From assembly GCF_035083965.1 (NCBI RefSeq), contig NC_089731.1:4193001-4257000 (forward strand): DNA of 64,000 nucleotides, in the 5' to 3' direction. Made by a program: the position numbers and the translations under genes. Shown in pieces: positions 1 to 64,000 of the stretch. Positions within the stretch are counted from its first letter, which is position 1. Every line of letters begins with the position of its first letter. This DNA comes from Branchiostoma lanceolatum. Lineage: Eukaryota; Chordata; Leptocardii; Amphioxiformes; Branchiostomatidae. The notes beneath the pieces are model-generated. The model made no database searches. It was not told where the DNA came from and saw only the letters and a list, made by a program, of their open reading frames with translations.

Positions 1-354
1 GTACTAGACTAAGTACACAAAAACGTATCTCTCAGGAGCAGTGTAACGGGAGTCAAACTTCCGAATGCCTGCTGTTATGAGGACCATATGACTCAGAGCC
101 GATTGTTTCACTATTCTGCAGTGATGTGGTCAAACATTCAAAGGAGTGAACAGAGCTAGAATAGGAAAGATACCAGGCTAACAAACTATACCACTGTTAT
201 AAATACAACCTGTAAAAAGCAGGATAAAGTCTGTAAAATAGTCAGCATGACATATATGGTATCCTCCACATGATTCTTCTCTAAATTGGTCACTGAGAAA
301 AAAAATAAACCCATCCTTTTTACCCCCTAAAACATGGTATCTTCCAGCATACTT
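1..354. other. Left-edge 3' flank of SF3B4
   Basis: No coding sequence, poly(A) signal or structured repeat seen. Probably SF3B4 3'UTR. Confidence 0.4.
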
Positions 355-3300
355 CTATCTTGGTCTTGGCGGCATGGGTGGTCTCATTCCTCTGGGCGGG
401 GGTGGCAGCCTCATGCCTCTTGGGGGAGGGCCACGTGGAAAACCAGGTCCTGGGCCTGTTGGTGGAAAATGGGTGTCATAAATGTTACCAAAACAAGCAA
501 ACAAACAGCTGACCACTTGTAAGTTGAATTGACATCATTCACAGCAGATGCAGTACCGTGTACGGGAGCTAGGAGGCACACTGAAAACATTCCCAGTGTG
601 CTTAAGGTCTCCCATGTACATATACAATGTATGTACGTTACTTTAGCACAGTCACACATTCATGTGCCTCACTGTGGACAGGCAACATGTAGAGATGGTG
701 ACAGTGCACAGCTTTGGCTTCAAGTTTTACCATGTAAGGCTACACCAAGTAATTTTTATGGATGACGTCCTTTGGAGACCCTAAATCTAATGCGAGAGCG
801 CAGAAAAAAAACAAGAAGGGCCGAAAAAAACAAGATGCCTAGATTTGAAATATAATAGTCGACGACACATGTTAGGACACAAATTGAATGAGAACACAGT
901 GTAACAACTTACAATTCTTTTATTCATCATGAAAAAGCAATAATTTGAATAAATCAGTTGAAGTTGAACAGCAGTTGTTGTCCTGTCCTGTTTCTTTCGA
1001 TTTGCAGCACTGTCGTAACTCTTTGATCATAGTTACAGGAAGCGGAATTTTTTTTTTTTTTCTAGGAACAGACCAAAATCAATGCACGCGCGGACTTCAT
1101 CCATAAAAATTACTTGGTGTAGCCTAATGTACATTGACTTGACATGTACAACAGCAATACCTTATTAAAAAAAAAACAATAGTACAAAGACTTAGATACA
1201 ATGTAAGGTCACAGTGGTTCTACAGTTAGTAAATAATCAAATCTAAACATAAACCTGTTGGGGAAACTACCTAGTGTAGGCAACCACCTCCAGCGACAAG
1301 CTATATCAAAATAGTCCCGTCCATATTCACATAGTTAACTCCACCATGTCCTGAGCAACCATTTTCATGTACATTTTTGTACAAGCAACCATTTACATGT
1401 GTACCTGTACAAGTATGTCTACTTGATTCCCAAAGTTCAGCAGATACACAAACTGTTTTTTCTTGGCAAATGTGCGACAGCTTTTAGGGTACTTACCAAA
1501 CGGAGGGTGTCTGGGGGGTCCATGCGGCCCACCCATGAAGCCAGGAGGGGGCATCATACCGGGGGGTGGTCCACGAGGGTGGCCTCGGGGCGGGCCCATT
1601 CCAGGGTGGCCAGGGGGAGGCGGCATACCCGGGCCAGGCATGCCTGGGCCACCTAAGGAAAAAGGGAGGGAAGATTAATGCATGATATGAACACTCACTG
1701 ATTTCCTCCCTCACTCACCCACATAGCCTATGGAGGCACAAGTCCTGTAAAAAACTGATAGAAGTACATCTATCGTTTGATCTGTACCTGAACTGTATCA
1801 TGCATAGTTAAGTCCTACTAGGACTCCTAGTCTTCCAGACTGACTGACAGAGACATGTATGACGTTGTCAGGGCAGCTTCAACTTGATATTGCAACTTTA
1901 TCTAACACTAACAGGTCTGATATCAAGTAAATGTATGTTAAGGTGGTTATAATCTCATGAACACTATACACATAATGTATATAGTACATGTAACTGGAAC
2001 AGGTAATTGGGAAAACTGTTGTCTTATCCTCTCTTCTCATCATTCTGTTACATGGTAGACAAATCTTGACAACTTCAAAATATCTCCCCCCACAGGGCAC
2101 AGGCATTGCCAAAAAACATTCTTCTTGCCTCTTATTGAAGAGTATACAATTATATACAGAATTGCCCATAAGATAAGGTGTGTGCACTTACCCCAGGGTG
2201 GGGGAGGCATCATGCCAGGGGGGCCCTGCATGCCGGGAGGGGGTCCCATGTGGTGCCCCCCTGGGGGTGGGGGCATGTTGGCTGCTGACGTGGTCGTGGC
2301 CTGCGCTTGTGACGTTGTAGAGGACGTGGATGAAGCGTTGCTGGCGTTCGGCATGCCTCCGGAGGAGGGGGGTGGGGGGACAGGCATGGGGGGCATACCC
2401 ATAGGGGGCATGGGCGGAGGGGGGACAGGACCAGGGGGGCCACCTCGGGGATGAGGCATCCCCATCCCTGGTGGGGGCATGGGGGGTGGGGGGACTCCTG
2501 AGGGGGGTGGGGGAGGGGGCATGCCTGGAGGGGGCATCCCTGCAGAGAAAAAGGGCATAAACTTTAGAATTTATTTCTAATTTCAAAGCAGCAAAACAAT
2601 CAATACTAGAAGCTATTGTTTCAGAAAGCTGTTCAGTGCTGATGTTCAGTTCACAATTATAGTTTGGTTTTAACTTTAATTGCTTCTTTTCTAAGAGTAT
2701 TTTAAGCCTGCTAAACAATCAAAAAGACTTTTCTGATAACCCTGTTCACAAAGCCACCAAGAAATATAATAAAGCCAGCAATAACACAGCCTCCTTGCGT
2801 CTAGTCATTGAACTTACTGGAAAACATGGAAGCAAGAAAATAACTAGAATACAAAAGCATGTGTTACTGTTACAGTTACTCTTCTTCCAATTGGTACAAA
2901 TTACATCTAAACGGATACAACAATGTGCTGGCATGAAGTCAAGATCCAACATATTGGCACCCATGGATGCTGACAAAAACAGAACAGGTTTTGCTATCCC
3001 AAACCTGTAAATATGCCCCTTACCTGGAGGAGGCCCACCCTGCGGCGGTGCTGACGACATGGGTGGGTTGGACTGGGGGGTGGGCGGGGCATCCGCAAAC
3101 AGCTGGTGAGGTCGGTCTGCCTGGGACAGGGGGTTCTGGGCAGCCAGTAACCTCTCTGGAACAAACATTGGTGTGAGACACAAGAGGTACACAACTGGTA
3201 GACTCTACCAGTCTCCCCCGGTTGCTGGGAAAATAGTAGAAATTGGCCAAATAGAGTCAAATGTTTGAAGGGAGTCGGCTACTCCCTTCAAACATTTGAC

Positions 3301-6300
3301 TCTATTTGGCCAATTTCTACTATTTTCCCAGCGACCAGGGGAGACTGGTAGAGTCTACACAACTGGTATGAGACGAAATATGCATGGTCCTTGTTACAGC
3401 TTTCCTACTGGCCTGACACTGAAAATACACTGACACTGAAAATACACTGAAAAAATATCATCATTGAAATGCAGTTTACTATAATTATATGTTTTCATGC
3501 CTATCTCACTTAATGTCAAGACTATGATTGTTATCATTGTAATATTCACTGCGTAATTTTAACTGAACCCAAACGCCTGTTACATGTACATGTAGCTTTA
3601 GAAATGAAATTTAGAAATTTTAGTAACCAAAGTAACATCAACTCTCATAATAAAAACAGTAAAACAAATGTGTTGTTGATGCCTAATTCATGAATGTGTC
3701 CTGGATATCTAAAGTGTGCACACATCCAGGATTACCGATGCTACATTAGTGTCTAGTAGTAGATCTTGAATTTACTGTTTTTTATGTGGCGGTCTTAGGG
3801 CACCTGGTGGGATTATAAGAGTTGTTTTGTTAAATACAAATGTATGCCCTTCATTTTGTGCATGAATACAATCATCCTTACCCGCAGCAGAACCGTGTCT
3901 TTCTCCTTTGGAGTCTTTCTTGAAGGCGTAAGAGATGGTGATGGGCCTGTTGCAAAGGTACTGTCCGTTCATCGCCTCGATCGCCGCATCCGAGGCATCG
4001 AAACTGGCAAAGTTGATGAAGGCATAGCCCTTGGAGTTCCCTGTTTCTGGATCTCTCATGATCTGAAATAACAAGAGAAAAGAAACATACGTTGATGAAG
4101 GTTAGACATCCAGGTAATAAGATACGCCAAAAATAATAACTCAAGCAACTGGATAAGATTTTGAAACAGACGTTTCGGATAGCATCCACTATGTTTCGTC
4201 AGTGACTAAAGTCAAAGAAGGATCTGGTAGAACTGGGTTTTATACCAAATCTCTGAATGGATAGAAAAGAAACATAGCAACAAAATACATAAATATCTAT
4301 TTGAAAAAAATAGTTTGTGCTACTCTAGTCTATGATAGTGTAACTAAAAATCATAACCGGAAATTGTCTCAAGTTTGCGGAAACTTAATTTCATAGTAGT
4401 AAGGAAAGGATAACAACAAATTATAGCATGTTCAATTGACAGTTGGAACAATAAAGTAGGACAGCAGTAAGAAAGAGCACAGTCGTCTGTCATTGTCCGT
4501 CTAAAGGATAGCTTTTAATATATACGATTTTATAAATATGAACATTGTGATGTAGTTTTTATGTAATCAACTGGAATGTTTTAACATGCTTTTAAAATTT
4601 TTAAGAAATCTAATGAAATTCAGATGTGTCCTCAGAACAGACATGCCTGCAAAGTTGGTTTTTCAATAAAGATTGATTTGATGTTCACCGTGAGATTAGT
4701 AATTGCAGTGAGCTCTCACGGCGAGCATAGCGCCACAGCAAATGCTTCATGATTTACAATACATCAAGCATATTCAAGAAAGATCATTCAAATTTCTAAC
4801 CAATTAATCAAGACAGTCATAATAACATGTAGCATAATGATTACGTAGACAGTCTTCTTACCTTTGGTGTCTGCAAAATGACGCCAAAGGCGCTGAAGGT
4901 ATCATACAGGAGTTTCTCGTCGATCTCAGGGTCCAGGTTACCGATGAAGATGTTTGCACCGACGTCCAGGTTTTTGTTGTGGGCTGAGGCCTGGAAAAAA
5001 TATTGAGTTGTGTGAGAGCATTAGAAAACATTTGGAGAGCACCTAGTGCGTAAACACAAACACTTGAAGTCTGTATTTTAAAGGAAGCTGCAGGGGGATT
5101 GCTCCATGTCACAATAGCGAGGAAATTGTTGTTCTAATAAGGACTTTACAAAAGAGCAATATTTCAAAATATATTGACAAAATCTACCTCCACATTAAAA
5201 TACATTCATAACTTTTATCTCATGTTTGTTACAGATTTCATACTAGCAAACAACATTCAAGAACAATCCGAGGAATACAGCTCATTTGGCAGACATGAAA
5301 AGAAACCAGTGAAGGTGGTTACCATCGATACATCTGTTTTGCTTCCCTGTACTGAAAATTATATATACAAGTTGCAGTATCAAAACAATGGTAAAATCTA
5401 AATTCTAATACATAATCCAGTACCATAAGGAACTGAAGAAATTTAGCCTAGCAACCTTCAGAGAAAGCAAATAAAAGACTCACTCGAACTTCAACAAGTC
5501 TGAAAATATATGCTTACCTTATTCACTCTGATGGGTTTGCCGTACAGTTTGATCATGTTCATAATCTTGATGGCATAGTCAGCGTCCTCTTCTGACATGA
5601 ACTCCACAAACCCATAGCCTTGATGTGCTTGTGTCACTCTGTCCTTCGGCATGTGTGTGTTCACTGGGCAAGGAATAGGAGAGTTAGATATACATGTACA
5701 TGACTTTAGAAATCAATCAAGTGTTCAGAAGTTCTGGATAGAAATAAAGCTTTTAACACATTTTGGGGACTTAAAATTCAATGTTCGGGGGAATTGGAGG
5801 CGTTTCCAGTGATTCAAGTTTGCAGTTGAAATGACCTTACATCATAACATGTACATGTAACTACTAGACAAGACAGAACAATCTCCATCACTCATTTTTA
5901 CATATCCTGTAAATCTAGTGCGATACACCAAAACGTGATTAAGACAACTCTTACTTCCCAAGAACTGTCCTGGACTTGAACTCTCTGCTAGATACAACCA
6001 CCCTAATACCAAACCCCACTAACTTCAGGGAGGAGATAACTCGAAACCTGAGGAACTGGCAATAACTACACATGTACACTAACACTTCCTGGACATGTGA
6101 CCCCAAATAAGGGGTGTTGCCCAGGATTTATCCAGATCTCGTACAGAGACACATCGTTTATTACAGATACAGTACGTATACTAGTAGAGGACCAAGACAA
6201 AAAGAGATCCATACCGACTGGTCCAGCTTGTAGGAACAGCTCCCATAGTAAAGCTTCGGACACTTTCTCATCCAGACCTCCAACATACACAGTGGCATCT

Positions 6301-6911
6301 GGGGAGTTAAAATATAAAATTTCACATGTAAAACTGTAAAAAAAAATCTTATGTGCTACGAAGTTATTTTGTTTACTTTGTAATAGTTAGACATCTGTAG
6401 TATTCACAATAATACTAATAGCTATGTCAGCATATGTCATGTAAGCTGTCTTTTTGTTTCTGGCGTTACATGTAGAAAATTTGACGGCGTAAAAAGATGG
6501 GGAGGGGGGCAAAATGCTTGAACTCTACTGCTTTACAACAGTGGGGTTATTCGAGAAGGCAAGAAAAAAACATCATGATCTGAATACGTTAACAACAGAC
6601 CTGAAAATGTGACGTTTTGGCGCTACTTGAACATATTTTTACGTGTAACGTGAAATTATTGTGACGACGCTACGACGTCGCTTACACGTTAGCCAGGCCT
6701 GGCGCTTTGTACTGCGGAAGGTCGGCCGGTACAAAATATACGAGTCATACGTCAAAAGTAAAACAATCAACGCATTAATTTTAGTACATGCAAACAGTTT
6801 ATGGTTTCTACATTGAATGCAGAGTCTTTATTCTTCCCTGAGTACTTAAATTTTGGGAAAAAACAGCAAAATCTCACCCTGATTCCGTTCTGAGATCGGT
6901 CCGGCCGCCAT
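355..6911 (-). CDS. SF3B4: Splicing factor 3B subunit 4 (SAP49), complete, 9 exons
   Basis: SF3B4 is the SF3b protein of the U2 snRNP that contacts pre-mRNA near the branch site in the nucleus. Coding exons run 6911-6878, 6298-6215, 5663-5518, 4990-4862, 4062-3882, 3155-3024, 2539-2192, 1652-1497 and 455-355. Each junction has GT/AG ends and keeps frame, giving 436 residues (human about 424). The start reads [14 protein letters not shown]1 (about residues 13-90) has [10 protein letters not shown] and [16 protein letters not shown]2 (about 100-180) has [15 protein letters not shown] and [11 protein letters not shown]. The rest is a Pro/Gly/Met-rich tail ending [10 protein letters not shown]. 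Some Pro-rich junctions could shift by a codon. No poly(A) signal is seen below 355, so the 3'UTR probably leaves the window. Identification is very secure. Confidence 0.96.
737..1125. mobile_element. MITE with 34-bp inverted ends, SF3B4 intron 8
   Basis: 737-770 and 1092-1125 are inverted copies with one mismatch (ends AGGCTACACCAAG). ATGTA flanks the left end and AATGTA the right, a likely target duplication. The 390-bp interior has no coding sequence. Confidence 0.75.
3198..3358. mobile_element. Near-perfect foldback element, 161 bp, SF3B4 intron 5
   Basis: Two 78-bp arms (3198-3275, 3281-3358) are inverted copies with only two mismatches, around a 5-bp loop. A 7-bp duplication ACAACTG flanks it (3191-3197, 3359-3365). 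It lies about 40 bp upstream of the acceptor of exon 6. A diverged single-arm relative occurs near 32395-32470. Confidence 0.85.
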
Positions 6912-6969
6912 GATCGACCCACGCTGCCGCTGTGCAGTATGGGTGCAGGTCAGGGGTCACGATTTTTAA

Positions 6970-6980
6970 AAGATGGCGGG
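6970..6980 (+). promoter_or_regulatory. YY1-like motif upstream of SF3B4
   Basis: AAGATGGCGGG lies about 60 bp upstream of the SF3B4 start codon, matching the YY1 consensus AAGATGGCGGC at all but the last base. Function is inferred from motif and place only. Confidence 0.45.
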
Positions 6981-7880
6981 AAACATGTATTGTATTAAAG
7001 TGTGTAAGCTCTGTGTGTGCTTTTTGGCTTGCACAGTTCGTTCTCGTGCCACTGGTAAACTCCTATGTGACTCTTCAGTGCAAAATAGTATGCATGTGCA
7101 AGATCATGGTAATTCATCGGTTGATGACATAACCGGGCCTGTTTTTTAAGATAATGCACAAACCTACCCGTGCTGAGAGGCCTCCTTTACCACCTACATG
7201 TAACCTCCAGGTTACATAAATATGCCACTTTGAAAATCATTGGGTTTGAGAGATCTCTAGTGCAGTGCCTTCAGGGTATGTACCGTTTAGATATACAGAA
7301 GTGCATTAAACTGGGGGACGTTGGGTTGGAGATCTGTTTGGATCTATTTTTTCAGGGTGGCGGAATTATTTACCCTGATGGAATCATGTTAGTAGATGTT
7401 ACGTGGGGAATGAAATGCCTGCATATCTAAGGAGACTGTCATTGCTGCAGTTACTTCTTTTCCTTTGGGTGTCAACTAAGGCTATGGATCAAATCAAATC
7501 AAAATTCATACAAGACTCTACCATTTCACAAAGACTGGTTCAGATACTAGTATTCATTTTATCCTCAAACTGTGAGAGACTGGAACTCTTTACCCCAGAA
7601 AGTCATGGTCACAGCCGATCCTCCCAAGTTCAAGGAGGCTGTGCTCCTGCACCTGCGAGGACAATAACAGTGCAGCGCACTCTCCCCTTGGCGCTTTACC
7701 CCATCAAGATCAAGATCAACCTCTGTAAAAGCGTATCGTAGCTGCTGTGATTCTCAGTCCCAGTTCAAATGGACTGCATAGCAAAAGTGTAACAACATTC
7801 ATACATACAAACATGCACGCATTTCCACACAAAAATATACAGTAAAATCAGCGCCATACGTGTGTATGTTTTGTTGCAAT

Positions 7881-7886
7881 TTTATT
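7881..7886 (-). terminator. Candidate poly(A) signal for DDOST
   Basis: TTTATT on the plus strand gives a minus-strand AATAAA about 700 nt beyond the DDOST stop at 8584. Confidence 0.45.
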
Positions 7887-8001
7887 GAAACCCTCTCCAA
7901 GGGAACATCTCTTCATAGCTTAATGGTCATCTTCATGTGGAAAACAGTTGTACAAACGTGTCAGCCATTTCACAGGACACAGAACAGCGGGCAGCTTTAT
8001 A

Positions 8002-8052
8002 AAGCCCCGCCTCTCACTGGACCCGCGGCTGGGGATCCAGTGAGAGGGGGGC
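8002..8052. repeat. Short GC-rich hairpin in the DDOST 3' region
   Basis: Arms CCTCTCACTGGA and TCCAGTGAGAGG, flanked by agcccc and ggggct, enclose a 12-16 bp loop. It would lie in the DDOST 3'UTR if the poly(A) site near 7881 is used. Confidence 0.6.
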
Positions 8053-8583
8053 TTAACACAGAGTGTCGTACTTGTCATGAAGACACTACACAAGAATCTG
8101 TGCAGTCTGCATGCTATCTTGTAAGTACATGTATTTTTCGCATATAAAACATTGTTTTCCTGTCTGTAGTTACTGTGTGCAGCTTTCTCTTACATAAGCA
8201 CATTCATAAGTCATATTTGAACAGTTGGTTACAACAAAGTCAGGAGAGACTTTTAACACATCAAGTTTTGTGTTTACAAGTAATCTCTGCTCTCAACAAG
8301 AGAGTTCATGGTTCAAACTGCAAATTTTCCAGTGAAATGGTTTGTGAGTACTATGTCAAAGTTGAAGGCCTCTGAGACGTAAACGGAACGTGTCTAGACA
8401 AGAATTGTTCACAAGTTAGGGGCCTCACAATACATTTGAATAAACACAGTCAGAACCATGAACAAGATTATACAGAAAAAGAAACAGCCATTCTACAAAT
8501 GAAGATGATTGGAAGCTAAAACAATACAAAATAGGTGCATTGTAAAAAAAAAAGGCCAAAGAGACGAGGATTCCTTTTAAGTG

Positions 8584-11500
8584 TTATTCTGCCTTTTCCT
8601 TGGTGTCTTCGCGGTGGTGTAGAAACACGAGGCTGAAGACGAAGAGGCCGAACATCATGGAGAAGGCGCTGGCGTAGTACGGGTAGGCCGCTGCGATGAA
8701 ACGCTCGTACTGTGTGTGGGTGAACGGACGCACTGACACCTAGGGACGGCAAAAATTCAGGAATGAGGTGAAACGTGAAAGAGAAAGAAAGTGATCTTGA
8801 ACCAGTTTAGCTCACTGAAGGGCTATTCTTCCACTGGTCGTGACAGACACTATGTACAATACAGTTAGATTTTCATTGTACCTGGGAAATTCCTGTGGCT
8901 CTTTTCAACAAGTACAACGAATGACTGTGACCTTTTCAAGAAGCGTGAATGTCGGGTGAGCGACAACAAACTTGGGATTTCACCCCAGGGCTCGTTGAAA
9001 ATCGCCAGCTGGCGACATGATTCACCTGGTGAAATAAAGATAAACAAACAAACAAACAGGTGAGTATAGCCTACCTGAGTAGTAGAGAACAGGTGAGTGT
9101 ATCCTAGCCTGTTGTAGTCCACGCGGTACTGGAACACGCCGTACACGTCAGGTAACTTGAACTCCGCCACAAACTTCCCTCCTAAAACGAAGGAAAATAA
9201 TCTGGTCAGTATGATCAGTATCACATATTATCTAGTAAACTTGCACTGTGCTGCAATTTATCAGTTCTGTACTTCGACTGATTAAGTATGGGTTGCTTGC
9301 CTGTACTTGTACAACCATTTTTACATGAAGTTGAATAAAGTTAACAGGAGAGTTACCCACAACCATTTTAGTACAGTATGTTTGTAACACTTTTCGTGGC
9401 ACTGCCAAAATCAAGAGTCGGCAGTAGCTGTGAATGAACAAATGCAGGAGAAGGGGGTGGAAGACAAAAAAGGATGTTCCCAGATGTGAAGATTTTGGGT
9501 GGAGAGGTCAACGAGTAAACTGTGAAGTTCAACATAAGGCCACACCATCTTATTTTCTTGGTTAACAGAATAAAAAAAAATGTTTTTAAATGCTAGATTG
9601 GAAAAACAACATGAAAACAGAATCTCAGAGGAATGTTTTTAATTTGGTGCACACAGTTTCAGGGAGTGAACAGGGTCAGGTGCAAGTTTTCACCCCAGCC
9701 TTCTGTTTTCAAGATTGTTTTTTGTTGCTAGAATTAAAAATAAAAATCCGTTAACCAAGAAATCAAATTGGTTTGGCCTAAAGCCTGGTGAAGCACAGAT
9801 CTTGTTTCATCACTGATGAAAGGTAGTGGATGTTATCTGAAACATCTGACCGTTTAGAAACCTATCTAGTTGCTTGAGTACCAGTTACCTAACATATGAA
9901 CATAAAGCCATGAAAAAAACATTATTTTCTTCACTGATGAAAAGTGTTTGGTGAGCACTTGAGACGTCTGATAATTTCATACCATAATCCAGTTGTACAG
10001 ATTGTATTACAGTTCGAATCTTTTCTTTTATTCTTCAATTTCCAGGATGACTTAATATTCACAAACCTACAGTACATAAAGCCATTGCGAATATTTTACA
10101 GTATTAGCGGCAACTCCTGTGTGTGTGGCGTCGTGTGGCGCAAGTGTAGAGCGCGCGGCTGTCAAACAATGGGACCCGGGATCTAATGCCGGGTTGTGCC
10201 CAGAGACATGTCCGAACTTGCGCCCCGACGTTGTGCCCTTGGGAAAGGCACTTAACACGACTTTCCTCACTTCACTCAGGTGTAAATGAGTACCTAGCTC
10301 ATCTAGGGTTAGGGACGTCCCTCAGATAGGACGTTAAAAGGAGGTCCCGTGTTTGGGGAGAGCCACACCCTGCACATGTTAAAGAACCCACCACACCTTT
10401 CAAAAAAGAGTAGGGGCATGCCCCGGTGTGCGATGGTCCAAATCTTACAGTCCGGTCTGGGATGACATCTTGAAAAGGTGATAGTTCACCTGTTATGTCA
10501 ATCCTTCCACAAAATGTGGTAAATCAAAATAAACAAATAAACTCCTGACCTTTGCGCTGCATGGTGGTGCGCACGAAAGGGTCGATCCTCACGAACTCCA
10601 GCTGCACGTCGTTGGCGTCGAACGGAACCCACTTCCCTTCCACCAGCTGCTCAATGACGATGCTGTAGACCTGCAGCGGGGAGGAGGACATTCAGGGCTC
10701 GAAATTTTCAAAGTTATACTTATAGATCTAGTTTAGCATTGCCATTCCTTTTATCATATGGTTTTTAATCCTTTATAGATATAATTGTCTATAAAACTGA
10801 CTAGGACGTGTAATCTTACACTTACGTGTACGTAATGTATTGTATCTAGCTTCCATGGCGCAAAATAAATATAACCCCATAGATACAATCCCAACTTGTG
10901 TATGTAGTCATCAATGTAATCAACTGTAAATATCGGCGCAGTTTAGCTTTTGCCACAAGGCTGATTTGTATTATTTCCTTGAATAAAACCATCTCTAAGA
11001 AATTCATTTTTGGGAATAGGTGCACCCAACCCAAAAAATTGGGTACACAAAAAATTTCGGGTGCACAACATAAAATAAAGTAAAGTGTCAGCAAAAAATT
11101 TGTGTCCTTCAAAACACAGAAAATGATGTCTGTGGGTTACAAATCTTTAAATATTCTGGGGGTTCTTTCCCTTATGTAAGACAGATTCAGAAAATCGGGG
11201 TAAATTATGGTGACTTCGATGAACAAGCCACTTACATGTATTTGACAATGCTTCATAACTATCAATATGTAATGATATATGTTGATATTGAGTTATAGGA
11301 CTCTAATGACTGTATCTCTGCTATATTGTATCTGACCCTTACCTCTTCCCTCATGACCTCAATGAAAAGGGGCCTGTGTGCCGATTTGAGCTTATCATGA
11401 ATAAACAAAGGTTCAAACAAACAAAACAAAATAGGGAAAAAATAATGTTTGGACCGTACCACTTCCTCCATGACGGTGTAAGCCGTGGGGGGTTCCTGCT

Positions 11501-14500
11501 CCCCCTTGCGATGATGACTGACTACCCCCCCACGCAGAACGCCCTCCTCCTTGAACACCCAGCGAGACAGCGCCAGGGCGAACGCCTCGTTACCCGACTT
11601 GTCGTGCCTGAGGAAATGAAACAAAAGTTTTGATTTTTGGTTTTATTAGGAGTGCAACGGTACAATACACGTGGGACAATGGCAGCTATTGCTGGTGTCG
11701 TGACCCACACATAAAACATTACAGAACAGATGTTATTGTGTCTGGGGCCACGTCTCCAGTGCGACTTGTGCTTCTGCTGCGTGAGCAGGTAAGTCTTGCA
11801 CAACACTTTCAATAATAATAAGTTTATCGCAAATTCCTGCCCGAGGGCTTATTGCACACAACATACATAAAATACATGTAACAGGGTAAAAACTAGGTAT
11901 AAAAGAGGCTAGACTAGACTAGACTAGACTATACAAACGTAATCGTCTATAACTAATGACTAGTGGCGTTGTGTTGGTGTAACAGATACTACATGTAGCA
12001 GGGTGTTTGGCCTAGAACCCCTATAGTAAGTCCTGTGTTGGAATCCCCTAACATGTCACAATGTTGTGCCTGTGGGAAATCACTTGACACAATATTCCTC
12101 ACTTCACCCAGATGTAAAAATGAGTATCCGACTTCGTTAAAAGGCAGAGGAAGGAGAGGGCCCTAGACACAGTAGATAAGAAACCCACTGCCCGTACAAC
12201 CTAAAAAAGGTTATAGCACTACCTTTACCTTTTGTTTTACTTTAGGGTACCCGTTGGGATTATTAGAGTTGATGTTATATATTATATGTTTCTTAAACAA
12301 TCCTTACTTCTGTGCCCCAGCCAGCGCCTTCTGTACAGCGGCAGTGAAGAACTCATCGCTGAACAGCTCCAGGGACCCGGTGAACACCACGCGGGCGTTG
12401 TTCCTAGCCTGGAGCGCAGCCACCAGGAGGGTGTTCTTCCCAACAGCGTGGGGGTACTGAGGGGTGGGATAGAATACCGTAAATCGATCAGTTTTCACGC
12501 CGGGACTTAATTTTACGGTAGAAATGATTTTGTACTAAAGTACTTGTACATGTAGCAATGAACCAATATTCGCATTGTCATGAATTTAGAAAGGTCATCG
12601 CAAAATGAGATGTGGGAAAGAATACCGTAAATTGATCTGTTTTCACATGACTTCATTTTACAGTAGAACTGATTCTGTACTAAAGTACTAGTAGCAATGA
12701 ACACATATTTGCATTGTCATGAATTTAGAAAGGTCATCGCAAAAATGAGATGACCGCAAACATTTCTAGATTTACAGTAGCATTTAGCACAAGTACATGT
12801 ATTTTAACTTTGAAGCTTACTAGGTTACATTTCAAACATATGTTAAACATTCTAAGTCAGAAGTAAAAGCAGTTCAAAATCCTATACATAGTATGTTCTT
12901 TGAAAAAAATACTGGAACTTTTGAGAACAGAAATATTAATTATTATGGTCAGAAAAGGCTCAGACTAGAGACATGCCCTCAGATGGGACGAGCTGCACCT
13001 ACCCACCACACCTATCGAAAGCAATGGGGGATCCATCCAGTGGATATAACACAACAGTCTGGTCTTACGCAGCTTGTAGTTACTAGTACTGTACAAAACT
13101 GGTGTGTTATGCTTTGATGCTGTTTATCAATTAGGCAAAACAAGTAAACAGAAACAAAATGCCAGACGTACCTCTGACACTTTCTCATCAGGGTAGAAGG
13201 AGTAGGAAGTGGAGGATCCTGTCAGGACGTCCAACACCAGCGGGTTGTCTGTGTCTGCTACCATGCTGTAAAAAACAAAGGTCACATCACTCACATGTGC
13301 ATATTGAGCGGATTCAAGGATTAATGTATTCTCAGCTGTGAGTCATATTCTGTGGAGAATATCCTACCATTTACCTTAGTTTGACATCTATTGTAACATG
13401 ATTTTCTCAAACTTAAAGAATTTGACGTTTCTAGTCTAGGGACAATTCAGTTATATCTACATCACAAAAACTTACCCCACCCCCCTGAAGAGAATAGGAG
13501 TGTCCCGTTTGGCTCCCACGATGTTCTTCACATCGATGAGGTTTTCTGGGTCGGCAACAATCAGCGTGTGCTGGGATAGAACAACAAGTTACACAATAAC
13601 TACAATTGTACTACTTAACAGTGTTAGAGTCCTATGGAAAGATAAAAAAACAACGTACAATGGCTTCAATGTTACTGTGAATTCATCTATCTTTTTTGGG
13701 AAGGGGGGGTACATAATTTTAGAATAGCATATAAGATAGAAAGTACATGTACAACTTACTACAAGCTTTTTCTTTTACTTTTAGTTATTCAAATTCACAT
13801 TTCAATACACAGCTTTTGACCTTTTGTGCAGGAATATATGATATATTGTCCTTAAATAACCAGTCTCCATTGCATGCCTGCATTGATGGTTTGCTACACT
13901 AGGAGGCAGTTATACCATATACTAGTACATGTATACAGACAGATATGGAGGTATTACAGGGGTGTATCTGTGTTTACCTGTCCCTCATCTGCCAGGTCGT
14001 AGTTCAGGTGATCAATGACAGCTGTCTTCTCCTCGTCAAACTCCACGCCACACTCGCTGGCCAGCTCACGGATTGGCTCGCCTGAAATACATCATTACAT
14101 GTGAGTGAGCGTCACATATCCTCTGTGAGCCATTTTTGACATGTGTTTGAGCATTTGCTGCTATAGGTTACTCAAGATCCTTTTGATGCATTGGTTTGAT
14201 TTTTGACATCATGACCAACACCCCAAAGTCTGGAGAATTTGGCCCACCCATATTCTGTTTATCTATGCATATTTGCTAAAATGGACCAATTATTGTCAGA
14301 CTGATAGCTGTCTTTTGACATGGTGTTGGGGGCTGTGAAGACTGGTTTCCATAGAGACAAGGATCCTGAGCTCCTATTGGTGACTCTAGGAAAGGGAATG
14401 GTTCTCTCCAGTCTGATGTGAACAGCCACAAGCTCTCGCCTGGAATCCAAACCTATTATAGCTCCCTAGTCTCCCCTCCGTAAATTTGCATGAGCTATAA

Positions 14501-16642
14501 TAGGTTTGCGGAGAGGAGACTCATGAGCTATAATAGGATTTGGATTCCAGGCTACACAAGCTCTGGGAATAGAGGTCCTATCAGGCCCTGTTAATGAGAG
14601 ATTCAATTGTGTAACACAGTCTAACTCTAGTCACTGCTAATGAGATGAGATAAGAGAAGAAGCAATCCTTACCGATTTCAGAGCTTGCAGCCACCAGAAT
14701 GTTTCCACCCCCATCAATGAACTCTGTCAGAGCGCTGGTGTCCAGGTTGCCTCCGAATTCTGGGGGAAAAACAATCACACACATGTGAAAACTGTTCTAA
14801 AAATGTTCTCAAACTCAATCTTGAAATATCTATTCTCTGGTTTTGCTGTAACCTCTCCAGCCTCCACTAGTATGAATACAAGTAAGCATTTCCATACATT
14901 ACTACTCAGTACGGTACTGCAGAATTGAATCAATTGATGCAACTGCCAACTTAAAACACTGCCCTCCTTTCCCTCTCCCTTGCCATGTTCAAGTCCCCCA
15001 GAAAGAAAAGAATTTCCAGTATTTCACACTGAAGACGAATATCATGCCTGTATCGTACCATACCTGCATATTCTTCTTCACATGATCTTACCAAGTTGAT
15101 CGAATATTATTATTAGGTAAAAAAACAAACCTAAGTGTAACAAACAAGACACACCTGTATCTTAGAATTTAGTTATATGTTATAACTATAAGAAACAAGC
15201 AAAAAACAATTCGAACCTTCCACTGATGGAGCGAAGATGATGAGGTGTTCGAAGAGGAACTCTCCGTACTTGATGAGAGCGAGGCTGGAGTCGTCGGCGG
15301 TCTTGAAGGTCAGGTCAAAGCCTCGGTCTGAAATCAAGGAATTTCAAAGTTATGCAGTTGTGAACCAATCGTCATGCTAGGGTATGCCTAAACACCTCAC
15401 CCGACCTCATCCGACCTCACCCGACCTCATCCGAGTCTAAAATGCAGTGTACACGGGGCATGGACACTATTTGACGTTCTGGATACGTTAAATATACAAT
15501 TATGAATGCAAAACCAGCAGAAAACTGTAAGTATTTACCCGTTTTTATAAGTTACTCCGCTCTAACGGGTGCCGCGAAACCCCCATATGGTGCGTATTTC
15601 GGTTGAAAACAATGGCGAAACCCCGCGGAAAATAGATCAACTTGGACTCGAAAAATCTTGTTTCTGACAAAAGTCTGATTCCTCTGAAGCACTGTAGAAG
15701 ATTGGTGAACTTGTCACGATACCGGAGACACATTTATATGCTTGATCTGACCTATTTTGACTGCACTGTTGACTTTTTCCGTGACCATGATACTCAAAAC
15801 GGCACATATCACCCTTCTATCTTGGAAACGAGCGGAGTAACTTACAAAAACTGGCAAATACTTGGAGTTTGCTGCTTGTTTTGCATTTATAATTGCATAT
15901 TTAAGGTATCCAGAACGTCAAATAATGTCCCTGCCCCATGTACACTGCATTTTAGACTCGGATGAGGTCGGGGTGAGGTCGGGTGAGGTGTTTAGGCATA
16001 CCGGTCATGCTACCACATTGGTTGCTCAAAAATACTAAGATTGATGTCACTGTAGCTCAATTGGTAGCAGCCTCACAGTTGAAATCCGGGGAAGGGCATC
16101 CTGGTTGGAGCTGCATTCGTTTTACGGAAGGGACGTAAAATGGGGATGCCGTGATGCATGTTAAAACTAAGGCACCACAACAGCCTCATTACTCAAGTGG
16201 GTACCTACATGTACTCGGGTACAGATGAATAAATTATGATTGCCCCCCTATCTTTCGTTTCCTGGACCCACACAGGCCAGCTCCTCGGCTCTAGGGCCAA
16301 CATGCCCCCGAGGAAATTTCATCTTAGCCCCATGAGAAAGACCCCGAGCAATGCAAACTTTTCTTGGGGACATGTTGGCCCTCGAGCCGAGGAGCCGGCA
16401 GGAGTAGGCTCTGGAAACGCTAGGTGTGCGCATACGTGGTGCCCCTCCCCACATGGTGAACATGAACACACGCCTCCAGGTGGCACATTACACCATCTTC
16501 ACTCCTTCTTACCTGCCAGAGACTTGAAGAACACGGAGTGGGACTCCTTGATGGCGAGGTTGTCCAGCAGGACGAGCGTCCGGCCGCCCGCATGGACGCC
16601 GACAAGAGCCGCCAACAGAACGATCAGCACACGGGAAGCCAT
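8584..16642 (-). CDS. DDOST: Oligosaccharyltransferase 48 kDa subunit (OST48), complete, 11 exons
   Basis: DDOST is a non-catalytic subunit of the ER oligosaccharyltransferase complex that N-glycosylates nascent proteins. Exons: 16642-16513, 15327-15217, 14759-14673, 14081-13978, 13570-13476, 13265-13172, 12456-12308, 11607-11460, 10670-10550, 9181-9075 and 8739-8584. They sum to 1302 nt (433 residues) with continuous frame and GT/AG introns. Residues 1-18 form a signal peptide ([18 protein letters not shown]). The lumenal domain has [19 protein letters not shown] and [19 protein letters not shown], both family hallmarks. One C-terminal transmembrane helix (about 402-422) precedes a short basic tail ending [11 protein letters not shown]. 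Several transposons sit in its introns, one abutting the exon 9 donor. It is divergent from the TTC17-like gene, with which it shares an upstream region. Confidence 0.96.
10120..10539 (+). mobile_element. tRNA-derived SINE abutting the DDOST exon 9 donor
   Basis: A tRNA-like head (TGGCGCAAGTGTAGAGCG as A box, a degenerate B box about 40 bp later) leads into a body and an A-rich tail (caaaataaacaaataa). AACTCCTG flanks both ends (10112-10119, 10540-10547). The right copy overlaps the donor of DDOST exon 9 (exon edge 10550). Confidence 0.8.
11950..12235 (+). mobile_element. Diverged SINE copy, DDOST intron 7
   Basis: Shares the body motifs of the 10120 element and of the 41780 copy: a 'gggaaa.cactt.acac.a.tttcctcacttcacccag' order of blocks, 'tgagta', and a 3' end 'ggttatagcactacctttacc'. 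Ends are not sharply defined. Confidence 0.55.
12462..12760 (+). repeat. Tandem pair of about 142-bp units, DDOST intron 6
   Basis: Two copies share gaataccgtaaat.gatc.gttttcac, gtactaaagtact and gcattgtcatgaatttagaaaggtcatcgcaaa, one starting near 12470 and one near 12618. No coding content. Confidence 0.75.
14438..14552. mobile_element. Small inverted-repeat element, DDOST intron 3
   Basis: Ends GCCTGGAATCCAAACC and its inverse lie at 14438 and 14552, with repeated inner GAGCTATAATAGG motifs. A diverged relative occurs at about 29239-29322 (RBM42 intron 4), with GCATCCAAACCT and AGGTTTGGATATACC ends. Confidence 0.65.
15380..16003. mobile_element. Long-TIR DNA transposon (MULE-like), 624 bp, DDOST intron 1
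   Basis: Inverted arms 15380-15562 and 15830-16003 (about 180 bp, roughly 90% alike by eye) begin GGGTATGCC or CGGTATGCC. A perfect 9-bp duplication GTCATGCTA flanks it (15371-15379, 16004-16012). Nine-bp duplications and long arms suit Mutator-like elements. Near its end one arm carries an extra GACCTCATCC unit. No transposase is present. Confidence 0.88.
16047..16235 (+). mobile_element. tRNA-like SINE next to the MULE-like element
   Basis: Starts with a tRNA-like block (TAGCTCAATTGGTAGCAGC, then a degenerate B box GAAATCCGGGG) and ends AT-rich (gatgaataaattatgatt). I found no convincing target duplication. Confidence 0.55.
16276..16399. mobile_element. Inverted-repeat element, DDOST intron 1
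   Basis: GCTCCTCGGCTCTAGGGCC near 16280 and its inverse near 16378-16395 form arms of about 45 bp round a short centre. No clear target duplication was found. Confidence 0.6.
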
Positions 16643-17083
16643 GTTGGAGCGAGAAGAACAAGACACAGTTACGCGGAATGATACATCAAAAATCATTCCT
16701 TTCTGACGAAAAAATGAATCATTAGAATTATTCATAAAGTCTAAAATGTGCTGTAAATCTAATTTTGTGGGATGTTTTTGGTGTAATTTGTTGGTGTGCG
16801 TGTCTAAAGAAAGGCGAAATGTGTGAACTATTTTTCTCCAAGCGTCGATATACGCCCAGCTGGAGCCGCATCACAGCGTGTGCAACGTGGCTGAGTGTCA
16901 AAGGTTATCATTAGTAATGTCAAAGGTCATCATCAAATAAGTTAATAAGTTAGTGATGACGTCAGGACCAGCATGCGTCGCGGTGGTTGGAGGAGGTCAT
17001 CCTTTGACATCTGGGCAAATATTTAGTGTTCGGCAGATTTGACGGGATTTTCCTTGTTTTCTCGATGGTTTAAGGAGGCGGCC
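16643..17083. promoter_or_regulatory. Divergent promoter region DDOST / TTC17-like, with a CRE palindrome
   Basis: The two start codons are 441 bp apart and diverge. A perfect TGACGTCA (CREB/ATF site) lies at 16957-16964. No TATA box is convincing. A shared bidirectional promoter is inferred from spacing; the CRE is seen directly. Confidence 0.65.
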
Positions 17084-20000
17084 ATGGCGGGAGACCTTCC
17101 TAGTATATCGTACATGGCGCTGTACATCGTCTCGGCCAGCGTCGTCACGGACTCGCGCTCGGCCACGCACTGGCGGCTGGACCAAGAGCGGGGGCTGGTC
17201 CGGCCGGCCGGGGAAGACGTCTCCGACCTGCTGGTAGGGGAGGGCGAGGCGGTGGACCCTCTTCTCGGGATCTTAACTAGAAATACTCAAAACCCCTGGG
17301 AGGACTCGAGACCGGGAGCGATAGACGGAGCCTGTAGTACATGTGGGAAGTTGGGATCTGGCAGAATTAGTGGACAAGAAAGGTGAGATTTGCCCGTTTT
17401 GTGTTGTCCAGATAACGGTACTACAGTAGAGGGTATCAGCTGTCAGTTGTTGTTTACATTTCTGCACCTGTCAAATGGGAGACACACAACCTCGTGTGGA
17501 TTAGCGTTAGGATCTGTAGAACGCCTTCTAAGGTAAGATGACTAGCTGGAGATGAGAAGTCACCACTTGATAGATTCCCAAGGGTCTGGAATATACACAA
17601 GGAAGGGTGAATCTACTGCATTACACTACAGCATGCTTTAATGAGTAAACATCGCAGACTGCTATAGTTTGGTGTAAAATAATGTACATTTATATGATTT
17701 ATAACATATTGACAATCTCATCTTTCTATAAGACCACCTTGCCACCAAATCTTGCCACTATCATACTGTCTTGCCCACCTGTAGATCTGCTTGGAGATAA
17801 CTTGCCATCTACCCATATATATATATTATAGTGAATAGTTTCGCCAACATCAAATAAGAAATTAGTCATTAGAAAGGTAATGGTTAAGGTAGTTTGTTTG
17901 AGGCCGAAGGAGCAGTTGGTTGTTTGCCACTGTGTCTTGGCCACGGTATTGGAAGCCAGAGCCTGTGCATCCCTCTCCTTCCACTGCCTTTTACCTCGGA
18001 GGCTCCCAACGGAAATACCCATTTTTACACCTGGGTACCTGTTATGTATGTCATTTAAACTACCTTTCCCAAGGACACAACCTCAGTGTCAAGGGATTCT
18101 AACCAAGGGGTTCTGGGTTCTAGGCCATAGCCAAACACCCTTACGCTAACACCACACCATGCCACATGTACTAGGAGGGCTAGAAAAGCTTGGATACAAC
18201 AGAACAGACCAATAAGAATCCATGTAGACTTGCCATACTCCTTGAGTGGCTGTCAACACATTTACTTACATATAATAGTGACCCGGGCGTCTTGAAAAGA
18301 CGCATAAGGGTGGCGCCCATCTCCATTTCTATAGCCCTTGGGCCACACACATTTGTGCAAGTCACTACAGCAGGGGGCTGGTCTGCTGGTAGTGATGTGT
18401 GTTTAACTTCCACACTCTTTCCCAAATGCTGAGTGCTGAGCAGAGAAAGCAGTATGTACCATTTTTAAAGTCTTTGCTATGACCCGGCCGGGGTTCAAAC
18501 TCACGACCTACCGTGTGCAAGGCGAGCACTTTACCAACTTGGCCATTGCACCGGTTACCTACTTACATATAATACATGACATTATTTCCTTAGATCGTTA
18601 AAACTTGAGTCAGAAACGACGCTGCTGACCTGCGGGGAGGCGGTGAACGCGACGCAGTACGACCACCTGGACGGCATCGCGCAGCGCCACAAACACAAGT
18701 CGCACCCCGAACCAGAGGTCGCCATGATCTTCAAGAAAACGGAAGGGGATGAGATCGACATGAATGCTCTGGAACAAAATCTCAGGATGACTCTCGATGA
18801 GGTGAGATTCCATTTTCTTGGACAAATCAAGCGTTTGAATTGTTCGTCTTCCTAGATGTCTATTGAAGAATTGAAGGTTGCACAAGGACCACCCAGGTTT
18901 GCATCAAGTATCAATGATACAATGCTAAACATCTAAGATTTTCACGGATCAAATTTTCAACGACCACTGTCGCCTTCTTCAGGATCAATAATGACCAATC
19001 ACTGCCGAACATAAATTCGCAAAGTTACAAAATCATTATTAGAGTTATTGATCCTGAAGAAGGCCACAGTAGTCGTTGAAAATTTGATCTGTGAATACCT
19101 TAGTATTAGAATAATGTTTAGTATTGTATCATGATTAGTACCAACACAGATTTCCTTACGTGACTCAGGATGACTCTGGATGAGGTGAGATTCCATTTTC
19201 TTGAATATTTTAAGTGTTTGAATTGAAGTAAATTTGTTTGCCTCTTTTTAAATGGCAACAAAGTTACGTTGTATGCCAAGCCACCTGTATTGAAGAATTC
19301 AAGGTTGCACAATGAGCAACACAGGTTGGCATCAAGTATAAAGCAGAAATTAGGGTATCCAACAGTTTATGCAGCATGAACGCTCTGGAACAAAATCTCA
19401 TGATGACTCTGGATGAGGTGAGATTCCATTTTCTTGGACATGTTCAGTGTTTGAATTGAAGTAAAATTTGTTCATATTCCTAAATAGCAACCAATTTGTA
19501 TGCCAAGCTTTTGAAAAATTGAAGTTGCACAATGAGCAACTCAAGTGTGCATCAATACAAGTATCCAGGGCTCGATCTTAACTATGTCCCGATGTCCCGG
19601 GGCCACTAAAATTTAGGCCGGGACAACTGAAAAATCTATTTGGGACACTTTTGGGACAATAGGAAAATAATCAACTAATCAACATCAGAATGTCCTATCT
19701 CCCCGCGGTAGACCGGATCCGGACCGCAAGCGACCAAAACGTAATCTAAGACGACCACGTCATTTTCAAATGTGTGGCGACGTCAGTTTTTAATGGTAAG
19801 TTGCGGGAAATCACGGTAAATCGGCCTCTTTTGCAGCGATGAAATCCAAGATGGCGCCAGTGGTCATAGGTCATTGGGATAGTCTACTGCAATGTGGGTG
19901 GAACTATTGCGTGTGGTGTGATTTTACTCTACATTCAATCCTTGATTCAATAGTACAAAATTTAAACTTATTTCGTCAAAAACATTCTTTACATAAAGAA

Positions 20001-22861
20001 AATATATACATAAAGAAAACTTGCCTTGATAACATTTTGTTTTGAAGATAATACGTGGATGTTTTTTTTTTTTTAACTGCTCACCCATGCCTCTACTCTA
20101 GTGAAGTATGCTAACTAAATAAACAATGCGTTTCTACATGTACAGGCACGCTAGAGGCTATATTTCTGTATTTCTCTGCAAATTTCTGGCGTTTGGGCGG
20201 GTTTGGGAGTTTAAAACTCACACCAGGAGAAAAACTTAACCATACACGATCTTTTCATGGGTAACAATGCCATAATGATCCGGTGATTTTTCTGCGGCGT
20301 CGCCGATTTTGTGAAAGAAGGTTCCCGCTTGTGGCGACCATGTGCCCGGTAAGAATTTTCGCCAACACTCGCCAGTAAACTTATTTTCTGACCTACTCAC
20401 GGTGTAAACAGATGCAGTTGGTGTTGTTTACATGAAAATTGTATTTTAAAACGTCAGTAGGGTGTCGGATACTCAACCCAAAACATCGATCCTTTGTTTT
20501 TAACGTTAGCGTTGTAGCGAAATGACCCATTGTTATGCGGTATCGACTCCATTCACAAGTTTTTACAGACAATGCCGATGGTAAAAGTGACGCCGCTCGC
20601 CACAAAAATAAGCGAATTTTCATGAATTTTTGCAAAATAATCCAGGAAAATAGGGAAGAAATATCGTAAATGTGGAATCCGAAAGCGGTATAATGGAGAC
20701 GAGCTTTGCTGTTGAACGATTAAGTGCATCTTGTTTAGCATTCTTGTTAATAAATTTATGACGTTGAAATCGGTGCCTCTGTCTTGACTAATGTCAATCT
20801 CTATTTGTAAGAAGACCACGTGTCCAAGACGCCAGAATTCTATCGGTCCCCTGGGTGGTCTTCTTAGACACGTTTGACTGTACTAGACTAGTGTACTATC
20901 TATTGTTGTTACACTGTGTACCAAAGACAGAGACAATCTGAAGAATATTTCATTCTTTTCTTCCCACCTGCCACTGATAAAGTACAAGTGGTCCCTGTAA
21001 ATGTACTAGACTAGTGTCACTCAGTGACTCACTATGTACTGTTTATTTTCAGAAAAAGATTATGTTCTTAAAATGACTTTTTGAAGTTCCCACTTGTTAC
21101 ATGATAAGGCACTGCAGCAAGTGGTCTACCTGTAAATGTGCAGTGGACGTTGCACTACTATCCATAAGATATAATGTAATAAATCTGTTGTTGTCTAATA
21201 AAAAATAAACAAGATAAGTTTGAATCTGAGTTGATTATTTCAATGGACAATAAGCTTACACAGCAATACTGTACTCTTACTGAGCTTTACAGTTGTTGTA
21301 ATACATAATTTCTGAAAATAGGGTTGGGACAGTCCATCCTCACTTCGGGACAGTTGAAATTTATTTTTGGGACAATGCTGGGACAGTAGGGAAAAAAGTT
21401 AATTTTGAGGCCTGAGTATCAAACAGAAATTAGGGTTTCCAACAATTTTACCACATGTCTTGATGTCTGTCTTTTCCAAATAACATAAACATCATGCATT
21501 TATGACAAGTGACTACAAACATTTGAATGCATATGCCATAAAAATTCTTACATGCTATGCAAAGTTGACATTTTGCATCCTTCTTAAAGTTATTCTATCC
21601 ATATTCTGCAGAATCCCAAGTCGATAGCTGTTTACAACCAGATAGGAAACTTCTTCCGAATACGCGGGAACACGTTCTCGGCAATAGAGTGCTTCCGGAA
21701 AGCGTTGTCCCTGTCGCCTAGCAACCCGGACATCCTTCTGAACCTGGCGCGAGTGTTGTTTAACCTGCAGTATCTGGACGACGCCATCCACCTGACCAGA
21801 CGATCGCTGGAGCTGCAGCCGCCAGGACAGAACTGCTGGCTGCATCACTTTACACTAGGTGAATATTCACATGTCACCTGTTCCATATATGCATAGTCAA
21901 GGCTCTCTGTCCTCCTTTGTATTCTCTTTGTCAATTTGTGTTGCCGCATACTTTGGCCATCAATAAATTTGAAGCACCACTTGAAAGTTCATCTGTGTTG
22001 GTAGAAGTCATTTTGGATCAAAGTTAAACTGTAATTTCAAACCCTAAAAATAGACTTATACCCAAATTACTTAGAAGCAATTGCTCGTTCCTTGACAAAG
22101 AGTTGATCAGTTGAAAATTTGCGTAAGTCCAATTTTTTGTGTTGGAAATTGCAGTTCAACTTTGATCCAGAACTTAAAAGAAGCTATAGATCGATTGTGG
22201 TGATATTCGGTTTGTGGATAGGTCTTGGGAAGACAAAGGTCAAGGTCGATTGTGGACCTTCTAAGTTCTAGCAGATTCCCTTGGTACTGCATTGGAACTT
22301 CCCATGTTTGTATCTTCTGTTCTGGACATGTGCATCATTATTCAGTCTAACAATCTGTGTGCCTTCTGCAGGTGAAATACTAAAAGCGTATGGGAACTAC
22401 CACGAGGCCAGTATCCACTTCAGACATGCCCTGGACTTAAATCCCTCCTTCCTACCTGCCAGGGCTCATCTACAGGTAAGACTACACTAATACAAGCCTT
22501 AAACAAGTTGGCCAGAGATCATCAATGATTTGATGTTGGGTGGCAAGGTATTCCATAGATTGATGGCTCGGTAGAGAAAGGTTCTGGCTTCTAGAACTGT
22601 ACTACATCTCATCCAATTCTCTTATTTATTCCCTTGCTGTTCCCATAGTCGCTGGCCAACCCCCAGACCTCCTCAGCAACAGTATACACTGCAGTCATCA
22701 TCAGCTGTCTGATCGTGGGGGTGCTGATCTGTTTATGGCACAGCCTGGACATCTGTCATCACACATGTGGCAGCCCTGCCAGAAAGACCCTCCGAACAGT
22801 GGACTGGGACCGCAGTCGAATCTCCATACCGTCCCGCGTCATCCGCTTCAAAAAAGTCTGA
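17084..22861 (+). CDS. Short TTC17-related TPR membrane protein, 5 exons
   Basis: Exons 17084-17382, 18594-18801, 21612-21858, 22372-22475 and 22649-22861 join in frame to 356 residues. The start (MAGDLPSISY) lies in a strong Kozak context (gccATGG). Residues about 28-30 read THW, as near the N-terminus of TTC17. Exon 2 encodes a segment with DHLDGIAQRH, resembling the region of TTC17 just before its C-terminal TPRs. Exons 3-4 encode about three TPR-like helical hairpins (for example RGNTFSAIECFRKALSLSP and YGNYHEASIHFRHALDLNP). Exon 5 adds a transmembrane helix (about 295-317, VYTAVIISCLIVGVLICLW) and a basic tail. Human TTC17 is about 1141 residues, so this is either a short relative or a family of its own. 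The TPR and helix are seen; the TTC17 link is from remembered similarity. Substrate and function are unknown. Confidence 0.82.
17877..18165 (-). mobile_element. SINE copy, reverse orientation, TTC17-like intron 1
   Basis: Read on the minus strand it carries tRNA-like sequence (ggttctgggttctaggcc is the plus-strand view of the head) and the shared body ending gcctcaaacaaactaccttaacc. It lies inside the first intron. Confidence 0.55.
18278..18559 (-). mobile_element. tRNA-derived SINE with 15-bp target duplication
   Basis: On the minus strand the head reads TGGCCAAGTTGG (A box) and GAGTTTGAACCCC (B box). TACTTACATATAATA flanks both sides exactly (18263-18277, 18560-18574). It lies about 34 bp upstream of exon 2 of the TTC17-like gene. 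Confidence 0.9.
18765..19560 (+). repeat. Tandem duplication of the 3' end of TTC17-like exon 2 with its splice donor
   Basis: The exon-2 end (atgactctcgatgag, donor gtgag, then attccattttctt) recurs at about 19165-19200 and 19385-19440 with its following intron (gaagaattgaaggttgcac blocks). Three copies of a donor site thus lie in tandem. The two extra copies lack a complete exon. Confidence 0.8.
19566..21414. mobile_element. Non-autonomous hAT-like element, 1849 bp, in a duplicated intron unit
   Basis: Ends CAGGGCTCGATCTTAACT and, inverted, CAGGCCTCAAAATTAACT, with sub-terminal GGGACA-rich repeats at both ends. AGTATC flanks both sides (19560-19565, 21415-21420). It splits the third tandem unit. 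The earlier unit near 19330 shows the uninterrupted site. No transposase frame was seen. Confidence 0.75.
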
Positions 22862-23645
22862 CTGACAAAAAAAGGAACTTCCCATATTTAAAAAGCCATA
22901 TTCTTGACCAATGTGAGGATACCAGCGAAAGGATTTGGTACCCAAACCAGACATTGTTGTTGATTCTACGTTCGAAAAACCGGTACCTTCAACTGAAAAC
23001 GATGAACGAAACTCCTTTTTTCACGATGTGTAAATGCATGGAACTTCGTATTAAAAAAAGTGGTGAAATGTAATTGTTATTCAACAGTGAGTTCACAAGT
23101 GTTGTTCGAGATTAGCCAACCTATCTTAGACAAGATAGGCAAATGTTTTGTTTTGTATAACAAAGGTATTTCTGAATGGCTACTTGTAGTTGTTCATAGG
23201 ACATTTGACTATTGCAGTGGAAAATGGCAGGCATGTTATAAATGTTGAGGAAAGCAGGTTAAAAAAAACTGATCTGAAGACTGCAGTACACTTTATTGCC
23301 AGTAGAGGTCTCTGTTTTGCATGTGTAAGTCAAACAACACATGATCAATATGTGAAACATAAGTCACCTTCTCATCTACATCTGTATTCGTCATACAATT
23401 GTGCCAGTATTTCTTTCTTTACAAATTTGTTGCAAACTTTTTACCCACTGAAATATACATGTAAGCTCACCACACGGTGACAAACCTAGGGTCTAGCTCA
23501 TCCTTATCTGTTGGTAGCCCATGCTTTTTTCAAATTTTAACAGTTTTATGATTTGAAAAGAAAAAAAAATATTGTTGTGTTGTGAGGAAGGAAGATGTTT
23601 GTTCAGAGAGCATGAAAACTTATTTAATGGTTTAGAAAAAAAGGA

Positions 23646-23651
23646 AATAAA
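23646..23651 (+). terminator. Candidate poly(A) signal for the TTC17-like gene
   Basis: AATAAA lies about 785 nt after the stop at 22861. The stretch between has no other canonical signal that I saw, so it would be a 3'UTR of about 0.8 kb. Confidence 0.5.
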
Positions 23652-23759
23652 AGTACTGTTGTTGGTTCATTGTATCAGCTGATTCATTACTTTCTAAGGG
23701 TGTTGATATAAGTATAGCATAGTCAAATATTACAATATTCTTTTCAAATAATCATAGGT

Positions 23760-24310
23760 CTTAAACACAACCACTCACATCTGCCCCTGGTACTGAACAC
23801 CATTCACTTGAACACATCTGTCCCAGGTGCTGAACACCATGGCCATCCACACCTATCTATCTGGTGCTGAACACCATCCACTCAAACACAGCTGTCCTTG
23901 GTGCTGAACACCATTCACATACAGCTAACACACCTGTCCCTGGTGCTGAACACCATCCACTTGAACACATCTGTCCCAGGTTCTGAACACCATGGCCATA
24001 CACACCTATCTCTCCGGTGCTGAACACCATCCACTCAAACACATCTGTCCCTGGTGCTCAACACCATCCACATACAGCTAATAGACCTGTCCCTGGTGCT
24101 GAACACCATCCACCCAAACACATCTGTCCTTGGCACTGAACACCATATACAAACACACCTGTCCTTGGTTCTGAACACCATCCACTCAAACACACATGTC
24201 CTTGGTGCTGAGCAGCATCCACACACAATGCCTTCCTTCCATCCACAAACGCACATGTCTCTGGTGCTTACCATCATTTGTTTTAAGCAAACATACCTGT
24301 CCCTTATCCT
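23760..24310 (+). repeat. Minisatellite with 'gtgctgaacaccatccac' core
   Basis: Ten or more irregular units of about 30-60 bp, each with a version of CTGTCCCTGGTGCTGAACACCAT. It lies between the TTC17-like and RBM42 3' ends. Unit spacing varies, and no spacer/repeat order as in CRISPR is present. Confidence 0.85.
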
Positions 24311-25034
24311 ACTAATATAACTTGACAACACATTACAACATGCCGTTCAAATAGTTTTAATGTTTCAGCTCTTTCAACAAAAAGTATGTACATTGAAAAT
24401 GCTTCTTACAACAATACTATAGCCATTTACCAGAGTTCTGCATATCCTTTTTTACCCCTACATTTGCTGTGTTAACATCATTATCTCTACATGTCCCTTT
24501 TTTTACCCAAGTGTCCATAAGGAGACCCATAAGTTTAAGTGTGCATATTGGACAGATTATTTTTTGGTCACAGACAGGGGCAAGAATATTAGATTTAATC
24601 TACCTTCCATCCCTCCTTTCCTGAAAAAAAGGTGTCTAGGAAAAAAACATTGAAAATATGTAACAGAGGTATCATTCCTAAATACCTAACCACATACAAG
24701 TACTGTAAATTCACCTATGTTTGTGGGCCTTAAATTTCACAGCATGATAAACAGTTTGCTGTCTATTTGACTACCAAAATCAAAGCAATAATATTGACGC
24801 ATACAACTGAATTCCTATAAAAATGTATGTATGCTCTCCCAGATACAAGTTTGACATTTAGATGTTATGTGGCCTGCATTTTTTTCTTGCCACTTTTTAA
24901 TTTTCATTCCTCTCCATAAAACAATAAGGTTCATATTGTGGCCTACACTTCAGGACATTCATGACACATTGACAAAAATGTGGTCTTTGTTGACCATGAT
25001 ATTCGTACATACATAGCAGATTTCATGATAACAC

Positions 25035-25040
25035 TTTATT
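25035..25040 (-). terminator. Poly(A) signal AATAAA for RBM42
   Basis: TTTATT on the plus strand reads AATAAA on the minus strand about 145 nt beyond the RBM42 stop, a typical short 3'UTR distance. Confidence 0.6.
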
Positions 25041-25185
25041 TACTACATGAAAAATAGAAATTAATAATGGTAAGAAAGGTTTGGATTTGCCAAAAGTATT
25101 TGTTTGACCTTGGTCAAAGGGTCAAAAACAAGATGGTTGACACAATAACAAACACAAGAGACCTACATGTACATGTATAAATAAA

Positions 25186-28100
25186 CTACATCTTATATCC
25201 CAGCTTGTTTCTTTCTTTTTGTTTCTTCCGTACGATGTCTATTGATCTGTCTTTCCATGTGCTTTTCCTCAGTTTGATGGGCCTGTTACCTACATATTTT
25301 CCTGAAATAAACAAAAATAACATGTTAGTCAAGGATACTAAATGACAATGCATTATTGACCTTATGAATGGTATTGTTTTAGAAATATCACTAAAGCTAT
25401 CAAATGAGGTAAGTTGATTCCCCTAAGATTTTGCCTTAATTTTCAAAGTCTTGCCAAATCAGAATTCTTTGACTCTTTTCAACAAAGTATCATTCAAAAG
25501 TTACAATCCAAGAGGATGCCCCTATCTAAAGCATACTTCTTTTCGAGTGAGGAAAACCGTAGGTGTAAAGTGCCTTTCCCACAACAATTTGGCCTGCCAG
25601 GTATAACTTTTAAATACATTAGATAGTGAATAGATACTATGCAGGGTGCGAAATACCCGGTTGCGCACTTGCGCAGCGCAACAATATTTTGGTTGGCGCA
25701 ACTTATCTCTTAACCCAGGTTGCGCGGTGCGCTACCTAAATTTTGGGCCGGAGAAATCGATTTTGCGGCAATTACTTGGACGAAGTAGAAAATAATTGGA
25801 CCAAGGAAGCTCACACACCCGTGTGGTGTGCACACACACTCGCTCTCAGTCTCGTAAACTTTCAAACCAAACATATGAATCGACCCCCAACTAAACAAGT
25901 TAATAAAGTTACCGATACTTTTTCACTCGTTTGCATCCATATTCAACCTGTTTTATTGTGCCTGGATCGCAAAATTCGTCGGAAAGAGAGCGCGGCTTAG
26001 CGCTCGGCTCTTGTCCGCCATGTTGAATTCATCGACTCTCGCTGAATATCGCGTGATTGCGCGAGAGTAATGACGTGTAATCTGCAGTACCGGCAACTAC
26101 TGATAGAGGGCAGTGTTTGAGTTGCTGTGTATTTCTATGGGCGAAATGTTGCTAGTGCTTTTTTTGGGGCAAAATTAAAAATTACAGAAGTAGAGATGGA
26201 GCCACTTTACTAATAATAAGCTGGGATTTAAAGATTCTTTACTTTGCAACAATGATTATAGAATAAACAATGTTGTGACAGTGAGATAAAAACTGGACAA
26301 TGACATAGACTATTGTATTTATTCTATGATTATCATACATGTACATCATTGATAACTCACCTGTGAATTTTCTAATAAAAAATATAGGTGATTTTATTCC
26401 GGGGGTACTTTTATTAGATTTTGAAAATAGGCCCAGTAGCAACTTTTATGTAAGGGATGAGAATAATGTACAGGTACAAGTCCTATTGCAGTGTAACTCT
26501 TGCTAGAGCAGAAAAAGCAAAAAGTCTATGGGTGTTGAAAAAAGGATTTATTTGTACTAAAAAAATAGCCGTGCCATGTCACATGAATTGTATAAGTTTG
26601 TTTGTTGTGGGTTGTGGTGTTTTATTAACATTGTATATCATTGAATTTTATTTTGAAACAAAAACACATTTAAGCACCAGTTATATTGTTGAAGGCTATG
26701 TAATACTATGTACTTACAAAATATAATTTCAAGAAATCAGTGAATTTTAGGTGGGGCAACCTGAAATTCTGACGGGCAACCTAGCTTTCTACCTAGGTTG
26801 CACACCGTGCAACCTGGCTCAAAAAAGTATTTCGCACCCTGTACTATGTAAGCTACGAGAATGGTACGAAAAGAAACACCTTTTTTTATCAAAGCAGGTT
26901 GATTTTTGTATGAAATGAGAACTTGAAACTTGGCATAAATGTAAAGCAACATCTCTTCTAGAGACTGAAGTATCTCAATGTGTTTTTCACATTTCTACCT
27001 GCCACTGAAGTTGAGCACAACCTCATAATAACTACTGTTATAGTGTTATAGTACAGATTTTGCCTTTTTGGGCTTGTTTCATTTACTGCTTTGTAAAACT
27101 TACCGTTCATTTCTCTCATGGCTTTTACAAAGTCGTTGGGATCCTTGAAGCTGACAAATCCATAGCCTTTGGTCTTATTTGTCCTTTTGTCCCTGATGAC
27201 CTTGGCCTTGAGGAAGGACGGATACTTGTTGAACGCTCTGGCGAGAACGTCATCGTTCACTTCGTTTCCCAAATCTCCACAGAAAATTCTGAAGTCATCT
27301 GCAAGAAAGAATGACAATGTTTGGGCTGTGTTTGATAATCAGTGGATAAATACGTTTATTGCAAGTTCTAGCCTGAAGGCTAATAGCAAGCTTAAGTGAG
27401 GGGAATGGATAATTCTGTTTGGGATTACACTCTGCCTCTGGACGACACACACAACTGACCTGTTTCCCATTCCTGCAGACTGGAATCCTCCCACAACAAC
27501 ATATAAATCATATTTGTAATTTCATATTATATTCAAACTCCTTTCAAATCATAATCTATCAATGTTTCTAACTTGAAGCAATAATTTAGAGAAGAGTAAA
27601 ACAACTTTTATGATAACGAAATCTATATGACAAATCATGAGAGGCAAAAACAAACTTGTAGTTAACTGTAACATACTGTAGTACTCACCCTGACCAATCA
27701 AACCACGTGAATCGCATTGAAACAGTGATTGAAAGCGACCGCGATTCAACGTTTAGAAAAAACAGTTTCTACTACTTTCCTCTAAACGTTAAATCACGGT
27801 CGTTTTTAATCACATCCAAAGTGCCAAAATTGTCAATCTGAAAACATCTTTGGAAAGCTGACACCTTCCACCATCTCACTGGCGAGTTTGTTTTGTCAGA
27901 TGTAGTCGTTAACGCAACTTAGAAAGCGATTGGTCGGAAAATGGTTGATACGAATCTGAGTCTCAATGCGATTCACGTGGTTTGATTGGTCGGGGTCGTA
28001 CTGTACCTGTTTCCCACTCCTGCAGACTGGAGTCCTCCCACAGCTGTCCTGCTGCTGTTCTGACGTACTTCTTCTGCTTGTCCTTCTGTTTTCTCTTCTT

Positions 28101-31100
28101 CTGGTTGTCCGGTCCCGACGTGCTCCCCTCAGCTGCAGCTACAGCCTGGCCCTGCTCTACTGTAGGGGCTGGAACACGCCAAGCAGAAAACAACAAGAAA
28201 CAGTCAACACAAAAAGGACGGAAACTTCAATTTGATCAATCACATCTCTGTTACCACTTAATCAATTGTATAGCACATTTAGATCATTAGAAAGCTTTTT
28301 AACTTTCCGCACACGGAAGTAGCGGTTTGGCAACCTATTCCCTATTGGTTACAGAGTTAGGCAGCAGGGAGAATGTTAATCACACTTTACAATGATACCA
28401 TATCTGTGTTGATGCTAGAGGAAACATTGAAAGGTTGAACACCAGAACTGAGAATGTGAGTGCATCATAAAACACAAGTGCCGCAATTCCCCTTCTTAAC
28501 GGTGTGTGATGTTTGGCACTTTCTTTGGTGACCCAACCACAAAATCAGTCGTATCTTCCACTGGCCATCACAGTAATGGTTTATTGTACCGGGGAAATTC
28601 CCCTAGTTCTTTTCGACAAGTATAATGTACAGTGGACCTCTGGTTAACATCCCATCCTAAGAACTGCAACCCTGGGATTCAAACTCCCAAACTCTTGGTC
28701 CAGAGACAGGGTCATTAATCATTGGACGCCTTTTTGACATGGTCAATGTGTGGTCCTCCTTAAAGAAAGGACGTATATCCTAAAATATCTTCCTACACTG
28801 TAAGGGCTGCCTCTCTCAACAACTATGGCAAAGCTGGGATTTGAATTATTGACCATCTAGTCTAAAACTCAGGTTACTAACCTCTAAATGACAGCGAGTT
28901 ACCTGCTTGCTGGTGCCCTGGCTGTGGTAGTTCTACTGGTTGTTCCACTGTGGGCTGGACAGGTGCAATTTCTACAGGCTGGACCAGGTCTGTGGAGGGT
29001 GGCTCTTCTGTCTAGCAGGGCACAGATAAAAGGTCAAAGGTTAGTGTCAAGCGCCAAACCTCTGCACATAAAAGAACCCAACACGTTACAAAGCTACATT
29101 GCACTACTACCGTATACTACTAGCTAACAAAAAAGCACCATGCTCTCGTCCTCAGTCTAAGCGTCGACTGCTTTACCTTTACTTTTTGACAGATTTGACA
29201 GACCTAAGAGTGAAATATTTTCTTTGCTTTTGAAATAGCCCGGCATCCAAACCTACATTGTGTATTATACATGTAGCAGCCAAGTCTCGGCAGCTATAAC
29301 AGGTTTGGATATACCAGGCTGCTGGTAAAGAGAAACAAAAAGATCTATCTATTCATGAAAGTTTATTGCAAGTTCTTGCCCGGAGGCTAATTGCAAGTAC
29401 AAGTAACATGAAAATAATGACGGACAGACAATGGGTAACAAAGTCAATATAGCATGTGACTATTTTTTGTCTAAATACTGACACTTAATTCTAACTTGGG
29501 CTTGACTTCCTTTTCCGAGACATTATTACACCTTGGATAACTAGAAATATATCAGTGAAAAAGTACTGCTATCATTAGTAAAGAATACTACATGTACATG
29601 TATATCATTATCAGTGAGGAAGTCCTAACCTGTTCTGTTGCTGTAGTCGGAGGTTTGTACACCGTGGGGCCGCTCTCTACCACCACCCCAGGCTGGGGGC
29701 GCGGGGGTGGGGGCGCCATCGGAACCTGCCGGGGCATCTGCATCGGTCCCGGCATCGGCCCCATCTGCATCCGCTCGCCCCCCATGGGACCAATGGGACG
29801 GCCCATCATGTGGCCAACGGGCCCTACCATCGCCTGTCGGATCATGGGAGGGCCCATTTGGGACATGTGGATGGGGGGCATGTGGCTCATACTCATAGGG
29901 GGCATGGGAGGCATGGGAGGGGCGGGCACCATGGGGGGTCTCTGCAGCTGGTGGGGGATGAAGATAGGGCGTGGCGCCGGCACCGGTCTGCTGACTGATA
30001 TCATCGCAGGACCGATGGGGGCTGGGAACGGAAACAAAGTCTTTCTTAAGTTTCTACTTCAGAAATCAGAAAATATATGTTGAGTACAAGCAGTTATGTA
30101 GCAATTGTAGTACATATATACGTACAAAAGAACAGGGAACACCCCAGAAATATAGAGTAGGAAGGGGGGAGGGTAGCCTGTATTTACACAAGCTCTCGGC
30201 CGGAGGTCACTGACCCCCTAGGGGGATGGTGGTTACAGGACCGGCTGGCCACTAGGAGCCAATTCGTCAGGCTAGGCGGGAGGGCGCCAATCACAGGATG
30301 TGCGTCATGATGGGGGGGGGGGGGTTAGACGGGGCAAGCGCTGTCAAGAGTAGAGTGGCTATTGCATTTTGCCTTTTCCAGACACAAATGCAACTTCAGC
30401 TTTACATCTTGTCTACAATGAAATCCTGAGTTTTGAGCAAAATTACAGGCTTGGCCGGGGAAACATTGGAAGAAATACCCTAACTTTGAAAATCAACAGG
30501 ATGGAGCTGGGATTGGAACAGGATGAAGGAGTGCCACTGTTCCATTCTTTAGGGAGATTCACGAAAAGAACATAAATGAATGTGCATGTACCTGAAACAG
30601 GCTGGACACTGTGCACAGTGATAGGCCTGTTCATCATTGGTCCAACACGGACTGCTGTAACCCCTATAGCCATGGTCGCCTGAGCTGTGGCAATACTGGC
30701 TGCAACCTGTCACGGAATAAAAAAATACTGTCTTATTCAAAATATCACACCTCAACAACCAGCGTTGGAAAAGATTTAAAACAGTCACTGACCCTATAAG
30801 GTGACTACATAAAAAATCTATTGGCCCGAACCAACTTTTCTCTGGCCCAAAATTTCTATGCATTTTTGCTTGCAGCAATGAAATACTTTTATTTGTCAGT
30901 GTAAAAAATCTTAAAGCAGCATTGTTCGATGACAGCTTATGACCCTTGCGTATCATTAACCAATACATCACATTTCAGGGCTTGAAATTCATCTTTGGGA
31001 ATAGGTGCACTGGTGCACCCAACTAAAAAAATTGGGTGCACAGAAAGAATTTTGGGTGCACCAGATAAAATAAAGTTGAATGTTCTTCAGAACATAATTA

Positions 31101-33118
31101 CAAAGTTTAATGCTGCTGCCTCTCTTAAGAACTTCAATCTGTAATTCTATACCTAACTTTAAAATTTCAAACAAATAATACATTAAATAAAGTACAGCAA
31201 AAAGTTATCATGCTGTTTTTTATATTTACATTTCAAGAATATTCTGTATACTAGTGTACAATGATACCTTTAACCCTATAGGCTACAAAAATATACAGGT
31301 GCACCAGTGCACCCACAGTCAAAAATTAGGTGCACAGCTCCAATTTTGGGTGCACTGGGTGCACATGCACCCACTATTTCAAGCCCTGCATTTGGAAGGC
31401 CAGGACTGGCTAGCTTTACGGGCGTCTGACAAGTTTCTAAGACTGGTCAGTCAGGCAAGCCGCTGGGAGTGAAGTCAGGCTAGAGGCCCGACATATTTGC
31501 CAATGGAAAATCTCAGAGTGAAACACCCATGAAAAAAAAACAGCACTGGTCCGATTAAGCATATGGCACTGTAAGCATATGGTCGGATCGAATTTGTCCA
31601 ATCGACAGACTTGAAATGGACCTGCGCAATGTTGTGTAATCTGAGACATAGTCTTGCCTTACCTGGTTGAATGTGTTGGCTCCTATAACCATCCTAGGAT
31701 GCCCCCCCTGCATGGCCAGGGCCATCGCTGGTATTCCTGGGGAGGGGGCCGCGATCTCCTGCTCAAAGCTAACACACACAGAAACAGGCATTCGTGAGAC
31801 AAGAGTTTCTACACTAGTCAATTTCATATGTAAATATATATTATTAAGCTAGTTCACGGTTGAAGTTTGTAAGGATGTTGAAGTTAAAGGGCCATGCATA
31901 TGCGCGATCTCCCACCACACACACGGCCAAATTTTACCGGCCCCACTATCCTGCCTGCCCCACAATCCAGCCTACGCCCACTAGAATCTAGCTAATAGTA
32001 CTATGATCACAATCACTCAGATATACAAATATAGCAAGCGGTTAGTGGGGGCGGGCTGGATTGTGAGGGCCAGCGAGATAGTGGGGCCGGTAAGGTTGAG
32101 GCACGCATTCAGTGGGGGGCCGTGGGAAGCTTCTACTGGTCAGGGAGTTGGCTACGGAGAACAGGGAGAAGAGAGGAGTATAATCTCCAAGCAGATCTAG
32201 ACGGGGCACGAAAATTGTGTAGGCTGGCTGGAGCTTATCTGGCTGACTGGACCTTCTCTGGCTAGCATTTACGATTTTCGCGCGTAGATCTGCTTGGAGA
32301 TTAGGAACAATAGGCGTCCGTTGGTCACCTGTTGTCCCTCTCTCTTACATACACCTTCTTTCCGTATCCCGTACTTGACACCATTAGCATACTTTTCTGG
32401 TTTTCACTCTATTTGGCTAATTTCTTCTATTTTTCCAGCAATCCACAGAGCCTGGTAAAGGCTCTGGATCGTGGGCAGCAAGTCCTGTGCGTGTGGACTC
32501 ACAGGATCTTGTCTCCTTGGGTACTACTACTAGTATACATGCAAGATATATCTCGTTTTAGTTTTAATACTAGAAATAGTCAACATTTATATGGAAAAAG
32601 AAACAATTCAAACAGTCCTGCGGTGTCATTTCAAACCTGGGTTTTCATCAGTACAACATGAATTTCGTTTAGAAAAAAAGGAAAATACCTAATATTTTTT
32701 TTCACAAATTTGGCATCCAGGGAAACATACTCACAATATTTGCTAATTATGAACCATAATTCACAGAAATTGCTAAGAGTCGTGACAATAAAAAAGTGTC
32801 AATATGGCAATCAAACTTCCAACATGTTTCCAAGATATTCAACAAACGATATTCTATGGAGATATGGAGACAGGACTGAATATAATTTTAAAACACCAAA
32901 ATATTTTTATCTTCATGGCATGGTGGGGAGGGGGGCGACAATTCTCGTGGATATGTTGTGAGTTAAACGCCGTATGAAGTACAGAAAAAGTTCTCAAAAG
33001 AAGGAAAACAGCCTTTTCAGAAATCAGACGTCATGACAAGGACGGTAGAGGTTCCTTACCGGCTCATTTCCGCCTCCATTTCGCGGAGCTTCTGCTGATG
33101 GTCGTCTGGAGCCGCCAT
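25186..33118 (-). CDS. RBM42: RNA-binding protein 42, complete, 8 exons
   Basis: RBM42 is an RRM protein of nucleus and cytoplasm that binds RNA and hnRNP K. Exons: 33118-33060, 31768-31663, 30706-30592, 30021-29630, 29011-28903, 28168-28007, 27298-27104 and 25301-25186, giving 417 residues in one frame (human about 480). The N-terminus (MAAPDDHQQKLREMEAEMSR) is a short helical segment. The middle is Pro/Met-rich (exon 4). A Lys-rich stretch with KKRKQKDKQKKYVRTAAGQ and the family signature LWEDSSLQEWE leads to one RRM (about 316-394) with RNP2 FRIFCGDLG and RNP1 KGYGFVSF. The C-terminus ends with RKKQKERNKLGYKM. An AATAAA lies on the minus strand about 150 bp downstream. The exon 6 donor is directly beside a MITE. 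Identification is very secure. Confidence 0.96.
25642..26841. mobile_element. Non-autonomous hAT-like element, 1200 bp, RBM42 intron 7
   Basis: Perfect 15-bp inverted ends (CAGGGTGCGAAATAC) with sub-terminal GGTTGCGC/GCAACC repeats. TACTATG flanks both ends (25635-25641, 26842-26848). The interior is AT-rich with no transposase. Confidence 0.85.
27686..27997. mobile_element. Foldback MITE, family 'CACCC[TC]GACCAATC', copy 1
   Basis: Long inverted arms beginning CACCCTGACCAATCAAACC, with GTACT on both sides (27681-27685, 27998-28002). It is inserted 9 bp past the RBM42 exon 6 edge (28007). The same family occurs at 42635-43053. Confidence 0.85.
30133..30565. mobile_element. hAT-like short element, diverged copy, RBM42 intron 3
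   Basis: Left end CAGGGAACACCCCAGAAATAT and a body shared with the 62291 copy (ttttgccttttccagacat, ctttgaaaatcaacaggatgg, ccattctttagggagat). The right end is mutated. It stops about 27 bp from the RBM42 exon 3 edge. Confidence 0.7.
30976..31388. mobile_element. hAT-like element rich in GGTGCACC motifs, RBM42 intron 2
   Basis: Ends CAGGGCTTGAAAT and ATTTCAAGCCCTG, flanked by CATTT on both sides. Near each end GGTGCACC-type palindromes repeat. Related left ends occur at 63267 (CAGGGCTTGGAATTC) and partial copies near 11005-11075. Confidence 0.8.
32181..32303. mobile_element. Small inverted-repeat element with AGATCTGCTTGGAGATTA ends
   Basis: TAATCTCCAAGCAGATCT at the left and AGATCTGCTTGGAGATTA at the right form inverted ends. 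The same end motif occurs alone at about 17783 and 46144. Confidence 0.65.
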
Positions 33119-33330
33119 TTTCGCTTCTTTGTAACAAATGAACCGCCTACAAACGAGAACTTTACATTCAAGAAAAGTGTACATACGCTCGCAAGAAAAT
33201 AAACTTTGATACATTAGGGACACTATTTACAAAAATAAATCATTTCAAATTTGTATGTTGGTAGAATATCATGGACTATAATTAAGCATGAAGGTATACG
33301 CTTAAAAACTTTTCCCATGTCGATGCGTTC
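33119..33330. promoter_or_regulatory. Divergent promoter region RBM42 / SCO1
   Basis: RBM42 and SCO1 start codons face away from each other across 212 bp (317 bp if SCO1 starts at 33436). The RBM42 start lies in AAATGGCGGC, resembling a YY1 site (AAGATGGCGGC) placed at the initiator. No TATA box is evident. Shared promoter use is inference. Confidence 0.65.
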
Positions 33331-36300
33331 ATGTTAGGTCATTCCGGGTCACATCCAACATGGCTGCGCCCGTTGTGTAACTCAGCTCGGAGATTTTCTT
33401 ATATATTTGGGCCAAATTACAGTTTGCGAAGGAAAATGTTGTTCAGGTCGGTCGGCAGGTGTTTGTTGAGTGATACGAGATTACTCTGGAGTCGGAATGA
33501 CGTTTTTCCGACGTTACATCGAGCGGCTACGCGAGCTCAAACCCAGGTAAGTTGTGTGTTGTTATGGCAAACATGGTTCAGTTACGTAAATCAATGATTC
33601 AGCAGAAAGGGGTTTTGTACTAATATATGTTTCAATGTGATTTTATTACAATTTCCGTGTTTGGATAGATTTTTTTTGACATGCACATGATTTGTACTTC
33701 GATATTTTTTTCGTACACTGTGATTTGAGCAGTTACTAGTACAAGGAAAATACATGATGTAACAGTAATGCTGACAGTTACTTAATTTTTCACCTACTAG
33801 TAAGATATTGTCTTAGTGTTTTCAGTTTGTAGTTGAAACAACCGTAGTAGCCATAACATATGTTGATGGTCTGATAACTTCTACGAACTGCAAAGACCGT
33901 GAACATAGAATCACACTGAATATTTGATTTACAGTAAAGGTAAAGGTACTGTCCTATACATAATTTGTAGCCTTTTTGAGGCCGTAGGGGCAATGGGTTG
34001 TTATCCACTGCGTCTGAGGTCTAACCATGATGTTGTTTCGTCTAGGACACGGTATTGCTTTTTTAGTCTAGGACACGGTATTGCATTTTTGTCTAGGACA
34101 CGTTTTTGCTTTTTCGTCTAGGACACAGTATTGCATGGCGTAGCCCGGTTGGTTCCCTAAATCCTTCCACTACCTTTAACCCTTCCCAACTGACTTACAA
34201 CTAGTAAGAAATGAAGTGATATTTCCCCAGGTGTCCTCCTGTAGCCTGTGCACCTGTCCTGTGGGCAGGAGGCCGTTGGCTCTGCTGTCCTCCAGACCAG
34301 CCCAGCAGCTGAGGAGGATGACATCAGACCCTGTACCGCCCTCACGCCCCAAACCGGAGAGAACGGTCAGTAAACTATGTTTGGTTGCTTGTTTGTTTGT
34401 TTATTTTTGTTTGCATTGCAGAACCAGGAAGAACCCCTACTCTTAAGTATATAATTCGGATAAGTTGGTAGGTGTTCAAGGTGCTCTATTCAAACCCAGG
34501 ACCTCCAGTTTTACATCCTTAGAAGACGTCCCTACTAGTACTAGAAATTGAAGCTTTTTCACCTGAGTCAAGTGAGGAAATTAGTGTTAAGGGCACAACA
34601 TTTGTTTCTGCTTGGGATTCGAACCCAGACCGTTGATCTTAACAATCATGATTTCTGCCCCTCCAGGCCTCAGTGTGGAAGGCTTTAGTAGGAGCTGGGG
34701 GGTTAGGAGCTGCACTCCTGCTGTACTTCAACTATCTCAAGAGAGAGAAAGAGCTGGGTAAGGGAAATATTCTGTTATTTTATGTTCTATATATTTTTTG
34801 TTATTAAAATTATATTGTTCTGTTATATAACCAATATACTATAGTCAACTTCTAATTAAATCTAAGCTGAAAATAAAAAAGCTGAAAAGCAAGCTCAAAA
34901 CCACTGCAGAAATGCTTGTTCTGTCTTTTTCCTGACTATCCCCTTGTTTCGACCGCTAACTCAAAACCACTGTGAACACTCCCTTTTCTCTAATTCTTAG
35001 TCCAAACGCATTAGATCTCAGCAAACTAATACACTTCACAGTATTTCCTTTAGATACGTGTATCTTGGCTAATATTGATCTGTTTTCATCATTTCAGCAC
35101 TTGAAAAGGAGCGTTCCAAGTCCCTGGGAAAGGCTCTGATTGGAGGACCCATCTCCATGGTTGATCACCATGGTAACCCGAAGACGGAGAAGGATTATGA
35201 GGGGCAGTGGTGTCTCCTGTATTTCGGCTTCACGCACTGTCCCGACATCTGTCCCGATGAGCTGGACAAGATGGCACAGGTAGGTCAAAGGTTTAGGTGC
35301 AAAAGAATATAGCCAAGAGTGCATAAGGCCAAATTAAGAGAGATCTATACATAAGTGAGAGTGAGTGAGTGAGTGAGTGAGTGAGTGAGTGAGTGAGTGA
35401 CTGACTGACTGACTGACTGACTGACTGACTGACTGTGACTGACTGACTGAGTGAGTGAGTGACTGAGTGACTGACAATGCTCTACATGTATATCATGACA
35501 ATACTACAATCTCTTTGCTGTTAGCAATGTTATTAGAACATTATAGCCTGTTTCACTGTTAATTTTTTTCTTTTTTTGTTTGTTGTTTAGGTGGTGACAG
35601 ACATGGCTAACATCAAGACCCTGCCCAACATCACTCCCATCTTTATTTCCATCGACCCGGAAAGGGACGACGTCAAGTCTATCGCTGAATATGTCAAAGG
35701 TTTGTCTTTCATTTTGATTTATTTACCCAGAGTCAAACATTTTGCCACAAAGGCGGTTTTCAATGTGCCCTGCAGGCATACATGCATCCCAGTCTTTTTC
35801 AACTACTTTCAGCTACTGTCACTTACTCAGAAGTAACTGGATAAAATTTGGAAATGGTCAGACAGACATTTCAGGCAGCATCCACTGTCTTTAGTCAGTG
35901 ACTAACCAAGAAATTGAAGTTTTCAAATGTTATCAAGTTGCTTGAGCAACTGCTACCTTACATAACTTATTACCTGGATGTCTAACCTTCATTGACAGAT
36001 ACATACTAGTAATATTTCACTGTTTTACCCTTCAGAGTTCCACCCAGACCTTGTCGGCCTGACAGGTTCACTGGAACAGGTCAAACAGGTGTCCAAAAAC
36101 TTCAGAGTGTACTACAGCCAGGGGCCCATAGATGATGATGGAGACTACATAGTAAGTACATTGATATTTGTTTATTTGTTTATTCATTTATGCACTCATT
36201 CATTCACTCACTCAGTATGATCCAGGTCAGATTCGAAGAGAACATAAGCCATGCACATAAAACAAAGGGAAAACACTAAAACTTGTAAAAGCGACACAGC

Positions 36301-37048
36301 ATTTTGCCCATATTTACCTTAAAGGATCCTTAGAAATGTTCTTTTATCTGTAACCAAATCGTTACAAAATGTACCAGTAGTCACTTGTTTCTAGATCAAG
36401 ACTTCCAGCCACAATACAAAACATAGAAATCCATTTATAAGTGTTCAGATGATTCTTTTAAGTAACTTTACAGAAACAAAGGTGACAAAATGCACATACA
36501 TTGTACCTGTCACAGTGTCCACAGTACAATGGGATACCAGCTTACGTCTTTTCATAACTTCTGTATCTAAGTTAAACTACACTTTCCAACACAATATTTT
36601 ACCCAAATTTCGACAGACTGTCTCTGTGACATCAGTCACGTCATGCAGATAGGACATGTAACTCCATGGATCATACATTGCAGAAGCCTGTGGCGCCCCC
36701 CGTCTCTGTTAAGGGATGGTTGTAAAGCCCTGATGTAGATGGCTTCTTTTAGTCCTCATCTCTTCATAACTTCATCTTCGTCTTCTTTCCGTTGATGCCC
36801 ACAATCATCACACTGATTATTCTGGCATATTGGGAGAGCGCAGCTGGCTTATATAAACGGTTGTATATCGAACCCCCCTACACATCCTTACCTATAACTT
36901 GTTGTTGTGTTGTTCCCAGGTGGACCACACCATCATCATGTACCTGATGAACCCAGACTGGCAGTTCCTGGACTACTACGGCAAGGACAAGAACTCTGAC
37001 CAGATCGTGGCCAGCATAGCAGGGCACATGCGCAAATACAGAAGCTAA
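33331..37048 (+). CDS. SCO1: Mitochondrial copper chaperone SCO1-type, 7 exons
   Basis: SCO proteins sit in the inner mitochondrial membrane and deliver copper to the CuA site of cytochrome oxidase subunit 2. Exons: 33331-33546, 34231-34365, 34667-34757, 35098-35279, 35591-35699, 36036-36151 and 36920-37048, giving 325 residues. An in-frame ATG at 33436 would give 290 (human SCO1 is 301) and either start may be used. The N-terminus is Arg-rich without acids, like a presequence. Exon 3 encodes the membrane anchor. Copper ligands are visible: the CPDIC motif (Cys195 and Cys199 in the long numbering, in [14 protein letters not shown]) and the distal His286 in [13 protein letters not shown]1 and SCO2 are not separated with certainty. 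A short out-of-frame ATG reading frame starts near 33359, upstream of the 33436 ATG. Confidence 0.93.
33940..34190 (-). mobile_element. SINE copy with internal tandem repeat, SCO1 intron 1
   Basis: Body blocks gtaaaggtac and tttttgaggccgtaggggcaatgggttgt match the minus-oriented copy at 17877. Inside, about four units of gtctaggacacggtattgc (34045-34135) are amplified. Confidence 0.6.
35358..35475 (+). repeat. (GAGT)n/(GACT)n microsatellite, SCO1 intron 4
   Basis: Uninterrupted gagt units change to gact units and back to gagt. Simple tetranucleotide repeat. Confidence 0.95.
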
Positions 37049-37186
37049 CCAACACAAACAACCATAGCTGTCTTATTCAGATTTACATTAGAAAGAGTAG
37101 CATTGTGTAAGTAGCACTACAATGGGCAAGTTGTTGTCAGTGTATGCATATTAGATTGATTAGTACATGTACTTTTTACATGTTGA

Positions 37187-37192
37187 AATAAA
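37187..37192 (+). terminator. Poly(A) signal AATAAA for SCO1
   Basis: AATAAA lies about 140 nt after the SCO1 stop codon. Confidence 0.65.
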
Positions 37193-39493
37193 CAATCAGT
37201 ACATACTTAATGACAGAAAGTTGGAATTTGACTGAATCAGACATCAACATTGTAAAATGCACCACAGTACATGTACATGTAGGTGGTTTTCTGTTTAAAA
37301 TAGTCTCCTAGCTTTGAACGTGATTGTAATAATTTTTTACTGTAGTCAGTTTTCCTGGTGATACATTGTATTCCTTTTTGTTTTACACAATTACTGTATG
37401 ATGTATAGATTGTCGTGCACTGAAATTTGTTATAATAGGCACAAAAAATCCATATCTTTATTGTGAAGAAGTGTCAGGAATTCATCACCAAATGTTTCAC
37501 TTTTCCAAGAAGTTAATCATATGACTCAATGTTGTTCAAGAAACCAAGAGAATTGTCCTTGAGTTTGATGCAACCTAGTGTGTGTGGTGCTATAATGGTA
37601 GAATACTGGGAAATCTATTGATGTTGATGATGATTCAAGTTGGTGATTTTATAATCACCACAATAAAATGATGAAGATAATATGGCAAACCATATGCAAA
37701 ATGATGTTTAATTTGAGATTAATTTTTTTTCTTGGTCTACTATTTGAGATTTCATTTTTTTTCCTATTTATTGCTAACTTTTGCCTGATATGTTCTAATG
37801 TGGACATAAAAGATGATGCAATTCTAGAAGGAACTAACATAACAAGACAAAAATACATTAGGGAAATCATATAGTTGGGAAGGCCAGACAAAAAAGAAGG
37901 CTAACTTGAAAGGTAATACATACTAGTTATATGGTAATGTGAAACAAGCAAATAATATAAACTCCGTAACTTTTGTAGCGGTAAAAACAATTCTGCACTA
38001 TAGTCGCAGTACTTATCATTCCAATAAGAACATTGGACACTGAATACAGGAACAACCTGTTCAACCAAACTATCTTCTAATCGCCCTGTTATTTTTGTGC
38101 GTTTGACTCACAAGAATAACTCCATTACTTGTGTAAAGACCAACCTGGTTCAGTGTTTTCCTGCCAATTTACAAACATTTTTGGGTCGTGCAAGCGACTT
38201 CTGTAGAAAAACCTTTGGCCAGAGGAAGGGTATAATTTAAAAAAACAAACATGTAGACTTGTTTTCACAAAATCCACTGCTGAAATCTTATCTATTTTTC
38301 GTGTTGTGTTCCCGCCCCTATTGGGACAACAATTATCGCAACCAAAATCAAACAAACTATATTTACCCTAAAAGGGCAAAGTGCCCTTACCGCACTGTTA
38401 TGTTTGTTAAGTGTCCGTCTATTTGATGACTGTGGTCGAACTTTGATCGTGACGGAGAGGGACCTAAGGGCTACGATTGGTCCTCTATGATCACGTGGGT
38501 TACCGTTATGCTTACAAAGCGAGGTTAACTTATGCGTTTGGACCGTCATAATCAATAATATTGGAAAAATCACTTCATGAGGAAGGGCATTTCAGCCCGC
38601 TTGTGATAACAGGTGTTCGACAGGACGTCGCTAAACCAAGACAGTCGGGATAAGGTATCGCTCGTCTTTGAATTCCTTTGCAACTACCATGCTACGATAG
38701 TGACCCTGATAAAAATAATGCTTGCTGAAAGCGTCTTCAGAAGAAGGTGTGCGTTTGTTGATAGTAGAGCTCTTTGTTTTACAACTGTTTTGACTCGTCC
38801 TGCAAAGTAATAACTTCCCGGTACAAAGGTTAACGTTACCCAGGCGTTCGACTCCGATCCGGGTTTGTACGATTATAACGTATGGAATTGCTGTTATTTC
38901 ATATTTCATATCAGAGATAAATGTCTGGCAGAAAGACAGTAGCTACAAGTACAAACACAAGATAACAGAGCTTTCTGTCCTTGTTTTGGCTAAAGACTAG
39001 TTGGTGTATTCAATATGCCAGTTTGGTTTTGGTATCATTCGGGCACCATGTTGAACGTAGCTGACGTCAGCGACTATCGGAAACTATTAAGGGCCGGGTC
39101 ACATTCGAACGTCGCTTTTGTCGTTCACCCGACATACACGTCATTGGGAAAGGCAGCAGTCCTCTTGACGCGACATTAAGCCGTGGTCACATTAAGCCGT
39201 GGTCCAATGTTCATTGGACTTATCATGAAGAGCTACTTAAGGGAATTTTCCCGGTACAATGAAGCTGTAAATACTGTACATAGCGTCTGTCTTCTCTGTC
39301 ACGACAAGTGCATATAAGCTCTAACCAAACTGATTCTTTCTAAGTATGGTCATCAACACTCATTATATTTCGATACAATTTTGTATTCCTAGATCCTGCT
39401 TAAGTTGCTCAATTTAATGTCATTTGTATACATGTTTACTCATGGCGCTATTTAGATATAAGTTAACTTGAGTGCGCCACCACTACGTTTGTA
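37193..39493. other. Intergenic region SCO1 to LAPTM-like gene
   Basis: AT-rich sequence with no supported gene. Noted items are the CRE at 39062, a short direct repeat (cattaagccgtggtc, twice near 39175-39205), and a fragment near 39232-39262 of a dispersed repeat also seen at 8874 and 28590. Confidence 0.5.
39062..39069. promoter_or_regulatory. Perfect CRE palindrome upstream of the LAPTM-like gene
   Basis: TGACGTCA, inside the 12-bp palindrome GCTGACGTCAGC, lies about 490 bp before the 39563 start. It may be a CREB/ATF site of that gene's promoter. Confidence 0.4.
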
Positions 39494-39562
39494 ATGTCTT
39501 CCAACTTGAAAAAAAATGGTTCCATGCAGATCACTTTCCCTTTTTTCCAGACGACACCTGTA

Positions 39563-39799
39563 ATGGCGTGCCGGGTACACTCGTGCTGTGGTTGTTGCAG
39601 CGTCAGGGTCGGGGCTGTCATTGTCGGAGTGCTGTATCTGGTGAGACATGCACTAAGTACCTTATCACCGTGTACAGCCAAACATGGCCACGAAAACCAC
39701 TCAGGGGATCGATAAAATCTGGTCAACGGTGGACAGGTGGTCACTATGGCAGGAATCTTAATGCTTGTGTCTGTGGGAATGGTTATCTATTAGACCTGT

Positions 39800-39877
<78 letters not shown>

Positions 39878-39964
39878 CTGAGAGAGAGAGAGGGTGTGTG
39901 TGTGTGCCAGTGCATGTGTATGTGTGACTGAGAGAGAGAGACTGAGAGACAGACTGAGAGACAG

Positions 39965-40015
<51 letters not shown>

Positions 40016-42394
40016 TGCATTTATGTTACAAGGCACGATGTGAACAAATACACCAATTAAAAACTGTGATAACGTCTTCATTTCTCTCATGTCCAAAGAT
40101 TTTCGCTGTGGCCGGCGATATTGTTCTGGCCGTGATAGACATAGTAGGGGTGTTCACGGCAACCTCGCCTAGCAACGGCATCACCCAAGCCACGCCTATC
40201 AACAACATTACCAACGCCAAGTCTGAAGCGAACAGCACCGATAACAACAGTCCTTGGACGAAGATATCAAGTAGGACGGTCGTTATTCTACCAAGTTTAC
40301 ATTTCCAACCAGATGTTTGCCCTGTTTTTTTGTGTTCTTTTTTACTTGTGCACAATCATTACATTGGCTACATTGATACATGTGATCATCATGTCTTATA
40401 GAAATGCGCATCTTAAAAATAACTGTTACGACTTATCTATTTTGCTTCTGGCGATCGAGTGTGTGATATATTCACAACGTGGCACAAGGCAGACCTTTCT
40501 CGGGATGAAATAAACCTTTTAAAATTAACCTTTATTACTTAAAAGTCTTCCTATGTTGTCTTCCAGTTGCTACATGGGTAGAGCTTGGTGTGGACGCGCT
40601 TTTCTTAATCATCTGCGTTCTTCTGATCATCGGTGCTGCAAAGGTACATACAATACATTGCCTAGCACATTGTACGTATAACTTAGCCTACACAGTCCTG
40701 CTTAGGAAATACTTATTTTAGCCCCAACCATCGGCTAAACACCACAGCAATGAACCGCAGAGATTGATTAGGAAGATTGTGACATTCTTCTAATGTGCCT
40801 CGGGCCTCTAGGAGCGCGAGCACATGCAGGCGTTAATCTTCGTTAGGGAAGAGCTAATTGGCTTTTTTCATCATAGGCCAGGTTCGCTAGCTAAATGCTG
40901 CGGTGTCCACGCCCCTAAAAGATCTCCTCCGGCATTTATAGACCCTGGCCCATGTTGTAAATAGCGAATCAGCGCTCCCCCCCCCCCCCCAAAACAGACG
41001 CAAGCGCTCCTGTCCTGTCCGCCAGCCTAATCGACCTCGCTCCTCAGTCTACTGTTTTGATATTGCGGAGCAGAGGTTGATTAATTGAGCTGCTGGGCAG
41101 AAAAAGAGGCATATGAGAAAAAAGGTCACAATCTTCCAAAGCGACTTGGGGAGCACTATTTAAGTGCTCAGCCCACGTGCTGTATGGCCCCTTTTGATAA
41201 CGGTTTACCATGCAAAATCGTTTCAGCGGCATCTCATATAAAAGTGTTATGTGTGTGAGCTTATAAGAAACCAAAATGATATGATTAGTATTTGTTGGTT
41301 GTGAATAAATAATCTTGCTATCCAGTATCATTCACCAACCTGATGAAATTATTCACGAGTTAGGTAAGAAATTTCAGCCGATTTTACGTCCTTCAATTCG
41401 TCAGGACTACTGGCCCCCTATTTTGCATCCATGCGAGTTCGGCACGTCTAGACTTCGAGTAAGCTGCTGTTTAAACTTAAGTTGTTTATCTATCACCTGT
41501 ATGATATCATAGAACAACAAGGTGCTGTGCATGATCTGGCTGGTTGCGGCTGGCTTGTGGACAGCCTTCATGGCCGGTGAGGCTGTCTATCTGACCGTGG
41601 AGCGGTACCTGGCCGCGGAGAGCATGGACGCACTGTGGCAGATTTTCCTGGACACGCTCATCGTCAAATGGGGCGCAGTGGTGCTCTGGCTCTTCATGTT
41701 GGTAAGTTCATATTCCTTGATTGTATGTTCAACTAAGGTAAAGTTAGCTTGCATTACACAATCTCTGGCGTCAAATGGCCGACTGGCTAGGTGAGCGGAC
41801 CCTGACCCAAGCCGAGAGCCACGGGTTCGATTCCTGGCATCACTGACTTGACGTCGTTGTGTTCTTGGGAAAGGCACTTTACACTAGCCTGAGTGCCAGC
41901 CTTTTTAGCTTCCGTACGCTACCCACGCTTGGGTAGCGCAGCGGAGCTAGGGTAGCGGACGGAAGCTAAAAAGGCTGGCACTCAGGCTAACTTAATACGA
42001 CTTTCCTCACTCCACCCATATGTGAAAATGGATGACTGACTTCGGCTGGGGAGGTGAAAGGGCTCAGCCTTCTAATTCCGTGCCCTGGACCCAGTGGACC
42101 CACTGCCAGCCTCACGACCTCAAAAAGGCTATAGCTATGGTACTACCTTTACCCAATTTTCTCGTTGATAAATACAACATTAGAACTATCCCTCCGTTCC
42201 AGCCAGCTAACTACCCGACAGGCATCGGTGATGAAATGTGACAGTAGCATTTATTAGCTCCCTAACAACAATTTGCTTCCTTCTCGTCCTCTCAGATTGC
42301 CGGTGCTGTGGTGGTGTCTTCCCACGTAGCAGACATACGCGACGACAAGGAAACGCCGCTGATAGCCGATCGCGAGAAATCCTACCCGACATAG
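39563..42394 (+). CDS. LAPTM4/Mtp-like four-transmembrane protein, 5 exons
   Basis: Exons 39563-39640, 40099-40270, 40567-40643, 41513-41701 and 42296-42394 join in frame to 204 residues. In-frame ATGs at 39494 and 39524 could add 23 or 13 residues. The N-terminus has a Cys cluster followed at once by a helix (CCGCCSVRVGAVIVGVLYL), the pattern of LAPTM4/LAPTM5 endolysosomal proteins. A polar loop with two N-glycosylation sequons (NIT, NST) lies between helices 1-2 and the WVELGVDALFLIICVLLIIGA helix. Two more helices follow, then a short tail (DKETPLIADREKSYPT). The tail lacks the PPxY motifs of LAPTM4A/B but has ETPLI, a possible acidic-dileucine-like sorting signal. Family placement is by pattern and not certain. 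A tetraspanin-like or other four-helix protein is the alternative. Confidence 0.7.
39797..40013 (+). repeat. (GT)n then (AG)n microsatellite, LAPTM-like intron 1
   Basis: A long gt run is followed by interrupted gagaga/gactgagagac and a pure ag run. It lies inside the first intron. Confidence 0.95.
41780..42165 (+). mobile_element. SINE interrupted by a hairpin element, LAPTM-like intron 4
   Basis: A tRNA-like head (GACTGGCTAGGTGAGCGG and GGGTTCGATTCC as B box) and a body like the 10120 element. The body is broken at 41886-41988 by an inverted-repeat insert. Tail: ctatggtactacctttaccc. Confidence 0.75.
41886..41988. mobile_element. 103-bp hairpin element nested in a SINE
   Basis: AGCCTGAGTGCCAGCC and its inverse form about 38-bp arms continuing through AGCTTCCGT.CGCTACCC. 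The flanks ACTTTACAC and ACTTAATAC are a diverged likely target duplication of SINE body sequence. Confidence 0.8.
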
Positions 42395-43962
42395 CATGTA
42401 GCTTAGGCCATGTTAGGAACTACATGCGCTTTGGCCTAGGTAAATTCATGTTGTGTTTCCGACTGCAGTCCTGAAATAATGGTAGGTATAAGGATTCTCT
42501 ATTTTTCTACATATATTTCGGCCGAAGTGATTCAACAAATACCGCTTAAGAAATGGCATGTAAAACCAAAATGTATCTGATTCAGTACAATGGTGTTTTC
42601 AACATGTCCACGGCCAGCGGTGAATCCAAACAAACACCCCGACCAATCAAACTACGTGAATCGCATTGAAACTCAGATTCGTATCAGCCATGACCCGACA
42701 AATCGCTTTCTAACTTGCGTTAACGACTAGATCTGACCAAACAAACTCGCCAGTGAGATGGTGGAAAGTGTCAGCTTCCAAAAGACGTTTTCAGATTGAC
42801 AATTTTGGCACTTTGGAAGTGATTGAATCCGCCCGCGATTTAACGTTTAGAGAAAAGTAGCAGAAATTATTTTTTGCTAAACGTTTCGTAAAACTGAAAA
42901 CGTCTTTTGGAAGCTGACACCTTCCACCATCTCACTGGCGAGTTTGTTTGGTCAGATGTAGTCGTTAACGCAAGTTAGAAAGCGATTTGTCGGGTCATGG
43001 CTGATACGAATCTGAGTTTCAATGCGATTCACGTGGTTTGATTGGTAGGGGTGAACAAAGGATAGGGCAGGTTTTTGTTAGGGTCGGTCGGATAACCGGA
43101 AACACAACATTTTTTCCAAAGCCTAAACAAATTGATCATTTTGTAATCCACTTAAGGCTTGTTTCAGAATGAAAGATACCAGGAAAAGCATTATGCTGCA
43201 GCTGCTTTATGAAGTCTTTAATGTATATAATGTGATGTAAAGATTTCTTTTTCAGACCAAAAATGACCATTGAGAGAAACTTTCAAATAACCATGGAACT
43301 TAACTGTGAACAAAATTTCATACACACCATAATTGTCACAAAGTTTTCGTATACACAGCACAAACCTGTAAAAATGCTATGGAATTATCTTTTTTTTACT
43401 TTCGCTTTTGTGAAATTTTGCGCAAAGAGCTTTCAGGAAATATGAATATCATTCAACTGTACAGTACAATATCGCAGAGTACACAATAGAATGGACTAGT
43501 CATGAGAGATTAACTTTGCATAAGATATCAGATTCAAACTGTCTTACTAAGACAACACATTCATAGACATACTAGTATGTTTAAAAGGAACACATTGATT
43601 GAAACATCTTTTTACGCTTAACAAGGCTCTAGAAAATGTGAACCAACTTTGCCACAAATTGTCTGACTATTTGCAATCTAACAGAGCAATGTTAACAATC
43701 AACTATTTTACAGAACTCAATCTTCCATGCAGTCTTGCAAAGTTAATATTTAGTTTGTAACTATACACAGTTTCTCAAATAACTAAACCAGCAACTAGAA
43801 GTTGTTCTTTTCTAATGGCACTGGGTAATCTTAAACAGACAACATGTGAAACAAGTCAACAAATTCAATTTGATCTTAGAACTAGGCATATGATAAACTG
43901 GCTGAACAGTAAATGTCTTTACACATGGCACTGTACACCAATTGATCTAATCAAACATCTTA
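42395..43962. other. Convergent region LAPTM-like / ZCWPW1
   Basis: LAPTM-like 3'UTR, then the foldback MITE at 42635-43053, then AT-rich sequence leading to the duplicated ZCWPW1 tails. No other gene is supported. Confidence 0.5.
42635..43053. mobile_element. Foldback MITE, same family, copy 2
   Basis: Ends CACCCCGACCAATC and GATTGGTAGGGGTG with about 160-bp arms. AACAAA flanks both (42629-42634, 43054-43059). The interior matches copy 1 (for example caatctgaaaac.tctttgg and ctcgccagtgagatggtgga). Confidence 0.87.
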
Positions 43963-44590
43963 TCATTCCATTTCAAACGGTCGTGAGCTGTCGCCGAATG
44001 AGTCTTCAGCACCATGGGCAGGAATGCAGCTTGCATCATGGCAGTCAATTATTCGACTATTTTACAGAACGAAATGTGCTATATGCATCCTTGCAAAGTT
44101 TATAGCTTGTAAATACACAATGTACAATGTAGGTTCTCAAAAAGTTTAACAAGCAACTAGAAGTTGTTCTTTCTAATGATAATGGGCAATCTTAAACTTT
44201 AAACAGACAATATGTGAAGGCATAAACAGACAGGAAGGCAGGTTGCATCAGGGCAGTCAATTATTCAACTATGTTACAGAACTAAATAGGCAGCCTTGCA
44301 AAGTTCTAGTAAATACACAATGTACAATGTAGGTTCTCAAATAATTTAACAAGCAACTTGAAGTTGTTCTCTTCATAATGTCAGTGGTCAATCTTAAACA
44401 GACAACATGTGAAACAACTTAACATTTTCAAATTGATTCTAGAAGTATAAACTGACTGACCAGAAGGTGTCTACTATTGTGCTCTAATTGATCAAATCAA
44501 ACAGCTTATTCCTCCATGTCAAACGGTTGTGAATCATCGCTGAATGGGTCTTCAGCACCATGGACAGGAAGGCAGCTTGCATAATGGATA
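43963..44590 (-). repeat. Two extra tandem copies of the ZCWPW1 C-terminal coding tail
   Basis: Below the ZCWPW1 stop, two further copies of its terminal coding segment occur on the same strand. The nearer (ending TAA at 44506-44508) reads GAEDPFSDDSQPFDMEE. The farther (ending TGA at 43963-43965) reads GAEDSFGDSSRPFEME. The real end is GAEGQFSDNSQLFDMEE. Flanking 3'UTR-like sequence is also repeated (aattgatc and acaacatgtgaaaca motifs). They may be alternative terminal exons or relics of tandem duplication. Confidence 0.75.
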
Positions 44591-44689
44591 CTCTAAAAGA
44601 TCCAATTAAACAACTTATTCTTCCATGGAACTGCAGTGTTTTTTTGTTGTTGGAATGTTTGGGAGGTACATGTCACAACTCAAGCAGAG

Positions 44690-44695
44690 TTTAAT
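44690..44695 (-). terminator. Candidate ATTAAA poly(A) signal for ZCWPW1
   Basis: On the minus strand ATTAAA lies about 85 nt after the stop codon at 44778. This is a plausible but weak signal; no canonical AATAAA is nearer. Confidence 0.35.
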
Positions 44696-44777
44696 AGATT
44701 TTCATTGTTTTTGACATTTAGGTACTTTAGGTGAACAGCAGGTGTCAGTACATATGGCACTGTACTGTAATTGATCC

Positions 44778-47700
44778 TTATTCTTCCATGTCAAACAGTT
44801 GGGAATTGTCGCTGAATTGGCCTTCAGCACCAAGGACAGGAAGGCAGCTTGCATCATGGCAGTCAAAATCCATCAGCGGGCTTCCTGGTACGTTGCTGTC
44901 TTCCAGGTTTTCCTCAAAGTCCATGGCAGGGCTGGAAGGAACACAGCTGTCCAATACAGCTGGAACATCTTCTGGCAGGTTCATCCCTGGACTTGAAGGG
45001 CAGACATTGTCATCAGTAGCTGGATCTTTCAGATCCATCCCTGGACTTGATGGACAGACACTGTCATCAGCAGTTGGACCTGCCATGTCCATTCCTGGAC
45101 TTGCTGGACAGACACTGTCATCAGTAACTGGATCTGGTATATCCATCCCTGGACTTGAAGGACAGACACCCTCAGCTGTGGCTGGATCTGGCAGGTCCAT
45201 TGAAGGACTGGTTGGGGCACTGAGAAAGTCATCAGCAACATCATCTGCATTGGACGCTTCAAGAACACTGGGTGGCATGTCATCACTCTTACTACCATGA
45301 GCTTTGAGATCTTTGTTTGTCTTGTCTTCAGCTTTCTTTGTTGTCTCAGAGGGATGCTTGTTGTCAGTGTTTGGTTGCTTGCTACAGCATTCTTCCTGTG
45401 AATCCATTTCCATGGTGAAGACTTCAATGTCAAAGGGGATTGGGGAAGGGGGCTTAGTTGGCATGTTGTCTGTTTTATCTTTGGAAACAGGAATAGCTGG
45501 TGTTGTCTTTTTTTGCTTTGGTGGCTTGAAGCTGGGCTTCTTTGGTTTGGGACCAGATGCTGATTGCTTGCCCTTTGTCTTGGGTTTTGTCTCATTTTCG
45601 CTGTTCATTGTAACCTCTTTATCATTGTCACTGATATTGTTCTTCTTCTGAGATGCCACAGGTTTAGATTTCTTCATCTTTGGCTTGAAAGCAGGAGCTT
45701 TCTTGGGTCCTCCTGCTTCTTTGGAGCCTTCCTTTTCTTTTGAGAAGATTTTGCCTTTCTTGCCATCTTCTTCTGACAAAGCAGTCTTCTTTTTCTTTTT
45801 TGGAGCTTCAATATCGTTTGATTTCTTCCCTTTTCTTTTGATGGCTGTTTTTGGTTCTTTAGGCATTTCCTTCTCTTCCTTAATGACAGGTGGTTGATGG
45901 GAAATCTTCATGACCTTGCCCGGGGAGTATTCAAACTCTTCATCACTGTTGTCATCTGCAGGAAAAAGTGAGAAAGTGTACAAGACGTTGTTTTCTTGAC
46001 AAACATCTCATATAGTACTCAGTAAATAATATTCTTATGTACATAAAACAGTGGACTACTACTACTACTACATGAAACTGACTGATGTAATTTACACTGT
46101 ATAAAGCTCCTTTTACCAGTTGGATACAGTCTTTGCCACTGTTAGATCTGCTTGGAGATTACAAGCTAAGACCTACCACTCTCTCTTTCTTCTTTCTTCT
46201 GCACTGAACTGAGGAAAGACTCTGCATTCCCCAACACCTTCTCTGCCTGTTCCATCAGGTCCTCCACACTCCCACTGTCTGACACGTCACCAGGTGGTGT
46301 GGGCTGGGCTTCTACCAGTGCTAGTGGGGAACTTTTCCTTGCTATTTTTGCAAGGGGTTCTGCAAGAAAAGATAAACAAAAAATGAAAGTTCTGCTTCAG
46401 TACCAGGGGGCCCAAAATCAACCTTGACCCTAGTCTTCCCAAGACCTACCCACATATTAAATGTCATCGTATTCCATCCAAAGGTTCTTGAGTTATGCTG
46501 ACTACAATATCCGGAAACAGAAACAAACAAACAAACAAACAGACAGACAGACACATACACAGACATACCATTTTCATGGAGATAAAAATCAATTATAGCA
46601 AATGGAAAGTACTGTAAATTAGAGCCATATTACGGAGTTCACTGTTGGAACATTGTTTGATTCCCACTAAGGTTCCATGTAATGTTGCCAATAGAATACA
46701 CCACAAAAGTTAGACGAGACATCTTAGGTAAGATTCCTTTCAGCTATGACATATCTAACTTCATCATTTGGTATCTAACTTTTAACTTTTTAGTTTTGGC
46801 ATTCAAGGCAATGACTATGTTGTGATTTGCAATTGCTTTTTCACTGCTTTCATAACAAAATGATCTGGGAAACAGTCAACAGTGCTGAATAGTACATAAT
46901 CTGTTAATTTTTCCTTCCCCACACTCGGGGGAAAATGGAAAGATATATTATAGACAGTAAAGATTGACGGAAAACTTCAAACCTTTGTCATCTTCATCTT
47001 CATCACAGCTGACTTCTGGTCTTCCCCAGTGTCCTTGGAACCGCTGGCCAAATCCAAAGGTTTGCAGTCTCTTCTACAGAAGACATAGTCAGGTACAATG
47101 TTAAAAGGGGAGCATTCAACAGACAATGCAAGGCACTGCATTATCTTAAAGGTGTGAAAATTGTATAAAAAAAGCTATTAGGGCAGCAAGGATCAAGAAG
47201 ACATGTCTGTATGTATGTATCATCACAGCATTGGGGAAACTAAACATTCAGCTTATTGGACATTGCATCATGAACCAGTAATTAGAGATTGGCTTTTGCC
47301 TTGGATACAGAATAGATTCAATTTGTTCTGTGTTTATGATTTTGAGCAATCTGACAGCGTATGTGCATTTTAAATCATTCATATACAAGTTTCTTTGTAC
47401 ATGTAATGTACTTAGAATGTTGTTATAGCTTGTTATGCTGTCCATGTCAAATTCCAATGTTGTCTTGATTTGTCAGCTGGGCTAGTTCTTTGTAATAGCA
47501 ACATGCTAGTTGGGCAGCCCCGGCAGTGTGTGCTGAACAGCCAAACCAATGAATAAAGTTTAAATGTGTGATTTCGATACCTTTATGGACAACACAACGG
47601 CCTGTCGTGCCATTGTCCACGCGCCCTGCACACGCTTCCGGTAGTTCTTGCCATCCACGACCAACGACCCCAGGTGATCAACGTCATTCTGTCGGCTAAA

Positions 47701-50700
47701 CGGGCGCACTTTTCCATCCGGGATCCAGGCGCGGGACACCGTCTTTCCGAAAAAGACGACATGGTAGCGTACCTGTTGGTAGCAATGTATCAAATTAGCA
47801 CTTCGGACCAAAAACAAATTATATAGGACATGTACATACAACTGATCTCGGTTAAAACTATAAAAGCAGTGGTCTGAGATTTGGGGGTGTGACTATAGGT
47901 CACAAACAAGATGATACAGTTTTCAGCGGATAACATTTTCAGCGAACTGATGTCTCACAAGTGTGTCTGTACTCCGTCCACACTGACCAGTGCCCGCAAA
48001 GTGCCCTTTAAGGGATTACTCTTACCACATCAATCTGTGTCCTTGGTTCTTGCCTTCTTGCCTGTTTTAGAGCAAATGTCTAAAAATCACTCCCTTATAA
48101 AACTGTGTGCACTCACAGAGGCATAAGTTTCATTTCTTTTCCTTCTTTTTATCACAATCCAATTTAAAAAAAATATCTATCTGCAAATGAATTAAACTCA
48201 TCTCCATAAAATCATCATGGCAATTAGCACATATACAAATGTAGGTCACAATGTTTTGAACTGTGTAAATTAATATATACATAAATGTAGAAACTCTGCA
48301 ATTGTTACACCAGGTCCTTAATCATTTTTGGATTGAATGTTTTGAATGTGACTAGTACCTCAGCAAAATTTTTATATGATAAGCCTTTTGGCTGCCAGGC
48401 CAGGAGGCATTGTGTTGTTGTTTCAGCACCTTGGAGGAAGCTAAAATGTACCAATATTGTGTGTGAAAGTTGAGGGCACTTTTTTACAAGAAAATTCAAT
48501 TTCACACTGTCTTTGTTTTGCCAGAAAAATACAGGCTAGCAAGACCATTAAACTGCATTCTGGAACAAACTCTGAAGCCTGGGGGGCACTTCCTCCATTG
48601 GGTAGAGAGAAATAATGAGACTAGGAGAGACCACCAGAGGAGAGAACTAATGAAACTTTTCAATCTCCGACAGTCGACCCAGATTGCTATTTTTAATCCC
48701 CTGAAGACGTCAGGATGTTTCGTAGAATGACTATTGGGTTCTTGCAAAGATTTATAATTCAACAGACTTCCAGGAAATTTGTCTGCTCAACAACCCTCCT
48801 GTCGAGGACTGAATCATGAACCCACCTGTCTTCCTTTCAGTATTCAATGTATCATTGACATATACACTGCACACAGTACATGTAGCCTACACAAGTTAAT
48901 TCTAGCTCCAGATTTACGTCAGTCTAGAAAGGGGAATCACACATTATACATACATGTAGACAATGATTTTGAAGCAGCGCCACATACTTAATGTGTTTTA
49001 GTTAGTTTGGCACACCGCGGGGTTGTGACGTATGTTTGTCCACCATCATGGCTCCGTAAGAGTTTGATGTTCTAATAAACGCCCAGCACCAGTGTTATGC
49101 ACCATACTGCCTGTCTAGAGTTGTCAGTCGTGTTATATTTAAGCAGATTGAAGCCACATATATAAAATAAAAAATTATAGATCTCCACTGATATATGCTC
49201 ATCTTTCAAACAATGGTGGTGGGAATCCTTTACCGTGCTCAGAGAATATTTCCTCTAATACGGGACCAAAAGCTTAACCTCCTTTGACCTCTGAAGAACA
49301 ATCTGATCTCTGCATGACTACTGCAGCACCTTCAAGTGATAAACGCCAGCAAGTCGGTCAGAGAGAACTAATGACACTTTTCAATCTCCATCAGTCGTCC
49401 CAGACTGGTATTTGAAGATGTCAGGACGTTCCATAGAATATGTCATTGAAGGGTTGGAAACGTTTAAAATTCAACAGACTTTCAAGAAATTTGTCTGCTG
49501 AATGACCTTCAGTCTCCTTGGCTGGACTGAATCACGTATGCACCCCTCTTTCTTTCAATATTCAATGTATCATTGCACACATGTAGCCTAAAAAATTTCT
49601 TCTAGCTTCAAAATAAAGTCAGTCTAGAAAGAGTCATCACACATATACTCACTGACAGGTAGATTTCGAAGCAGAATGCTAACAACATTAAAAGGCAAAA
49701 TACTTCTTTGATAGATCCCCCCTTTTGTTTTAAATAAGGGGGATCCATGTAGGGAGAAGCTAAAGTGATATGCGGAAGTTTTTTGTACCATGTCATATGG
49801 AAATACCAAGAAAATACATTGGTGTGGCCTAAGGCTACAATGTCCCAAATTCAAATTTGGCTATCAAAAGTACAACAGATCGGAATAGTGGCAGGGTTGG
49901 ACCAGTCCATTGGCCCGATTGCCCGGGGCAAGTGACCAGGCCAGTGTGATTTTTCAAAAGGTGGGTACAATTTTTTTTTTTTTCATGAAAAAACATAAGG
50001 ATTTCCTTGCTGCAAGTAAAAGAACATAGAAATAGTGGTCATTTAAAAATGTTGGGCTGGTGAAAAGTTGGTTCGGGCCAGTAGATTTTTTTACGTTGAA
50101 TCTTTAAAACCTTGTTCAACACTAGGTGGTGGTACTAGAATGGTGGTGCTCTGAGAGACAACCTGACCTTTGATTACTTCCGCAGTCCCTTCAAGTAAGT
50201 CAGGGATTTCAAGATTCAATTTTGAGATTCAATCGAGAACCACCATGTGGGCGAGAAGTGGGAACAATAACCTGTCTTGCCACAGGCACACAAGACATGT
50301 CATCTATGTCATCAGGATGCCCTGTCCTCTCATCCATAGGGAAACACACGTGCACAACGATGATTATTCAGGTAGCTCTGTTGAAAGAGATTCACCGTAT
50401 GGTATACAGATCAGTCGTCAAGATGCTGCCAAGCCAGGCAATGCTCTTCTTGCTTCTGGTGTCTCTTGTGGACAAAGCTGCTTCACAGTGCCCCAACAGC
50501 TGTCATCCCAACAATCCTAGACTTGTGCATGGTGTGGTGTTTGTCTGTCACTGTCCAGATGACCATGGGAAGGAGAATCCCTGCAGCTGGATTGGACATG
50601 GAGGGACTGTGCACAGCTTCGAGATATGTCTTGACGCCATACCCACTGGCTTCTACAAAGAAACTCGAGTAATTTACATCGAGCATCTCCGCTCCTCTAC

Positions 50701-53700
50701 GCTCGTAGAGCGGTCTTTCCCAAACATCTCAAGCCTTCAACATCTAAAGATCCAAATGTCTAACATTTCCACAATCCAGCCTGGGGCTTTCATTGGCCTA
50801 CCACTGTTAGAGAGGCTCTACCTTGATGACAACAGACTCTCCAGTTTGGGTAAGTTGAAAAGGGTTCTACAAAAGTTAATGCAGTTTTCTGTCCTCGAGC
50901 ATTATTGCCAATAGTGGTAAAAGGATTTTGTCTGATACTTATTAGGAAGACAACACTCTTACAACTGAGTCTGACAAAATTAATGTTTTTCACATGTCTC
51001 TAAGGAATAGCCAACATTAATTTCAAGGTTTGCTTGGTTAATCTTTTTTTCTGACCTAATTACACAAACCTTTTCTATACTGTTTCTGTTTTTTATGTTC
51101 TCAACATACTATGGTCATGATTTTTAGGTGTCAGATACTATGAGATAGCTTTTGGGCTTGGGAAGAAGTGGCATAGTACATGTTGGTTTGGTCCTCAATT
51201 GTACCTTTTTTCTAGAACTGCAGCCATGTTTTGGGGAGACTTTTGAAGATAGCTCTAGAAGGGATAACTGGTAATTTGGCATGCAGATAGACTAAGTGAA
51301 ATAAATTATCATTAGATGCTCATTATGTTAATTAGGACTTAATTTGCATGATGAATGAGGAAACTTTATAATTCCACCGTTACACGACAGGACTTTAATA
51401 TACGATCATACTCATCACATAATAAATAACTTTGGAGAGTAGAACATAAATTGATAATAGTCATCAAGGTGCAAAGTAGGACCTAATTTGCATTATGAAC
51501 ATTATGCATATATAATAAGTTTCCATAATGCTTACTATAAGAATTTTTTTAAATTTAAATAATACCGAGCCTTGATTCAGGCCAAGCCACAGACGAATCT
51601 GCAAGCTGAAATGTAAAACAAACAAAAAACTTGACTAATTTATTAGTACACAATGACACTCAAGCCAAGCCACAGACAAATCTGAAGGGCTGATATGTAG
51701 AATGGACAAAAAAAAAACCCTCCAGTAATTCAATGGTACAACAGTGATCGTCGATTCAGGCCAAGGCCAAGGCCCAGTCAAATCTGCAGGGTGAAATGTA
51801 GAATGAAAAAAAAAAGTTTTAGATTACTAATTTATAGGTACACAGCGAACCTTAATTCACGCCAAACTGCAGACAAATCAGGCAGGCTGAAATTTAGAAT
51901 GAAAAAAACTCTACTAGATCATCAGTACACAGTGAATCTAAATTCACGCCAAACCACAGACATATCAGGCAGGCTGACATATAAATTAGAGTGAAAAAAA
52001 AAAGACTAATTTTTTAGTACACAGTCTCAACTCAAGCCAAGCCACAGAAAAATATGCAGGGCTAAAATGTAAAAAAAATAATAATACTAGCAAATCAACT
52101 AAGAATAAGAATGCACCCCTTCTTTGAATATTTCGAACTGGATGAATTAAAAGTTATGGTATTTCTTCTCTTTTGCTTGGGTAATTTTGCTTAAATCAAA
52201 GACTTCTACATAATGTCCTTGACTATATTCATGATAATGCTCTGGTTTTCTATTGTGTCTCAGCAAGCTTGTGAATAACCTGCTATATGATAGTGTTTAC
52301 AAAGTAAAAAAAAATTCAAATTCGGGGCTGTAGCGGATGTACAATTTGTTCATAGAAGAGATGTTGTACGTGAAAAAAATATGCATAGTTTTGCATCCTT
52401 CCAAGAACTGACCTTGCTCTATTGCGTGGATAAGGGCATATGTGATTTTCCCACTGTCTTCTGTGAGATAATTGCTGCCGCAAAATGTATTGTTTACATT
52501 AACCTTCTCCCTGCTGCCTAGTGGATATTGGGTACCAAACGGCTACTTTAGAGTGCTAATATAACAGTTATGCAGTTTGTTGAAAAGGAACCCATTTTTT
52601 GGGTTCCGTTAATGGAGCAATAATAGCACCAGTTTCAGCACCAGGGACAGCAGACCATCTTTTGGATTTTTAAAAGTTTAAAAAGTGCATGTACTTTACT
52701 TTAATCGAGAAATGATGGTACATGTACATAGGTGTGGTAAATGATGAGGTGAAGTTGAACATCGTTTTGTCATGGTTTACGCAAATCAGGGTGCATAACA
52801 AGTGAGGAAATGACTGTTGGCAAGTCTAGTTGAACTTCTTTTTTGTTTACTCCCAGGACCTGATGCTTTTCTTGGGCTTGACAGATTAAAACAGTTGTTC
52901 CTAACCAGGAACATGATTTCAGCCATATCGAAGCACGCCTTCTGTGGCCTCCCTTTCCTCACCACACTGCAATTGTCCCAGAACCACCTGACTTCTCTGC
53001 CCATCGACGCACTTCTGCAGCCTAAAGCATTGATACTGGCCAATCTGACACAAAATGCCATCACTACCGTCTACAGCAATGTTCTGCTTCTCAAACAACA
53101 CAAGGGTTTGAAACTTGTGATGCAAGAAAACAAGATGAAATGCGACCGGAATCTTATGTGGTTCATCTGCAACCTACCGACCCTAGACCAGATTCACGAT
53201 CGATTCTTCCTGAAGTGTGCTTCTCCTGAGGATCTCTATGGAACTCTCCTCAGCAGTATGACCAGCAACCCGGTTGCCTGCCAGACCAGTATGGACAGCC
53301 CACGACAAACAAACAACAAATCATCCAAGCCAACTGCTACTGCAAATGGATTCAACGAAGTATCTACTGCTACTGCAAAGACTCAAGTAGTAGATCTTCA
53401 AACTGCCACCACACGTTTGTCCAACGAGACCAGTTTCACTGAGGACTACACAAATGAAATGATGTCAGTCTCTCATCATACCACTGTCACTAAGATGAAC
53501 TATATCATCATGCTTGGGGGAGTCCAGATCATCAAAGCAGATGGCAGTAGCATGCAAATTTTGAGCATTGCTGTTGTTGCGCCGATGCTTTTGTTGTTGG
53601 CACTAGCAGCTGCCTTCTTCATCTACAAAAGTTGTCATGGTACAGGTTTAGACCGTCATGGCATACCAATTGGATCAGATGACGAAGAATCAGCAGAAAA

Positions 53701-56700
53701 CCCCAAAGTTGAGCCATATGCAGTGATCTATGCTGACATGGCTGAACTACAAGAAGCCAACTCAACCACAGGGAGACAGCCCATCCCTACATGTGACCAG
53801 ACATCAGAAGACATCCAGCCATATGCAGTGAGCGAAGGCTCGAGACCACAGCTTCAGCCTCATGCAGTGACCTCCTGCAGTGACGATTCTAGGCAGAACA
53901 CAAGCTACAAAATAGAGCCGTACGCAACAGGCTACCCTGACCTCCCACAAGCTGCAGAAATCCACGCCAAGGTAGATCTTGCGCAACTGGAAAACAGCAC
54001 TGACCAACCGGCTCCAGACATCAACCAACCAGTCATCCACACTAAAGACTCTGACCAGTCACTGCCAAAGAATGCCCCCATACAGCCAAAATGTGAGGAC
54101 GAAGAAGCCAAAGACGGCAACCAACCAAGTGTCGGGACAACAAACCAGAGCCCACAGCTTCAGCCTCATCCAGTGACCTTCAGCCATGATGACCAACAGG
54201 AACCTGCCATCAAACAACCACTCACTCAATCACACACACAATCACTTACAGGCGATGTCGACCAACACCCAACAATTGAGAATGAGGAAGCAGAAAAAGG
54301 CAATCTGTCAACGAGAGATGGCAAGGGTCCTTACGGAATGGAAGACGAAAATGAGATTCCAAGCAAACATGGGATGCTGTACAAGAGTGGCTCACAGCCC
54401 AATGGTTTGGAAGAGCACGGCACATCTCATGTCCTGTACAACCAAGCTCATGGACAGCCTGAGAGTAAGGACAGCACATCTCATGTCCTGTACAACCCAG
54501 CTCACCAACAGCCTGAGAGTGAGGACAGCACACCTCATGTCCTGTACAACCCAGCTCATGGACAGCACAAGAGTGAGGACAGCACATCTCATGTCCTGTA
54601 CAACCCAGCTCATGGACAGCCTGAGAGTGAGGACAGCACATCTCATGTCCTGTACAACCCAGCTCATGGACAGCCTGAGAGTAAGGACAGCACATCTCAT
54701 GTCCTGTACAACCCAGCTCATGGACAGCCTGAGAGTGAGGACAGCACATCTCATGTACTGTACAACCCAGCTCATTGACAGCACGAGAGTAAGGACAGAA
54801 CATCTCATGTCCAATACAACCCAGCTCATGGACAGCCTGAGAGTGAGGACAGCACATCTCATGTACTGTACAACCCAGCTCATGGACAGCCCAAATGTCC
54901 AACAAGCAAACCCACAGTGCTGTATGGAGAAGACCTGATGGACACTGCACCTGCCCATGAGCAGCTGGCGACATTGTCAAGTCTGGGTTGTTAGGAGACA
55001 AATTTGTAAGGATTTTGAACAAATTGAAGATCTCTTAATATACAATCATATAAAGGTTTGGACTTGAGTCCCTTTCTACATGTGAATTAATGATACTTTT
55101 AATTTTAAGACTTAAAATTTGATATCATCAAAATGACTTTCATGATGCAACCTTTCCAAATATATCTGTTCAAAAAGTCAGTTTTAATTTTTAACCAGAG
55201 GGCATGCAGAGAATAAGTGCTCAATGAGTCATTTCTCACTATACAAAGCAGTTTCAACAGAAGTCAACTGCAAGATTCAAATTTCAAATGCGCAGAAAAC
55301 AAGCTAACTTCCAGCAGGAGAACAGGTTTTTTATATTGCCTGATGCAGAAAAACAACTACCACAAAACAACAGTTTTTTCTAGCTATATCTGCCTGAGGG
55401 GGTCAAGCCAGTGCTCTGAGATTAAACTGGCCACAAATATCCTGAACTGCCCAAGGCAGAATAAAATCAACCTCTCCCTAGACTTATTTCCTGACAATAT
55501 GTGGCACTTCTGATCAGCAACCCCACGTCACTTAATTACCAGTATTCATTAAAAAGGAAACATATAGAAACATGTATCTAGGCAATCAGGAAACTGTGCA
55601 AATTTTGTAATGACATGATGAAACATACAAACAGGCAATTGCATCAGACTCATTCATTGGAAAATACACATTTCATATTCAGCAGGCGACTGTATGCAGG
55701 TGAAGCACATTCAACTGTCAAAATGTTGCAAAGCAGAGCAGTGGTCTTTCTACTGCTGATGTCAAAACATCTACTGTTGGTCCCTGTAGCAGCTCAACAG
55801 TGCCCAGACCGCTGTCATGTTTGTTCAAATTTCTTATCATGTAGATGTCCAAATGAAAGTGGTACAGAGTCACCCTGCAGCTGGGTTGGACATGGAGGAA
55901 CCATATACAATCTTCCTGTGTGCCTTGCCTCCATACCAACTGGCTTCAACAAAGAACTTCTAGCACTCTACATCAAGCATCTCCGCTCTTCTACACTCCA
56001 CGAACAGTCTTTCGCAAGCTTTGGACTTTCACGGCTTTCTTCCCTGAATATTTACAGGTCAAACGTTTCCACGATACAGCCAGGGGCTTTCCAAGGCTTA
56101 CCACTGGTCAAAGCGCTCTACCTTGTCGACAATCGAATCTCCAGTATAGGTAAGTTGATATCAATTTCGACACTTATCACCAATGAATATTGAATTTGTA
56201 AAGCTGTATTCTTTCTTCCGAAAATAATTTCATCAGGTTGGTAGAATATAGGATATTGGTTGATTCTTTTTACACAACCAGGTAATCTCACCTGCTGACG
56301 TTTCACGGCTACTTATAGCGGTGAGAAGCAGTACTCCAGTCAGAAGCTCTGAAGAAGGTGTCTGACAGACACCGAAACGTCAGCAGGTGAGATTACCTGG
56401 TTGTGTAAAAAGAATCTCCTATATCCTGTATTCTTTCTATTAGTACAGATACCCAATAATTTCCGGGGACACATCAGGTTACCGGTAGTAAAGCATGGAG
56501 AGGATTACTGTTGGCCTTGTTTAGACTACATCATAGCATAATTGTACCTCCTGGAATAGAAATTTTATGCTTCAAGATATACATGTACCAACCCATAGCC
56601 TGGCACAGAAAGTGAGACAAGAAGTTGCTATGGAATTTCTTCATCAGAGTACTCAGTTTAATTGTTAATGGCTGGTTGTACCTTCATGATCTGCCTTTCC

Positions 56701-59700
56701 TTTGGACTTTGTTTCTCAGAGTAGAGTCAGATTCATTGTTTATGGCTGGTTGTACGAAGGAGGTTTTTGGTTGTACCTTCATAAACTGTTTTTGTTTTCC
56801 CTCAGGAACAGATGCTTTCCTTGGGCTTCAGAGACTGAGATTCTTGTGCCTTGACAAAAACATGATTTCTGTCGTACCGAAGCATGCATTTCGTGGCCTG
56901 CCTTTGCTTACCAGACTGTCCCTGTTCAGCAATGAACTGACTTCTTTGCCCCTTGAAGCGCTTCTTGAGCCTAAGGCATTGGCGAATGCAATCCTGACAG
57001 CAAATCACATAACCACTATCATGGATAGCGATATCTTGCGCTTGCAGCAAAACCAGCATTTACAGGTTTCAATAGAGGATAACAAGCTGCGATGTGACAC
57101 GCATCTAACATGCAACCTACCGCAGATGAACCAGATTTCTGATCGCGAGACACTTAAGTGTGCATCACCTGCCGACCTGTATGGACATCTCGTGAAGGAT
57201 GTCAGCTGCCAGCCTTATCATTACACGACCAGGCCACAAGACAACAGTCAGTATGACAGGACCATTCCCACTGAGGAATACGCAGAGTTGTCATCCACAA
57301 ATGACATGCCGGCCTCTCACTCTCAGCATACAACAGAGATTGACCATGTCATCATTCTACTTGGGGGAGACCCGATCAGCCACAAGAATAACAGCACCTA
57401 TATATTGGCCATGATCAGTGCTGTTGTTGTGCCCCTCCTCCTTGTGTGGGCAACAGTAGGTGCCCTCTACATCTACAAAAACAGTTGTGGCACATATCTA
57501 GACCATGATGGCCAACCTACTGGAACTGAAAATGAAACCACGTCCCCCGCAGAAAGCCAGCAAATGGAGCCGTATGCAGTGGTCTACCCTACATCTCCAG
57601 AAAACACGGCCCCCGCCAGAGAGGCCACCGCTGCTTCTGACCAGACCCCAGATACCATCCAGCCATATGCAGTGGCCTATGTTGATGTGACAGGGAAAGG
57701 GAAAAATGGCAAGCTTCCACCATATGCAACCACCCTTATTGATGATGATAATAACCAATCCCCAGACTGCAAGAATACCATTGAGCCATATGCAGGGACC
57801 AACGATGAAGACCCAGGACCACAGCTTCAGCCTCATGCAGTGACCCACGATGAAGACCCAGGACCACAGCTTCAGCCATATGCAGTGGCCTATGATGAAG
57901 ACCCAGGACCACAGCTACAGCCATACGCAGTGGCCTATGATGAAGACCCAGGACCACAGCTTCAACCTCATGCAGTGACCCACGATGAAGACTCAGGGCC
58001 ACAGCTACAGCCATATGCAGTGGCCTATGATGAAGACCCAGGACCACAGCTTCAGCCTCATGCAGTGACCCACGATGAAGACCCAGGACCACAGCTTCAG
58101 CCTCATGCAGTGACCCACGATGAAGACCCAGGACCACGTGCACAGCTTCAGCCATATGCAGTGGCCTATGATGAAGACCCAGGACCACAGCTACAGCCTC
58201 ATGCAGTGACCCACGATGAAGACCGAGGACCACAGCTTCAGCCATATGCAGTGGCCTATGATGAAGACCCAGGACCACAGCTACAGCCATATGCAGTGGC
58301 CTATGATGAAGACCCAGGACCACAGCTTCAGCCTCATGCAGTGACCCATGATAAAGACCCAGGACCACAGCTTCAGCCTCATGCAGTGACCCATGATAAA
58401 GACCCAGGACCACAGCTTCAGCCTCATGCAGTGACCCACGATGAAGACCCAGGACCACAGCTTCAGCCATATGCAGTGGCCTATGATGAAGACCCAGGAC
58501 CACAGCTTCAGCCATATGCAGTGACCCAAAATGAAGACCCAGGACCACAGCTTCAGCCATATGCAGTGGCCTATGATGAAGATCCAGGACCACAGCTACA
58601 GCCATATGCAGTGGCCTATGATGAAGATCCAGGACCACAGCTACAGCCTCATGCAGTGACCCACGATAAAGACCCAGGACCACAGCTTCAGCCTCATGCA
58701 GTGACCCACGATGAAGACCAGCTTCATCCTCACGCAGTGACCCACGATGAAGATCCAGAACCACAGCTTCAGCCATATGCAGTGACCCACGATGAAGAGC
58801 CAGGGTCATAGCTTCAGCCTCATGCAGTGACCCACGATGAAGACCCAGGGTCATAGCTTCAGCCTCATCCAGTGACCCATGATGAAGAGCCAGGGTCATA
58901 GCTTCAGCCTCATGCAGTGACCCACGATGAAGAGCCAGGGTCATAGCTTCAGCCTCATGCAGTGACCCACAATGAAGAGCCAGGGTCATAGCTTCAGCCT
59001 CATGCAGTGACCCATGATGAAGACCCAGGACCACAGCTTCAGCCTTACGCAGTGACCTGCATTAATCATCAAGAGCAAGATGATAACTACTAGATCCAGC
59101 CATATGCATACCGGACACCTGTTCTAAACTGCCTCAATTCTACAGACTGAGGTACATCCAGTAGTACATGTACCATCATTTGCAGGTGACATTTGAACTG
59201 TACAAAAACGTATAGCTCACTGACTTCATTTCAATCTTTGGACTTGAAATTAAGTCAGTATGCCAAAGGTTGCTTACAGGTCTCTGCTTGCTATCTGTCT
59301 CGTAGTATTCTTGGTCATCTGGGTCCTCTTCCACCATCCCTGGCCACCTGTTGGGCAACAGGACATGTAATTCTTAGCGATTTGTACTGTACTTTAATAA
59401 CATATATTCCCTAGGTAACAATGTTTCCCTGAGTTCAAAATACTAAATAATATCTACATAAAATGTACCAAAAATCAATAATTCACTTCTAAAGAATAAC
59501 TGTAACAGTTACACTAAAGACTCTATCAAAACATACCAGCTTACCAAGTTGATCCTGAATCAAATAACTTACAGCGTTTGGAAAACATTCCAACAGGACT
59601 CTATAGGCATAATAATTGAAATCTTCTAAATTGATACAAACTATAAAATCTAAAACTTGAATTTAAGTTCAGAATAGTTTGAAGTACTTGTAGATACCAT

Positions 59701-62700
59701 GGGTATCCAGGCATCTTGGCCCAAACCAAAGACCCCTCCACATAACATGTGTCCACAAACTCCAGCTTACTCCAGTCAGCTTCTAGCTTTTCACAACTGT
59801 TGTGCTCTTCATCTAAGGACACAAAAATGCAGACATTTTGTTATGGCTCTATCATAAAACTCGTGGACAACTGCAAAAAGGCAGTAAGTATGAAGCAGAA
59901 GACCACTGTGAGAAAAGTCATCAGGCTTACGTGATGAGGAAAAAAATGATACACAGACATTTGATATCAGACATACTTAGTACCTAGTGATCTTCAAATA
60001 TTAGTGATGAAGGAAAAAATGATAAATTATCAGTAGGGACTTATATCACAGATATTTGATATCAGACATACATGTACTTATATACCTACTGATCAAATAT
60101 TAGTTGATGGTGACAAACCTTTATCAGCCTACATGTTACATTGATTCTGCAGCCCATGAACCTAGTTTAAGTGGAAGTCTGGTGGTAAAAAATTAGCTCT
60201 GAATTACTGAAGGTATGAACAAGGTAGCTTCATGGTAAATTGTGAGAATCTGAGCTGAACTAAGCAGCAAGGCTTGTCAATGTTACACTGGACAGGGTGC
60301 TTACTTGTGCTAAGATCTAAACTCATCAGCTCACAGATTAACTTTGCAGTATCATCCAGTAGTAAAATAGAAAGTGCCTCAGTAAAAGACTTTGTGCTGT
60401 CCTGATAATGGTACACTTTTATAATGATACTAAGGTTAATCCGACTAATGGCTTATGTAGTGCTATTATTAAGTAACCAAAGTGACTTTAATTTGTAAGA
60501 ACACTAAATATTAACGGACATGTCACATTCATTTTGGGAAACAGGAAGGCACAAATTTATCTTTGGGCCTAAAAATGTTACGTCAGCCTTTAAGTTGGTA
60601 CTAATTCTTCAGCTTGACTTAAAGTTTGTAATTATTATATGTTTTCTATCGAGTAGCCATAAGACACCCAGCAAAAAATACAAAGGACTGGTATATAGAC
60701 ATTGCGTAGTCTCAAGTTTGAAACTCTGGACTGAGGTTAGCTTAAGGGGCTGACCTGTGTTCATAGAACATGTCCACTTGTCAGGCACAGTGGCAGGATC
60801 TGTCACATCGGCCAGGTAGCGCCACTTGTCACACTTGTCTGCCGTGCACTGCACCCAGGTCCCCTGTTCCTCAATCTCACGGGTCAGGAAACGGTTCCTC
60901 CTGGTAAAGTAGACAGACATTTGTGAAGTGTGTAGGTTCTATCAGTAACATCTAATTTGACACCATGACACTGACAAAAATTCAGTAAGGGTTAATGTGT
61001 TGGAACATTTCAAACTTTTCAAAATTATAATTCATAGGTTGCTATAGTAGATACTGAATAGATGAGTAAACATCATAGATTGAATTTGACCAAATTATGT
61101 AAAAGAAAAATGAAGAAAAAAAACGATGATGGAAGAAACCCCAGTGTTAGAATTGTAACTCAGCTTGCCTTCAGGTTAAGTCAGTTACTGACGAAAGACA
61201 GCGGATGCTGTCAGAAATGACCATTTCCAGATCTTTAAGATCCAGTTGCTTGTCAAGTGAGTACCTGTTGCCTAAAAATGTGTTAGCTTGAAGATACTGT
61301 TGGATAGAGACAAAAATAACAAGGAATGATAGACTAACTTTGACATTCTTTTCTTCTTGGCCTGTTTCTTCGGTTTCGGGGTAGAGGGGATGGTAGGGGA
61401 TGATGGCTTAGTCTCATCTGTAAATTCATAGATGCTCGTCTTGTCTGGATATGCTGGAAATGTAGAAAAAAAGCATAAACATCTTATTCATTGTTTTCAT
61501 CAATAATTGCTGTTTCATATAATGCTTCGCTATAGATGTACCTTTCTGAACATGAATATCAAAAACAACTCTATCACTGTGACAATTATTATGTCAAGGA
61601 TTACAATTATGAGTGTAATTTTGATCTGTTATTGTGAATTAGTCGTAGAAGCATTTGAAATGCTGGACTTGTAAATTAAGAACTATCCCGAGGGCTTCAA
61701 ATACTTTTGCCTGCAGTATACACCTAACTGGTGCAAGTAAGTTTGAATATTACTTAAACCAGATGAATTTTACTTGCCCCACTCATACTGGAAACATTTC
61801 AATTCTTCTTTTTTTTTCATCTCAGTATTTGGTTACCATCAGTAAAACAAACATTGATTCTAAGCCTACAATTACATTGTATTACTCAGTATGGACCAGT
61901 GGAGGTTGACATCATAAATACAATGTACCTGTACCGCACTTATTAACCTGTATACGCAGGTGGTATTTTGAGACCTGATCATATACTAATATTTCAATTA
62001 TGACTGTTTCTTATACATATATAAACCTATAGAATGATGCACAACTGTACTGAAAGTGAGGATCAGAAAATATTGTTATATGTATCTAAATTATCTTAAG
62101 TTTATCATTTCAGTCATAGATTCCCTTTTCTGAACATGCTGCAAAGGAAGAAAAAAATTTAATGATGATTATTGAAATCTGTACGATAATGAATTTTGAC
62201 TCGTATGTACATTTAAGCACACTTCATGGCAAATGAAATTGTAAGAAAATTACTCATGGGAGAAAAACAATATAAAAGACACGCCCCCTCCAGGGATCTC
62301 CCCAGAAATATGTAGCAGGATGGGGGGAGGGTGACGGGCACAGGATACGTGTTGCGAGGGGGGGAGGTCTGGAGGAGGCGCACAACTCTCAAAAGGAGAG
62401 CGGATGTTGCCTTTTGCCTTTTTCAGACATAATGGAAGTTATTTTCTGCAACTTCAGCTTTACACCTGAAATTTCTAGTTCTGAGCAAAATTGCAGGCTT
62501 TGCTGGGTAAAAATTGGAAAAAATATCCTAACTTTGAAAATCAACAAGATGGAGCTGGGATTAGAACAGGATGGAGGAGCGCCACTGTACCATTCTTTAG
62601 GGAGATCCCTGCCCTCCACACGTGTACATCAGTGCACAGGGCTTTAATTAAAAAGGAAATTGACAAGGATTTTATGAATAATATACAAAATTTTGCAAAT

Positions 62701-63849
62701 TGAGCAAAAAGATCTTTCCTTGCAGTTGTGGATTTGTATATCTGTATACGTACTTGAATTTTCAAAAGGAATTTCTGTCCATCAAAATGGAGATAATTTC
62801 ACCAACATTGATATTGTCTAATTTTGTCCATGTATAATTTTATTTATATAAATGAAAAGATTGTTACTTTCAAAAACTGAGTTGTGAATGTGAGCAGTCA
62901 CTTTGGTTTTACTTGTGACAATAAATCAGACATCATTATTAGTTTCACCATATCCCGTTTCATGTGTTGTTTATCATAAGATATTACATGTACATACAGG
63001 CAGTCTTCAGTTGATTCTTCTTCTTTGTTGTCTTGCTCTTCCCAGAGTTCTCATGATCAGTACTCTTTGCTGCAATGTCAGAATACACCAGCTGCTTTGG
63101 GTGAAGCTTCTTCTTCTTGCTTCTCGGCTTGGTAGGTTTCTGGGGCGTGTGGCATTTGGGGATGTTGTGTTCTGACGTGGCAGGTGTTTTGTCAGGAAAG
63201 CCCTCCCCACTGCAAAAGGTAGTACAATGTATTTAGATTGTACACCAATGTAAATAATTGACAATTCAGGGCTTGGAATTCGTTTTTTGGGAATAGGTGC
63301 ATGGGTGCACCTTATCTAACCTGACTTTGATATCTTTTTAAAAAGTATTGCAACAAAAGTTTTATTCCTTTTTCTGACACTAAAATGTCAGAATATGCTG
63401 TATGCTTGAGTGTACAATAGTATTGTTACAAATGAAACCCTTTAGAAGCAAATATCTAGCTGTGCCAGTGCAGCCACAGTCATTTACAATTAGGCGCACA
63501 GCTTATTTGGAGGTCTGCAATTTGTTCTGACTTTACATACTGCTGGTAAAACTTGTATGCTATGTAGATTCAAGCTTTAGAAATCCACATCCTACTGTTA
63601 CACAGGCATGTGTGATAATATATACATGTAACTTTCTAACATCTGAATTTTAAATTTTAGGTCATAAAATCTAGGACACGAGATTGTTGAGAACAAATTC
63701 CAAACTCTTTATTCCTTAGGCTTGTAATGCAGTAGAAAAAAAAACAACTTGTTACAAGATTCAGCGTCAAGGGAAAACATACTCATAGCCCTGGTCTCCT
63801 TTTTCACCGTGATCTGCTTTCCAGTTCTCGGATCCTTCTCCTTCCACCA
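44778..63849 (-). CDS. ZCWPW1: CW-zinc-finger and PWWP histone reader, 5' end outside the window, 10 exons seen
   Basis: ZCWPW1 reads H3K4me3 (CW) and H3K36me3 (PWWP) and helps repair meiotic breaks at PRDM9 sites. Exons seen: 63849-63783, 63209-62998, 61453-61339, 60900-60755, 59812-59698, 59347-59278, 47772-47581, 47073-46983, 46359-46177 and 45955-44778 (about 789 codons, in frame). The CW finger spans two exons: GTWVQCTADKCDKWR, PDKWTCSMN and the fourth Cys in EEHNSC. The PWWP domain has SLVWAKMPGYPWWPGMVEEDPD, then RYHVVFFGKTVSRAWIP after an 11.5 kb intron. The last exon is Lys-rich, then acidic with SPGMD repeats, ending LFDMEE. The frame of the first exon (VEGEGSENWKADHGEK) was chosen by phase with the next exon. 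That exon and the 47073 acceptor are the least certain. Two receptor genes lie inside the large intron on the other strand. Confidence 0.9.
44850..45215 (-). repeat. SPxMD acidic coding repeats in the ZCWPW1 last exon
   Basis: About seven units with the core SPGMD or SPxMD are spaced roughly 18 residues apart; a typical unit is PSSPGMDIPDPVTDDSVC. Many end in Val-Cys. They form the acidic C-terminal tail before LFDMEE. The repeat is visible directly; no function is known to me. Confidence 0.85.
48634..49655 (+). repeat. Duplicated non-coding block upstream of receptor A
   Basis: 48634-48960 and 49357-49655 are diverged direct copies about 720 bp apart (shared gagagaactaatga, aattcaacagact, aatttgtctgct, tattcaatgtatcattg, agtcagtctagaaag). 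They lie 0.8-1.8 kb before the receptor A start. Confidence 0.75.
50423..54778 (+). CDS. LRR transmembrane receptor A with tandem VLYNPAH tail repeats, nested in ZCWPW1
   Basis: Two exons (50423-50849, 52857-54778; phase-1 intron) give 782 residues. A signal peptide (MLPSQAMLFLLLVSLVDKAAS) precedes a Cys-rich cap (CPNSCHPNN, VCHCPDD, PCSWIGHGG). About five LRRs follow (for example IQPGAFIGLPLLERLYLDDNRL and LPFLTTLQLSQNHLTSLP). A C-terminal Cys cap has CDRNLMWFICNLP and KCASPEDLYG. A Thr-rich stalk leads to one helix (about 377-401) and a tail with PYAVIYAD and IQPYAVSE. Seven 18-residue units (TSHVLYNPAHGQPESEDS) come before the stop. The stop is TGA where other units have GGA. The frame then stays open 71 codons to a TAG at 54992-54994. 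An in-frame ATG at 50222 exists, but the signal peptide favours 50423. No named family is recognised beyond LRR receptors. Confidence 0.85.
51570..52090 (+). repeat. Six degenerate units of about 85-90 bp, receptor A intron
   Basis: Each unit has a version of gccaagccacagacaaatctgcagg.tgaaatgtagaatg, an A-rich run and 'ttagtacacagtga'. The rest of the 2-kb intron is AT-rich and featureless to me. Confidence 0.8.
54421..54893 (+). repeat. 54-bp coding tandem repeat, receptor A tail
   Basis: Nine near-identical 54-bp units encode 18 residues with the core HVLYNPAH and a Ser/Glu/Asp linker. Units differ by single bases (for example cac/cag, aag/gag). The period is a multiple of three, so the array also leaves antisense frames open. 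The single stop of receptor A lies after the seventh unit. Confidence 0.9.
54779..54994 (+). pseudogene. Open coding remnant after the premature TGA of receptor A
   Basis: In the frame of receptor A, 71 codons stay open after the TGA at 54776-54778. They hold two more tail units (HVQYNPAH and HVLYNPAH versions) and a unique end (PTVLYGEDLMDTAPAHEQL) before a TAG. The stop differs from the repeat consensus by one base (GGA to TGA). The tail was therefore probably longer until recently, or the stop is polymorphic or read through. I infer this from frame and repeat conservation only. Confidence 0.75.
55460..55465 (+). terminator. Candidate poly(A) signal for receptor A
   Basis: AATAAA lies about 465 nt after the distal TAG (54994) and upstream of the receptor B start. 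Confidence 0.4.
55723..58811 (+). CDS. LRR transmembrane receptor B with tandem Tyr/His tail repeats, nested in ZCWPW1
   Basis: A paralogue of the preceding receptor, with two exons (55723-56149, 56806-58811). Exon 1 has the same length (427 nt) and the intron the same phase as in receptor A. The product is 810 residues. A signal peptide (MLQSRAVVFLLLMSKHLLL) precedes CPDRCHVC and PCSWVGHGG. LRRs follow (IQPGAFQGLPLVKALYLVDNRI, HAFRGLPLLTRLSLFSNELTSLP). The Cys cap (KLRCDTHLTCNLP, KCASPADLYG) is followed by one helix (about 341-365, ISAVVVPLLLVWATVGALYIY). The tail has EPYAVVYPT and IQPYAVAYVD, then 22 fifteen-residue units built on LQPYAVAYDEDPGPQ or LQPHAVTHDEDPGPQ. It ends at an in-frame TAG. 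Four more units with the same TAG follow, then open sequence to a TAG at 59091-59093. Binding partners are unknown. Confidence 0.85.
56247..56432. mobile_element. Inverted-repeat element in the receptor B intron
   Basis: CAGGTAATCTCACCTGCTGACGTTTC near 56280 (arm continues outward through acacaacc and gattctttttac) is mirrored near 56385-56425. The inner part has the gaagaaggtgtctgacagacaccgaaacg motif. Confidence 0.75.
57800..59062 (+). repeat. 45-bp coding tandem repeat, receptor B tail
   Basis: About 28 copies of a 45-bp unit run through the tail, 22 before the first stop. Two protein versions interleave: PYAVAY and PHAVTH. They differ by Tyr/His changes (TAT/TAC versus CAT/CAC) at both positions together and by Ala/Thr between them. 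One unit carries a 6-bp insertion, near 58136-58141, and one is shortened, near 58719. High identity indicates recent unequal exchange. Confidence 0.92.
58812..59093 (+). pseudogene. Post-stop repeat remnant of receptor B with four more in-frame TAG codons
   Basis: The 45-bp tail repeat continues in frame past the TAG at 58809. TAG codons recur at 58854, 58899, 58944 and 58989, each in the same repeat position (GGGTCATAG instead of the usual GGACCACAG). One normal unit then follows (DEDPGPQLQPYAVT), with a unique end reaching TAG at 59091. The stop-bearing unit appears to have been amplified as part of the array. Confidence 0.75.
62291..62611. mobile_element. hAT-like short element, intact ends, ZCWPW1 intron
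   Basis: Inverted ends CAGGGATCTCCC and GGGAGATCCCTG, flanked by CCCTC on both sides. The 321-bp body matches the element at 30133. Confidence 0.8.
63267..63515. mobile_element. Fragment of the GGTGCACC hAT-like family, ZCWPW1 intron
   Basis: Left end CAGGGCTTGGAATTC, then gggaataggtgcatgggtgcacc. An internal gccagtgcagccacagtca block matches the 30976 element. The right end is lost. Confidence 0.6.
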
Positions 63850-64000
63850 CTGATTGTGAAAACAAAACAAAGTACTGTATATCAAAATATTCATGGTGGT
63901 TTTAGTTTAGCTTTAATTAGCTTGTGTTTTTTTGCAATGAGCTCACACACTGAACTCATCACACAGTATCTCTCAAATCCCTATCCTTTTTTCCCGTACT

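What the first reader, a model, noticed from the sequence alone, without database searches (positions are those of the whole stretch)
50423..59093. Pair of uncharacterised LRR receptors nested antisense in the ZCWPW1 PWWP intron
Two tandem plus-strand receptor genes lie entirely within one 11.5 kb intron of the minus-strand ZCWPW1 gene. Both share exon 1 length (427 nt), intron phase and domain order, so one arose by tandem duplication. LRR receptors with Tyr-rich tails suggest a surface recognition and signalling pair. Nesting within a meiotic gene could couple or restrict their expression.
Basis: partly seen in the sequence, partly recalled or inferred. Interest (0 to 1): 0.85.

Follow-up and report, generated by a model that had tools for sequence, protein, structure and literature searches.

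The report
Nested LRR receptors with repeat-built tails
Two related cell-surface receptor genes, probably from a lancelet, sit back to front inside one intron of a meiosis gene, and their inner tails are built from short DNA repeats that carry tyrosine motifs; the nesting is ordinary, the repeat-built tails are the interesting part.

Summary
The nested pair is real. Host intron 47773-59277 (11,505 nt) splits the PWWP domain of a minus-strand ZCWPW1 gene; splicing raises the PWWP score to 70 bits from 15.5 and 23.2 for the pieces. Inside lie two plus-strand paralogues, A (782 aa) and B (810 aa): LRRs, weak LRRCT, one TM helix, long tail. They are 50% identical with dS 0.86, an old duplication.

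Corrections: B ends at 58811; reaching 59093 means passing five in-frame TAGs. A also stops inside a repeat (54776). Equal exon-1 length comes from compensating indels.

The unusual part is the tails. A carries a 54-nt array, B a 45-nt array mixing double-Tyr and double-His units. Signs that B's array is held by selection are weak: a synonymous excess in selected units (9 of 13, P 0.002) vanishes when all 22 units are counted strictly (5 of 14, P 0.33).

Best reading: LRR receptors signalling through ITIM-like phosphotyrosines, as amphioxus BbLcLRR does, with motif number set by a coding minisatellite. Opposite-strand nested LRR genes are a known pattern; nothing found shows regulatory coupling to ZCWPW1. 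No expression or second-species data were available.

The parts
47773..59277 (-). Host intron of ZCWPW1 (11,505 nt) holding both receptor genes on the opposite strand
   Evidence: splice borders; spliced PWWP 70 bits
59278..59347 (-). ZCWPW1 PWWP exon b
59698..59812 (-). ZCWPW1 PWWP exon a
47581..47772 (-). ZCWPW1 PWWP exon c
60609..60938 (-). ORF with the ZCWPW1 CW zinc finger (exon borders not set)
   Evidence: PF07496 E 3.7e-12; 2e61 E 2.5e-8
44778..45955 (-). Probable last coding exon of ZCWPW1, with its own in-frame 54-nt array at 44971-45200
50423..50849 (+). Receptor A exon 1: signal peptide (by eye), Cys-rich N cap, first LRRs
52857..54778 (+). Receptor A exon 2: LRRs, LRRCT-like cap, stalk, TM (about aa 380-398), tail; TGA at 54776
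54413..54891 (+). 54-nt array in A's tail (HVLYNPAHGQPESEDSTS); the stop lies in its seventh unit
54779..54994 (+). Open frame of 71 codons after A's stop: rest of the array and a unique C end, untranslated unless the stop is bypassed
55723..56149 (+). Receptor B exon 1: signal peptide, Cys-rich N cap, first LRRs
56806..58811 (+). Receptor B exon 2: LRRs, LRRCT-like cap, stalk, TM (about aa 342-360), tail; TAG at 58809
57790..59057 (+). 45-nt array (28.2 copies) in B's tail: PYAVAYDEDPGPQLQ (Y units) and PHAVTHDEDPGPQLQ (H units)
58773..58997 (+). Five consecutive array units carrying the same in-frame TAG (amplified stop unit)
52635..52650 (+). RE1/NRSE-like (REST) site in intron 1 of receptor A; consensus recalled, tested post hoc

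Best explanation
A and B are paralogous type I membrane receptors. A short LRR solenoid outside the cell binds a ligand; a disordered tail inside carries repeated tyrosine motifs (EPYAV[VI]Y near the membrane, then VAYDEDP in B and VLYNPA in A) that a Src/Lck-type kinase phosphorylates so that SH2 proteins (SHIP, SHP or adaptors) dock, probably to dampen or tune signalling as in amphioxus BbLcLRR. In B the number of docking sites is set by a coding minisatellite that mixes double-Tyr units with double-His units. Stop mutations inside the arrays trimmed both tails, and in B the stop-bearing unit was itself copied. The genes lie in the ZCWPW1 intron because one copy landed there and then duplicated; the host is only the site. 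Shown: gene structure, paralogy, motifs, arrays, stops. Suggested but weak: selection on B's array. Inferred: membrane orientation, phosphorylation, SH2 docking, immune role, passive nesting.
For: LRR_8 in 4 of 4 receptor exons; a strong TM-like peak in each protein; LRR ectodomain relatives in the PDB (197 sequences for A's exon 2, best 60 seen), two of them aligning through most of the exon-2 ectodomain: LRRC4C (residues 7-142, E 1.8e-13) and LRRC15 (1-129, E 2.2e-13). Three pre-array PYA motifs align between A and B (EPYAV[IV]Y, IQPYAV, IEPYA) in a tail that is 42% identical. BbLcLRR has Lck sites DDYATV, HDYSEV and HDYDDP and associates with SHIP1 and, less, SHP1/2 in Jurkat cells (PMC8211107); EPYAVV/EPYAVI and VAYDEDP resemble the first and third. 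B has 9 VAYDEDP motifs, and the 9 standard Y units are identical in protein, differing only at silent bases. In 18 chosen units before the stop, 9 of 13 distinct changes are synonymous in the sense frame (P 0.002); the other five frames give P 0.75-0.94 in four and 0.027 in one antisense frame. CDS omega A versus B 0.50.
Against: The selection test is fragile. The 18 units are 18 of the 22 before the stop unit; the four left out carry replacements. Adding these gives 9 S to 9 N (P 0.034); counting all 22 with class-marker sites excluded gives 5 S to 9 N (P 0.33); counting a position once in the 18 gives 6 of 10 (P 0.030). Units copy one another and are not independent. A's array shows no synonymous excess. 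A strict ITIM occurs 0 times in A and once in B. BbLcLRR has a WSC domain; none matched here. Tail similarity between A and B may partly be DNA exchange: 30 of 30 exact matches of 16 nt or more between the loci lie at A 53812-54178. An RE1-like site in A's intron points rather to neural control. No expression data.
Confidence: 0.45

Rival explanations
1. Neural LRR adhesion receptors: A (and perhaps B) is a nerve-cell surface protein held off elsewhere by a REST-type repressor at the RE1-like site in A's intron, and the tail recruits scaffold proteins.
For: RE1-like consensus matched exactly at 52635 in A's intron; outside the miR-2060 array the window has 3 matches, against a mean of 0.01 for 500 position-shuffled consensuses, of which 0 reached 3 and 1 reached 2. 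PDB relatives include the neural proteins LRRC4C, LINGO1 and Nogo receptor and LRRTM2. LRRTM genes are neural, opposite-strand nested LRR genes (PMC3933685).
Against: The consensus is recalled and was tested after the sequence had been seen; the full 21-nt form with up to 3 mismatches has no match; two of the three matches lie in, or in a copy of, the end of a ZCWPW1 exon. Whether amphioxus has REST was not established in the passages read. The top PDB hits are not neural (acid labile subunit, LGR4).
Confidence: 0.25
2. One or both tails are decaying: the stops in both arrays mean that the genes are becoming pseudogenes, or are broken alleles of this one haplotype.
For: In-frame stops inside both arrays with open frames and unique C ends beyond them; no robust selection signal in either array; omega 0.80 in 53 codons of TM and juxtamembrane part.
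Against: Ectodomain frames are intact with omega 0.45; splice sites are intact; the 9 standard Y units of B are identical in protein. Both stops spare the ectodomain, the TM and most of the tail.
Confidence: 0.18
3. Nesting is functional: host and receptor transcription interfere, or B's 3' end runs antisense through ZCWPW1 exons and regulates it.
For: B's stop lies 467 nt from the ZCWPW1 exon at 59278, and the first AATAAA or ATTAAA on the plus strand after that stop is at 62647, so a transcript using a canonical signal would be antisense to the PWWP-b, PWWP-a and CW exons.
Against: Variant hexamers exist nearer (AATGAA 58971, CATAAA 59457). Opposite-strand nesting is common (PMC3933685).
Confidence: 0.08

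Closest known systems
BbLcLRR, Lck-associated inhibitory LRR receptor of Branchiostoma belcheri (PMC8211107; abstract, passages, sections 24 and 28 read)
   Same: LRR ectodomain, one TM, tail with Yxx[VI]-like and YDDP-like tyrosine motifs
LRRTM genes nested in alpha-catenin introns (PMC3933685; passages read)
   Same: LRR membrane receptor on the opposite strand inside an intron of an unrelated host gene
   Different: Ten LRRs and a PDZ-binding tail; different host; the paper found no LRRTM homologue in the lancelet
Minisatellite-like arrays ('mirages') in amphioxus Adh3 and globin genes (PMC3087553; passages, including part of the abstract, read)
   Same: Minisatellite-like arrays within amphioxus genes, with unit number differing between haplotypes and, at Adh3, reported somatic instability
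   Different: Those span exon-intron borders; these lie inside one exon, in units of whole codons
FrLRR of B. belcheri (PMC10199209; passages read)
   Same: Amphioxus LRR surface protein, co-precipitates with the SH2 adaptor Grb2
   Different: GPI-anchored, no cytoplasmic tail, carries a folate-receptor domain

Membership tests
ZCWPW1 (host) | CW zinc finger plus PWWP domain | tested here: met
   PF07496 E 3.7e-12, 2e61 best of 12 PDB sequences, spliced PWWP E 2.5e-19
Extracellular LRR receptor | LRR repeats in the ectodomain | tested here: met
   LRR_8 above cutoff in 4 of 4 receptor exons
Extracellular LRR receptor | LRRNT and LRRCT caps | tested here: inconclusive
   LRRCT 13.8 and 14.1 bits, below the cutoff of 20; N cap no match in 2 of 2; isolated caps of A gave no LRR relative in the PDB
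Extracellular LRR receptor | One TM helix after the ectodomain | tested here: met
   Hydropathy only: peaks 2.79 (A) and 2.55 (B)
Extracellular LRR receptor | Signal peptide | tested here: inconclusive
   Hydropathy peak 2.12 in B; A's N-terminal peak stayed under the 1.6 limit of the scan, though it looks like a signal peptide by eye
ITIM receptor | [SIVL]xYxx[ILV] in the tail | tested here: not met
   0 in A, 1 in B (VAYVDV); relaxed Yxx[ILV] 2 in each
BbLcLRR-type receptor | Tyrosine motifs phosphorylated by Lck and binding SHIP/SHP | not testable with these tools
   needs a bench test
BbLcLRR-type receptor | WSC domain | tested here: not met
   no WSC match at E up to 1 in 4 of 4 receptor exons
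Toll-like receptor | TIR domain | tested here: not met
   no TIR match at E up to 1 in 4 of 4 receptor exons
Functional nested gene pair | Both genes transcribed | not testable with these tools
   no RNA data held

The most novel reading that the evidence does not exclude
The tails are mutable signalling dials: minisatellite turnover in coding sequence adds, removes or swaps double-Tyr and double-His units, and even copies a stop-bearing unit, so that individuals (or cells, given the somatic instability reported for amphioxus Adh3) carry receptors with different numbers of phosphotyrosine docking sites. That would be a diversity mechanism acting on receptor output rather than on ligand binding.
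Probability: 0.12. Interest if true: 0.75.

Novelty: new variant of a known kind. Interest (0 to 1): 0.4.

Why it matters
Lancelets lack vertebrate-style antigen receptors (recalled), so how their LRR receptors vary and signal is an open question. Paralogues that have each expanded a different tyrosine-bearing repeat give a testable case of variation in signalling strength: genotype array length and measure SH2 binding. The nesting itself is ordinary.

Tried and rejected
Rejected: equal exon-1 length as proof of duplication (compensating indels). Not favoured: a coding antisense ORF over B's array (57736-59061, minus); the lowest P is in the sense frame (0.002), though one antisense frame gives 0.027 and the sense result is itself fragile. 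Rejected: the Pfam LIG3_BRCT match in B, with 0 stretches passing on their own and lying on repeat sequence. Rejected: a third receptor copy in the window: tblastn of A and B outside 49.5-59.5 kb gave 10 rows, lowest E 0.44. Without result: order of Y and H units (13 runs in 23 units, P about 0.5); NCBIfam, one chance-level match; isolated cap pieces of A in the PDB. Print searches, open-access library only: 0 papers hold ZCWPW1 with amphioxus or with Branchiostoma; of the 8 papers with 'nested genes', intron and Branchiostoma I read passages of PMC3933685 only, the others in listing. The lancelet terms searched do not occur in PMC7494361 and PMC8892340. Hits and 50 other than PMC3933685, PMC8211107 and PMC10199209 were seen in listing only.
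Full report
What is there. The minus-strand host is ZCWPW1: a CW finger at 60.6-60.9 kb whose best solved relative is human ZCWPW1, and a PWWP domain cut over three exons, 59812-59698, 59347-59278 and 47772-47581. Two of the ORFs that hold the pieces score 15.5 and 23.2 bits and the ORF with the middle exon has no match; the three exons joined score 70 bits over profile positions 1-89 of 93. The intron 47773-59277 is therefore real and 11,505 nt long. I could not join the 47581 exon to the 46359-46177 exon in frame, so a host exon or border is missing from my model.

The nested genes. A runs 50423-50849 and 52857-54778 (782 aa), B 55723-56149 and 56806-58811 (810 aa); both donors read GTAAGTTGA, the acceptors end CCCAG and CTCAG, and the introns are phase 1. 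LRR_8 matches 4 of 4 exons; by eye there are about six LRRs. The C cap has LRRCT-like cysteines but only sub-threshold Pfam matches (13.8 and 14.1 bits); the N cap, with six or seven cysteines, matches no family. A hydrophobic stretch near residue 380 (A) or 342 (B) separates a tail of about 380 (A) or 450 (B) residues with 15 and 29 tyrosines; the B count includes two at the membrane border. Comparing the first 520 residues of each, over 474 aligned codons, A and B are 50% identical with dS 0.86 and dN/dS 0.50; the ectodomain gives 57.5% and 0.45, the stalk 28%. The duplication is old and the ectodomains are constrained.

Corrections to the finding. The stated end, 59093, is the end of a frame that passes five TAG codons; B's protein ends at 58811. 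A's protein ends at a TGA within its array, with the frame then open for 71 codons. Equal exon-1 length is a coincidence of indels (+4, -6, +2 codons).

The tails. TRF finds a 54-nt array of 8.9 copies in A, a 45-nt array of 28.2 copies in B, and a 54-nt array of 4.3 copies in the last exon of ZCWPW1: three arrays in coding frames within about 14 kb, although the last part of A's and of B's lies beyond a stop. Of B's 29 units, 25 of 45 nt were classified: 9 double-Tyr (PYAVAYDEDPGPQLQ), 14 double-His (PHAVTHDEDPGPQLQ), 2 mixed; left out were the first, the last, one of 51 nt and one of 36 nt. The class consensuses differ at six bases, three of them changing residues. A HAVT motif also occurs singly in A, and 30 of 30 exact A-B matches of 16 nt or more (longest 29) lie in the tail, which suggests DNA exchange or very strong constraint there; I cannot tell which.

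Selection on the array: weak. In 18 units before the stop there are 13 distinct changes within classes; 9 are synonymous in the sense frame against an expected 27% (P 0.002), while the other five frames give P from 0.027 to 0.94. The standard Y units have 4 synonymous and 0 amino-acid changes (P 0.006). But those 18 are 18 of the 22 units before the stop unit, and the four left out carry five replacements: adding them gives 9 S to 9 N (P 0.034), and counting all 22 units strictly, with sites that mark the two classes excluded, gives 5 S to 9 N (P 0.33). Counting each position once in the 18 gives 6 of 10 (P 0.030). From the stop on, the changes look neutral on either count: 2 S, 4 N, 1 stop in five units or 1 S, 4 N, 1 stop in six. 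With so few changes, no contrast between the parts before and after the stop can be claimed. A's array shows no synonymous excess.

Mechanism. BbLcLRR, cloned from B. belcheri, is an LRR receptor whose major Lck sites in Jurkat cells are DDYATV, HDYSEV and HDYDDP; it associates with SHIP1 and, less, with SHP1/2 and inhibits T-cell signalling there (PMC8211107; abstract, passages, sections 24 and 28 read). The motifs EPYAV[VI]Y and VAYDEDP here resemble two of these. This is analogy: strict ITIMs are nearly absent, no WSC domain matched, and I had no BbLcLRR sequence to align. A neural role is the main rival, because of an RE1-like site in A's intron, found post hoc.

Nesting. LRR genes on the opposite strand inside introns are a recognised pattern (PMC3933685, passages). 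Nothing found here links receptor and host expression, except that the first canonical poly(A) signal after B's stop is at 62647, so B might run antisense through host exons.

Verdict. Real and correctly spotted; nesting ordinary; repeat-built tails that mix Tyr and His units and carry array-borne stops are a new variant worth a population survey. Interest 0.4.

Noticed in passing
window 23769-24231, minus strand: A tandem array is a cluster of miR-2060-like hairpins: one Rfam match above the gathering score and four more with E 2e-9 to 7e-6. Five mature-like sequences differ from bbe-miR-2060c-3p (PMC5650284, one passage read) by 2-3 bases.
   Followed up: partly
window 44823-44840 (ZCWPW1 last exon) and 44551-44568: ZCWPW1 mRNA is complementary to miR-2060c-3p over 18 contiguous nt (-35.7 kcal/mol, best of 12,663 overlapping stretches scanned in the window outside the array); a weaker site (-31.5) lies in a copy of the end of the last exon (89% over 83 nt), another (-29.1) near 52650 on the minus strand. 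Possible target site about 20 kb from the miRNA cluster on the same strand.
   Followed up: partly
window 23818-24174 minus, 44552, 44824 and 52635 plus: Nine exact matches to a 16-nt RE1/NRSE (REST) consensus (recalled, chosen after seeing the sequence), six of them inside the miR-2060 array; 0 expected from 100 shuffles and 0 in 60 Markov simulations. miR-2060 itself looks RE1-like. The full 21-nt form with up to 3 mismatches gave no match.
   Followed up: partly
window 56262-56416: Fold-back element in B's intron: 43-nt perfectly complementary arms, 69 nt apart, fold z-score -13.7 for 56255-56425; the loop holds a stretch that resembles a hammerhead core (recalled), with no hammerhead match in Rfam.
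   Followed up: partly
window 44971-45200, minus strand: The last exon of ZCWPW1 carries its own in-frame 54-nt array (4.3 copies), so host and both guests all have coding minisatellites.
   Followed up: no
window 51560-52080: A's intron holds several imperfect copies of an attcangccaagccacagac-like unit, seen by eye.
   Followed up: no
window 1-28 kb: Other genes glimpsed: RRM matches at 3.8-4.1 kb and 27 kb, a sub-threshold RRM match at 6.1-6.4 kb, a sub-threshold OST48 N-terminal match at 16.5 kb and TPR repeats at 21.6 kb.
   Followed up: no
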